Source: an uncultured Deferribacteres bacterium
GTDB taxonomy: Bacteria > Zhuqueibacterota > JdFR-76 > DREG01
Assembly: GCA_913009825.1 (NCBI GenBank)
Contig: CAJVYQ010000043.1
Location: forward strand, 1-42,314
Reading direction: 5' to 3'
Length of the DNA stretch: 42,314 nucleotides
The notes below the pieces were generated by a model, which searched no databases, was not told where the DNA came from, and saw only the letters and a list, made by a program, of their open reading frames with translations. The translations under genes and the position numbers were made by a program. This document shows, one piece after another, positions 1 to 42,314 of this stretch (position 1 is the stretch's first letter; every line of letters starts with the position of its first letter).

Positions 1-372
1 ATCATTCTCTGCGTCCTTTGCGAACTCTGCGTTTAGAAACCTGCTATTATGTAAACCACTGCTTAGCAGATGATATGAACAGGTTAAAGTTTATCCCGGC
101 AAAACTTGTGATCAACCAAGGTTAAGAGAATAAAAAATTATTTTCCCCGGCAATTATCAATTGATCATTCATCATTCATAATAAAAATAATTGCCAATTG
201 TAAATTGAAATTGCCAATTATTGAGGGCTTATATGAGAATCTTTCTTAAGTCAACAACATTGGGGGGGGACGGGGGGTGTTCCTTCAATCTATCTGAATA
301 GTTACCATTCCGGAAAAGTTATCCCATTAGTTGCATAATAAGTCTACATTAAAAAATAATAGAACAATGCTG
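1..372. other. Gene-free leading spacer with repeat fragments
   Basis: No credible gene was seen. The first 35 bases carry a CTCTGCG/CCTTTGCG phrase that recurs at 24980-25056. Bases 140-225 are A+T-rich with repeated AATTGCCAATT-like words. Bases 262-280 are a G-rich run. Bases 294-305 (CTGAATAGTTAC) match the right end of the GTAAC-type miniature elements described below, but no matching left end was found inside the window. It lies downstream of the minus-strand DUF3748 gene. Confidence 0.5.
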
Positions 373-1773
373 TCAATCCAAATGCAGCAGAAAAATCTGC
401 TTTGATTTCCCGTTTCCATCTTTTCCGGTAACCGTACGATTAAACGCCAACGTCTTTCCATCGTGGGAAAGAATAATATTAGCCGGCGGTTGCAACCTCT
501 TCCGGTTCAATCTGTTAAACCTGCCAAAAGTCCCGCCCGGGCGTACATCACATCGGATGATAGAATTGTCCCACACATAATAGATTAATTCACCGTTAGC
601 CTGCCAGCGGACTGCACTTTGGACTTCCGAATTGTGGCGAGTAACCTGCACCGGTTTTCCGCTCAACGGCGAAATGAAAAAAACCTGCACAATTCCGTTG
701 TCATCTTTGGCACGATAGGATATCCATTTCCCATCCGGCGAACAACGGGTAAAACCAAGGCAACCCGGATAGTTTGTCCCGGCAGTGAATGTCAGGCGCC
801 GCTGCACCGTTCCCGCCGGCGGCATGGGGAAGCTGATCTCGGTTCCTGCCAACGGACCGTCAGGGCCAGGAATATCAATCCGTTCCGGGATATCAACAAT
901 GAACACCTCATCCACATCTTCACCCTGTTCATTTTTAACGGTACCAATAAAAGCCCTGCCGCGCTGCCAACTGCCATCCGCTGTCCGGTACCCCCGGCTG
1001 CCCACCCAGCTATCATTGGCAGCGCGACTTATTTCATCGGAGCCGGGTACAGGATTGGCAACCACTTTTACAACGATCACGGAGAAATGAGTGCCGTCCA
1101 CATTTTCACCCTCGGGATCATGATCCACCTGAACGGGGCGGATCGCCCGGGAAACGCCGATGGTGCGCAGATTCCAGTGCACTCCGGTGCGGTCCTGCAG
1201 CTTTTTCATGATGGCATCATTGTAAGTAAAACCGATCCATTGGCCGTCGCCGCTCCATTCATGTTGATGGGTGCCTCCCCGCAAGGCGCCGGGCGTGAAC
1301 GGCGGCGTCACATCGCGGGCATCCATAAAAACCGGTTGGCCGATATGCTTATCATCGATGATCACACCGGTGCGCCGCCATTGGGCATAAGGTTTGTCCG
1401 CATTACAATTCTGTAAACCGTGGATAAAAACGGTTCTGTTTTCCGTATGACTGTAACTGGGTGCGCCAACGCCCGGACCGAACGGGGTGGCATTTTTTGT
1501 GTGATAGAGGACAACAATTTCTCCGGAGGCAACGTTCACCTTTTCGATGGTTTGGCAGCCGCCGATACCGCTTTCTTCCGTGCGGGTATCATATACCAGC
1601 CACCGGTCGCCGGGCGAAAAATTATGGCGTCCATCCAAATCAAAATTTTTGGACAAATCGTGCGTTAAGCTAATTTCCTGAATGCAATTTTCTGAAGAAC
1701 AGGAAAAAAGGATGAATATCAAAAAAATGAGTATAAAGCCGGTATTTTTTTTGAAGCAGGGTTTACGCTTCAT
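373..1773 (-). CDS. DUF3748 (YidR-like) beta-propeller lipoprotein
   Basis: The 466-residue protein starts with a lipoprotein signal peptide: KRK, a hydrophobic stretch at about 12-23, then LFSC with the lipidated Cys at residue 25. The rest resembles TolB-like propellers and especially the DUF3748 family of E. coli YidR, with the early blocks SPGDRWLVYDTR, IEKVNVASGEIVVLY and TVFIHG. Later repeats such as CSPDGKWISYRAKDDNG are WD40-like/TolB blades. The family has no settled biochemical role; distant relatives include oligogalacturonate-lyase-like propellers. AGAGG lies 5 bases before the ATG. It follows the Tat-exported isomerase by 21 bp, so the two are probably co-transcribed with the sialidase-like gene. 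A role in handling an extracellular carbohydrate is inference from neighbours. Confidence 0.8.
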   Translation of the reverse strand: MKRKPCFKKNTGFILIFLIFILFSCSSENCIQEISLTHDLSKNFDLDGRHNFSPGDRWLVYDTRTEESGIGGCQTIEKVNVASGEIVVLYHTKNATPFGPGVGAPSYSHTENRTVFIHGLQNCNADKPYAQWRRTGVIIDDKHIGQPVFMDARDVTPPFTPGALRGGTHQHEWSGDGQWIGFTYNDAIMKKLQDRTGVHWNLRTIGVSRAIRPVQVDHDPEGENVDGTHFSVIVVKVVANPVPGSDEISRAANDSWVGSRGYRTADGSWQRGRAFIGTVKNEQGEDVDEVFIVDIPERIDIPGPDGPLAGTEISFPMPPAGTVQRRLTFTAGTNYPGCLGFTRCSPDGKWISYRAKDDNGIVQVFFISPLSGKPVQVTRHNSEVQSAVRWQANGELIYYVWDNSIIRCDVRPGGTFGRFNRLNRKRLQPPANIILSHDGKTLAFNRTVTGKDGNGKSKQIFLLHLD

Positions 1774-1794
1774 CAGAACCTCTACTCTTGGATT

Positions 1795-2715
1795 CTATTT
1801 GTACGCCTCTTCTTTCAATCTGGCGATCCATTTGGGCACACCGGTTTTGGGGTCTTCTTTGCCTTCGTATTCCAGCGCCAGGTAACCGCGATAATTTGCC
1901 GCGCGCAAAATATCCAGCACCTTCTTCAGGTTGGCTTCCTGCCGGGTTTTGCCATCCGGGGCAGTCACCCAGTCTTTCACCTGAACCGTGATGGCATAGG
2001 GCGCAATAAGCTGCATATCGCCGTAAGGATCGGTGCGGAAGTTGCCCGTATCCAGATTGACGCCGAACCACGGATGAAACCCCACTTTGTCGCAAATTGT
2101 TTTCAATACAGCGGCACGCGCGACAATCCCGCCATGATTTTCCAGCGCTAAAAATACACCCCGTTTTCCGGCATAATCCAGACAGGTTTTGATAGCATCC
2201 GCCGACCATTGAATGGCCTGGCTCTGCGACACTCCCTTTTCCGGGTTGCCGGCAAAAATCCGGATACAGGGCGCGGAAAATCCTGCGGCGTAATCGATCC
2301 ATTTTTTCACATGTTCGATCTCTTTATCTCTCTTTTCTCCCGGCGGCACACAGAAGTTATTGGCGATGGCCGTGCCGGAAATGTCCAATCCGTGCAAAAA
2401 CGTTTTTCGCTTCAATTCGTTCAGATAAGCATTAGTAATCTTTTCCGGAAAATAATAGGAAGTGAGTTCCACCGCATCGATATCCATGTCGACACAGCGG
2501 TTGATAAAATCAAATAGATTCATCTCACCGCTTTTCAGATATTTTCGATAGGAGTAGGCGGCACAGCTTACTTTAAAATGTGCGACCGGATGCCTGATCT
2601 CATGCGCGGCAGCGCCTGTCTGATATATGCCGGAAACGGCAACCGCGCTGCCCAGCAAAACGCCGCTGCGGAAAAATTCACGTCGTGTAATTCCCGGATT
2701 TTTGTTTGTATTCAT
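1795..2715 (-). CDS. Tat-exported sugar phosphate isomerase/epimerase-like TIM-barrel protein
   Basis: About 306 residues from the chosen start. The N-terminus carries a twin-arginine signal (TRREFFRSG, then a hydrophobic stretch ending near GAAAHE). The mature part is a xylose-isomerase-like TIM barrel (AP_endonuc_2 type), with probable metal-ligand positions in VELTSYY, LALENHGG, NLDTGNF and LALEYEG. Family members isomerise, epimerise or dehydrate sugars; the substrate cannot be read. An ATG at 2715 is used because AGAGGA sits about 8 bases upstream; the 25-residue in-frame extension to 2790 is translated from a dispersed repeat and would bury the Tat signal. It lies 21 bp upstream of the DUF3748 gene and downstream of the sialidase-like gene. 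Confidence 0.85.
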   Translation of the reverse strand: MNTNKNPGITRREFFRSGVLLGSAVAVSGIYQTGAAAHEIRHPVAHFKVSCAAYSYRKYLKSGEMNLFDFINRCVDMDIDAVELTSYYFPEKITNAYLNELKRKTFLHGLDISGTAIANNFCVPPGEKRDKEIEHVKKWIDYAAGFSAPCIRIFAGNPEKGVSQSQAIQWSADAIKTCLDYAGKRGVFLALENHGGIVARAAVLKTICDKVGFHPWFGVNLDTGNFRTDPYGDMQLIAPYAITVQVKDWVTAPDGKTRQEANLKKVLDILRAANYRGYLALEYEGKEDPKTGVPKWIARLKEEAYK

Positions 2716-2738
2716 GCTAATCCTCTGTTTTATAATTA

Positions 2739-2825
2739 CATAAATTGAGCGATTTTTAGCTTGGAAAAACCAGCCAAAGAGTTTTGTCATTCCGAACGAA
2801 AGCAGAACGAGTGAGGAATCTCATA
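2739..2825. repeat. One-ended fragment of the CCTRAATTGAGCGATT element
   Basis: The end (CATAAATTGAGCGATT) and the next 50 bases match the reverse complement of the right half of the copies at 4224-4344 and 24134-24283, including the CCAAAGAGTTTTGT block. No second inverted end was found. It sits just upstream of the Tat isomerase start and creates that gene's spurious N-terminal extension. Confidence 0.6.
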
Positions 2826-2938
2826 CCGATAAAATAATACGGCGGCAGGAATTGAACTCCTGCACAATCGAGCGAGGTTCAGGAGAAATATACTTTTTTA
2901 TTCCTGTTATTGAGTATTGTAAAATGAAAACAGGCAAC

Positions 2939-4117
2939 TTATTTTTGTGTAACCCAATCCACACTAAAAACGAAATGTTTGATCGATGCACCGCCCTGTT
3001 CACTATAGGAACAGGTTAAATGGAGCAGTCCATCCCGGGTCTGGATCAGGGAAGGATAAGCAAAGGATTTACTGCCGTCCATCGCCCGGCCCAGGTGCCG
3101 TTTCCATTTCCAGGAAGCGCCTTCGTCAGCGGAAACGGCTGCCGCGATGCTGTACCGATTATCTTCCGTATCGTTATAAACCATCACCCAGCGGCCGTCT
3201 TTTAAAACAACCGCTTCCAGACTGGAGTCAGGATTGGGCAATTCAGTATCCCCGGCGACCGACCAACTTTCTCCGTCATCTTTGGAAACGCTGCGCATAA
3301 TTCTAAAAGGCGGATTACCGGAATCCCGCAGGTAAGCCACTAGCGTGCCATCCTTCTTGCCGACAATACTCGGCTGTGTGGGCCCTAATCCGACAATGGG
3401 CAGACTGGCGCGCCAGTTTTTGCCCAGGTCATCGCTGATGGCCACTAATGAAATATTGAAGCCGTCCGAATAGAGCGGCAACAGAATGCGGCCGGAAGGC
3501 AGAACGGTTGGGTGCAGCCGGGTCATCCAGCCCATCTGCCGCTTGGCCGGATCCTGCGCCGCTTGCACAAGCAGGCGCGGATAGGGAGGCGCATACTCCG
3601 CCCACATGGGCTCTTCGGGAAATAATTTTTTCATTCCCTTCTCCAGCGTTTCGGCAAATTTTTTCCCCGGCTTCAAATTGATAACGCCCTGCCAGGTCCA
3701 ATCGGGCGCGCCGTCTTTTTGATAATGTTCAGCGATACGATACATGAGCAGCGATTTCTCCCAGCGATGCGCTAAAACGGCAATCCAAAATATCCACAAG
3801 CGATTCTTTTGATCAATGAAAAGCGCCGGATTACAATCCGGAAAGCCGGGTGTATCCGCCATGATGAAAACCGGGCTCCATTTTTTCGCCCCTTTTTTGA
3901 ACCGCGCTCCCTGGATCAGCACATCGTCAGCGGTGCGTTCACCCGATCCGTGAAACCAGCAGGCCAGCAAATCACCATTGGGACATGCCACAATGCTGCT
4001 GCCGTGAACGTGTTTATCCTGCAGAGGAAATATGTTTTGTTCATGCATCACAGGCTGAGATTTCAAAGGCGCTGCTGCCCAGATTAAGAACAAGAGGAAA
4101 AAAGATGAGAATTTCAT
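2939..4117 (-). CDS. Secreted sialidase-like Asp-box (BNR) protein
   Basis: The protein has about 392 residues from the ATG at 4117, with a Sec signal peptide (MKFSSFFLLFLIWAAAPLKS). It has at least three Asp boxes of the S-x-D-x-G-x-x-W type (SDDLGKNW, SKDDGESW, SADEGASW) typical of six-bladed sialidase propellers, plus HGSSIVACPNGDLLACWFHG near the mature N-terminus, as in the exo-alpha-sialidase/BNR_2 family. These enzymes usually remove terminal sialic acids, but many BNR_2 proteins are uncharacterised, so the specificity is uncertain. A TTG at 4138 would add seven residues; the ATG has AAAGGA 12-13 bases upstream and begins the signal peptide directly. It heads the sialidase-isomerase-DUF3748 string and follows nagB. 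Confidence 0.8.
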   Translation of the reverse strand: MKFSSFFLLFLIWAAAPLKSQPVMHEQNIFPLQDKHVHGSSIVACPNGDLLACWFHGSGERTADDVLIQGARFKKGAKKWSPVFIMADTPGFPDCNPALFIDQKNRLWIFWIAVLAHRWEKSLLMYRIAEHYQKDGAPDWTWQGVINLKPGKKFAETLEKGMKKLFPEEPMWAEYAPPYPRLLVQAAQDPAKRQMGWMTRLHPTVLPSGRILLPLYSDGFNISLVAISDDLGKNWRASLPIVGLGPTQPSIVGKKDGTLVAYLRDSGNPPFRIMRSVSKDDGESWSVAGDTELPNPDSSLEAVVLKDGRWVMVYNDTEDNRYSIAAAVSADEGASWKWKRHLGRAMDGSKSFAYPSLIQTRDGLLHLTCSYSEQGGASIKHFVFSVDWVTQK

Positions 4118-4223
4118 AGAGTTATCCAATCCTTTCAATATTTTTAACCTGCATTATTCACAAACTTTTGCTGCAAAGGCACTAAGTCACAAAAAATATT
4201 ATAATTAAGACAACTTATTAATT

Positions 4224-4344
4224 CCTAAATTGAACGATTCTAATGTCATCCCGCTTGCCCGACCGCAGCGGGCCTGCGGTCGGGCAGGCAGAATAACAAA
4301 ACTCTTTGGCTGGTTGTTTCAAGCTAAGAATCGCTCAATTCAGG
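4224..4344. mobile_element. Miniature inverted-repeat element, CCTRAATTGAGCGATT family, TSD TAATT
   Basis: It is 121 bp. The left end is CCTAAATTGAACGATTC and the right end is GAATCGCTCAATTCAGG, so the 17-bp termini are inverted with two mismatches. The flanks are perfect 5-bp direct repeats, TAATT at 4219-4223 and 4345-4349. Inside is a G+C-rich hairpin and the CAAAACTCTTTGGCTGG block shared with the copy at 24134. It has no coding capacity. Confidence 0.85.
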
Positions 4345-4385
4345 TAATTGTAATACTTCAACTTTGTCCGGGATGAGTAAATATA

Positions 4386-4436
4386 GCCATGCTGAGCCCT
4401 GCGACAAGTTCAGGATAAACTTTATCGAAGCGTGAA
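4386..4436. repeat. Dispersed phrase ATAGCCATGCTGAGC ... AAGTTCAGGATAAACT
   Basis: The same words in related order and opposite sense recur at 30633-30705, inside a GTAAC-ended element, and partly at 24400-24445. It is an extragenic repeat downstream of nagB and encodes nothing obvious. Confidence 0.5.
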
Positions 4437-4464
4437 AGAATTACAAATTATTTTTGCACAATCC

Positions 4465-5253
4465 CTAAACAAAATCAGTTAACTTTTCCGCGGAATACAG
4501 ATCCAAAAACAGTACAGCACCGGAGTGTTTTCTCAAAATTGAGGCGGGACAATGTGTAGTGACCGGGCCATGAAGGGTATTGAACACAGCTTCAGCCTTT
4601 CTACTGTCCGGCACCACACAACTGATGGTTTTACAATTCATAATTGCAGGAATGGTCAGGCTGAGTGCGTGGGTTGGTACCTCCGCCAGTGTTTCGAACC
4701 AGCCTTCACCCATCTGCTGCCGGCGGCACTTTTCATCCAGCTCCACCACTTTTACCAGCCGGGGATCGTTAAAATCCGCCGCCGGAGGATCGTTGAAGGC
4801 AATGTGCCCATTCTCGCCAATACCGATGCAGGCCACATCTACCGGATGAGAGCGTAAAAGGTTCTCGTAACGTTTCAATACCGTATCCACATCACCGGCA
4901 TCCCCTTCCAGGAAATGGACTTCGGCCGGTTTTACTTCATCCAGAATCCTTTCCCGCAGGTAGCGGCGAAAACTGGCCGGATGCCGGCCGGATATGTCTT
5001 TGTATTCATCCAGATGAAAAACGGTTATTTGGGACCAGTCCACCCGATTGGACGCTTTAAACGCGTCGAGAAATTTAAACTGAGAAGCACCGGTGGCCAA
5101 AATAAGATTGGCCTTTCCATTTTGCTCAATCGCTGTCGTTAATTTTGCCGCAACAAAATCAGCGGCCCTGCGGCCAAGAGTAATATCGGTTTCATAAACT
5201 TCCACATTCAGTTGAGCAACTTTAAACGATTTGACCGGTTTTGGCGATGTCAT
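4465..5253 (-). CDS. nagB: Glucosamine-6-phosphate deaminase
   Basis: The 262-residue protein converts glucosamine 6-phosphate to fructose 6-phosphate and ammonia, the last dedicated step of amino-sugar catabolism in the cytoplasm. It has ATGAS at 53-57 (phosphate-binding loop), FHLDEY at 79-84 and GIGENGHIAFNDP at 144-156. The general-base region has ENGH instead of the NDGH of E. coli NagB; Asn here is common in the shorter deaminases. NEP is NDP here. Length is normal. An AAGGGA site lies about 10 bases before the ATG. It is on the same strand as the NagA-like, aldolase and sialidase-like genes, which supports an amino-sugar role, although a toxin-antitoxin pair and the Nramp-like gene separate it from nagA. 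Confidence 0.93.
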   Translation of the reverse strand: MTSPKPVKSFKVAQLNVEVYETDITLGRRAADFVAAKLTTAIEQNGKANLILATGASQFKFLDAFKASNRVDWSQITVFHLDEYKDISGRHPASFRRYLRERILDEVKPAEVHFLEGDAGDVDTVLKRYENLLRSHPVDVACIGIGENGHIAFNDPPAADFNDPRLVKVVELDEKCRRQQMGEGWFETLAEVPTHALSLTIPAIMNCKTISCVVPDSRKAEAVFNTLHGPVTTHCPASILRKHSGAVLFLDLYSAEKLTDFV

Positions 5254-5601
5254 TTCTTACATGTCCCTTCTTTCGAATTTTTGCTAAAATGTAACAATTC
5301 AGGTTAGAGTAAATCAGCACCCTGCCAAGCTAAATTCCTTTTATTGGAAAACCCATTTATTTAGTTGAGATAATTCTTCGTCTACATAATACCGGGATGA
5401 AATAATAATCGCTTTTTTGGGCTATTGCCCGGAATAGGATGGCTGCAAATCTGTTCCACGAGCTAAAGCTCGTGGCAATGAGAAGATGAAAACAATAAAT
5501 TCAAACTCACGATTTCCGTCCGAGGCGGATGGCCCCGCCAAGTTCGTGGATTTGATGATAACCCAAGCCTTTGATCGCCTTAGCTCAGAGTCTGTATTTT
5601 A
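5254..5601. other. Gene-free spacer with a short palindrome
   Basis: It holds the perfect hairpin CCACGAGCT-AA-AGCTCGTGG at 5456-5475. At 5291 it holds a sequence resembling the left end of a GTAAC element (GTAACAATTCAGGT), for which no right end was found. No coding region was recognised. It separates nagB from the PIN-domain toxin gene. Confidence 0.5.
5456..5475. repeat. Perfect 20-nt palindrome (REP-like hairpin)
   Basis: Two 9-base arms (CCACGAGCT / AGCTCGTGG) with an AA loop. There is no T-tract, so an intrinsic terminator is unlikely; a REP-like extragenic palindrome is the better label. Confidence 0.6.
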
Positions 5602-6018
5602 TCAGGAAGCGATAATAATTTTTAATAACTCTTCCGGATCGAATATTGTTATCTTTGAATTGCGAAAATCTTTCCTGTCTCTTGTCACAATCCCATCCAG
5701 TCCGGCTCTTAAAGCCGATTCATGTAAAACAGAATTTTCATAATCCGGAAATTTGGAATTTAACGCCGATTCCAAAGTCACTTTATCTACTTGAGTAACA
5801 TTAAAAATTTGAAGAATATTTTTAATCAATTGCTTTGTTTCTTTTGCCTTTTTTACTTTTGCTACTAAATAAAAAATAGTTGTCACTGTTGTTGAACAAA
5901 TATAACCTTCAATATTCTTTCTTTCAACCTCTGATATGAGAAGGGTGCCAGCTTTATAGAAGGGAGGTCTCAGTAACATTACATCTAAAATTACGTTTGT
6001 ATCAAATAATACTTTCAC
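5602..6018 (-). CDS. PIN-domain toxin (VapC-like ribonuclease)
   Basis: The 138-residue PIN-domain protein opens with the N-terminal acidic motif LFDTNVILDVML (Asp6) and has a late acidic block, LDGIVTRDRKDF, around residues 107-118. PIN toxins are Mg-dependent RNases that cut tRNA, rRNA or mRNA. The gene overlaps the upstream antitoxin gene by 4 bases (6015-6018), the usual arrangement for translational coupling. Codon use is A+T-richer than in nagB or nagA, suggesting recent acquisition. The exact RNA target cannot be read. Confidence 0.85.
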   Translation of the reverse strand: MKVLFDTNVILDVMLLRPPFYKAGTLLISEVERKNIEGYICSTTVTTIFYLVAKVKKAKETKQLIKNILQIFNVTQVDKVTLESALNSKFPDYENSVLHESALRAGLDGIVTRDRKDFRNSKITIFDPEELLKIIIAS

Positions 6019-6257
6019 AAATATTTTTTCTCTAAATATTCTTTATAATCAGTTTCATCCACTTTTTCATTTGCTAGTGAACCATAAAGTGATTTTACAA
6101 TAGGGGTTAAATCTTTCTGATCTGACAATTCTTTAGATGTAATATAAGCAAAATATTCAGCAACTAACTTTGAGAGAGATTTTCCTTTTTTACCAGCTAA
6201 TATTTTTGCTTTATTTATCAAATCACCATCTAACCGAAGTGTCAGTTTTGTTTGCAT
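6015..6257 (-). CDS. DUF6364-like antitoxin of the PIN pair
   Basis: The 80-residue protein starts QTKLTLRLDGDLINKAKILAGKKGKSLSKLVAEYF, a ribbon-helix-helix-like N-terminus (beta strand KLTLRLD, then two helices) typical of the short antitoxins (DUF6364) paired with PIN toxins. The C-terminal 40 residues are charged and probably bind the toxin. GAGGT lies 4 bases before the ATG. A paired direct repeat just upstream may be its own operator. It heads the two-gene operon. Confidence 0.8.
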   Translation of the reverse strand: MQTKLTLRLDGDLINKAKILAGKKGKSLSKLVAEYFAYITSKELSDQKDLTPIVKSLYGSLANEKVDETDYKEYLEKKYL

Positions 6258-6268
6258 GTTTACCTCAA

Positions 6269-6299
6269 ATACGTCATTAATTTCTAATATAATACGTCA
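6269..6299 (-). promoter_or_regulatory. Candidate antitoxin operator: two direct TGACGTAT boxes
   Basis: On the minus strand TGACGTAT occurs at 6299-6292 and again at 6276-6269. The start-to-start spacing of 23 bp, about two helical turns, is what a ribbon-helix-helix dimer pair would need. The boxes end 12 bases before the antitoxin ATG. A TATATT-like -10 lies between them. Role inferred from position and repetition. Confidence 0.45.
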
Positions 6300-6428
6300 C
6301 ATTTTTAATAACAACAAAACTATTATTTTGTTCCGATATTTCTATTTATAGTTTCCACCTCGCAAAAATACAATAGCAACATACTTTTCAGGAAGTTCAC
6401 ATTTTTCTTTCTCCGGAAGACTAATTCA

Positions 6429-7667
6429 TCACAAAAATTCCGCGACGGCAAAATAACTGGTCATTAAACTAAACAGGATCACGGCAATCAATCCGATGTT
6501 CATTTTGGCTCCGGCCACATATTTCCCCATAAAATTTTCACGATTAATGAGAATGAAAATCGGGATTACCACGGCGGGCAGGATTAGCGCCTGAAATGCC
6601 TGGGAAAAAATCATGACCGCCGGTGGACGATGGGCCATAAACTGCGTGCCAAAACAGAACAAAACCCCGATAAATCCCAGAATACGATACATGGGCGAAT
6701 GAATATCTCTCGCTTTTTCCAGGTAGTCGGAAAAAAGCCAGGGTGCAATCAGGATAATGGGAAACACAGTGGAAATCCCCGCGCTGGCAACGCCAAAAAT
6801 TAAAATGAAGGCGGCAATTTTCCCGCCGATCGGTTCAAAAAGTTGGATCATTTCGACGGTATTCGTTAATTTCAATCCCATTACATGCAGGGTTCCTGCC
6901 GCTACGGCCATGATAACGCCGCTGAGAAACAACATTATAAATGCCGAGACAAACGCATCTTTTTTTTCGGTGGCCAGATCAGCAATAGTCCAGCCTTTTT
7001 CGGCAACAACAGTACTGCGAATGACAAAAACCGCCGCAGAACAGGTTGTCCCCGCCATGGCGGCAATCAGACGAAAAACGCCCGGTTTGTCCGGAATTTG
7101 CGGGATCAAACCGCGGATGATTACGGTTATGCCGGGCTTGACCATAAAAAACACGATGATGAAAGAAATCCCCATCAAAATCACGAATACGGTCAAAATT
7201 TTCTCAAACAACCGGTAACGGCCGTACCAAAGCAGGGTGTACAATCCGACAACCAAAACAAATGTAATCCAAAATGTGCTGAAACCCTCGCCGCCGAAAA
7301 TGTAACGCGAACCTTCTTTCAACAGATCGGATACGATACCCATCACGCCCATCAATGCCAGCAATTCTCCGATAATGAGGGCAACCATGATGTAAATTGC
7401 CAAAATATTGCCGAAACGAAATTGATGTTTAATATTGTTCAACGCCGTTTTACCGCTGACCAGTGTGGTTTTCCCGTAGGCAACCATCAAAATGTAAGTG
7501 AACGCACATGAAAGCACCAGCGCCCAGAATAGGGTCATGCCGTATTCGGCGCCCGATTTTGCCATAGTGGTTACGCTGCCGGTGCCGATGTTGTAACCGA
7601 TTAAAAACAAACCGGGGCCGACAGAACTGAGGATGAGCAGAATTTTTTTTGTTTTGCTATCCGTCAT
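6429..7667 (-). CDS. Divergent Nramp-family transporter lacking the metal-site motifs
   Basis: The 412-residue, 11-12-helix membrane protein belongs to the Nramp/SLC11 fold: it starts LLILSSVGPGLFLIGY, where Mn/Fe transporters have GPGFL...GYIDPGN. The helix-1 DPGN motif reads GTGS here. The helix-6 MPH motif reads SAA within GTTCSAAVFVIRS. Both are primary metal-coordination sites in canonical MntH, so ordinary Mn/Fe transport is doubtful. Divergent clades such as the Mg-transporting NRMTs are known, and this may be another. It lies between nagB and nagA on the same strand, so transport of something linked to amino-sugar use is possible but unproven. No strong ribosome site was seen before the ATG. 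Confidence 0.8.
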   Translation of the reverse strand: MTDSKTKKILLILSSVGPGLFLIGYNIGTGSVTTMAKSGAEYGMTLFWALVLSCAFTYILMVAYGKTTLVSGKTALNNIKHQFRFGNILAIYIMVALIIGELLALMGVMGIVSDLLKEGSRYIFGGEGFSTFWITFVLVVGLYTLLWYGRYRLFEKILTVFVILMGISFIIVFFMVKPGITVIIRGLIPQIPDKPGVFRLIAAMAGTTCSAAVFVIRSTVVAEKGWTIADLATEKKDAFVSAFIMLFLSGVIMAVAAGTLHVMGLKLTNTVEMIQLFEPIGGKIAAFILIFGVASAGISTVFPIILIAPWLFSDYLEKARDIHSPMYRILGFIGVLFCFGTQFMAHRPPAVMIFSQAFQALILPAVVIPIFILINRENFMGKYVAGAKMNIGLIAVILFSLMTSYFAVAEFL

Positions 7668-7697
7668 GTGCGATGAGCCTCTGGCTATTCAATTTCC

Positions 7698-7837
7698 GTA
7701 ACACTTTAGTCTTTTGAAAAGCTGTGTCTTTTTATAAGTTAAATTATGTCATTCCCTGCCCGGGCAGGAAATGACATGTTTGAACAGATATATGTCGATA
7801 ACAGACTATCTGCTTTTTCAAAAAACTAAAATGTTAC
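7698..7837. mobile_element. GTAAC-ended miniature element abutting the nagA stop codon
   Basis: It is 140 bp. The left end is GTAACACTTTAGTCTTTTGAAAAGC; the right end is the inverted equivalent finishing ACTAAAATGTTAC. Flanks CAATTTCC (7690-7697) and TAATTTCC (7838-7845) agree at 7 of 8 positions, consistent with an 8-bp target duplication. The centre holds a 30-nt near-perfect palindrome (TGTCATTCCCTGCCC and complement, 7747-7776). The last base of the element is part of the nagA stop codon. Confidence 0.8.
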
Positions 7838-9102
7838 TAATTTCCGTTTTTTGTATAAACCACTCTGCCGGCCAAAATTGTCTTTTGAATGATCAAATTT
7901 CCATTTTCAAGAGTGAACAGGATAAGGTCCGCTCTCTTCCCCGGTTTAATTTCTCCCCGGTCATCCAGATCAAAAATTCTCGCCTGGTTCCGGCAGGCCA
8001 TATTGATGGCGTCGGCAAGGGAACATTTTGTAAATTTCATCATCGTAGCCACGTCTCTGCTGATGGGAGCAGCGGCGCCGGCCAGTACATTTTGAGCCGG
8101 GTATTTAATCACGCCGGGCGTAACCAGAACGGTTCGTCCCCCGCGCTGATATTCTCCCGGCGGCAGACCGGCGACATCCAGTGCGTCCGAAATCAGAACG
8201 ATGCGCTGCGCTCCTTTCACTTTGTAAAACACCTGCACTTCTTCCGGAGTCAGGTGGTAGCCATCAACGATGAGGCTGGGGATCAGGCGGTCATCGGCCA
8301 GTTGCGGCCAGAGCGGATTGTGATGACGCTGAATCATATTTGCACAGCCGTTGCCGAGATGGGTGGCAATGACGGCGCCTTTATCGATGGCCTGTCTGAT
8401 CACGTCTGCCGGGGCGTTATGATGCCCCAACGCCACGATGATGCCGTTGACGGTACATTTTTCGATGAACGGCAATGCGCCGTCAACTTCCGGCGCAACG
8501 GTTACCATTAATATTTTGTGGCGCGCCGCTTCTACATATTCACTAAATTCAGCCCAATCGGGCGGCCGCACCCATTTTTTAAGATGAGCGCCGCGAAATC
8601 CATCCACCGGAGAGATGTAAGGTCCCTCCAGATGAAAACCGGGAACAGAAAGACTAATTTCCGCATCCTGTAACGCAGCGGCCAGAATGTTGAAATTCTC
8701 CTTCAACCTTGCATCGCTGTTGGTGATGACGGTTGGGAAAAAGGTTGTCACGCCTTCCCTCCACAACGCTTCTGTAACTTTGCGGATTCCCGCTACGGTA
8801 AGGTCTTTACCGCTAAAATCCACAGCCGCATAGCCATTGATCTGGATATCGATGAGCCCGGGCGCAACATAAACAGACTGCTGCGGTGCATTTTCTATGG
8901 CGGCAATTCCGGTAACATCGGAAATGATACCATCCACTATTTTGATGGAAACCGGCGTGCCGTCAAAATAGAGAAGCCCTTTTACTTCATGAACCTTTGG
9001 GGCCGCCGTTAGTGAATCAGACATGATATGAAATGAAAACATGAAGATGAATAGTGAAATGATAAATCTGATATTCAGGTATTCTCTCATCTCTTTTTGC
9101 AT
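7837..9102 (-). CDS. nagA: Exported N-acetylglucosamine-6-phosphate deacetylase-like amidohydrolase
   Basis: The 421-residue protein is clearly in the NagA family: HLEGPY at 157-162, GHHNA at 226-230, THL at 247-249 and SDA at 305-307 give the expected Glu, His, His and Asp metal/catalytic residues. Two features are odd. The N-terminus carries a charged head and a long hydrophobic segment (about 12-30) ending near TAAPK, like a Sec signal or anchor. The THLFNAM motif of classical NagA reads THLGNGC. NagA normally acts on a cytoplasmic sugar phosphate, so this may deacetylate an unphosphorylated or different substrate in the periplasm, or the leader may be uncleaved. AAAGGA lies 8 bases before the ATG. 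A miniature element ends on the stop codon. Confidence 0.8.
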   Translation of the reverse strand: MQKEMREYLNIRFIISLFIFMFSFHIMSDSLTAAPKVHEVKGLLYFDGTPVSIKIVDGIISDVTGIAAIENAPQQSVYVAPGLIDIQINGYAAVDFSGKDLTVAGIRKVTEALWREGVTTFFPTVITNSDARLKENFNILAAALQDAEISLSVPGFHLEGPYISPVDGFRGAHLKKWVRPPDWAEFSEYVEAARHKILMVTVAPEVDGALPFIEKCTVNGIIVALGHHNAPADVIRQAIDKGAVIATHLGNGCANMIQRHHNPLWPQLADDRLIPSLIVDGYHLTPEEVQVFYKVKGAQRIVLISDALDVAGLPPGEYQRGGRTVLVTPGVIKYPAQNVLAGAAAPISRDVATMMKFTKCSLADAINMACRNQARIFDLDDRGEIKPGKRADLILFTLENGNLIIQKTILAGRVVYTKNGN

Positions 9103-9605
9103 TGAGTGATCCTTTCGAATATGTTTTATACTTCAAGGATATAATCAATATTATTCTCACTGAAACGGAAAGTAACAACCCAAAATCATCGGAAGCTTTT
9201 ATTATTTTTCAGGTATTAACTTCGGGGTTGGGGTTATAAAGAAACCGTCGAAACGGCTTTTAACACAAGCGTTGTAAAATTCATGCCTCAAGTTATGATC
9301 AGATATTTCAGCAGCAATGAAACACATCAAAAAAAAAGGAATATGCGGCAGCTTTTTCAGACAGCTAAGGCAGGACAAAATTGGATGTACGGCTGAAATC
9401 AGAACTGTTTAATATAGTTCAATATACCTAAAATACCGGTCTGATGCTCCGTCGTCGGGAAGCTTTTAATAAAGAATGCTCAACTTCTTCAGAAAGATCA
9501 GTCAACTTACCACCGCCTGAGGCGGTGGCTTGAAATATTGCCCTGGAAAGTGCGATGGGGTTAACATGTCTTTTCCTACTAATTCAATTGTTCTTTCTCA
9601 TTATC
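9103..9605. other. Spacer upstream of nagA, no gene recognised
   Basis: A+T-rich. It holds a short hairpin AAACCGTCGAAACGGCTTT at 9241-9259, a word that recurs in altered form at 33003, and the IS200/IS605-type end hairpin at 9510-9528. No open reading frame with recognisable content was found on either strand. Confidence 0.5.
9510..9528 (-). repeat. IS200/IS605-type end hairpin (CCACCGCCT-G-AGGCGGTGG)
   Basis: A perfect palindrome with 9-base arms and a one-base loop, followed on the minus strand by TAAGTTGACT. Subterminal hairpins of this kind downstream of tnpA mark the right end of IS200/IS605 elements. It lies 78 bases downstream of the transposase remnant, in the right orientation. Confidence 0.6.
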
Positions 9606-9712
9606 TCATTCTTTTCTCTCCTGCCATTTTACATACTTACGAATTCGTTCTTCATCAAGACTTACAGAGCTTGCACAATAAAACCGTTCATGCAACCGTG
9701 ACGGCAAAATTA
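9606..9712 (-). pseudogene. C-terminal remnant of an IS200/IS605 TnpA (Y1) transposase
   Basis: Reading the minus strand toward a TGA at 9606-9608, about 35 codons are open and encode ILPSRLHERFYCASSVSL followed by DEERIRKYVKWQERKE. This matches the usual C-terminus of IS200-type TnpA (a Val/Ser-x-Leu-Asp stretch, then an IRKYV helix). The catalytic HUH and Tyr parts are missing because the sequence upstream is the aldolase gene, with which it overlaps by 3 bases. It lies in the correct order with the end hairpin at 9510-9528. A decayed insertion that met the aldolase 3' end is the simplest reading. Confidence 0.6.
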
Positions 9713-10615
9713 AATCTTCAGCAATCTTCGATAATATTCCCGAATGAAGCTCACATTTTCTCCGGAAACTTTTTTTCCGGGAACCCGGGTCACAAATTGA
9801 AACGGAATGCCCAATTCCCGAAGCACAATTTTACCGCTTAAGGGCCAGTAAACCCGATTGAGAACCTGGATTGCCTCTAAAATCTGAAACTGAATCCGGC
9901 GCGCTTCTGCGAAGTTGCCCTGTTCAAAACGGTTTTGCAATTGCCACATTAAATCGGGATAAAAATTTGCTCCGCCGCCGACACAACCAACTGCGCCTAC
10001 GGCAAGGTCCTGCAGAAAAGTAGCTTCATTGCCGGAGAGCAGGTTAATTTCCGCGGTAATTTCGCGGGCCATGTTGCCCATATTTTCAGCATTTGTGGTT
10101 CTGTATTTGATTCCGGCAAGATTTTGCAATTCATTGATCATCCGTCTCATCAACCCCGGCGTTAGTGAATAGTCGCCTTCGCCCCGGGGATCGTACACCA
10201 TCATCGGTATTGAAACGGCCCTGTCGATAGTCTGAAAATAGGCAAAAATGGCATTCCGGTGGCCGGCAATAAAATCCGGGATCACTACGCCAACACCATC
10301 GGCGCCTTGTGATTGGGCGTATTCGCTCAACTCGATGGTTTCCGCCGGATTTTTACCGCCGGTACCCGCAAAACAAATACGCCGTTCCCCGTTTACTTGC
10401 AAGACAGTATCAATCATTTTTTTCCGCTCAACTGTGGATAAGGTTTGATATTCTCCCGAACCACCCATGGGAAAGAGCGCATGGGTCTTTTTCTCACAAA
10501 GCCAATCGATCAATTTTTCCAACGTTGCAAAATCGATGGATTTATCCTGGCGAAAAGGCGTCAAAACCGGTACGATAACCCCGCGTGGCTGTTGCCTGAT
10601 CTTTCCTGTTTTCAT
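9710..10615 (-). CDS. Dihydrodipicolinate synthase/N-acetylneuraminate lyase superfamily aldolase
   Basis: The 301-residue TIM-barrel class I aldolase has the substrate-carboxylate loop GGSGE at 51-55 (GTTGE in DapA, GGSTGE in NanA), a catalytic Tyr141 in MMVYDPRG and the Schiff-base Lys170 in GIKYRT. The subfamily is unclear: candidates are N-acetylneuraminate lyase, which would fit a sialidase-like gene, nagA and nagB nearby, or a keto-deoxy-sugar acid dehydratase/aldolase. DapA itself is less likely, because no lysine-biosynthesis gene is adjacent. AAGGTG lies 6 bases before the ATG. The 3' end runs straight into an IS200 remnant, so the last few residues may not be ancestral. Confidence 0.85.
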   Translation of the reverse strand: MKTGKIRQQPRGVIVPVLTPFRQDKSIDFATLEKLIDWLCEKKTHALFPMGGSGEYQTLSTVERKKMIDTVLQVNGERRICFAGTGGKNPAETIELSEYAQSQGADGVGVVIPDFIAGHRNAIFAYFQTIDRAVSIPMMVYDPRGEGDYSLTPGLMRRMINELQNLAGIKYRTTNAENMGNMAREITAEINLLSGNEATFLQDLAVGAVGCVGGGANFYPDLMWQLQNRFEQGNFAEARRIQFQILEAIQVLNRVYWPLSGKIVLRELGIPFQFVTRVPGKKVSGENVSFIREYYRRLLKI

Positions 10616-10746
10616 GGTTACACCTTATTTAGACCGAAGGATGATTGCGAACTCGATTGCAGACTACAGTCGGAGAACAAGCCCGGGAACAAAAGAAATT
10701 AAGACGGCTCCGCCTCCGTAACTCCCAACTGAAGAATACTGTTTAT

Positions 10747-10924
10747 GTAACTGATCACAGGAGTAAGTACAATCGACTCTTTATGCCCCCTTGCGTCCTT
10801 CCTTTTTAGTCCCCTCTTGAAAGGGGATTTAGGCCTGACTGCGCAGGCAGGGGTGTGTGAAAGAATGTTGACGCTTGACAGATGATCTTTTGTATCCTTT
10901 AAGTGAATCCCTGTGATTGGTTAC
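10747..10924. mobile_element. GTAAC-ended miniature element (ACAGG subtype)
   Basis: It is 178 bp. The left end GTAACTGATCACAGGAGTAA is an inverted copy of the right end, which finishes GAATCCCTGTGATTGGTTAC. Flanks CTGTTTAT and CTATTTTT match at 6 of 8 positions. The interior contains CCCCTCTTGAAAGGGG-type words. The sister copy is at 15804-15959. Confidence 0.65.
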
Positions 10925-11092
10925 CTATTTTTCTTTTTAAATGTATCTAATCCAAAGAAGTCATGATTACGGTAAAAGTTGTTTACATCCCTTGTGTCCT
11001 CCTCACAGGGGGATTTTTAGATTCCCCCTTTGAGGTGGGCACAGGGGGATGTTTTCTCCCTATTCGAACTATTGCAACAAATTCATCTTCAC
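10925..11092. other. Spacer with CCCCCT/AGGGGG repeat words
   Basis: No gene. Bases 10990-11052 contain CACAGGGGG, TTCCCCCTTT and CACAGGGGG words that can pair, related to words inside the element just upstream and to the G-rich run near 262-280. The function is unknown. Confidence 0.4.
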
Positions 11093-11210
11093 CCCGGATC
11101 GAGCGATTCTCTTATTTTTAAGCTTGTTGGTGTTACCAAACGGGTTTTCATCTTTTAATGTAAATCCTGTTGGCGATTCAGCGAATCGCCCTACAATCGC
11201 TCAATTCAGA
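11093..11210. mobile_element. Miniature element, CCTGAATTGAGCGATT family
   Basis: It is 118 bp. It begins CCCGGATCGAGCGATTC and ends AATCGCTCAATTCAGA. The flanks TTCAC and TTCAT match at 4 of 5 positions. The interior (GGCGATTCAGCGAATCGCC hairpin, CCAAACGGGTTTTCAT block) matches the copies at 12232 and, inverted, 21481. It ends 6 bases from the stop codon of the HAD gene. Confidence 0.75.
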
Positions 11211-11216
11211 TTCATT

Positions 11217-12083
11217 TTAAACGGACTGTTCAACCATACCTGTCTGAATTTCATTAAAAAGAAATTGTAACAATTCCTCTCCGTGGGAAAAATCCGGGAT
11301 CAAAATATCACAACCTGCCCGGGTTAACCGCTTAATCTTTTTTTCTTTCCAGCCGGAACCGGTCACTTCGTCCGAAGCAACACCCACGGCAATGGCGCCA
11401 TTCTCTTTGGCGTTACGGATTTCCACCGGCCCGTCGCCAAAGACCGCTAATTCCGAACCGTGCAGATCATGCGTATGCAGAATTTCTTTGATCACTTTAT
11501 CTTTGGAATATTCCCCGATAGTGCCGATTGCTCCGTAAATACCACCCTTAAAATATTGCGCCGCCGCTACTTTTTGCGCTTCATTACGGACATCTTCCCG
11601 GTCTGTGCCACTGGCCAGATACATCATCACGCCGCGATCATCCATTTTTTTACAAAAATTCACTGCCCCTGCCACCGTAAAATCAGCGGGTGTTTTTTCA
11701 CCGGAATCCAACAAAGCGATCCTCTGTTTCACCGATACCATCAATTTTTTATTGTAAATCCGTTTATATCCCCAGGCATCTAATATTTTTTTTTCTGGAA
11801 CCAAACCGTGTTTACGCACCATCTCCACCAGACCCTCCATCTGCAGAATGGTTTGGATTCCCGTTGTGTCATCTATGAACTTCCGCACTTCCTCTATGAT
11901 CTCCCGGCCCGGCTCAGTAGCGCCGCAGATACTTTTAATCATCACCGGCTCCATCACCTTTTCCCACCCTTCCCGCAGAATCGAAATGGTGCCGTCAAAA
12001 TCAAAAATAGCGTGTTTGATCTTTCCCAATTCAATTGAGTTGTGCAAAATTTTTATGTTTGCTTTTGGAAGATATTTCATCAT
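11217..12083 (-). CDS. HAD-superfamily phosphatase
   Basis: About 288 residues. Motif I is FDFDGT with nucleophile Asp28 and acid/base Asp30; motif II lies around YLASGTDRED; motif IV is VFGDGPVEIRNAKENGAIAVGV. The long helical cap (about 35-150) fits phosphoglycolate-phosphatase-like HAD hydrolases. The substrate is probably a small phosphorylated sugar or acid, but is unknown. The ATG at 12083 is preferred over the in-frame TTG at 12089. It lies downstream of the AraB-type kinase on the same strand with two miniature elements between, so co-transcription is possible only by read-through. Confidence 0.85.
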   Translation of the reverse strand: MMKYLPKANIKILHNSIELGKIKHAIFDFDGTISILREGWEKVMEPVMIKSICGATEPGREIIEEVRKFIDDTTGIQTILQMEGLVEMVRKHGLVPEKKILDAWGYKRIYNKKLMVSVKQRIALLDSGEKTPADFTVAGAVNFCKKMDDRGVMMYLASGTDREDVRNEAQKVAAAQYFKGGIYGAIGTIGEYSKDKVIKEILHTHDLHGSELAVFGDGPVEIRNAKENGAIAVGVASDEVTGSGWKEKKIKRLTRAGCDILIPDFSHGEELLQFLFNEIQTGMVEQSV

Positions 12084-12231
12084 GTTCAAATTCTTTCCCG
12101 GTTCAACCCTTCATTTATTTCAATCTGATGGAATGTATTTGCCGGCTTTATAACTGAATGTCTACATCAGATGATTTCTAACTTCATGTGACAAAAGTAT
12201 GATAAAGTTCATCTTAACAAAATAATTGACG

Positions 12232-12347
12232 CCTGAATTGAGCGATTCTCTTGTTCTTGAGTTTGTTTTGTTACTGAACGGATTTCCATTTTTAATGTAA
12301 CTCCGGTTGGCGATTCAGCGAATCGCCCTACAATCGCTCAATTCCGG
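12232..12347. mobile_element. Miniature element, CCTGAATTGAGCGATT family
   Basis: It is 116 bp, with the ends CCTGAATTGAGCGATTC and CAATCGCTCAATTCCGG in inverted orientation. The interior closely follows the copy at 11093 (ACGGATTTCCAT..., then a GGCGATTCAGCGAATCGCC hairpin). No clean target duplication was found (TGACG / CAATG), so flanking decay or recombination is likely. Confidence 0.75.
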
Positions 12348-12402
12348 CAATGATTAAAAACAGGGGTTTCCCTAGCCCGCAATATGGAATTTAACTTTAG
12401 TC

Positions 12403-12562
12403 GTAACTATTCAGGTCGCCTGAGAGTGAACCCTCAGGCTAAGACATGAAAGCATCCTGAAGGATGCTATCGTAAATAGGACGCTTTAGCGCCCTTTCAT
12501 TTCTTAGCCTTGTCGTTCACGGCAAGGCGAAAAAGATTGAAAGAAAACACCTGAATAGTTAC
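12403..12562. mobile_element. GTAAC-ended miniature element with perfect 8-bp duplication CTTTAGTC
   Basis: It is 160 bp. The left end GTAACTATTCAGGT and right end ACCTGAATAGTTAC are perfect 14-bp inverted repeats. The flanks are identical: CTTTAGTC at 12395-12402 and 12563-12570. The interior has paired words (CATCCTGAAGGATG, GGACGCTTTAGCGCCC, CCTTG...CAAGG) able to fold, with no reading frame. Immediately downstream, CTTTAGTCACTTCAAA occurs twice in tandem (12563-12594). Confidence 0.9.
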
Positions 12563-12609
12563 CTTTAGTCACTTCAAACTTTAGTCACTTCAAACTTCAA
12601 TTATACTAT

Positions 12610-14274
12610 TCAGTCCGCCAACTTTCGCAATTTTTTCATTACATCGTTCACGCTGCGGCCAAAATAGTCGTGTAATTTCAAATATTCTGCATACAGTTGT
12701 GCATAAATAGCGGCGGATTTTTTGTTGGAACAGTACACTTCCTTTTTCAGACGCGCCATTTTTTTGGCTGCGGCAATAAAGTCATCGTAGCCGCCGTTTT
12801 CTTTTCCTGCGGCAATGGCGCCGATGATGGCCGCACCCAGCGCCGCGGCCTGCTGCGATGCTGCCAGATGAATATCCCGGCCGGTAACATCGGCATAAAT
12901 TTGCAGCAGGAGCGGGTTTTTCTCAGCTAAGCCGCCGCAAGCATACAGTTCGTTCACGGCCACTCCTCTTTCATGATGATTATCGATAATTTTCCTGGTG
13001 CCGAACGCTGTAGCCTCGATCAAAGCGCGGTAGATTTCCTCCGGTTTGGTCGACAGGGTCAATCCCATAAGACAGCCGGACAGTTGCCCATCCATCAAAA
13101 CGGAACGATTGCCGTTCCACCAATCCAAGGCTAATAAGCCGCTTTCACCCGGTTTTAACTCCATTGCTTTTAATTCAAGATATTTGTAGATATCCACTCC
13201 CAGCTGTTCAGCAGCTTTGTAATACTCATCCGGCACATAATTACGGATGAACCAATTGAAAATATCGCCGACAGCGGATTGACCCGATTCGTAGCCGACA
13301 AATCCGGGCAGGATGCCGTCTTCCACAATGCCGGCGATTCCTTCCGCCAGTACTTTATTTCTGCTCAATACCATGTGGCAGTTGGAGGTACCCAGCACCA
13401 AAACCATTTTCCCCTCTTCAGCTACTGAACTACCTAACACCGCAGCGTGAGCATCGATAATCGCAATTCCGACCGGAATGCCTGCGGGCAGCTCCATCTC
13501 ACCGGCCATTTCTGCGGTCAATTTCCCGGCCGGTGAACCAATGGGATAAATATCTTCACTCAATTTGTCGGCAACGATATGTTCAAAACGAGGATCGAGC
13601 GCCTTAAAAAAATCGCCGGAGGGGTACCCTTTTTCCTTATCCCACAATGCCTTATACCCGGCCTGACAAGCGCTGCGTTTTTCGCTGCCGGTCAATTGCC
13701 AAACCAGCCAATCGCCGGCCTCGATGATCCGGTCGGCCGCATCATAAATTTCCGGAGCTTCGTGCAAAATTTGCAGCGCTTTGGGGATAAGCCATTCGGA
13801 TGAGATTTTACCGCCATAGCGCTTTAAAAAATCCTCGCCGCGTTTTTCGGCCAATTCATTAATTTCATCGGCTTCCGGCTGAGCTGCATGGTGTTTCCAC
13901 AATTTCACCCAGGCATGGGGATTGGATTTGAATTCGTCCAACTCGCACAACGGCGTACCGGCAGAAGTGGCTGGTAAAATGGTGCAGGAGGTAAAATCAA
14001 CGCCGATACCGATGATTTCTTCAGGTTGAACCGCGGCTTCTGCAAGCGCTTTTTTAACCAGCTTTTTTGTCACCGTTAAATAGTCCATTGGATGCTGCAA
14101 TGCCCAATCCTGGCCCAATTTTGTTTTACCGTCGGGCAGCATTTCATCCATCACGCCATGGGGATAATTTTCAGTAATGGAAATCAGTTCCCCGCCGGTC
14201 GTTGCGTCGACCAAAAGTATCCTGCCTGATTCGGTACCAAAATCAAGGCCGACAGCGATCGATTTTTGTTTCAT
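12610..14274 (-). CDS. araB: Ribulokinase-type FGGY carbohydrate kinase
   Basis: The 554-residue protein has the size and motifs of AraB: VGLDFGTESGRILLVDA at the N-terminus (first ATP/phosphate loop), GVDFTSCTILP, IIDAHAAVLGS, LVLGTSNCHMVL, and LDWWNGNRSVLMDGQLSG, with the C-terminal CGGLAEKNPLLLQIYADV. AraB phosphorylates L-ribulose to L-ribulose 5-phosphate. No araA or araD isomerase/epimerase gene is in the window, so the substrate may be another ketopentose or ketose from the neighbouring enzymes. GGAGAA lies 10 bases before the ATG. A near-consensus promoter and two LacI-type operator-like palindromes lie 150-220 bp upstream, suggesting sugar-responsive repression. Confidence 0.88.
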   Translation of the reverse strand: MKQKSIAVGLDFGTESGRILLVDATTGGELISITENYPHGVMDEMLPDGKTKLGQDWALQHPMDYLTVTKKLVKKALAEAAVQPEEIIGIGVDFTSCTILPATSAGTPLCELDEFKSNPHAWVKLWKHHAAQPEADEINELAEKRGEDFLKRYGGKISSEWLIPKALQILHEAPEIYDAADRIIEAGDWLVWQLTGSEKRSACQAGYKALWDKEKGYPSGDFFKALDPRFEHIVADKLSEDIYPIGSPAGKLTAEMAGEMELPAGIPVGIAIIDAHAAVLGSSVAEEGKMVLVLGTSNCHMVLSRNKVLAEGIAGIVEDGILPGFVGYESGQSAVGDIFNWFIRNYVPDEYYKAAEQLGVDIYKYLELKAMELKPGESGLLALDWWNGNRSVLMDGQLSGCLMGLTLSTKPEEIYRALIEATAFGTRKIIDNHHERGVAVNELYACGGLAEKNPLLLQIYADVTGRDIHLAASQQAAALGAAIIGAIAAGKENGGYDDFIAAAKKMARLKKEVYCSNKKSAAIYAQLYAEYLKLHDYFGRSVNDVMKKLRKLAD

Positions 14275-14427
14275 GACGACGATTCTCCAAATTTAAATTG
14301 AAATCTTTATCTATTCCCGGATAGAAACAGATCGGCAAATAAAAGAAGAGGGGACTTTAAAAATTTCTTTCGGGAGATTTTGTCTATTAATCATAACTTT
14401 CTAAAAATGGATACACTCAATTGAAAT

Positions 14428-14441
14428 TGCAATCGATTTCC
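14428..14441 (-). promoter_or_regulatory. LacI-family-type operator, proximal site
   Basis: Read on the minus strand it is GGAAATCGATTGCA, which fits TGnAAnCGnTTnCA at 9 of the 10 fixed positions, with central CG at 14434-14435. It lies about 16-30 bases downstream of the predicted start of transcription of the araB promoter, a repressing position. Confidence 0.6.
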
Positions 14442-14454
14442 GCAAACGTTTTCA
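14441..14454 (-). promoter_or_regulatory. LacI-family-type operator, distal site
   Basis: On the minus strand TGAAAACGTTTGCG fits TGnAAnCGnTTnCA at 9 of the 10 fixed positions. Its centre is 13 bp from that of the neighbouring site, and the two share one base. It lies directly downstream of the -10 box at 14464-14469. No LacI-family regulator gene is in the window. Confidence 0.6.
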
Positions 14455-14463
14455 CCTTGGAAC

Positions 14464-14492
14464 ATTATACAGAAAATTGTTATTTGTGTCAA
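14464..14492 (-). promoter_or_regulatory. Consensus sigma-70 promoter upstream of araB
   Basis: On the minus strand TTGACA (14492-14487), exactly 17 bases, then TATAAT (14469-14464). Transcription would start near 14457 and leave a leader of about 180 bases before the kinase ATG. Both hexamers are perfect. Confidence 0.8.
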
Positions 14493-14539
14493 GAAGTTTT
14501 TTTGGGGAGGTGTATCTATTCCCGGCACAAATTTACGGT

Positions 14540-15718
14540 TCAAACTTTATTTTCTTTTACCCGCAACAGAAGAAGAAGCGAGATAACGGTTAAGACCAGG
14601 GAAAAAATCAAAGGAGCTTCCCGGCCGACCATATCCCATAAAACGCCGGCAATCAGAGAAGCGGGTAGTGCGCACAATCCGACAATCATTTGAAAGCCCC
14701 CCAGGCTGCTGGCGCGATGCTCCGGCGGGCACAATTCAGACACAAATGCCTTTTGTGCGGTTTCCAGTGCAGCACGACTGAGGCCGTAAAAGATAAAAAC
14801 CAGAATGACAACCGCCAGATGACGTGACCAGATGAAACTCAGGCAGGCGAGCATCCAAAAGAGAAAACCCAAACCGATGACCATTTTTCTCCCCCACCGA
14901 TCGGCCAGGTAACCAAAAGGATAAGAAGTGAAAGCGGCCACTACGGTAAAAAGCAAATAAAAAACCGGCACCGTCTGAATGGAATATCCCACATCTTTGG
15001 CAAATAGAAGCAGAAAGGAGTAACTGAACCACCCGGTAGAAAAAGCAGCGCTCAGCACGAGAAAGCGTTTAAAATCGATACTCAGATCTGCCAGGCTAAT
15101 TCCTTTGAAAACCTTTATTTCATGCGCCGGACGATCTTTGATCTTGATGAGAATGAGCGAAACGCCTATGAGAGACGGCAGCGCTGCAAGTAAAAAAATG
15201 GTAGTGAACCCGCTAAACCGAATAAGCAGCAGACAGAGTAATATACCGAGCACAGCGCCGAAATGATCGGCGGTGCGCAGCAAACCGAAGTTTTTTCCCC
15301 GGTTGGCGCCGGTGGAAATATCGGCAATGATGGCGTCCCGGGGTGCGCCGCGGATTTTGCCGGCCCGGTCGAGAATGCGAAAGGGCAGCACCATGGCCCA
15401 GGTTGTAGACAGAGCGTAACCGATGCGCGACAATGCGCCCATGGTATAGCCGGTCCAGATGAAGATTTTCCGCTTGCCCGATTTGTCGGAGTAGTAACCG
15501 GAAACCGCTTGCGACAGGGAGACAACGGCATCGCCGATCCCGTCCAGCAAACCGAGAATGGTCATATTGGCGCCCAGAGTGAACCGGATGAACAACGGCC
15601 AGATCGGGTAAATCATGTCGGAACCTAAATCATTCAGAAATGAAGCGGCGGCAAAGGTGTGCAGGATTTTTTTAGATTCTGTCTTTTGGAATTTTTTTTC
15701 AGTATTCGTGGTCATCAT
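14540..15718 (-). CDS. Major facilitator superfamily transporter
   Basis: The 392-residue protein has about 12 hydrophobic helices. The cytoplasmic loop between helices 2 and 3 reads SGYYSDKSGKRKIFIWTGY, the MFS signature (G-x-x-x-D-x-x-G-R/K-R/K). The second half has the equivalent FGYLADRWGRKMVIGLG. The pairing of DRAGKIRGAPRDAIIAD in helix 4-5 resembles the drug/metabolite exporter branch. The substrate cannot be read. The start region (MMTTNTEKK) has no strong ribosome site. It is on the same strand as the araB region but upstream of its promoter, so it is a separate transcription unit. Confidence 0.85.
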   Translation of the reverse strand: MMTTNTEKKFQKTESKKILHTFAAASFLNDLGSDMIYPIWPLFIRFTLGANMTILGLLDGIGDAVVSLSQAVSGYYSDKSGKRKIFIWTGYTMGALSRIGYALSTTWAMVLPFRILDRAGKIRGAPRDAIIADISTGANRGKNFGLLRTADHFGAVLGILLCLLLIRFSGFTTIFLLAALPSLIGVSLILIKIKDRPAHEIKVFKGISLADLSIDFKRFLVLSAAFSTGWFSYSFLLLFAKDVGYSIQTVPVFYLLFTVVAAFTSYPFGYLADRWGRKMVIGLGFLFWMLACLSFIWSRHLAVVILVFIFYGLSRAALETAQKAFVSELCPPEHRASSLGGFQMIVGLCALPASLIAGVLWDMVGREAPLIFSLVLTVISLLLLLRVKENKV

Positions 15719-15803
15719 TTGAATAGGTAATGGTTATGTAAACAGCATCCGGAACATATTTCTTACACGGAGTTTCATGGAGCAGGCATGGAGGACTAAA
15801 AAT

Positions 15804-15959
15804 GTAACCATTCACAGGGATGTTCGCAATACCGCCTGAGGATAAATCCTCAGGCTCAAAAGTGAAAGGACGCTAAAGCGCCCTTTGGGGTGCTTCCAAA
15901 TTTAAACCTGTTGCTTCAGCTTCAGGCGAGTGTTAATTTTTACTCCTGTGATCGGTTAC
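15804..15959. mobile_element. GTAAC-ended miniature element (ACAGG subtype)
   Basis: It is 156 bp. It starts GTAACCATTCACAGGGATG and ends TACTCCTGTGATCGGTTAC in inverted orientation. Flanks CTAAAAAT and CCAAAAAG match at 6 of 8 positions. It shares ends with 10747-10924 and interior words (CCTCAGGCT, GGACGCTAAAGCGCCC) with 12403-12562, tying the two subtypes together. It fills most of the 320-bp spacer between the patatin and MFS genes. Confidence 0.7.
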
Positions 15960-16039
15960 CCAAAAAGTCTTTCTCCGCGTCTTTTGTGGATTTTGGTTGT
16001 GCTTAAAGAGATGAGCAAAACCCACAATGGAGCGTTGCC

Positions 16040-16969
16040 CTAACCGGTTGTCAACAAATCTCTTTTTTTCTGCAATGCTTCCGAAGCGGCCTGATAACCA
16101 ATATCGATCAGCTCTTTTCCCTTGTGAAAATCGTAGAGGGTGTACCGGCTGGTATCCGGTTCGATGAGAATATCCGGTTTTACAATCCGCATGGTTAGTT
16201 GTGACATCTGTATTTGAACAATCGCCAACATCTGATACAGTATTTTGCCAAATTTCGGCATTTCATTGGACGGGGGTGCCTCTTCTTTCGATTTTCCGTT
16301 TTCCCTCATTTTTAGCGGGTGCTTCAAAAAATATTCAATTCGCTCATTTAAAGTCAACCGCTCTTTCTCACCGGTTTTTTGTGAAACAATCTTTCTTTTA
16401 TTGACATCTGTATTTTTCTCTTTAAAGAATGCCCGCAAATTGACGGCAATAATCTTTTCAGCACCCATATTTTTTACCAGATCCACCGGCGTGGGATTGA
16501 CCAGACCGCCATCCACCAATCGATGCTCACCGGTGATAACCGGCGTAAATACAATGGGTATGGAAATACTCGCCCGAATTGCCGTCAATAGTGCGCCTGA
16601 ATTAAAAGTAATTAATTCTCCGGTTTTGATATCTGCCGCAGCTACGGACAACGGAACTTTTAAATCGGCGAAAGTTTTATCACTAAACAGATCGAAGAGA
16701 AAATCTTTGAGGTAACGGTCATTGATAAAAGCTGAAAATGATAATTTAGGCAGGAATATTTTGGCCATCGATTTCCAGTTCGTGTTTAAGGCGATATCCT
16801 CTATTTCCCGGACCGGCATCCCCAGGGCATAAGCGCCGCCGATTAATGCTCCGATGCTGCTTCCCGATATATAATCAATTTGAATATTATTTTCTTCTAA
16901 TGCTTTTAAAACTCCAATATGTGTGATTCCCCGCGCAGCTCCGCTGCCTAATGTTAAACCGATTTTCAT
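16040..16969 (-). CDS. Patatin-like phospholipase (RssA/YlbK type)
   Basis: The 309-residue protein has the full patatin signature: oxyanion loop LGSGAARG at 7-14, nucleophile Ser38 in GSSIG (36-40), and catalytic Asp153 in VDGGLVNP (152-159). This Ser-Asp dyad hydrolyses acyl esters of lipids. There is no signal peptide, so it is cytoplasmic or peripheral to the inner membrane. A good Shine-Dalgarno (GAGG, 5 bases from the ATG) supports the start. The charged tail after residue 190 is variable in the family. It is flanked by miniature elements on both sides and appears monocistronic. Confidence 0.9.
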   Translation of the reverse strand: MKIGLTLGSGAARGITHIGVLKALEENNIQIDYISGSSIGALIGGAYALGMPVREIEDIALNTNWKSMAKIFLPKLSFSAFINDRYLKDFLFDLFSDKTFADLKVPLSVAAADIKTGELITFNSGALLTAIRASISIPIVFTPVITGEHRLVDGGLVNPTPVDLVKNMGAEKIIAVNLRAFFKEKNTDVNKRKIVSQKTGEKERLTLNERIEYFLKHPLKMRENGKSKEEAPPSNEMPKFGKILYQMLAIVQIQMSQLTMRIVKPDILIEPDTSRYTLYDFHKGKELIDIGYQAASEALQKKRDLLTTG

Positions 16970-17096
16970 ACTGGCCTCATTTCAGCTTTTGTCTATTATA
17001 ATTTGTCCCTTCCTTCATACCGCACCGGCATTTACCATTCCGAAGAGATTTGCCACAGATGAAGAAATGGGGAATGACAAAAAGTTTCCTATTTAG

Positions 17097-17286
17097 AGTC
17101 TGACCGAAAACTCTGAAAAACAGTAAAAACGTTATTCCCTCCGTGCCCGGGGTAAGCGGATGAAAGCAACCTGCCCGTCCGCAACCGGGGAATCCAATAA
17201 AATCACAAACTTATAGATTCCCCGCCTGCGGGCGGGCAAGCCGCTTTCGGGGAATGATAGAAAAGCAGGGTTTTCGTTCAGGCACT
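17097..17286. mobile_element. Miniature element, AGTGCCTGAACGAAAAC family
   Basis: It is about 190 bp. The left end is AGTCTGACCGAAAACTCTG; the inverted right end is CAGGGTTTTCGTTCAGGCACT. The left part continues AAAAACAGTAAAAA, as in the copy at 27692. The interior holds a G+C-rich hairpin (GATTCCCCGCCTGCGGGCGGG). It ends 2 bases from the stop codon of the thioesterase gene. The target duplication is unclear (TTTA at both edges if the element is one base longer). Confidence 0.7.
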
Positions 17287-17288
17287 GT

Positions 17289-17783
17289 TTATAACTTGTG
17301 CTTAAAACTGAATCTGTTCATTTCAAAAAATTGGTCCGGTATCGCACCCATTTTCTGAAATTTTTCCTTGGGTAGTTTCAGGAACAGTCCTTTTGCCTTA
17401 ACAAAGACGGTGCCGTTTTCATCGGTTATTTTACTCTTCAGCCACACTTTATTCTCGTCAACGCGGTCGATCCATGCTGCTACATTCAATTCCGAATTTA
17501 ATTTCACCGCTTTTAAAAAGTCGATAGTCATGCGCACCGTCATCACCGGAAAACCGTTGAGCCAGGCAACCGCGCCCATGGATTCATCTAAAACCGAAGC
17601 GGTTGCGCCGCCGTGCGCATGGTTTGGCGGGCCTTGCGCCAACGGACCAAAAATAACGGTAGCAGAAACACGGCCATCTTCCGGATTAAAAAAGTAATCG
17701 ATTTTGATGCGCTCTTTCTCTCCATCCGAGACAAACGAATGGAAGTATTTGCCAAAAGGAATATGGATTTTTTTGTCCGGCAT
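17289..17783 (-). CDS. PaaI-family hotdog thioesterase
   Basis: The 164-residue protein has the hotdog-fold PaaI core: GPLAQGPPNHAHGGATASVLDESMGAVAW, where the H-G-G with following D/E is the acyl-CoA thioesterase active-site region, and the strand TVRMTIDFLKAVKLNSEL. It probably hydrolyses an acyl-CoA in the cytoplasm. The start ATG has GGAAACAGGAA upstream. It begins 23 bp after the response regulator stop, so it is likely the third gene of the kinase-regulator operon, an unusual pairing. A miniature element abuts its 3' end. Confidence 0.85.
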   Translation of the reverse strand: MPDKKIHIPFGKYFHSFVSDGEKERIKIDYFFNPEDGRVSATVIFGPLAQGPPNHAHGGATASVLDESMGAVAWLNGFPVMTVRMTIDFLKAVKLNSELNVAAWIDRVDENKVWLKSKITDENGTVFVKAKGLFLKLPKEKFQKMGAIPDQFFEMNRFSFKHKL

Positions 17784-17806
17784 TTCCTGTTTCCTTATGA
17801 ATTAGT

Positions 17807-18523
17807 TTATGAATTTTGGGACGGTTCAGACCTAAATATGTAACCAACCCCTCTGATACTCTTTATGTAAACCGGATTTTCCGGATTTGATTCAAAGTAT
17901 TTGCGCAGTCGGGCAATAAAATTATCCACGGTGCGTGTTTCAATGTCGGAATTCAGGTTCCAGACTTCTGCTAACAATTCTTTGCGGGAAACTACTTTGT
18001 TTTCGTGATCGATCAGATATTTCAGCAGCATAGCTTCATGAGCGGTGAGATGAACTGTTTTATCTCCTGCCCGGCAAGTGAAATTGTCAAAATTAATTTC
18101 ATTGTCTCCGAAACGGTAAACCGGCATTATTTCCGTTGCCTGTTTGTACCATTTTTTCCTCTTCAACATCCCCTTCACCCGCAGAAGCAGTTCATCCAGA
18201 TGAAACGGTTTTGTCAAATAGTCGTCGGCGCCAATTTCCAGGCCCCTTATCCGGTCTTTCAGTTCGGTTCTGGCGGTGAGAATCAGAATGGGCGTTTGCG
18301 GATCTTTTGCGCGAATTTTTTCGGCTACCGCAAAACCATCCAGAAAAGGCAGCATGATATCCAGAATCACCAGATCGAATAAAGATGACTGAATCTGTTC
18401 CACCGCGGCGAGTCCGTCGGCAGCACGGGTGACCCGGTATCCCTCTGCGGACAGATTAAACTCAAGGCCGATGGCCAGCGTGTCTTCATCTTCAACCAAC
18501 AAAATGGCAGTATTTTCATTCAT
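17807..18523 (-). CDS. OmpR/PhoB-family response regulator
   Basis: The 238-residue protein has an N-terminal receiver domain (acidic pocket ED at 11-12, phospho-acceptor Asp55 in LVILDIMLP, Lys in LTKPF) and a C-terminal winged-helix DNA-binding domain from about 135 (VHLTAHEAMLLKYLIDHENKVVSRKELLAEVW, then RTVDNFIARLRKYFE and IRGVGYIF). It should be phosphorylated by the adjacent kinase and control transcription. Its ATG lies inside the kinase gene (8-base overlap), so the two are translationally coupled. Targets cannot be read. Confidence 0.95.
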   Translation of the reverse strand: MNENTAILLVEDEDTLAIGLEFNLSAEGYRVTRAADGLAAVEQIQSSLFDLVILDIMLPFLDGFAVAEKIRAKDPQTPILILTARTELKDRIRGLEIGADDYLTKPFHLDELLLRVKGMLKRKKWYKQATEIMPVYRFGDNEINFDNFTCRAGDKTVHLTAHEAMLLKYLIDHENKVVSRKELLAEVWNLNSDIETRTVDNFIARLRKYFESNPENPVYIKSIRGVGYIFRSEPSQNS

Positions 18524-19550
18524 CGGAAACCTTCATTGCAGGTTTGTATTTTTTACTCAAACGCAGCAAACGATTGATGTAGCGTTTTTTTGAAACTTCA
18601 TAAATCGGCAGGGCTATTTTAAAGGTGGTACCCCGGTTCAATCCGGCGCTTTCGACAGAAATTTTGCCGCCATGGTATGCCACAATCTGCTTCACCCAAT
18701 AAAGTCCCAGGCCGGTTCCTTTTACATTAGGGCTTGCCGGGTTGTAAATGCGCTCAAATTTACTAAATATCTTTTTTTGGTTCCTCGGCGCAATGCCAAC
18801 CCCCTGATCACTAAATTCAATGTAAAATTTCTTCGTCCCGGTGCTCAACCGGATGTCAATTTGAGCCTTATTGGGAGAATATTTCACAGCATTATCAATT
18901 AAATTTTTAATCACTATTTTCAGCCAATTCCTGTCAATCACACACTGGCAATCAACATGGCCTTCAATGCTCACGGATTTCCCGGGAAACTTAAACTCGC
19001 TCAGCGCTTCGCCAATCACCTGACGGATAATAGAATCGGCATTGTAAACATAATAATCGTAAGTAACCTGCTTGACCATTTTTTTTTGTTCCAGTGAAGA
19101 CAGGTAGAGTATGGAATTGATCAGATGGTTCAGCCGTTTTACATCTTTCAACATCAGATTCAGAAATTCATGCTGTTTGTCCCGGGGTACAGGCATTTTG
19201 TGCATCGTTTCCAGATACAACTGAATGGACGAAAGGGGTGATTTTAGCTCGTGGGATACATTCGCGATAAAATTATCGTAGAGCCGGGTCAGGTTCAATT
19301 GCCGGTTGAGGTAGACAAAAATTAAAGACATGCTGATGGACAACATGACTAACAAAACAATACCACTTACCAGGGCAATAATATTGGTCGTTCCCGTGAT
19401 GATTTGGGGAGAAATTTTGCCACCCACTTTATTCAGCAGAATGTAATTGGTTACATACCAGTAGATCCACAAACCAAGGAGTAAAAACCAGGCCAGTTGG
19501 GCTGTTACAAAGATAAAAATATGCAGAATGAGATCGTTCGACTTTTTCAT
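18516..19550 (-). CDS. Membrane sensor histidine kinase
   Basis: The 344-residue protein has two membrane helices (about 8-32 and 55-80) with a very short loop between them, so little periplasmic sensing domain. There is no HAMP of normal length. HisKA follows with the phospho-acceptor His100 in NVSHELKSPLSS. The HATPase domain has the N box NLIDNAVKYSPN, the G1 box DQGVGIAP and the G2 box GTGLGLYWVKQI. It is the first gene of the kinase-regulator-thioesterase operon. The small loop suggests it senses something within the membrane or through a partner. Confidence 0.93.
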   Translation of the reverse strand: MKKSNDLILHIFIFVTAQLAWFLLLGLWIYWYVTNYILLNKVGGKISPQIITGTTNIIALVSGIVLLVMLSISMSLIFVYLNRQLNLTRLYDNFIANVSHELKSPLSSIQLYLETMHKMPVPRDKQHEFLNLMLKDVKRLNHLINSILYLSSLEQKKMVKQVTYDYYVYNADSIIRQVIGEALSEFKFPGKSVSIEGHVDCQCVIDRNWLKIVIKNLIDNAVKYSPNKAQIDIRLSTGTKKFYIEFSDQGVGIAPRNQKKIFSKFERIYNPASPNVKGTGLGLYWVKQIVAYHGGKISVESAGLNRGTTFKIALPIYEVSKKRYINRLLRLSKKYKPAMKVSDE

Positions 19551-19936
19551 CGTTTCAAACCGTTCCCTAATTGCAATAAAAAACCTTTTAACAATTTAGT
19601 TCTTTGAAAATTATGCCTTTTTATCACTTAAATTGAGCAATTACAGGGCGATTCGCTGAATCACCGACAAGCCTGATTCAGCTACGGTTCAATCCTGCCT
19701 ATAAACTTTTTCAAAGTGTTAAAATATATTTAAAATTTTTGTGACATACAATATGTTTATATATCTTGCGGATAAATTTAAATAGTTTGGTTAAGCAATG
19801 AAGTGCATAAGAAGCTAACTTTCTTAAAGAAGGTTAACTTCTTCAAAATTGTATTTTTACACTTCTTTTACAATACTTAATCAAAAAATTTATTATACTG
19901 TAATGCACTACAAAATAAATATATCGGAGAACTACA
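19551..19936. other. Divergent spacer between the histidine kinase and radical SAM genes
   Basis: It holds two degraded, nested miniature elements. A GTAAC-type relic spans about 19588-19722 (TTAACAATTTAGTTCTTTGAAAA ... TTTTTCAAAGTGTTAA). A shortened CCTGAATTGAGC-type relic lies inside it (about 19627-19697). At 19815-19833 is the palindrome AACTTTCTTAAAGAAGGTT. The rest is A+T-rich and must hold the divergent promoters; no box stood out clearly. Confidence 0.5.
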
Positions 19937-21415
19937 ATGAAAATTCTATTGGTCTACCCGGAAACTCCCGTCACTTTCTGGAGCTTCAAGGATGCATTGC
20001 GGTTCATTTCAAAAAAATCCGCCGAACCTCCTCTTGGCCTGCTTACAATTGCGGCCATGCTGCCGGTAGACTGGGATAAAAAGCTGATCGACATGAATGT
20101 ATCGCCATTGAAGGATGAACAGATTCGCTGGGCTGATTATCTGTTTTTAACCGGTATGAATATCCACAAATGTTCCTTCAAAAAGGTAATGCGGCGCAGC
20201 AATGAATTAAACACGCCTGTTGTTGCCGGCGGTCCCATGGTTACAACAGATTACGAAGAATTTTTAGGAGTGGATCACTTTGTTCTTAATGAAGCGGAAG
20301 CGACGCTGCCACCGTTTTTAAACGATCTGCGCGCCGGCAAGGCGAAGCATATTTACACTACAAAGGAATTCCCGGAGATCACGCATACGCCGGTCCCATT
20401 ATGGCATCTGCTGGAGAAAAAGAAATATGGCAATATGAGTATTCAATACTCCCGGGGATGTCCGTATAATTGCGAATTCTGCAGCATTACCATGCTCAAC
20501 GGTCACCGTCCCAGAACCAAGAGTACAGAACAATTTTTAGCCGAATTGACAACCCTTTTCGATTATGGCTGGCGTGGCAGCATTTTTGTTGTGGATGATA
20601 ATTTTATCGGCAATAAAAAGAAAATAAAAAACGAACTGCTGCCGGCACTGATCGAATGGTCGAAACAACATCATTATCCATTCGAATTTGGCACTGAAAC
20701 CTCCATAAATTTGGCAGACGACGATCGATTGATAAAATTAATGGCAGAAGCCGGATTTAACCACACTTTTATTGGCATCGAAACGCCCAACGATGAGAGT
20801 CTGGCAGAATGCGGCAAAACGCAAAATCTGAAACAAGATCTCCTGCCTTCCATAAAAAAGCTGCATAAAGCGGGACTCAGGGTATCCGGCGGGTTTATCA
20901 TCGGTTTTGATCACGATCTGAGCGATATTTTTGAACAACAGATCCGCTTTATCCGTAATAGTGGAATTGTAACGGCAATGGTCGGATTGCTGAATGCTCC
21001 GGCCGGAACCCGCCTCTTTGAACGGCTCAAAAAAGAGAACCGCTTGTTGAGCAACAGCAGCGGCAACAACATGGACGGTTCAATTAATTTTATTCCCAAA
21101 ATGAAATATCAAACATTAATTGCGGGCTATAAAAGAGTGCTGGAGACAATTTATTCGCCGAAGGAATACTATGAAAGAGTAAAAACATTTTTAACAGAAT
21201 ACCAATCAACGATAAAAAATCCGGTAAGAATAACCTTCAGTGAGATCAAAGCGCTGTTTAAATCGATGTGGTTTTTAGGAGTTCTGGAAAAAGGAAAACA
21301 GTACTATTGGAAACTTTTTTTCCTGAGTTTGTTCAAGTATCCGAAAAAATTTCCCATGGCCATCACATTGGCGATTTACGGATTTCATTTTCGCCAGGTT
21401 GTAAAAACAACGTAA
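19937..21415 (+). CDS. B12-binding-type radical SAM protein (DUF4070-like C-terminus)
   Basis: The 492-residue protein has an N-terminal cobalamin-binding-like Rossmann domain (1-145; KILLVYPE start, PPLGLLTIAAMLP, VVAGGP). The radical SAM barrel has the cluster motif C175-x3-C179-x2-C182 (RGCPYNCEFC), an EFGTETS strand and a GGFIIGFDHD block. The C-terminal region (about 360-492) resembles DUF4070, found in hopanoid- and lipid-related radical SAM methylases such as HpnJ/HpnR. It probably carries out a radical methylation or rearrangement, with substrate unknown. CGGAGAA lies 7 bases before the ATG. It is one of only three plus-strand genes. Confidence 0.85.
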   Translation: MKILLVYPETPVTFWSFKDALRFISKKSAEPPLGLLTIAAMLPVDWDKKLIDMNVSPLKDEQIRWADYLFLTGMNIHKCSFKKVMRRSNELNTPVVAGGPMVTTDYEEFLGVDHFVLNEAEATLPPFLNDLRAGKAKHIYTTKEFPEITHTPVPLWHLLEKKKYGNMSIQYSRGCPYNCEFCSITMLNGHRPRTKSTEQFLAELTTLFDYGWRGSIFVVDDNFIGNKKKIKNELLPALIEWSKQHHYPFEFGTETSINLADDDRLIKLMAEAGFNHTFIGIETPNDESLAECGKTQNLKQDLLPSIKKLHKAGLRVSGGFIIGFDHDLSDIFEQQIRFIRNSGIVTAMVGLLNAPAGTRLFERLKKENRLLSNSSGNNMDGSINFIPKMKYQTLIAGYKRVLETIYSPKEYYERVKTFLTEYQSTIKNPVRITFSEIKALFKSMWFLGVLEKGKQYYWKLFFLSLFKYPKKFPMAITLAIYGFHFRQVVKTT

Positions 21416-21447
21416 CGTGCAGAGTATGCTGTCAATTATGATTTTTT

Positions 21448-21638
21448 GTAACAATTTAGTTCCTTGAAATTTAAGAATAACCTGAATTGAGCGATTGTAG
21501 GGCGATTCGCCTGTCTGCACAGGCAGGCTGAATCGCCAGCCGTATTTGTATTAAAAATGGAAATCCGTTTAGTAACAAAAACAAGGTCAAAAACAAGAGA
21601 ATCGCTCAATTCAGGAATAAATAAATACGTCATATTAC
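21448..21638. mobile_element. Short GTAAC-ended element with 8-bp duplication GATTTTTT, hosting a nested element
   Basis: The left end is GTAACAATTTAGTTCCTTG and the right end is GTCATATTAC. GATTTTTT is present on both sides (21440-21447 and 21639-21646). The middle, 21481-21615, is a complete member of the other family. Without it the host is only about 50 bp. The right end is less conserved than in other copies, so the assignment rests mainly on the duplication. Confidence 0.6.
21481..21615. mobile_element. Miniature element, CCTGAATTGAGCGATT family, TSD AATAA
   Basis: It is 135 bp with perfect 17-base inverted ends for the first 16 positions (CCTGAATTGAGCGATT / AATCGCTCAATTCAGG). It is flanked by AATAA at 21476-21480 and 21616-21620. 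It is inverted relative to 12232-12347, and its inner hairpin carries an extra CTGTCTGCACAGGCAGG-type insert. It lies inside the element at 21448-21638. Confidence 0.9.
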
Positions 21639-21674
21639 GATTTTTTAAACAGACCAAACCCGGGAGAATGTAAA

Positions 21675-22793
21675 GTGAATTTTTCAAGAATGCCAAAATT
21701 AAGAATCGGGGATTTAGAGGTTGAAAAACCTATTATTCAGGGCGGCATGGGCGTGGGTATTTCCATGTCGGGACTGGCATCTGCCGTGGCTAATAAGGGC
21801 GGCATTGGCGTCATCTCCTCGGTCGGAATGGGCATGATGATACCCGGCAGAGGGAAAAAGGCCAGGGAAGACAACAGAAATCTGCTTATTGAGGAAATCA
21901 GAAAAGCAAAAAATATGTCCGGCGGTATCATTGGTGTCAACATCATGGTGGCGCTCACCGATTATGACGACATGGTAAAACTTTCTTTGGATGAGAACGT
22001 AGACATTCTGTTTCTCGGCGCCGGCCTTCCTTTGCGCTTTTCAAAAGATATTTCTCTCACCCAATTGAGAGAAACAAGGACAAAATTTGTTCCCATCGTT
22101 TCTTCGGCCAGGGCGGCACATATCATTTTTAAATTTTGGCAGAAGAATTTCAACCGGATACCAGACGGCGTAGTGGTGGAAGGCCCCCTGGCCGGCGGAC
22201 ATCTCGGCTTCAAAAAAGAGCAGATTTATGACCTCGATTTTGCCCTGGAAAAAATCGTTCCGGATGTCCTGATCACCATCCATCAATACGAGGAACGATT
22301 CGGCCGGGAAATTCCTGTCATCGCCGCCGGCGGTATTTACACCGGTGAAGACATTCACAAATTCCTCGAATTGGGCGTGCAGGGCGTGCAGATGGCCACC
22401 CGTTTTGTGGCGACTTATGAATGCGACGCATCGGACGAATTCAAGCAATCTTACATCCGCTGCAAAAAAGAGGATATCACCATTATTGATAGTCCGGTAG
22501 GCTTGCCCGGAAGAGCCATCCGGAACCGGTTCCTCGATGAAGTGAGCGCCGGAGCAAGAAAGCCGTTTATATGCCCGTGGAAATGCCTGAAAACCTGCGA
22601 TTTCAAAGAAGCCCCCTACTGCATTGCCAAGGCGCTGGTCAACGCCCAGAAGGGAGAATTTGAGGAAGGGTTCACATTTGCCGGTGAAAACGCCTATCGC
22701 GTTGATAAAATTGTCTCGGTGAAAGAATTATTTGCCACATTGGCAAACGAATACAGTCAGGCTCTCGCTACCAGGGAAGCAGCAATTGTCTGA
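21675..22793 (+). CDS. Nitronate monooxygenase-like flavoenzyme
   Basis: The 372-residue FMN-dependent TIM barrel of the 2-nitropropane dioxygenase family starts LRIGDLEVEKPIIQGGMGVGISMSGLASAVA. It has the phosphate-binding glycines (VIAAGGIYTGEDI, GVQGVQMATRFVAT) and VVEGPLAGGHLGF, where the His is the usual catalytic base. The C-terminus adds a Cys-rich segment (FICPWKCLKTCDFKEAPYC) seen in the longer clade and of unknown role. A GTG start at 21675 is used with GGGAGA about 10 bases upstream; an ATG five codons later is possible. The physiological substrate is unknown for this clade. A second, shorter paralogue is at 29571-30560. Confidence 0.87.
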   Translation: MNFSRMPKLRIGDLEVEKPIIQGGMGVGISMSGLASAVANKGGIGVISSVGMGMMIPGRGKKAREDNRNLLIEEIRKAKNMSGGIIGVNIMVALTDYDDMVKLSLDENVDILFLGAGLPLRFSKDISLTQLRETRTKFVPIVSSARAAHIIFKFWQKNFNRIPDGVVVEGPLAGGHLGFKKEQIYDLDFALEKIVPDVLITIHQYEERFGREIPVIAAGGIYTGEDIHKFLELGVQGVQMATRFVATYECDASDEFKQSYIRCKKEDITIIDSPVGLPGRAIRNRFLDEVSAGARKPFICPWKCLKTCDFKEAPYCIAKALVNAQKGEFEEGFTFAGENAYRVDKIVSVKELFATLANEYSQALATREAAIV

Positions 22794-22800
22794 AACTATA

Positions 22801-22920
22801 TTTTGTTCCCTCTGCCGGTGAATAGGGTTTGTTATTAATAATTGCCTCTGCCGCTAACCTACCGTTTTCGCCGGCCGGACCGCCGCCGACAATGAGTACT
22901 GCCTCGTGTTTTATCCCATT
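22801..22920 (-). pseudogene. Remnant of an FAD/NAD-dependent oxidoreductase gene
   Basis: On the minus strand an open stretch reads GIKHEAVLIVGGGPAGENG followed by RLAAEAIINNKPYSPAEGTK. The hydrophobic strand plus GGGPAG is a dinucleotide-binding Rossmann start. The following part looks like a C-terminal piece (GRLAAEAI...), as if the middle were deleted. There is no start codon in frame, and it lies in the 134-bp gap between convergent genes. It could be a chance similarity, but the glycine motif in the right context argues for a relic. Confidence 0.4.
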
Positions 22921-22927
22921 CCCGGGC

Positions 22928-24043
22928 TCAACTGATGCGGCAATCAGGCTGCGGACGTCCCGGTTTGGTCATCACAATTTGCCATAATTGATTGTCCCGG
23001 GCGCGGAAACCTCCCGCCGAACTCAACAGAAAATACCGCCACATCCGGCAAAATCGCTCGCCATATTTTTCTTTCAGATTTGGCCACGCTTTTTCGAAAT
23101 TCTCGTGCCAGGCCAGCAGAGTTTTATCATAATCCGGACCGAAATTATGCACATCCTCGATGACGAATAACCCTTCCATTGCCCGGCTGAGCTGCTGAAT
23201 AGAGGGGATCACTCCGTTGGGGAAAATATATTTTGTCGTCCAGGTGTTGACCGTGGCTGAACTGACATTTCCGCCAATGGTTTGGATGAAAGCTATACCG
23301 TCCTCTTTCAGGCAACGGTTAACCACTTCCATGTGAGTGCGGTAATTCTTCCAGCCTACATGCTCCATGAAGCCGATGGAAATTACACGGTCGTATTTTC
23401 CCGAAGTATTACGATAATCAGCCAAAATAAATTCAACCGGCAGGCCTTTACACAATTTCCGCCCCAAACTTATCTGTTCTTCAGAAACATTGATGCCGGT
23501 CATCACAGCGCCATATTTTTCGGCCGCATATTTGGCAAAAGAACCGAAACCACAGCCCAGATCCAACAGTTTCATCCCTTTTTCCAATTCGATTTTTTGA
23601 CAAATCAGGTCAAGTTTTTCTTCCTGAGCTTCATCCAACGTATTAGCATGTTTCCAGTAAGCGCAGCTATAGTTTAAGCGTTTATCCAGTATGGCCTGGT
23701 ACAGATCGTTGCCTCTATCGTAATGCCGACGAGCAATCTGATAAGCACGGCTTCTTTTTTGCAAATTAAACAGCCTGGCACGCAGCGCATGCCGGGCTAT
23801 CTGCCAGTTTCCTTTTACTTTTTCATTCAGACGGGTGCGCAAAACCCGGTCCACAAGCTGGTCAATCGCTTCGCAGTCCCACCAGCCATCCATATAAGAT
23901 TCACCCAAACCAAGCGCATGATGCGATAAAATCCGGCTGTAAATATCTTCATTATGAACTTGGATATCCCAGGGGTGAGCGCCGTTAATTTGGATTCCGG
24001 CCAGACTCAACAGGTTGGTAACGATTTCTTTTGCTCGACTCAT
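22928..24043 (-). CDS. cfa: Cyclopropane-fatty-acyl-phospholipid synthase
   Basis: The 371-residue protein is close in length and layout to E. coli Cfa. The N-terminal domain has the lipid-binding GLGESYMDGWWD at 45-56. The SAM methyltransferase domain has LLDLGCGFGSFAKYAAEKYG at 159-178, with YSCAYW, NVSEEQISLGR, SIGFMEHVGWKNY (active-site His) and QTIGGN. It transfers a methylene from SAM across the cis double bond of membrane phospholipid chains, protecting membranes in stationary phase or acid. A promoter whose -35 box lies in a miniature element is predicted 70-110 bp upstream. Confidence 0.95.
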   Translation of the reverse strand: MSRAKEIVTNLLSLAGIQINGAHPWDIQVHNEDIYSRILSHHALGLGESYMDGWWDCEAIDQLVDRVLRTRLNEKVKGNWQIARHALRARLFNLQKRSRAYQIARRHYDRGNDLYQAILDKRLNYSCAYWKHANTLDEAQEEKLDLICQKIELEKGMKLLDLGCGFGSFAKYAAEKYGAVMTGINVSEEQISLGRKLCKGLPVEFILADYRNTSGKYDRVISIGFMEHVGWKNYRTHMEVVNRCLKEDGIAFIQTIGGNVSSATVNTWTTKYIFPNGVIPSIQQLSRAMEGLFVIEDVHNFGPDYDKTLLAWHENFEKAWPNLKEKYGERFCRMWRYFLLSSAGGFRARDNQLWQIVMTKPGRPQPDCRIS

Positions 24044-24123
24044 TTTTCATTCCTCCAAAAGAAATTCGCCTCTCGAAAATGGGAGATGTTGTGTTTTTTT
24101 CGAACCGTGCAGTTTGCAGAATT

Positions 24124-24152
24124 ATTATAAAGACCTAAATTGAGCGATTCAA
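24124..24152 (-). promoter_or_regulatory. Predicted cfa promoter with -35 box inside a miniature element
   Basis: On the minus strand TTGAAT (24152-24147), 17 bases, TATAAT (24129-24124). The -10 box lies outside the element at 24134-24283. The -35 box and most of the spacer are its terminal inverted repeat. Transcription would start near 24117, 74 bases before the cfa ATG. Confidence 0.6.
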
Positions 24153-24283
24153 ATGTCATTCCGTAGAAATCTTGTTGGTTTAATGCACAGGGCCAACAAG
24201 ATTCTTTCCCGCCTGCGGTCGGGCAGGCAGAATTACAAAACTCTTTGGGTGGTTGTTTCCAGCTAAGAATCGCTCAATTTAGG
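24134..24283. mobile_element. Miniature element, CCTRAATTGAGCGATT family, TSD AAAGA
   Basis: It is 150 bp. The 17-base ends CCTAAATTGAGCGATTC and GAATCGCTCAATTTAGG are perfect inverted repeats. AAAGA flanks both sides (24129-24133 and 24284-24288). The interior resembles the copy at 4224 (ACAAAACTCTTTGG block), with an extra CTTGTTGG...CCAACAAG hairpin. It lies upstream of cfa. Confidence 0.9.
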
Positions 24284-24667
24284 AAAGAATAATGCATTTG
24301 TGATCAAGTAGTTTTTTAATAATCAGAAAATAAATCTAAAAAAGATGTGACATTTTTGTGCTTTGAAAATATCTGCTTTGCAATGAGAAAGCACAGGTAT
24401 GAGACCCTTCGACTAACTTTATCCCGGGATTGTCGCAGAGCTCAGGGTGACAGCCTCGTACCTTGTTATATTGAGCGAAGCTCCGATGGCTTTTATCGGA
24501 ACGAAGTCGAAACATCTCGACCATGCGAGCAACGAAACCAACTTTTTCAATAAACCAAGTTAATATAAAAAGATGAGGCAAAATACTATTTATTTTCCGG
24601 AAAGAAGGAAAACATAAACCACCCAAAAAACCATTACAAACCGGTCGTTCACAAAGATTAAATTTTG
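24284..24667. other. Spacer downstream of the tRNA gene, repeat fragments only
   Basis: No gene was recognised; the one minus-strand frame here (24336-24626) is translated repeat. Bases 24400-24445 carry the CTTCGACTAACTTTATCC...CTCAGGGTGACA phrase, related to 4386-4436 and 30633-30705. Bases 24465-24530 continue with GAACGAAGTCGAAACATCTCG-like words also present at 26219-26232. Confidence 0.5.
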
Positions 24668-24741
24668 TGGGCCCTGAGGGACTTGAACCCCCGACCCGCT
24701 GATTATGAGTCAGCCGCTCTAACCAACTGAGCTAAGGGCCC
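24668..24741 (-). tRNA. tRNA with CAU anticodon, probably tRNA-Ile2 (lysidine type)
   Basis: On the minus strand the 74-nt cloverleaf has the acceptor GGGCCCT/AGGGCCC, D-loop TTAGCTCAGTTGGTTAGAGC, anticodon arm GCTGA-CTCATAA-TCAGC, and T-loop GGTTCAAGTCC; the discriminator is A. CCA is not encoded. CAU can be Met or Ile2. C4-G69 and C5-G68 in the acceptor stem are the known TilS recognition pairs that separate Ile2 from elongator Met in E. coli, so Ile2 is favoured, to be read AUA after lysidine modification. Other CAU tRNAs elsewhere in the genome would be needed to settle it. Confidence 0.9.
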
Positions 24742-24764
24742 GTTTTTAATCTTAACCGGTTTTA

Positions 24765-24793
24765 AATATACAATATAGATGCAAACTTGTCAA
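24765..24793 (-). promoter_or_regulatory. tRNA promoter
   Basis: On the minus strand TTGACA (24793-24788), 17 bases, TATATT (24770-24765). Initiation near 24758 would leave a leader of about 17 bases before the tRNA 5' end. Confidence 0.75.
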
Positions 24794-24826
24794 TATTAAT
24801 CTGACTTGAACAAGATAAGAATTTTC

Positions 24827-25174
24827 GTAACTATTCAGCTCACGTCTGTCTGACACAGGCAGAAAACACACGAAACAATCGAATGATCTCATCTAACTTT
24901 TTTCCTGTTTTTTTTTGAGTCTTTCGCGGGCTGCCTGAGTAGTGACCATACCGTAACACTTTAGTTTTTTGAACAAATCCGCTTCCTTTGCGCTCTCTGC
25001 GTCTCTGCGTTTTAAAGCGCCTGTTTTTTTAACGCAGAGACGCGGAGGGCGCAGAGAAATTGAAAAAATCGTCTGCCTGTTCTGCCCGCGAATTACACGA
25101 AATCGTATGAATAGGACAAAATAGTTAACGATTCTCGTTTTTTAGCGATATTAGCGGGCAACCTGAATAGTTAC
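24827..25174. mobile_element. 348-bp composite GTAAC-ended element, TSD (G/A)AATTTTC
   Basis: It starts GTAACTATTCAGCTCACG and ends ACCTGAATAGTTAC. The flanks GAATTTTC (24819-24826) and AAATTTTC (25175-25182) match at 7 of 8 positions. Internally an imperfect end (CCTGAGTAGTGAC, 24933-24945) and another left end (GTAACACTTTAG, 24953) suggest it was assembled from several units. It includes a 26-bp-stem hairpin (24986-25056). Its first 169 bases recur at 42146-42314 with two substitutions. It has no coding capacity. Confidence 0.75.
24986..25056. repeat. Long hairpin built from CTCTGCGTCTCTGCG words
   Basis: Arm 24986-25011 pairs with 25031-25056 over 26 positions (23 Watson-Crick, 3 G-T/U), with a 19-base loop. 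The same word (CTCTGCG, CCTTTGCG) opens the window at 8-35. It lies inside the composite element at 24827-25174. Confidence 0.7.
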
Positions 25175-25203
25175 AAATTTTCATTTTTAAAACTCAAAAT
25201 CAC

Positions 25204-25232
25204 TTGACATTTTATATTATTATTTGTAAACT
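25204..25232 (+). promoter_or_regulatory. Promoter of the zinc-finger protein gene
   Basis: TTGACA (25204-25209), 17 bases, TAAACT (25227-25232). It lies just downstream of the composite element. Initiation near 25239 leaves a leader of about 100 bases before the ATG at 25341. Confidence 0.55.
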
Positions 25233-25340
25233 CTCCCAAAATTAAAGTTACCGGAGTGTGCAAAAGTGACTAAATTTTTGGTTATAGATGGTTACTGTGG
25301 AAAACATTATTAATTTTTTAAAAGAAAGGTGATTCAAATT

Positions 25341-26033
25341 ATGAAAATTGAAAACGAAGGCGTATGTAGATTTTGTTTGAAAACATTTTCCGGTTCGGGT
25401 ATGAGTCGTCATCTTTCATCCTGCAAAATAAAAAAAGAGATGGATTTACAGAAGACGATAAAGGGCAAAACAAAGTCTGATATATTTTATATCCAGGTGA
25501 AAGGACACAAACCATACTGGCTTCATTTAGAGATGAAAGGAGACAAACAACTTTCGCATTTAGATAGTTTTTTACGCAATATTTGGCTGGAATGTTGTGG
25601 CCACCTCAGCGCTTTTACATGTTTTGGCATACGTTACGAATCGAATCCTGTAGAAGAAGCTTGGGAATGTGAACCGGTAAAATCGATGAATATTTCATTG
25701 AAAGAGTTGTTTACGGCAGGCAACGGCTTTGAATATGAATATGATTATGGGAGTACAACTTATTTAAGTGGAAAAATTGTCGGCGTCCGGTCCGGAGTAT
25801 TAAAGGAAAATGTAAAAATTTTAGCGCGAAACAATCCACCTAAATATGACTGCTCTGTCTGTAACAGAGAAGCAAGTGACTACTGCGTTGAATGTGAAGA
25901 TTTTTATTGTAAAGAGTGTTTAAATGATCATGAATGTGAAGAAGAGATGAGTCTGCCGGTTGTAAATTCACCAAGGATGGGTGTGTGCGGATACACCGGC
26001 AATTTTGATACTGACAAGTTCAGGATTCCGTAA
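25341..26033 (+). CDS. pRiA4b ORF-3/IS1096 TnpR-like protein with N- and C-terminal zinc fingers
   Basis: 230 residues from the ATG at 25341, preceded by AGAAAGGTG; a GTG at 25329 would add four residues. The central part (about 48-165) has the pRiA4b ORF-3 pattern: YIQVKGHKPYWLHLEMKGD, HLDSFLRNIW, LKELFTAGNGFEYEYDYGS. N-terminal CRFC...HLSSC (Cys9, Cys12, His24, Cys28) is a C2H2-like or C2HC finger. C-terminal Cys171, 174, 182, 185, 190, 193, His197 and Cys199 form a compact B-box-like double zinc site. The family is named after transposon passenger genes, but its molecular function is unknown. It stands alone between two miniature elements and is A+T-rich, consistent with transfer. Confidence 0.75.
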   Translation: MKIENEGVCRFCLKTFSGSGMSRHLSSCKIKKEMDLQKTIKGKTKSDIFYIQVKGHKPYWLHLEMKGDKQLSHLDSFLRNIWLECCGHLSAFTCFGIRYESNPVEEAWECEPVKSMNISLKELFTAGNGFEYEYDYGSTTYLSGKIVGVRSGVLKENVKILARNNPPKYDCSVCNREASDYCVECEDFYCKECLNDHECEEEMSLPVVNSPRMGVCGYTGNFDTDKFRIP

Positions 26034-26046
26034 TTATTGATTTTTT

Positions 26047-26267
26047 GTAACTATTCAACTCAATTTTATAGATACGGCGGATATGCTTCGACTTCCCGCC
26101 TGCCTGTCCGCACCGGCGGGCAATTCGTCGGGCAGGCGCTTCCATTCGCGGCATGACGAATCCGTCACACTGAGCGCCTGTCTGCTGTTGGGCAGGCAGT
26201 CCCGGCGTTTTTTGTCGCGACGAAGTCGAAGGGTCCGGTTCAAAATAACTAGAAGCTGAATAGTTAC
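26047..26267. mobile_element. GTAAC-ended miniature element
   Basis: It is 221 bp. It starts GTAACTATTCAACTC and ends AAGCTGAATAGTTAC in inverted orientation. Flanks GATTTTTT and GAATTTTC match at 6 of 8 positions. The interior is G+C-rich, with CTGCCTG...CAGGCAG hairpins and a CGACGAAGTCGAAGG word. A further right-end-like word (GTGCTGAGTAGTTAC) follows at 26294-26308. Confidence 0.7.
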
Positions 26268-26456
26268 GAATTTTCAAAGAATTAATTTAAACGTGCTGAG
26301 TAGTTACTTATTGTTGTAAAATGAAATGCGGATTGGATACTTTCTGAAAATATATTTTCATGATCAATCTACAAATTATAATGTAGTTTATCAGGGATTT
26401 TTATATTTTTCCTGTTTATCTAACTGAAAATCAAGATGTTAAATGCGTCAAATTTC
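26268..26456. other. A+T-rich spacer downstream of the lysine-dehydrogenase-like gene
   Basis: Nothing recognisable apart from the isolated element end GTGCTGAGTAGTTAC at 26294-26308. Confidence 0.4.
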
Positions 26457-27614
26457 TTAGAATGTTACTTCATGTTTTATGATAATTCCGGAACTAGCTA
26501 ATTTAGAAATAAAGGGTTCATAAAAATTTGCTGTAAAAATAATTTCAGGAAAAAGTACTCCTTTTTCTCTAATTAAGTCACTCGTTATCATCTTGGCAGC
26601 GATAACGGCAGGAAATGCTGTGGTTCTTGCCATAGCGGTAAAATGATTTTTTAAATCAATTTCATCAATCAATTCAAAAATATGAGTACATTTTTCTCCA
26701 TCCTTTTTTCCACTCACCACGATACGCATCGCCAGCCAATCCCCCGCTGCCTGTAAATGTAACTTAGGCGAAAGGAGATGAACGAGAAAATCAAGCGGTA
26801 CGATTTTTTGAGATTTAAATTGTACCGGCCCTAATTCCAAAAGACCGCAGTCTCTTAAAAACTTTATTTTCCCCGTATAACCGGGATAACGAAGCGTTTT
26901 CTCTCCTAAAGAGTTTTTTACTTTTTCTTTCATGGTTAGAATAAGAGAAGCAAGTCCATCCGTATAAAATGCCTCCAGGTTTCCGATAGGTTTAGGGAAT
27001 TTAATGGTTTCAAGTCCGGAAAGCGCCGGCACTTTTTTTTCTTTGCCTCCTTGAATAATTCGAGCCGGTCTTTTATAGACTTTAAAAACACTTTTCAAAG
27101 CATAAACGGTTTGATAATTCAAAGGGGGAGTTTTTTGTTTGGGGATACCGCCAACATAAATCATTGCATCAAAAGTTTCATCAAGCAACTCTACACCACG
27201 ACCGACACAAATATTACTTAAACCCGGAGCAACGCCCATGCCGGGAATAATTGTAATTCCCGCACGAATTGTTTCCCGGTTTAGTTTTAGCCGCTCTTCC
27301 GGCGCTTCACCCACCAGATCGACACAGGAAACTTTAGCTTGAATAGCTAATTTAATACTTTTTAAGCTTAGTCGATGAGGGAGAGCAGAAATCACAACAT
27401 CAAAACCAGCCAAAATTTGGATTGCTCTGTTCGTATCATTCAAGTCTATCTGTTGGTTCTTAACTCTTTTGGATTTGATGAAATCCCCGGCATCAATCAA
27501 ACTATTTTCGTCAATATCGGTTAAAGTAATTTCGCATTTGCATTCTGTGTCGAGCAGATATTTAGCGATCGCTCGTCCCATTAAACCTGCGCCTAATATG
27601 ACATATTTACTCAT
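26457..27614 (-). CDS. Saccharopine dehydrogenase-family oxidoreductase (lysine 6-dehydrogenase-like)
   Basis: The 385-residue protein begins with an NAD(P)-binding Rossmann fold (YVILGAGLMGRAIAKYL, GxGxxG at 8-13), continues DVVISALPHRLSLKSIKLAI and VDLVGEAPEERLKL, and has PGMGVAPGLSNICVGRG at the catalytic-domain boundary. This arrangement matches saccharopine-reductase-like proteins, including L-lysine 6-dehydrogenases, so oxidation of an amino acid or reduction of an imine in the cytoplasm is likely. Lys catabolism is a guess. A strong AAGGAG lies 6 bases before the ATG. The next gene upstream on the strand, nhaC, is 310 bp away with a miniature element between. Confidence 0.82.
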   Translation of the reverse strand: MSKYVILGAGLMGRAIAKYLLDTECKCEITLTDIDENSLIDAGDFIKSKRVKNQQIDLNDTNRAIQILAGFDVVISALPHRLSLKSIKLAIQAKVSCVDLVGEAPEERLKLNRETIRAGITIIPGMGVAPGLSNICVGRGVELLDETFDAMIYVGGIPKQKTPPLNYQTVYALKSVFKVYKRPARIIQGGKEKKVPALSGLETIKFPKPIGNLEAFYTDGLASLILTMKEKVKNSLGEKTLRYPGYTGKIKFLRDCGLLELGPVQFKSQKIVPLDFLVHLLSPKLHLQAAGDWLAMRIVVSGKKDGEKCTHIFELIDEIDLKNHFTAMARTTAFPAVIAAKMITSDLIREKGVLFPEIIFTANFYEPFISKLASSGIIIKHEVTF

Positions 27615-27691
27615 TTTTTACTCCTTTATTTCCAATTGTTATCATGTAAACTAATTTGATCAGCAAACCCGCCGGTGTTTTGCTTCCAGTT

Positions 27692-27844
27692 AATGCCTGA
27701 ATGAAAAGCCTAAAAAACAGTAAAAAGTGTCATTCCCGCGAAAGCATGAATCCAAGAAAAATAAAAATTTAAAGTGGAGAGAAATCTGTTTAACCCTTTA
27801 AGTTATTGTAACATACAGATTCCTCGAGTTTTCTTTCAGACACT
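27692..27844. mobile_element. Miniature element, AGTGCCTGAACGAAAAC family
   Basis: It is about 153 bp. The left end is AATGCCTGAATGAAAAGCC and the inverted right end is GAGTTTTCTTTCAGACACT. AGTT occurs immediately outside both ends (27688-27691, 27845-27848), possibly a 4-bp duplication. The left part (AAAAAACAGTAAAAA) matches the copy at 17097. It occupies half of the spacer between the dehydrogenase and nhaC. Confidence 0.7.
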
Positions 27845-27924
27845 AGTTAATCTCATTAATGATTGTATCTTTATTCATATAGTCACCAAATCTAATTTAA
27901 ATAAACCCCGGCCGGGTTAACATC

Positions 27925-29319
27925 TTAAACTATCCCAATAATCAGATATAACAATGAAACAATTGCCGCAACTGTTAAAGTGTACGGCAGTTGGGTTTTT
28001 ACATGGTCTATATGATCACAGGCGCTGCCCAGGGAAGAAAGTATGGTCGTGTCAGACAAAGGTGAACAGTGATCACCAAAAACTCCACCTCCTGCAACAG
28101 CCGCAAATGATGACAGAACAAGAGAATCGATTGTCCCGCCGGCAAACTGGTAGGCAACAGGAAGTGCAATGGGCACCATAATCGCATAAGTACCCCACGA
28201 TGTTCCGGTGGCAAAACTGATAATTCCACTTAAGATGAAAAGAATCAGGGGCAAAAATTTAGGACTCATCCACTGGTTGTTGAGTTGCACAAAATATTCT
28301 GCCGTTTTCATTTCTCTGCTTACTGTGTTGATGCAATATGCCAGTGCAAGAATGATTACTGCGGGTAAAACACCTTTCATCCCGGTTATTGCGGTTTGCA
28401 CAATACCGCGTAGAGAATCAACCTTCTGCAGCCACATGATTATACCAAGAACTGAACATGCCGCCATAAAACTTTCCATAACGCTGGCTTTACCGGCCAA
28501 AATAAATGTAGTAACATTTATACTGATTATTATAACGACCGGCAGTAAAAAATTGAGTGCAATATTTGGATGTTGCGATCGTGAAATCTCCAAATCGGTT
28601 AGCTCTTTCCCCATCATTGGTACAGCGCCGTCTCGCATCACTTTCCCTGTGGTGATGGTCCGATGTTCTGCTTTTCGCATCGGGCCAAAATCAGGAATGA
28701 TTTGCCAGGCTATTAAACCAACAAAAATCACAGTTAGATAGGCATAAAAATTGTAAGGCACGCTTTGAATAAACAGGTGCATTGCCTGGGTTCTGTTTTC
28801 AATCCCGGCAGTTCCGATTAAAAGTCCGCTTAAATAGACAGCCCACCCTGTGATTGGCACAATTACAACTATCGGCGCTGAAGTTGAGTCACAAATATAA
28901 GCCAATTTTTCACGTGATATTTTATATTTATCGGTGAGATTCCGCATCACCGGGCCGACAAAAATGGGGCTGAAATAATCACTAAAAAAAATGAACAGAC
29001 CAAGCCCCCAACCAAGAGAGGATACTTGTTTTTTCGTTTTTGTCCATTTTCCCGCCTGTTGAGTAAACATCGAAATTGCACCACAACGTTGAAAGAAAGC
29101 TACCAGAATCCCGATATATAGTTCGATCATACAAATCCAGATAAAATCTTCCCGACCGAGTGATCGTGTAATTAGAGCTGGAAAACCGGCTAATCCCTGC
29201 CCCATCAAAATCACTCCGGCAAAACAAGCAATAACAAGACTTATTATCGCATCTCTTGTGATAAAGGCGAGTATAACCGCGAGGAGAGGCGGTATTATTG
29301 AAGTCCAATTGGGTTGCAT
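27925..29319 (-). CDS. nhaC: NhaC-family Na+/H+ antiporter
   Basis: The 464-residue, about 12-helix membrane protein has the NhaC features: PPLLAVILAFITRDAIISLVIACFAGV at the N-terminus, ICDSTSAPIVVIVPITGWAVYLSG in the middle, ATGTSWGTYAIMVPIALPVA, and GGVFGDHCSPLSDTTILSSLGSACDHIDHVKTQLPY near the C-terminus, where the conserved Asp/Ser/His residues lie. It exchanges Na+ for H+ or, in related carriers (malate/lactate antiporters), organic acids. A good TATAAT lies near 29370 without a convincing -35. Neighbours do not define a pathway. Confidence 0.9.
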   Translation of the reverse strand: MQPNWTSIIPPLLAVILAFITRDAIISLVIACFAGVILMGQGLAGFPALITRSLGREDFIWICMIELYIGILVAFFQRCGAISMFTQQAGKWTKTKKQVSSLGWGLGLFIFFSDYFSPIFVGPVMRNLTDKYKISREKLAYICDSTSAPIVVIVPITGWAVYLSGLLIGTAGIENRTQAMHLFIQSVPYNFYAYLTVIFVGLIAWQIIPDFGPMRKAEHRTITTGKVMRDGAVPMMGKELTDLEISRSQHPNIALNFLLPVVIIISINVTTFILAGKASVMESFMAACSVLGIIMWLQKVDSLRGIVQTAITGMKGVLPAVIILALAYCINTVSREMKTAEYFVQLNNQWMSPKFLPLILFILSGIISFATGTSWGTYAIMVPIALPVAYQFAGGTIDSLVLSSFAAVAGGGVFGDHCSPLSDTTILSSLGSACDHIDHVKTQLPYTLTVAAIVSLLYLIIGIV

Positions 29320-29570
29320 ATTTTTCTCAAGTTTAAAAATGAACGAAAGCCGGACTCACTGAATAAGATTATTATATTAGGTTCGAACAAGATTTTCCAT
29401 TAACACATTTTTACAAGAAATTCACCTGGTTTCGCAACAGGGCATTGAAGACTACCTGTAAGAAATCTTCTCAACATATTAATCATGAAAACGATTCACT
29501 AACCTTCTTTGAGAAGGTCAGCTTCTGCACTTGCGGATACTCCTGCCCGCTCCCTATTTAAATCTAATTC
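29320..29570. other. Spacer between nhaC and the second nitronate-monooxygenase gene
   Basis: No gene. Near 29501 is the hairpin ACCTTCTTTGAGAAGGT followed by CAGCTTCTGC, the same type as AACTTTCTTAAAGAAGGTT at 19815-19833, where AACTTCTT also follows. The two may be a small dispersed palindrome family. Confidence 0.45.
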
Positions 29571-30560
29571 TCAGACTGCCAAAGTCTTGAAGACTTTGGC
29601 AGTCTTGCTAAATTCGCGCAGCAAATCCTGTATAATTTCTGCAGCCGGTTTTATCTCTTTGATCATACCGCAAATCTGGCCGATTTCAATTTCGCCGTTC
29701 TCCGTATCACCATCGCGGATAGCCGCTTTGGCTTTGCCGGAATCCAGCAGCCTAATTATTTCATCCCGGGAGGCGCCGCTGTTTTCCGCAGCAATTATTT
29801 TTTCGGTAAATGGATTTACAATTGTTCGCACCGGTGCATATTTTTTGGCGATCAACCGCGTGTCGCTTTCCCCGGCGGCAATGCCGGCCATTTTGTAATT
29901 TTCATGAGCGGCAGATTCTTCTGAAAGTGCAAACCGTGTCCCCATCTGTACGCCCTCTGCACCCAGAGCAAATGCAGCCGCCATGCCGCGTCCGTCGCCG
30001 ATCCCTCCCGCAGCGATGACCGGAACAGAGACGGCATCCACCACCTGCGGGATCAGACAAATCGTAGTAATTTCATCGAAACCGTTATGTCCCCCTGCCT
30101 CTGTGCCTTCCGCCACAATGGCGTCCACACCGGCCGCCGCCGCTTTTTGCGCCAATTTTACCGAAGGAACCACATGGGCCGTTTTTATGCCGTTTTCTTT
30201 CAAAAATGGCGTATACTTTTTCGGGTTTCCGGCCGAAGTAAAAATGATCCGTACCCCTTCTTCAAGGCAAATTTTAATCAATTCCCCCACATCGGAGCGA
30301 AACAGCGGGATATTTACACCAAACGGATTTTGAGCGTGGGATTTTGCCCACCGGATTTGCCGGATTAATTCATCCGGATACATGGAGCCGGAACCGATCA
30401 AACCCAAACCGCCGGCGTTGGACACCGCTGCCGCCAGTTCAGCGCCGGCCGCCCAGATCATGCCACCCTGAATAACCGGGTAACGAATACCGAAAATTTG
30501 GGTCACTCCGGTTTGTATCGGTTCAAATGATCGCTTTGAATTTTCTTGTTCTGTTTTCAC
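29571..30560 (-). CDS. Nitronate monooxygenase/FabK-like flavoenzyme
   Basis: The 329-residue FMN TIM-barrel protein has FGIRYPVIQGGMIWAAGAELAAAVSNAGGLG, VDAIVAEGTEAGGHNG (catalytic His), VIAAGGIGDGRGMAAAFALGAEGVQMGTRF. The AEGTEAGGH motif is shared by NMO and the enoyl-ACP reductase FabK, so either activity is possible. GTG at 30560 with AGGA 6 bases upstream is the start. The last ten residues (TAKVFKTLAV) and the stop region are encoded by a 31-nt perfect palindrome, so the present C-terminus is repeat-derived. It is a paralogue of the gene at 21675-22793 but lacks its Cys-rich tail. Confidence 0.85.
   Translation of the reverse strand: MKTEQENSKRSFEPIQTGVTQIFGIRYPVIQGGMIWAAGAELAAAVSNAGGLGLIGSGSMYPDELIRQIRWAKSHAQNPFGVNIPLFRSDVGELIKICLEEGVRIIFTSAGNPKKYTPFLKENGIKTAHVVPSVKLAQKAAAAGVDAIVAEGTEAGGHNGFDEITTICLIPQVVDAVSVPVIAAGGIGDGRGMAAAFALGAEGVQMGTRFALSEESAAHENYKMAGIAAGESDTRLIAKKYAPVRTIVNPFTEKIIAAENSGASRDEIIRLLDSGKAKAAIRDGDTENGEIEIGQICGMIKEIKPAAEIIQDLLREFSKTAKVFKTLAV
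29574..29604. repeat. Perfect 31-nt palindrome overlapping the end of a gene
   Basis: GACTGCCAAAGTCTT, one base (G), then its exact complement: 15-bp arms, 16 if the flanking A-T pair is counted. No T-tract follows, so a REP-like mobile palindrome is more likely than a terminator. It supplies the final coding triplets of the minus-strand flavoenzyme. Confidence 0.75.
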
Positions 30561-30592
30561 CGGGATTCCTTTATCTTTATATTAAGATAAAA

Positions 30593-30741
30593 GTAACTAC
30601 TCAGGTGCGCTTGTTTTTTGATATGCAGGAAGCTAAGTTTATCCTGAGCCTCACGAAGGGCTCAGGCCGGCTAAAATAGCCATACTGAGCAGAGTCGAAA
30701 CGTGATTATAATTAACCCAACGAACATACCCGGGCAGTTAC
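30593..30741. mobile_element. GTAAC-ended miniature element with perfect 8-bp duplication AGATAAAA
   Basis: It is 149 bp. The left end is GTAACTACTCAGGTGCG; the inverted right end is CATACCCGGGCAGTTAC. AGATAAAA flanks both sides (30585-30592 and 30742-30749). The interior carries the TTTATCCTGAGC...GCTCAGG hairpin and the CATACTGAGC phrase that also occurs at 4386-4436. It lies in the 194-bp gap between dnaG and the flavoenzyme gene. Confidence 0.88.
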
Positions 30742-30754
30742 AGATAAAATTGAT

Positions 30755-32569
30755 TCACAGCCGTTCTTCTTCCCCGGAGAGAAAGACTTTTTTTTTCAAT
30801 TGTTCTATATCCCTGCACATCTTTGCATAAGTTTGGCTCAGTTCCAAAACTTTTTTACCGTTTTTCTTTATTTCATATTCTTTCAGCGTCGTGCGCGCTT
30901 CGGCCGCTTTTATGTGCAAATTGTTAATTTTAATACTACGTATACAATCCGATGTCCACTGGTTCAGCACATTTTCGGCAACTTCTTCTTCCTTGACCAA
31001 CACAGCAACAATGTATTTTTGCAATTCCCCGTTTTCGACAAAATCCAAAACATGCTGCGGATTAATTCTGCCGGTGTTCACATATTGCTCATAAATTTCC
31101 ATCATCACCTGGCGATGTTCCGGGTATTTCAATTCATCCAATTCCAGATGATGATAGACGGCGGGGATCATTTTCGGAAAACGGAGAAGGATTTCAAGTA
31201 TCTCTCTTTCCGCCTGAAAACGAACGCCATGAATTTCTCTCGCCGGCATGGCGGGCACACTGTCCTCTTGTTTCTTGCCGAACCGTTTCTTTTTGGAGAC
31301 CGCACGGAAAATGACCGTCTCGCTTAAGTTTAATCGTCTGGCAATTTCCTGAATGTACAGATTCCGCATCACTTCGTCATGGATATTGCCGACACTTTCG
31401 GCCAGCATATTGACCAAAGCCGCTTTTTGCTGCGGCGATTGCAAAGGATTCCCGGCGGTAAAAGCATAAATTTTAAAATCGATTAATTCCCGCGCCTTGC
31501 TGAGAATTATTTTCAGTTCGTCGACACTCTTTTCTTTCACAAAACTATCAGGATCGCTCCCCTCCGGCAATACGGCAACTTTTACCTGCAGCCCTTCCTG
31601 CAATAAAATATCTACGCCGCGCAGGGATGCATTGGCGCCGGCCAGATCGCCGTCATAAAGAATGATCGTATTGGGAGCGTAACGCAGCAGCAGACGGGCT
31701 TGTTCCGTGGTCAGTGCGGTACCGGAGCTGGCAACCGCATTTTTTATCCCCGCCTGAGAAAGTCCCAGCACATCTGCATATCCCTCAACCAGCAACGATT
31801 TTTCCCGTTTGCGGATTGTTTCCCGATTTTGAAACAGGCCGTATAAAATCCTGCTTTTCCGGTAAATTGCTGTTTCCGGTGAATTGATATATTTAGGAGA
31901 GTCCGGCCGGTCCTGCAAAATCCGGCCGCCGAAACCGACAATCAGACCCGATACATTGTGAATAGGAAACATGATCCGCTCACGGAACCGGTCGTAGTAC
32001 CCGCCTTTTTTATTGGGAATCACTAACCCCACCGCTTTGAGCTGCTCATTGGAAAATCCGAATTTCAGCGCTTCTTTGATAAGCGCATCCCACGATGACA
32101 GGGCAAAACCCAGTTCAAATTCACGGATCACCTCTTCGCTGAAATGCCGCTTTTGCAGATAAGTTAGCGCCGCTTTTCCCGCCGGACTCCAGAGCTGTCT
32201 GACAAAAAAATCGGTGGCAAACCGGTTCACATCATAAAGGGCTAATTTTGCTTTTTCTTTCTCATCGGTTTCTTTGGATTCCGGTATTTGGATGTGATAC
32301 CGCTCCGCCAACAATTTGGCCGATTCCACAAAAGAAAGGTTCTCAATTTTCATGATGAAGGAGATGGAATTTCCTCCTTCTCCACAACCGAAACAATGGA
32401 AAATCTGCTTTTGCGGATTGACGGAAAAAGAGGGCGTTTTTTCCGTATGAAAGGGACAAAGGCCAAAATAATTCTGACCGCGCCGCTTCAAACCGACGTA
32501 ACCGGAGACCACATCGAAAATATCCGCCGCTGCCCGGATCTCTTCTATTTTACCGGATGGAATACGCAT
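30755..32569 (-). CDS. dnaG: DNA primase
   Basis: The 604-residue protein is a complete bacterial primase. The CHC2 zinc-binding domain has Cys38, His41, Cys59 and Cys62 (LCPFHTEKTPSFSV, HCFGCGEGGN). The central TOPRIM domain has LLVEGYADVLGLSQAG and ILYDGDLAGANA, with the acidic metal ligands. The C-terminal third (from about 430) is the divergent DnaB-helicase-binding domain. It lays RNA primers at the replication fork. No rpoD follows, so the classical rpsU-dnaG-rpoD operon is broken up here; rpsU lies 5.3 kb upstream on the same strand. No strong ribosome site precedes the ATG. Confidence 0.97.
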   Translation of the reverse strand: MRIPSGKIEEIRAAADIFDVVSGYVGLKRRGQNYFGLCPFHTEKTPSFSVNPQKQIFHCFGCGEGGNSISFIMKIENLSFVESAKLLAERYHIQIPESKETDEKEKAKLALYDVNRFATDFFVRQLWSPAGKAALTYLQKRHFSEEVIREFELGFALSSWDALIKEALKFGFSNEQLKAVGLVIPNKKGGYYDRFRERIMFPIHNVSGLIVGFGGRILQDRPDSPKYINSPETAIYRKSRILYGLFQNRETIRKREKSLLVEGYADVLGLSQAGIKNAVASSGTALTTEQARLLLRYAPNTIILYDGDLAGANASLRGVDILLQEGLQVKVAVLPEGSDPDSFVKEKSVDELKIILSKARELIDFKIYAFTAGNPLQSPQQKAALVNMLAESVGNIHDEVMRNLYIQEIARRLNLSETVIFRAVSKKKRFGKKQEDSVPAMPAREIHGVRFQAEREILEILLRFPKMIPAVYHHLELDELKYPEHRQVMMEIYEQYVNTGRINPQHVLDFVENGELQKYIVAVLVKEEEVAENVLNQWTSDCIRSIKINNLHIKAAEARTTLKEYEIKKNGKKVLELSQTYAKMCRDIEQLKKKVFLSGEEERL

Positions 32570-32626
32570 TTAAAATAACCTTAAACACAAAAATGCAGGA
32601 ACACAGAGCATAGCTAATATATATTT

Positions 32627-32782
32627 AGCATTTGTACGAAAACTCCTTTTATCTGTCTTTCCCGCAAAGCTTGTCATCACGAAAGTGGAGAGCAGGAATC
32701 TATAACAATCTGTTTTTATTAGATTCCTGCTTTCGCAGGAATGACGCTTTTGGGCATTTTTTAGGATTTTCGTTCAAGCACT
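32627..32782. mobile_element. Miniature element, AGTGCCTGAACGAAAAC family
   Basis: About 156 bp. The left end AGCATTTGTACGAAAACTCC is degenerate; the right end AGGATTTTCGTTCAAGCACT is well preserved. The interior has GAAAGTGGAGAGCAGGAATC and GATTCCTGCTTTCGCAGGAAT hairpin words. ATTT and ATTC flank it. It begins 58 bp upstream of dnaG. Confidence 0.6.
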
Positions 32783-32811
32783 ATTCAGGTGATTTCCTTT
32801 TTCAAATTCTG

Positions 32812-32924
32812 GCAACACTTTAGTTCTTTGAAATAATTATCACATTTCACTTTTTAAACGACAACCGAAATTGTCATTCCAGAATGCCGGACAATTGTAG
32901 TTTTTCAAAATACTAAAGTGTTAC
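32812..32924. mobile_element. GTAAC-type miniature element (ACTTTAGTTCTTTGAAA subtype)
   Basis: It is 113 bp. The left end is GCAACACTTTAGTTCTTTG and the inverted right end is CAAAATACTAAAGTGTTAC. Flanks AAATTCTG and AAATTTTA match at 6 of 8 positions. It has the same end subtype as 7698-7837 and 38549-38666. Confidence 0.7.
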
Positions 32925-32999
32925 AAATTTTATAACTGCACCGGAAAGTAAAGATAACAAATTTTGCGTATCTGCTCATTGTGCAATTAGATAATTCTT

Positions 33000-33155
33000 G
33001 TAAACCGTTAAAACGGTATTAATTTTATCTGTATTACCAGTGAAACCATGATAAATTATGGTGTTGGTTCAAAAAATGATTGTACCAACACCACAATTTA
33101 TTGTGGTGGAAAACATATTCAGAAAACAGCACATTAACCGCTTTAGCGGTTTCAA
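33000..33155. repeat. Cluster of short palindromes
   Basis: Successive hairpins: ACCGTTAAAACGGT (33004-33017), a CATGATAAATTATG hairpin near 33047, CACCACAATTTATTGTGGTG near 33089, and AACCGCTTTAGCGGTT near 33137. Four different palindromes within 160 bp is far from random. The arrangement resembles a degenerate extragenic repeat; no gene is present. Confidence 0.5.
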
Positions 33156-33463
33156 ATAGATAACGACTTTGTGTATAACCTGCCCAAAATATTAATAATT
33201 ATAAACTTAAACCTACATTAAAACTTACTAAATAGCACTAAAAATCCAAAAAGCAATGCGCTATTTTGGGTCACGATGATACGCTGGTTATACCATTACC
33301 TAATTATAAAATAATATGTCACAGTCTTCTGTTTTAAGACTAATAATTTAAAAGAGTATTAATCAATTTAATATATGAAAACTCACCAATTATAGAGTTC
33401 ACATTATGATAACAAAAGGATTTAAATAATAAGCTGAGGTATCCATGTTTTTTTATTTTTTCT

Positions 33464-33772
33464 CTAAACAATTTCCCAAGGTTTAAGAGGCCATTTTGTT
33501 ATATCTCTCGAGCCTCGTATCACTGCTATAATTTGAATTGTATCATGATGAATTCTATACATGATCCTGTAATTCTGGAATAGCAATTCTCTAAGATCCT
33601 GATTATTCGCCTCTGGTATTACACGCCCAATCATTGGAAAATTTTCAAGTTTTTCCACAGCATACAGGATTTTTTCAATAAAACTCGAAGCATACAGATC
33701 AGAATCTCTTGCTATATAATCCCGTATTGATTCTATATCATTTACAGCAGGTAAGGTCCACGATAATTTCAT
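33464..33772 (-). CDS. ParE/RelE-family toxin
   Basis: The 102-residue protein has the ParE/RelE fold pattern: SWTLPAVNDIESIRDYIARDSDLYASSFIEKI (helical hairpin), LENFPMIGRVIPE, LRELLFQNYRIMYRIHHDTIQIIAVIRGSRDI (the beta-sheet core). ParE members poison DNA gyrase and RelE members cut mRNA on the ribosome; the sequence alone favours ParE-like by the central RELLFQNYRIMYRI block. It overlaps the antitoxin gene by 4 bases (ATGA, 33769-33772). The pair is A+T-rich and sits beside a large repeat region. Confidence 0.85.
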   Translation of the reverse strand: MKLSWTLPAVNDIESIRDYIARDSDLYASSFIEKILYAVEKLENFPMIGRVIPEANNQDLRELLFQNYRIMYRIHHDTIQIIAVIRGSRDITKWPLKPWEIV

Positions 33773-33948
33773 TTGTTTAAAAATCGTTTTTTAACTTCTT
33801 CATGCGAAACTAACTTTCCATCATCGGCTGCTTTTATTCCTTCATCAATTTTTTTTCTTACATACATTTCATACATTAAGTCATCCCAAGAAGCTTCATC
33901 TGGGAGATTACTAATAAGTTTCTTTGCCTCTTCTTTTACAATACTCAT
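33769..33948 (-). CDS. Antitoxin of the ParE-type pair
   Basis: About 59 residues and highly charged: EEAKKLISNLPDEASWDDLMYEMYVRKKIDEG, then AADDGKLVSHEEVKKRF. The ISNLPDEASWDDLMYEMYVR block is common in the short addiction-module components paired with RelE/ParE toxins. The second in-frame ATG (33948) is chosen because AAGGA lies 7 bases before it, while the first ATG (33954) would abut the ribosome site. It is the first gene of the operon. Confidence 0.8.
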   Translation of the reverse strand: MSIVKEEAKKLISNLPDEASWDDLMYEMYVRKKIDEGIKAADDGKLVSHEEVKKRFLNK

Positions 33949-34239
33949 TATCATATCCTTTGTTTTTGTTGTTCAAATTTATTCAAAAATAAAATAATTG
34001 AATAATATAATATACCAAAATAAAAAGGAATTAGCAAACCATGTATTTTATTATCTCAGGGTGATTCAATTATTTCGCTTGTATCTGATGTTGCATTACT
34101 TTAGTTAGAAATATAGGGTATAACCATCACTTATTCTATAATCGGTTACGATCTTATCCTTCAATTTAAAATTTTCCCTTTGAAGAGGTACGGAGGGTGT
34201 AAAACAACTTTCGAGACAATCATATCTTGCCGGAACATT

Positions 34240-36606
34240 TCACTTTTTAAACTCCGCTACCGTCACGCCCAGGTCGCCCTCATTCCAGGCGGCAAACCGG
34301 GTACTGTCCACGTTGGGGTGTTCCTTTAAATACTCATTCACTTTTTTGCGCAGCGCTCCGGTTCCCTTGCCGTGAATAATGCGTACCTGATCCAGTCCGG
34401 AAAGATAGGCCTGATCCAGATATTTTTCCAATACCGGTTCCGCTTCATCCATGGTCATGCCGCGCAGGTCAATTTCCGTGCGCAGACCGGCCGTTGAACG
34501 TAGCGAATTACGGATGACGGCGGATGGTTTGGCCTGCTTATTTTTTTTAATCAGGGAAAGACTGTGCAAAGGCAGGTTCAATTTCAAATCACCGGCTTCC
34601 AACCAAACATTTCCCGAGGAATCGGGGGCAGACACCACGGTTCCGGTCACATTCATTTCCTGCCAGTATGCCGTGTCCCCTACGGACGGCGCTTTCCCGG
34701 ACGGCTTTTCAGTTACGGCGGTTTCAGCCAATTGCTTTTCAACTTCTTTACGTACGGATTCAACCCGGGAACGGGCAGATTTGATACTCTGCTTATCCGC
34801 CTGCGCGGTTCTTATTTCCCGCACAGCCGCTTCGATAACGCTGTTGGCCCGGTCCAGAATGGCTTTGGATTCTTCCGCCGCTTTCCGTTTCAGTTGTTTC
34901 TCTTCCTTCTGCAAGGCGGCATATTTTTCACGATAAAGTTTGGTTAATCCCGCCAACTCTGTTTTTTGAATTTCCGCCTTCGCCAGTAATTGCTGATGAT
35001 GATTCAGTTTTTGTTCCAACTCCAAAATGAATTTTTCCAATTTACCATGGGAAGCGCCCACCAATTTTCTGGCCTCTGCCACTACATCATCCGGCAATCC
35101 TAATCTTCGGGCAATTTCAAAAGCATAACTGCTGCCCGGAATCCCCACACGGAAATGGTAAGTCGGCTTCAGCGTTTTATCATCAAATGCCATGGAAGCA
35201 TTTTCCGCACGGTTCAGTTTATAGGCAAACGCCTTCAATGCGCCCTGATGGGTTGTCACCACGGTTTTGGTTCTTCTCTCGTGCAGTTTTTCCAGAAAAG
35301 CCATCGCCAGTGCTGCGCCTTCCGCCGGATCGGTGCCGGTACCGATTTCATCCAATAATACCAGGGAATGATCCGTTGCATTTGTTAGGATCCGGGCAAT
35401 CCCGGCGACGTGGGCGGAAAAGGTAGATAAGTCCTGCTCTATCGATTGCAGATCGCCAATATCGACAAATATCCGGTCAAAAACAGGGAATTGAGATTGC
35501 TCTTCGGCAAATACCGGTAAACCGCACTGGAACATCAAAGCCGCCAGACCGATGGTTTTAAGCGCAACTGTTTTCCCTCCGGCATTGGGACCGGTGATGA
35601 TAAGCTGGTAAATTTTTTCATCCAAAGTAACATCGAGGGGAACCACCTTTTCCCGCCCGCCGTATTTCATGAGCAGCAACGGGTGGTAGCCACGAATAAT
35701 TTCCAATGCAGCCGGATTATATTTGGGCACGGCACATTGCCACTGCACGCCAAAACGGCCGATAGCATACAGTTCATCCAATTGACAAAGAGTGATAAAA
35801 CTTTCCTTAATGGGCTCCAGTTGATCACGAATCAGAGAGGTCAATTTTAGGAGAAGCTTTCCAATTTCCTGTCGTTCTTCAAGCTCCATTTCCCGAATCC
35901 GGTTGTTCATTTCAAACACCGCCGTCGGTTCGATGAACAGCGTGGCGCCGCTGGCCGACCGGTCATGAATGAAACCTTTTACCTGACCTTTGGCATTTTC
36001 GCGCAGGGGAATCACCATTCTCCCTTCCCTGATGGTGATGATCGGTTCCTGCAAAAAATCTTTGTAGCGCTCTACCAATTCATTCAGCTTTTTCCGCACC
36101 CGCCCCTGATTCTGCCGCAGAGATTTGCGAATGGCGGCCAATTCCGGCGACGCGTTGTCTTTTATTTCCTGTGTCGGGAAATCAATGGTTTTTGCAATAT
36201 CCCGGGTGATCTCCAAAAAGGATGACAATTTCCTGAAATAAGGAACCAATTGGGGATACTTGCTCCGGCGCCCGCCCAGGTAGCGATAGAGAGCTTGTGA
36301 TACAGCTAAGGTCTTCGCAACGCTGATTAAATTTTCCACCGTAAGGGTGCTTCCCTCCACCGACGCTTGTGTTAACACATTGCGAATATCTTCAATGCCG
36401 TGAATGGGAAAAGGATCGTCGTAACGCAGAAGCTCCATCATCCGGGCGACTTCCTGCAAGCGAAGCTGTAGAGCAGAAACATCATGAAACGGACGAATCT
36501 GTAAAATCCGTTCTCCGCCTATTTCACAGCTGGCAAAAGAAGCAATTTTTTGCCGAACTTTGTCAAGTTCCAGCGCGGGGAACAGTTCTTCAAATTCAGT
36601 TTCCAT
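34240..36606 (-). CDS. mutS2: MutS2 endonuclease/ATPase
   Basis: 788 residues from the ATG at 36606, with CGGAGA 7 bases upstream; the upstream TTG is not needed. MutS-like core and clamp: Walker A ITGPNAGGKTVALKTIG, then the Q-loop area and Walker B LVLLDEIGTGTDPAEG. A coiled-coil stretch (KLEKFILELEQKLNHHQQLLAKAEIQ onward) follows. The C-terminal Smr nuclease domain (about 712-788) has EIDLRGMTMDEAEPVLEKYL and IIHGKGTGALRKKV. MutS2 binds branched DNA or acts on stalled ribosomes, and does not take part in mismatch repair. Its start shares one base with the cvpA stop, so they are coupled. Confidence 0.96.
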   Translation of the reverse strand: METEFEELFPALELDKVRQKIASFASCEIGGERILQIRPFHDVSALQLRLQEVARMMELLRYDDPFPIHGIEDIRNVLTQASVEGSTLTVENLISVAKTLAVSQALYRYLGGRRSKYPQLVPYFRKLSSFLEITRDIAKTIDFPTQEIKDNASPELAAIRKSLRQNQGRVRKKLNELVERYKDFLQEPIITIREGRMVIPLRENAKGQVKGFIHDRSASGATLFIEPTAVFEMNNRIREMELEERQEIGKLLLKLTSLIRDQLEPIKESFITLCQLDELYAIGRFGVQWQCAVPKYNPAALEIIRGYHPLLLMKYGGREKVVPLDVTLDEKIYQLIITGPNAGGKTVALKTIGLAALMFQCGLPVFAEEQSQFPVFDRIFVDIGDLQSIEQDLSTFSAHVAGIARILTNATDHSLVLLDEIGTGTDPAEGAALAMAFLEKLHERRTKTVVTTHQGALKAFAYKLNRAENASMAFDDKTLKPTYHFRVGIPGSSYAFEIARRLGLPDDVVAEARKLVGASHGKLEKFILELEQKLNHHQQLLAKAEIQKTELAGLTKLYREKYAALQKEEKQLKRKAAEESKAILDRANSVIEAAVREIRTAQADKQSIKSARSRVESVRKEVEKQLAETAVTEKPSGKAPSVGDTAYWQEMNVTGTVVSAPDSSGNVWLEAGDLKLNLPLHSLSLIKKNKQAKPSAVIRNSLRSTAGLRTEIDLRGMTMDEAEPVLEKYLDQAYLSGLDQVRIIHGKGTGALRKKVNEYLKEHPNVDSTRFAAWNEGDLGVTVAEFKK

Positions 36607-37232
36607 CAAATTTTCTCCGAATTCCCGTTTTTCCCGGTTGAACTTTTTTTTCGGTTGCGAAATGAATCCAGCCAGTCTTTTGCCTCTCCGCTCATGTCGC
36701 CGGTTTTATCTTTCAAACTCTCTTTCACTTCCCCGTAAAAATCACCGGCAGCAGGCAGGATTTTCCCTAATCCGTTGAAAATAATGGGAGCAACTTTACG
36801 CATCGGTTCAAAAAGAACGGATTGTTCCTGCTCCGTTTCAAATTCCCGGCCGGCCGGAACCAGCGAGATGATCAAGGCCAAAATACTGACAATCAGCCCT
36901 CCTTTTAACAAGCCCAGGAGTGAACCGAGCAGGCGATCGATCCAACCCAATGTCGCCAACTCCATCAGTTTGCGCAGAATTTTTGACAGCAAGATGAAGG
37001 CGATCAACACAAAAATGAAAATAGCAACTGCGGTGACGGCAACGGCAACCCGCGGCGACATGCCCAGATAGTAAGATGCAATCACCGAGAGGTCGTTCAT
37101 GAAACGAACGGCCAAAATGAAAGCAACGACAATTCCGATTAAACCGGCAATTTCCCGCAGAAAACCGCAGCGGAATCCGTTGAAAACGAAAATTGCCAGC
37201 ACAGCTAAAATGACAAGATCAAACAGATTCAA
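36606..37232 (-). CDS. cvpA: CvpA-family membrane protein
   Basis: The 208-residue protein has four predicted membrane helices (FDLVILAVLAIFVFNGF..., GLIGIVVAFILAV, AVAVTAVAIFIFVLIAFIL, LLGLLKGGLIVSILALII) and a hydrophilic C-terminal tail, as in CvpA/colicin V production proteins. WIDRLLGSLLGLLKGGL is the family signature. The start is a TTG (AAAGG about 8 bases upstream), and the N-terminus MNLFDLVILA matches the family. The biochemical function is not established. It is co-transcribed with mutS2, a common pairing. Confidence 0.9.
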   Translation of the reverse strand: MNLFDLVILAVLAIFVFNGFRCGFLREIAGLIGIVVAFILAVRFMNDLSVIASYYLGMSPRVAVAVTAVAIFIFVLIAFILLSKILRKLMELATLGWIDRLLGSLLGLLKGGLIVSILALIISLVPAGREFETEQEQSVLFEPMRKVAPIIFNGLGKILPAAGDFYGEVKESLKDKTGDMSGEAKDWLDSFRNRKKSSTGKNGNSEKI

Positions 37233-37255
37233 AACAGAACCTTTCCTCTTTCTAT

Positions 37256-37297
37256 AAACAAAAAAAGTGAACTTGGCGCTTCCACCTCATTCACTTT
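37256..37297 (-). terminator. Rho-independent terminator downstream of yqeY
   Basis: On the minus strand AAAGTGAA pairs with TTCACTTT across an 18-base loop and is followed by a T-run. It lies 87 bases after the yqeY stop and 24 bases before the cvpA start, separating rpsU-yqeY from cvpA-mutS2. Confidence 0.65.
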
Positions 37298-37383
37298 CTA
37301 TTTATTTCAGGATGACCGGTAGCGAACATCCAAAATAAAAATCTGCATCATCACAACACAACTGCTCAGATACGTTCGATTAC

Positions 37384-37827
37384 TCAGGCAAGTTCGTTCC
37401 GAACGATTTCCTGCACCTGTTTTCCATCGACACGGCCGCGGTACCTGCTCATCACTTCTTTCATCACCCGGCCAAAATCTTTAGCGGAAACAGCGCCGAA
37501 TTCGGCGATCACCTCAGCAACAGCCCGGTTCAGATCTTCTTCGCTTAAGGCTTGCGGCAAATAAGATTGAACAATTTCAAGTTCCTGTCTCTCCTGTTCG
37601 ACTAAATCATTCCTGCCGCCTTTTTGATACAGTTCTATGGACTCTTTCCGCGTTTTTACCGCAGAATTAAGCACCTGGATTTCGTCATCCTCGCTCAAGG
37701 CGGCATTCAATTGAATCTCTTTGTTGCGCAACTGCGATTTCAACAAGCGCAGTACATCCCGGCGCACAGAATCACCGCTCTTCATGGCGGTTTTTAAGTC
37801 CTGAACAAGTTGATCGGTAAGAGACAA
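37384..37827 (-). CDS. yqeY: GatB/YqeY-domain protein
   Basis: 147 residues from a TTG at 37827. GGGAG lies about 8 bases before this TTG, and the resulting N-terminus MSLTDQLVQDLKTAMKSGD matches B. subtilis YqeY (MSLLERLNNDMKQAMK); the TTG two codons earlier would leave too short a spacer. Family blocks RRDVLRLLKSQLRNKEIQL, RQELEIVQSYLPQALSEEDL and KDFGRVMKEVMSRYRGRVDGKQV are all present. It resembles the tRNA-binding tail of GatB, and a tRNA-related role is assumed for the family. It lies 14 bp downstream of rpsU, a well-known pair. Confidence 0.93.
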   Translation of the reverse strand: MSLTDQLVQDLKTAMKSGDSVRRDVLRLLKSQLRNKEIQLNAALSEDDEIQVLNSAVKTRKESIELYQKGGRNDLVEQERQELEIVQSYLPQALSEEDLNRAVAEVIAEFGAVSAKDFGRVMKEVMSRYRGRVDGKQVQEIVRNELA

Positions 37828-37841
37828 TTGCAAACTCCCTT

Positions 37842-38036
37842 TTATCGCTCCATCATCATAATTTTGCGCGTACGGCGCTTAGCAGCATTCAATTTCCGTT
37901 TCTTTCTTTCGCTGGGTTTTTCAAAATGCTGATGCTTTTTAATATCGGACATCAGACCGGCTTTTTCACACGACTTCTTAAAACGCTTGAAAGCACGTTC
38001 GAACGGTTCACGATCACGCACAATAACTGTTGGCAC
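37842..38036 (-). CDS. rpsU: 30S ribosomal protein S21
   Basis: 64 residues from a GTG at 38036: AGGTGA lies 5 bases before it, and the protein then starts MPTVIVRDREPFERAFKRFKKSCEKAG, closely matching E. coli S21 ([27 protein letters not shown]). A GTG three codons upstream (38045) overlaps the ribosome site and is rejected. The C-terminal half is strongly basic (KPSERKKRKLNAAKRRTRK). S21 binds the 30S platform near the anti-Shine-Dalgarno. It is the first gene of rpsU-yqeY. Confidence 0.95.
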   Translation of the reverse strand: MPTVIVRDREPFERAFKRFKKSCEKAGLMSDIKKHQHFEKPSERKKRKLNAAKRRTRKIMMMER

Positions 38037-38074
38037 TAACTTCACCTGCCTTTCATTTTTGCTTAAAATTAAAC

Positions 38075-38103
38075 ATTATAAAATAACCTTTCTTCTTTGA
38101 TAA
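38075..38103 (-). promoter_or_regulatory. Predicted rpsU promoter
   Basis: On the minus strand TTATCA (38103-38098), 17 bases, TATAAT (38080-38075). The -10 is perfect and the -35 matches 4 of 6. Initiation near 38068 gives a leader of about 32 bases. Confidence 0.55.
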
Positions 38104-38160
38104 ATCAAGGAAAAATTTAAACTAATGGCAAAACAGAACATTTCGAACGTCCGGTTTACA

Positions 38161-38505
38161 CTATCCCGGCGGCCAGGTCATTTTTCTGCCACCGATGAGG
38201 TGAGCATGGATGTGGTAAATCGCCTGACGAGCATTTTTTCCCGTATTGATTACCAGACGAAACCCTTTTTCGGACACACCTAATTTTTCCGCCATCAATT
38301 TAGCGCGGTAAATTAATTCACCCATGATTTCGTTATCCTCGGGAGTCAGATCGAGAATAGACTCGATATGTTTGGTTGGCACAATAAGAATGTGCACCGG
38401 CCCCTGCGGGTTAATATCTTTGAATACGACGACTTTGTTATCTTTGTGTAAAATTTCACCCGGAATTTCACCGGTAATTATTTTACAGAATGTACAATCT
38501 TGCAT
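38161..38505 (-). CDS. hinT: HIT-family nucleotide-binding hydrolase (HinT type)
   Basis: The 114-residue protein begins DCTFCKIITGEIPGEILHKD and ends with the histidine triad YHIHAHLIGG (H-x-H-x-H), then a Gly/Trp-rich tail (RKMTWPPG). HinT proteins hydrolyse adenosine phosphoramidates in the cytoplasm. An AGGAG site lies 6 bases before the ATG. The upstream spacer is filled by a miniature element, so its promoter must lie in the short stretch between that and the gene, or within the element. Confidence 0.95.
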   Translation of the reverse strand: MQDCTFCKIITGEIPGEILHKDNKVVVFKDINPQGPVHILIVPTKHIESILDLTPEDNEIMGELIYRAKLMAEKLGVSEKGFRLVINTGKNARQAIYHIHAHLIGGRKMTWPPG

Positions 38506-38548
38506 GGATTACTCCTTTCTGTTTCTCGTTAGAGGATATTTTAAAATT

Positions 38549-38666
38549 GTGGCACTTCAGTCATTTGAAAAATCCTGTTTTTTGTGATCTTTTGTAACTA
38601 TCGGGACACACGCATCGAGTAAGATTGTTATAAAAGACACAGATTTTCAAAGAACTAAACTGTTGC
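38549..38666. mobile_element. GTAAC-type miniature element (degenerate ends)
   Basis: About 118 bp. The left end is GTGGCACTTCAGTCATTTG; the inverted right end is CAAAGAACTAAACTGTTGC. The ends match the ACTTTAGTTCTTTGAAA subtype at 7698 and 32812. No target duplication is recognisable. It fills much of the 301-bp spacer between the HIT gene and rsmE; the rest holds nothing I recognise. Confidence 0.6.
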
Positions 38667-38806
38667 CAAAAAACATATTCCGATTCACTACGGATTCATA
38701 TCGGAATCGTGTAGAAAAAACCGGATTAAGCGACACACATTTTCAAACGCCTCATTCCCGGATGATCTCATTTTTCTATTCCGACCCCAACCCAACTTTC
38801 TTTTTT

Positions 38807-39556
38807 CTACATCTCCCCCAGGGCATTCAGAGTTAGTGTGACAAATGTGATCGCTGCCGTTTCCGAGCGTAAGCGGCGCGCCCCCAATTGAACCTGGTGA
38901 AATCCCCACTCACGGAAAAAAGCAACTTCATCTTCACTGAAGCCGCCTTCCGGCCCGACGATAAGTGAAACCTTGCGTAACAGGGTTCCCTTTTTTTTGC
39001 CAAGTGAACGGATCACATCGAGAACACTTGCTTTTCCGCCGGAATGGGCAAAAAGCACCGGTTTGGGCAACCGGTTCACCAAATCTTCAACACTTGTTTT
39101 TTTATCGATCTGCGGCAGAATGGAACGGCCGCACTGTTTCAGGGCGGATTGGGCCAATCGCTGCCAGCGTATAATTTTCAAATCGGAAACCCCGACCCGG
39201 CAATAATCCATCTGTACGGGGACAAATTGCCGCACACCCAATTCTGTGCCCTTCTCGACAAGCCAATCCATGCGCCGGCTGCGGATAAGACCCTGGGCCA
39301 GAGTGATTGCCGTTAGTGTTTCACCCACAAGCCTGCGGGTTTTTACGATTGTCGCAATCGCTTGTGTCGCTTTTATCTCTTCTATATGAACCGTGTAGAA
39401 ATTCCCTTCTCCGTCGGTAACCTGCACCTGGTCGCCGGCCTTTTTTCTTTTCACTTTATGAAGATGACGAAATTCACCTCCGCCAATTATAAGTAAACCA
39501 TTTTTTATCTGGCCGGCTGGTACAAAATACGATTCAAGATGATTTTTACTGTTCAT
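38807..39556 (-). CDS. rsmE: 16S rRNA (uracil-1498-N3)-methyltransferase
   Basis: The 249-residue SPOUT methyltransferase has the RsmE features: an N-terminal PUA-like part with HLHKVKRKKAGDQVQVTDGEG, then TLAQGLIRSRRMDWLVEKGTELGV and the knot region LIVGPEGGFSEDEVAFFREWG and LGARRLRSETAAITFVTL. It methylates N3 of U1498 in the 16S rRNA decoding region. Its ATG lies 13 bp after the stop of the first Omp85-like gene, so it is probably co-transcribed with the barrel genes. No clear Shine-Dalgarno was seen. Confidence 0.95.
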   Translation of the reverse strand: MNSKNHLESYFVPAGQIKNGLLIIGGGEFRHLHKVKRKKAGDQVQVTDGEGNFYTVHIEEIKATQAIATIVKTRRLVGETLTAITLAQGLIRSRRMDWLVEKGTELGVRQFVPVQMDYCRVGVSDLKIIRWQRLAQSALKQCGRSILPQIDKKTSVEDLVNRLPKPVLFAHSGGKASVLDVIRSLGKKKGTLLRKVSLIVGPEGGFSEDEVAFFREWGFHQVQLGARRLRSETAAITFVTLTLNALGEM

Positions 39557-39569
39557 ATAATTCGGATAT

Positions 39570-40901
39570 TCAAAAATAAGCTTTCACATCAAAAATAAAT
39601 TCCGGCTGATTGGCTTCGTTGAAAGCATATTCAAGCCTTAAAATATTTGAATAGGGCAAAATAAAATTCAAGCCGAGGCCGCTGCCCGTTTGCAGCCTGT
39701 TTATCCTGAATGATTCACCACGCCGCCAGACCTGTCCGGTATCCCGGAACAGGGTGAAATAAACGCCGAATTTCATATTTTGTAAATAAGCGGCATACCA
39801 GGCCTCCGCCGGAATCTTGAAATATTTAACTTTCAAAATCGGTATTCTCATTTCCAGGGAACCTAACATGCAGTTGTCACCTTCATAGATTTCCTGAAAA
39901 TATCCCCGGATTCGGTCGCCATAGCCGATATACAAATGTTCATAAACCGGCAGTTTATTTTGTGTCAGTGCGGCCAAAAATCTGCCGGCAAATGTAATCC
40001 CCCAAAACGATCGATATTCTCTCCAGTCAACCTGCCATTTATTGAATGTTGCGCCGCCATTAAGCAGGAATGAACGGGAAAAAGAGAGCAGCGATTTTCT
40101 GCCCTGTTTCGGATATTCCCACAAATCCCGTGTATCCATTTGTAACTGTACGGCATAAGAGAACAGATGATCATGATTTTGTCCGGTCTGCCAGAGCAGT
40201 TTTTTACCGGCATTCACAGAGGCCAGTGTAAGCTCTACGGCAGAGTAAAAATGAATTCCGTACTTCCTGCCAAAAAGAAGCGCCACAGAACGATGATGCT
40301 CCTTTTGATCCGGAAAAAGCAGCGTTTTACTGGCGATGCGCTGCGATTCCAATGAAATATTGGTAAACAGACGATGCCTGCCGCCAAACCAGCGGTTGGT
40401 GAAAGAGAGGGTCAAACCGGGATTGTACCCCAGCCAGCCGGCGAGCCATAAATTTTCTGCGCGACCGCGAAAATTTGCGTGATACAGACCAAAACCATAG
40501 GAAAGCTTGTGCCAATCGTGCTCATTTACCGTAAAAATCGGCGTCGGGTACAGATACCACCGCTCCCATACCAAAATGATCAAATCCTTTTTTTCTCCGC
40601 TATCTTTGAAATTAAAGATAACACGGTTAAAAAGATTCAGATTTTCGATCCGTTGACGCGCCAACTCCAATTCTTTTTTGCTCACTCTATCATTGGCAGA
40701 GAACTCCAATTCCCGGACAATTACATCCCTTTTGGTCTTGAAATTGCCCTGCACCCGGATATTTCCGATGACCACGCTGTCCGCTTCCAACAGCACCTGA
40801 GCCGGAAGACCGGTAAGCTTCATGGCGGCAAGGACAAACGTAAAAATAAAAAACAGCAGCAAAAAAGGTTTCCGGCGCCCTGGTGTGACATTCCTTTTCA
40901 T
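39570..40901 (-). CDS. Omp85/BamA-superfamily outer membrane protein with one POTRA domain
   Basis: 443 residues from the ATG at 40901 (TTG and GTG starts further upstream overlap the preceding gene). After a signal peptide (RRKPFLLLFFIFTFVLAAMKLTGLPA) comes a single POTRA-like domain, about 40-115: VVIGNIRVQGNFKTKRDVIVRELEFSANDRVSKKELELARQRIENLNLFNRVIF. The rest is a beta barrel with the loop-6 motif DRIRGYFQE and a terminal aromatic (KAYF). Members insert or export proteins across the outer membrane or act as surface antigens. One POTRA is fewer than BamA's five, so it is not BamA itself. It overlaps no gene but starts 9 bases after the second barrel gene stops. Confidence 0.85.
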   Translation of the reverse strand: MKRNVTPGRRKPFLLLFFIFTFVLAAMKLTGLPAQVLLEADSVVIGNIRVQGNFKTKRDVIVRELEFSANDRVSKKELELARQRIENLNLFNRVIFNFKDSGEKKDLIILVWERWYLYPTPIFTVNEHDWHKLSYGFGLYHANFRGRAENLWLAGWLGYNPGLTLSFTNRWFGGRHRLFTNISLESQRIASKTLLFPDQKEHHRSVALLFGRKYGIHFYSAVELTLASVNAGKKLLWQTGQNHDHLFSYAVQLQMDTRDLWEYPKQGRKSLLSFSRSFLLNGGATFNKWQVDWREYRSFWGITFAGRFLAALTQNKLPVYEHLYIGYGDRIRGYFQEIYEGDNCMLGSLEMRIPILKVKYFKIPAEAWYAAYLQNMKFGVYFTLFRDTGQVWRRGESFRINRLQTGSGLGLNFILPYSNILRLEYAFNEANQPEFIFDVKAYF

Positions 40902-40909
40902 CCTGCAAA

Positions 40910-42106
40910 TCACCAATGGGGTAAAATTCTAAAGGTTACCGTCCATGTATCCGAACTGCGATCCAACCGTTTTGCAAAATCGATGCGGAGAAAATCACCG
41001 GTCATTGAAAGGGAAAAACCAGCATCGGATTTCCACAGACGTGAACCGGTATCTACTACTCCGTCCAGCAGAATATTTTCACCCCAAACAGAACCAACTT
41101 CTGCAAACAGGATCAGTCCCAGGCCGCTGTAAAACGGCAATCTTTGTAAAGGAAGTTTTTGCAGCAAATCTCCGTTAAAATAGTATTGCACCGAGCTAAG
41201 GAACAGATTGTTGTGGTCGGCAAATTCCTTGAACCGGTAACCGCGCAAGGTGCCGATTCCTCCCAGATCCAACAGGTATTGCGGCGCAAACAGATCCATA
41301 TCTCTGCGGCCAAACCGCTCCTGAAATACCAATTTTTGATTGGCAAAAGAACTTTGAAAATATTTTGCGGTGAGGAAAACTCCCGTTTGGTTGAAATCGC
41401 CTCCCAAAAATCCGCCGCCTTTCTCTACGGCACCCTCCAGATAAAATCCCTGCAGCGGGAAAATTGGATTGTCCAGTTTGTCGTAAATGAATTCCAGCCG
41501 CAGCTTATTTTCCCGCCCCGGACTGACGGCAGGATTTTCACGAAACTTTTTATGTCCGCCAAAAAGACTCCAGTCGGTTGCCTTTTGCATAGTCCCGTAC
41601 TCACCGGACCAAAACGCAAGGCGCAGATGAAGCCAGTCCTCAAAATCTTTGACTGCCCGGAGAGTAAATCCTTTTGCGACAAAAAAATCGTTAAAATCTT
41701 CCCGCAGCAGAAACGCGGCAAATGAATTTTCGATGCGGCCGATGATCCAATCGTCATTGGTGAACGTATCGTCAAAATATTTGCCGCCGATTTTTTGCAC
41801 CCATGTAAAAGGCAGTTTGTATTCAAACCCGGCATTAAACTTCGCCGTTTTGCTGCTGATGCCATAACCGGCGTCCACAGAAAAAGAGATCCTCGGGACG
41901 GTTTTGGGTCGCAGAGTTACACCAAATGCCGGAAACCAGCCTTCGCAGCGATTGTAACGCATGGGCGAATAGTACTCAACCGGTTTTTCTTCGGCAAAAC
42001 CGAACCAATTTGCCTTGGGTTCAACTTTAAATTGGGCAAAAGAGAGAGAAGGTACAGAAAAACAGAGGGAAAGCAGTATGATGATGAATGGTTTTATTCT
42101 GAGCAT
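40910..42106 (-). CDS. Omp85-like outer membrane barrel lacking POTRA domains
   Basis: 398 residues from the ATG at 42106, which has GGAGG 4 bases upstream. Signal peptide FIIILLSLCFSVPSLSFAQ is followed almost at once by barrel sequence. The late LGGIGTLRGYRFKEF block resembles the Omp85 loop-6 (V/I-R-G-Y/F) motif, and it ends RILPHW with a terminal aromatic typical of barrels assembled by BAM. No POTRA-like domain was found. It may form a functional partner with the following POTRA-containing barrel, a patatin-like-independent surface protein, or a metal-transport barrel. The gene starts 39 bp from a miniature element. Confidence 0.78.
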   Translation of the reverse strand: MLRIKPFIIILLSLCFSVPSLSFAQFKVEPKANWFGFAEEKPVEYYSPMRYNRCEGWFPAFGVTLRPKTVPRISFSVDAGYGISSKTAKFNAGFEYKLPFTWVQKIGGKYFDDTFTNDDWIIGRIENSFAAFLLREDFNDFFVAKGFTLRAVKDFEDWLHLRLAFWSGEYGTMQKATDWSLFGGHKKFRENPAVSPGRENKLRLEFIYDKLDNPIFPLQGFYLEGAVEKGGGFLGGDFNQTGVFLTAKYFQSSFANQKLVFQERFGRRDMDLFAPQYLLDLGGIGTLRGYRFKEFADHNNLFLSSVQYYFNGDLLQKLPLQRLPFYSGLGLILFAEVGSVWGENILLDGVVDTGSRLWKSDAGFSLSMTGDFLRIDFAKRLDRSSDTWTVTFRILPHW

Positions 42107-42145
42107 TATTCCTCCATGGAAGTCGAATTCAACCAATTAAATATA

Positions 42146-42314
42146 GTAACTATTCAGCTCACGTCTGTCTGACACAGGCAGAAAACGCACGAAACAATCG
42201 AATGATCTCATCTAACTTTTTTCCTGTTTTTTTTTGAGTCTTTCGCGGGCTGCCTGAGTAGTGACAATACCGTAACACTTTAGTTTTTTGAACAAATCCG
42301 CTTCCTTTGCGCTC
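42146..42314. mobile_element. Left part of a second copy of the 348-bp GTAAC-ended element (runs off the window)
   Basis: The 169 bases match 24827-24995 with no gaps and only two substitutions (167/169). The left flank is TAAATATA (42138-42145). It ends at the window edge before the hairpin loop region and before any right end. It lies 39 bp upstream of the Omp85-like gene start, where a promoter would be expected. Confidence 0.85.

Follow-up and report, generated by a model that had tools for sequence, protein, structure and literature searches.

We find that the AraB-type kinase gene of this stretch is preceded by a perfect promoter and two overlapping operators that best fit a single LacI-family regulator of the genome, and we put at roughly three in four the probability that these elements form a sugar-inducible repression switch, in which that regulator, LacI4, would repress araB until a sugar imported via a TonB-receptor operon, or a metabolite of that sugar, releases the repressor. 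As read from the sequence, this case comprises the promoter, the operators, the one regulator that appears to fit them, its own operator, a second putative target, and apparent conservation in relatives. A sugar-controlled repression design at the kinase promoter was the core of the original prediction and is supported by our analysis. The result would connect the orphan kinase with a single named regulator and with an uptake operon, in a phylum on which little experimental work has been done.

The window (the whole stretch of DNA analysed, 42,314 nucleotides) was read directly on the minus strand, where the predicted TTGACA-N17-TATAAT promoter is present at 14492–14464; both the −35 hexamer (14487–14492) and the −10 hexamer (14464–14469) match at 6/6 positions, with a 17-bp spacer. 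Nine bases separate TATAAT from putative operator A (TGAAAACGTTTGCG, 14441–14454, minus strand), which is followed by putative operator B (GGAAATCGATTGCA, 14428–14441, minus strand). Each has one mismatch to TGnAAnCGnTTnCA, missing one of its ten fixed positions, and the two centres lie 13 bp apart within 14454–14428, as had been claimed. Two details of that claim needed correction: the operators, described as abutting, overlap by 1 bp through their common base 14441, and they do not lie over the transcription start. Judging from spacing, the start would fall near 14457, ~7 nt past the −10 hexamer, and the operator centres would thus be near +10 (A) and +23 (B), just downstream of it. The gene predicted to be regulated encodes an AraB-type FGGY kinase of 554 aa (12610–14274, minus strand, ATG at 14274), and its mRNA would carry a 5′ leader of ~180 nt (14275–14457, minus strand). 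A riboswitch or structured leader was rejected, as a search of the leader for known RNA families found none and its fold is ordinary (z = 0.71). Upstream of the promoter lies an MFS transporter gene (14540–15718, minus strand) in the same orientation as the kinase. We also observed a 13-bp direct repeat, TATCTATTCCCGG, at 14308–14320 and 14513–14525, flanking the promoter and leader and absent elsewhere among ~682 kb of loci from the same genome; it could be the site of another regulator or an insertion footprint.

Single words one mismatch from this degenerate consensus are common, with a mean of 2.6 per shuffle of the window, and it may be asked whether promoter and operator-like words came together by chance in front of a constitutively expressed kinase. 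The combination is much rarer than its parts. When the 265-bp intergenic region, where the observed pair overlaps, was dinucleotide-shuffled 20,000 times, two such sites arose in 5 of the shuffles; across whole-window shuffles, any pair of sites within 20 bp appeared in 1/300 and a perfect promoter in 2/300, and a promoter scan recovered just three perfect TTGACA/TATAAT promoters in the entire 5.1-Mb genome. A matrix built from other genomes moreover ranks precisely positions 14428 and 14441 highest in the 42 kb, and the promoter-operator arrangement is repeated on contig C56 (both described below). We regard coincidence as the least probable of the explanations considered.

Consistent with the original prediction, the window contains no LacI-family gene and no araA or araD; a LacI-family regulator was expected elsewhere in the genome, and the assembly of this genome (G000, 95.9% complete) holds four such genes, on contigs C9, C17, C13, and C53. 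The palindromes near these genes differ from one another (TCGAAACGTTTCGA for C9, GAAAACGTTTTC for C17, GAACCGGTTTA for C13, and TGCAAACGATTGTG for C53), and the GCAAWCG half-site of the C53 palindrome is also found in both window operators. LacI-family regulators combine an HTH with a periplasmic-binding-like domain, and the C53 gene, LacI4 (C53:22010-23056), scores above cut-off for PF00356 and PF13377/PF00532. Its orthologues in G006, G015, G034, and G042 are 47–58% identical and form one clade with it (support 100/99); most retain the recognition segment HPSTVSR, and across the phylum the promoters of LacI4 and these orthologues carry YGCAAWCGATTGCR. Individual own-promoter sites are TGCAAACGATTGCA in G015, CGCAAACGATTGCC in G034, GGCAAACGATTGTA at one of two genes in G042, and CACAATCGATTGCC at one of two in G006, where TTGACA-N17-TAAATT precedes the site ahead of the second gene of the clade. 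An even palindrome with a central CG is common to the LacI4 regulator gene and its putative targets.

A weight matrix for the LacI4 clade, trained solely on sites from other genomes and run over the 42-kb window, placed its best match at 14428 (operator B, 16.1 bits) and its second best at 14441 (operator A, 14.5 bits), although both fall below the clade's consensus strength. The window sites score 3 to 15 bits lower by the provisional C9, C17, and C13 matrices, each of which draws on two or three sites. These comparisons suggest that LacI4 is the only one of the four LacI-family proteins to fit the window operators. A GH78 rhamnosidase gene near LacI4 was not counted among its targets, as its site, TGCAAACGGTTCGG, reaches just 7.3 bits.

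It had been anticipated that the operator would recur elsewhere in the genome. We found it ahead of the LacI4 gene and ahead of a putative operon for sugar uptake, and relatives have the same site at the counterparts of these genes. Scanning the genome with YGCAAWCGDTT gave 70 matches, of which 15 fall outside coding sequence or at gene starts. At C56:15960-16005, TTGACA-N17-TAAAAT is followed by GCAATCGATTGC (in full, TTGACA-N17-TAAAAT-TAGG-GCAATCGATTGCA, with the operator at 15992–16005), upstream of an operon that encodes a 999-aa TonB-dependent receptor (PF13715, PF07715) together with other exported proteins; this promoter was also found independently in the promoter scan. In G034, two of the intergenic exact matches stand before the LacI4 orthologue and before a TonB-receptor operon with similar neighbours, the latter operon bearing TGCAAACGATTGCT and adjoining a homologous acyltransferase-like gene. 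Given the C56 copy, the G034 sites, and the G006 arrangement of TTGACA-N17-TAAATT with CACAATCGATTGCC, the promoter-then-operator layout recurs in the LacI4 clade. The tandem form does not share this wider distribution: in a genome search every copy except that of the window has at least three mismatches, and among LacI4-type sites the 13-bp pair is found at araB only.

One alternative is that a different LacI-family protein recognises the operators, either the C17 regulator or one encoded in the 4% of the genome that is unassembled. The half-site TGAAAAC of operator A resembles C17 sites (GGAAAACGTTTTCT), and this operator reaches 11.6 bits by the C17 matrix, which is built on two sites; at 95.9% completeness, a further LacI-family gene could also be missing from the assembly. 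However, operator B scores 8.0 bits by the C17 matrix versus 16.1 by that of LacI4, and the C56 site is further apart still, at 5.0 versus 20.7 bits. The C17 cluster additionally contains a cellobiose 2-epimerase-like gene, which would fit a different set of sugars. We therefore consider control by another LacI-family protein unlikely, while giving it more weight than any other rival to LacI4.

A CcpA-type global catabolite regulator is a second candidate reader, as the operator consensus TGnAAnCGnTTnCA is cre-like, resembling the CcpA cre consensus. Most global LacI regulators act on sugar genes too (PMC4052901). A broad set of intergenic sites is nevertheless lacking: the strict consensus, discarded as a genome probe when it revealed no regulon, has 21 exact matches of which 19 lie inside ORFs, and the LacI4-type matrix finds only a few promoter-placed sites. 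The four LacI-family proteins also differ in the sites that accompany their own genes, and have sugar-related neighbours where these were scanned; global control of this type seems very improbable to us.

Under the LacI4 reading, the proposed switch would operate as follows. A strong sigma-70-type promoter would transcribe the AraB-type kinase gene, and dimeric LacI4, encoded far away on C53, would bind the two overlapping sites just past the start and block either the initiation of transcription or promoter escape. A sugar imported through the co-regulated TonB-receptor operon, or a metabolite derived from it, would then bind LacI4 and cause its release, upon which LacI4 would be expressed along with the kinase and the uptake operon. 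The link between araB and LacI4 appears to be lineage-specific and was seen in one genome only, since a scan of the relatives' araB promoters found the motif in none; in relatives the site is present at the regulator's own promoter and, in G034, at the TonB operon, and is absent at araB.

Some gene neighbourhoods provide circumstantial support for the genes concerned serving one pathway. A more divergent AraB (48–49%) follows GH31 and YdjC genes in G015 and G034; in the present genome, homologues of those two genes (58–63%) are located ~11 kb from LacI4 on its contig and ~4 kb from the C56 operator. An HAD gene stands beside araB both here and in G006 and was dismissed as a shared feature, as the two HAD proteins lack significant similarity. 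Separately, genes for acyltransferase-like lipoproteins occur near LacI4-operator TonB operons in two genera (L323:4419-5552 and L243:16112-17245), the L243 gene having a weak PF03417 match.

The operators had been expected to identify the regulon and, through it, the true substrate of the kinase; they do point to a regulator and an uptake operon, but the regulon leaves the substrate unfixed. The kinase scores 729 bits against NCBIfam PRK04123.1 (cut-off 428) and 706 bits against TIGR01234 (cut-off 583), and aligns at full length with the ribulokinase 3qdk (Bacillus halodurans AraB). With its full-length match and ribulokinase models above cut-off it resembles the canonical AraB of L-arabinose operons, from which it differs in its genomic setting and in carrying Ser where 3qdk has A96. 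The kinase can be described as an orphan beyond the window too, across the genome as assembled: araA (PF02610, matched in 12 of the 59 genomes searched) was not found in the 95.9% complete assembly, and no araD was recognised. The sole class II aldolase, and the only PF00596 protein, lies on C3, ~15 kb from a fucose isomerase gene, and is taken as a fuculose-phosphate aldolase. The C3 fucose isomerase was itself rejected as a co-regulated partner, its cluster having no such operator. That region (L175, G000:C3:44500-64400, and L320) groups the fucose isomerase gene with genes for an ABC sugar transporter and an RpiR-like regulator and with an aldehyde dehydrogenase-like ORF, all of which except the isomerase were named by eye; with the aldolase farther on, the region looks like a fucose microcompartment locus.

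Among relatives, the closest AraB homologues (57–67%) stand apart from araA, and in G009, G017, and G021 araA adjoins a second paralogue that is 43–45% identical. Across 92 homologous loci (L052-L131 among them, with one record counted twice as L118/L166), araA was nearby at 1/26 Ser96 loci versus 24/66 Ala96 loci (Fisher p = 0.0013, a value that ignores kinship). Elsewhere, by eye from translations, Ser96 genes adjoin araD-like and zinc-type dehydrogenase-like genes, or in L121 a FucI-like gene. Of the substrate-contact residues, A96 alone differs in the D-ribulokinase RblK, and phosphorylation of D-ribulose has been reported for E. coli AraB (PMC12307932). The substrate is probably a ketopentose not made by AraA. 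Given that the search for araA was negative and that the single class II aldolase sits near fucose genes, D-ribulose is the most economical choice, and our best guess is its conversion to D-ribulose-5-phosphate, which would pass straight into the pentose phosphate pathway. In another arrangement, observed at L165:5582-8803 (G013) and L170:4504-7346 (G001), the gene immediately before an AraB homologue encodes a short FucI-like isomerase (PF02952); the one from G013 falls far under the L-fucose isomerase cut-offs and is possibly a different aldose isomerase.

A broader proposal, which we advance tentatively and think more doubtful than the switch itself, is that the Ser96 AraB-like group acts mostly outside L-arabinose catabolism, for example on D-ribulose or on L-ribulose from an alditol, and that in this lineage a LacI4-controlled regulon for glycan uptake has recruited the kinase by way of overlapping operators of recent origin. 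If true, this would represent a pathway missed by current annotation, which names the gene araB. An araB annotation should not be equated with the use of L-arabinose where araA and araD are missing.

Several known systems resemble this one. The E. coli lac operator O1 has its centre ~10 bp past a sigma-70 start, and one operator of the kinase promoter would likewise be centred at ~+10; here, however, there are two overlapping sites, with another sequence. The local LacI-family sugar regulons described by Ravcheev et al. 2014 (PMC4052901) are alike in their even palindromes with a central CG, their autoregulated repressors, their sites at sugar-gene promoters, and their overlapping tandem sites 13 bp apart, and differ in that the regulator here is distant from the kinase and the phylum is known mostly from uncultured relatives. 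For LacI-family tandem sites, intersite distances peak at 13, 22, and 32 bp, and overlapping 13-bp pairs occur at 110 operons, with no structural or mechanistic explanation (PMC4052901). The E. coli GntR operators at gntKU, as cited in PMC4052901, also comprise two overlapping sites ~13 bp apart at a sugar kinase promoter, but involve a gluconate kinase of another family, another regulator, and another sequence. The proposed system is a sound though fairly ordinary instance of the known LacI-family sugar switches, and its kinase promoter supplies a clear natural case of such operators overlapping with their centres 13 bp apart.
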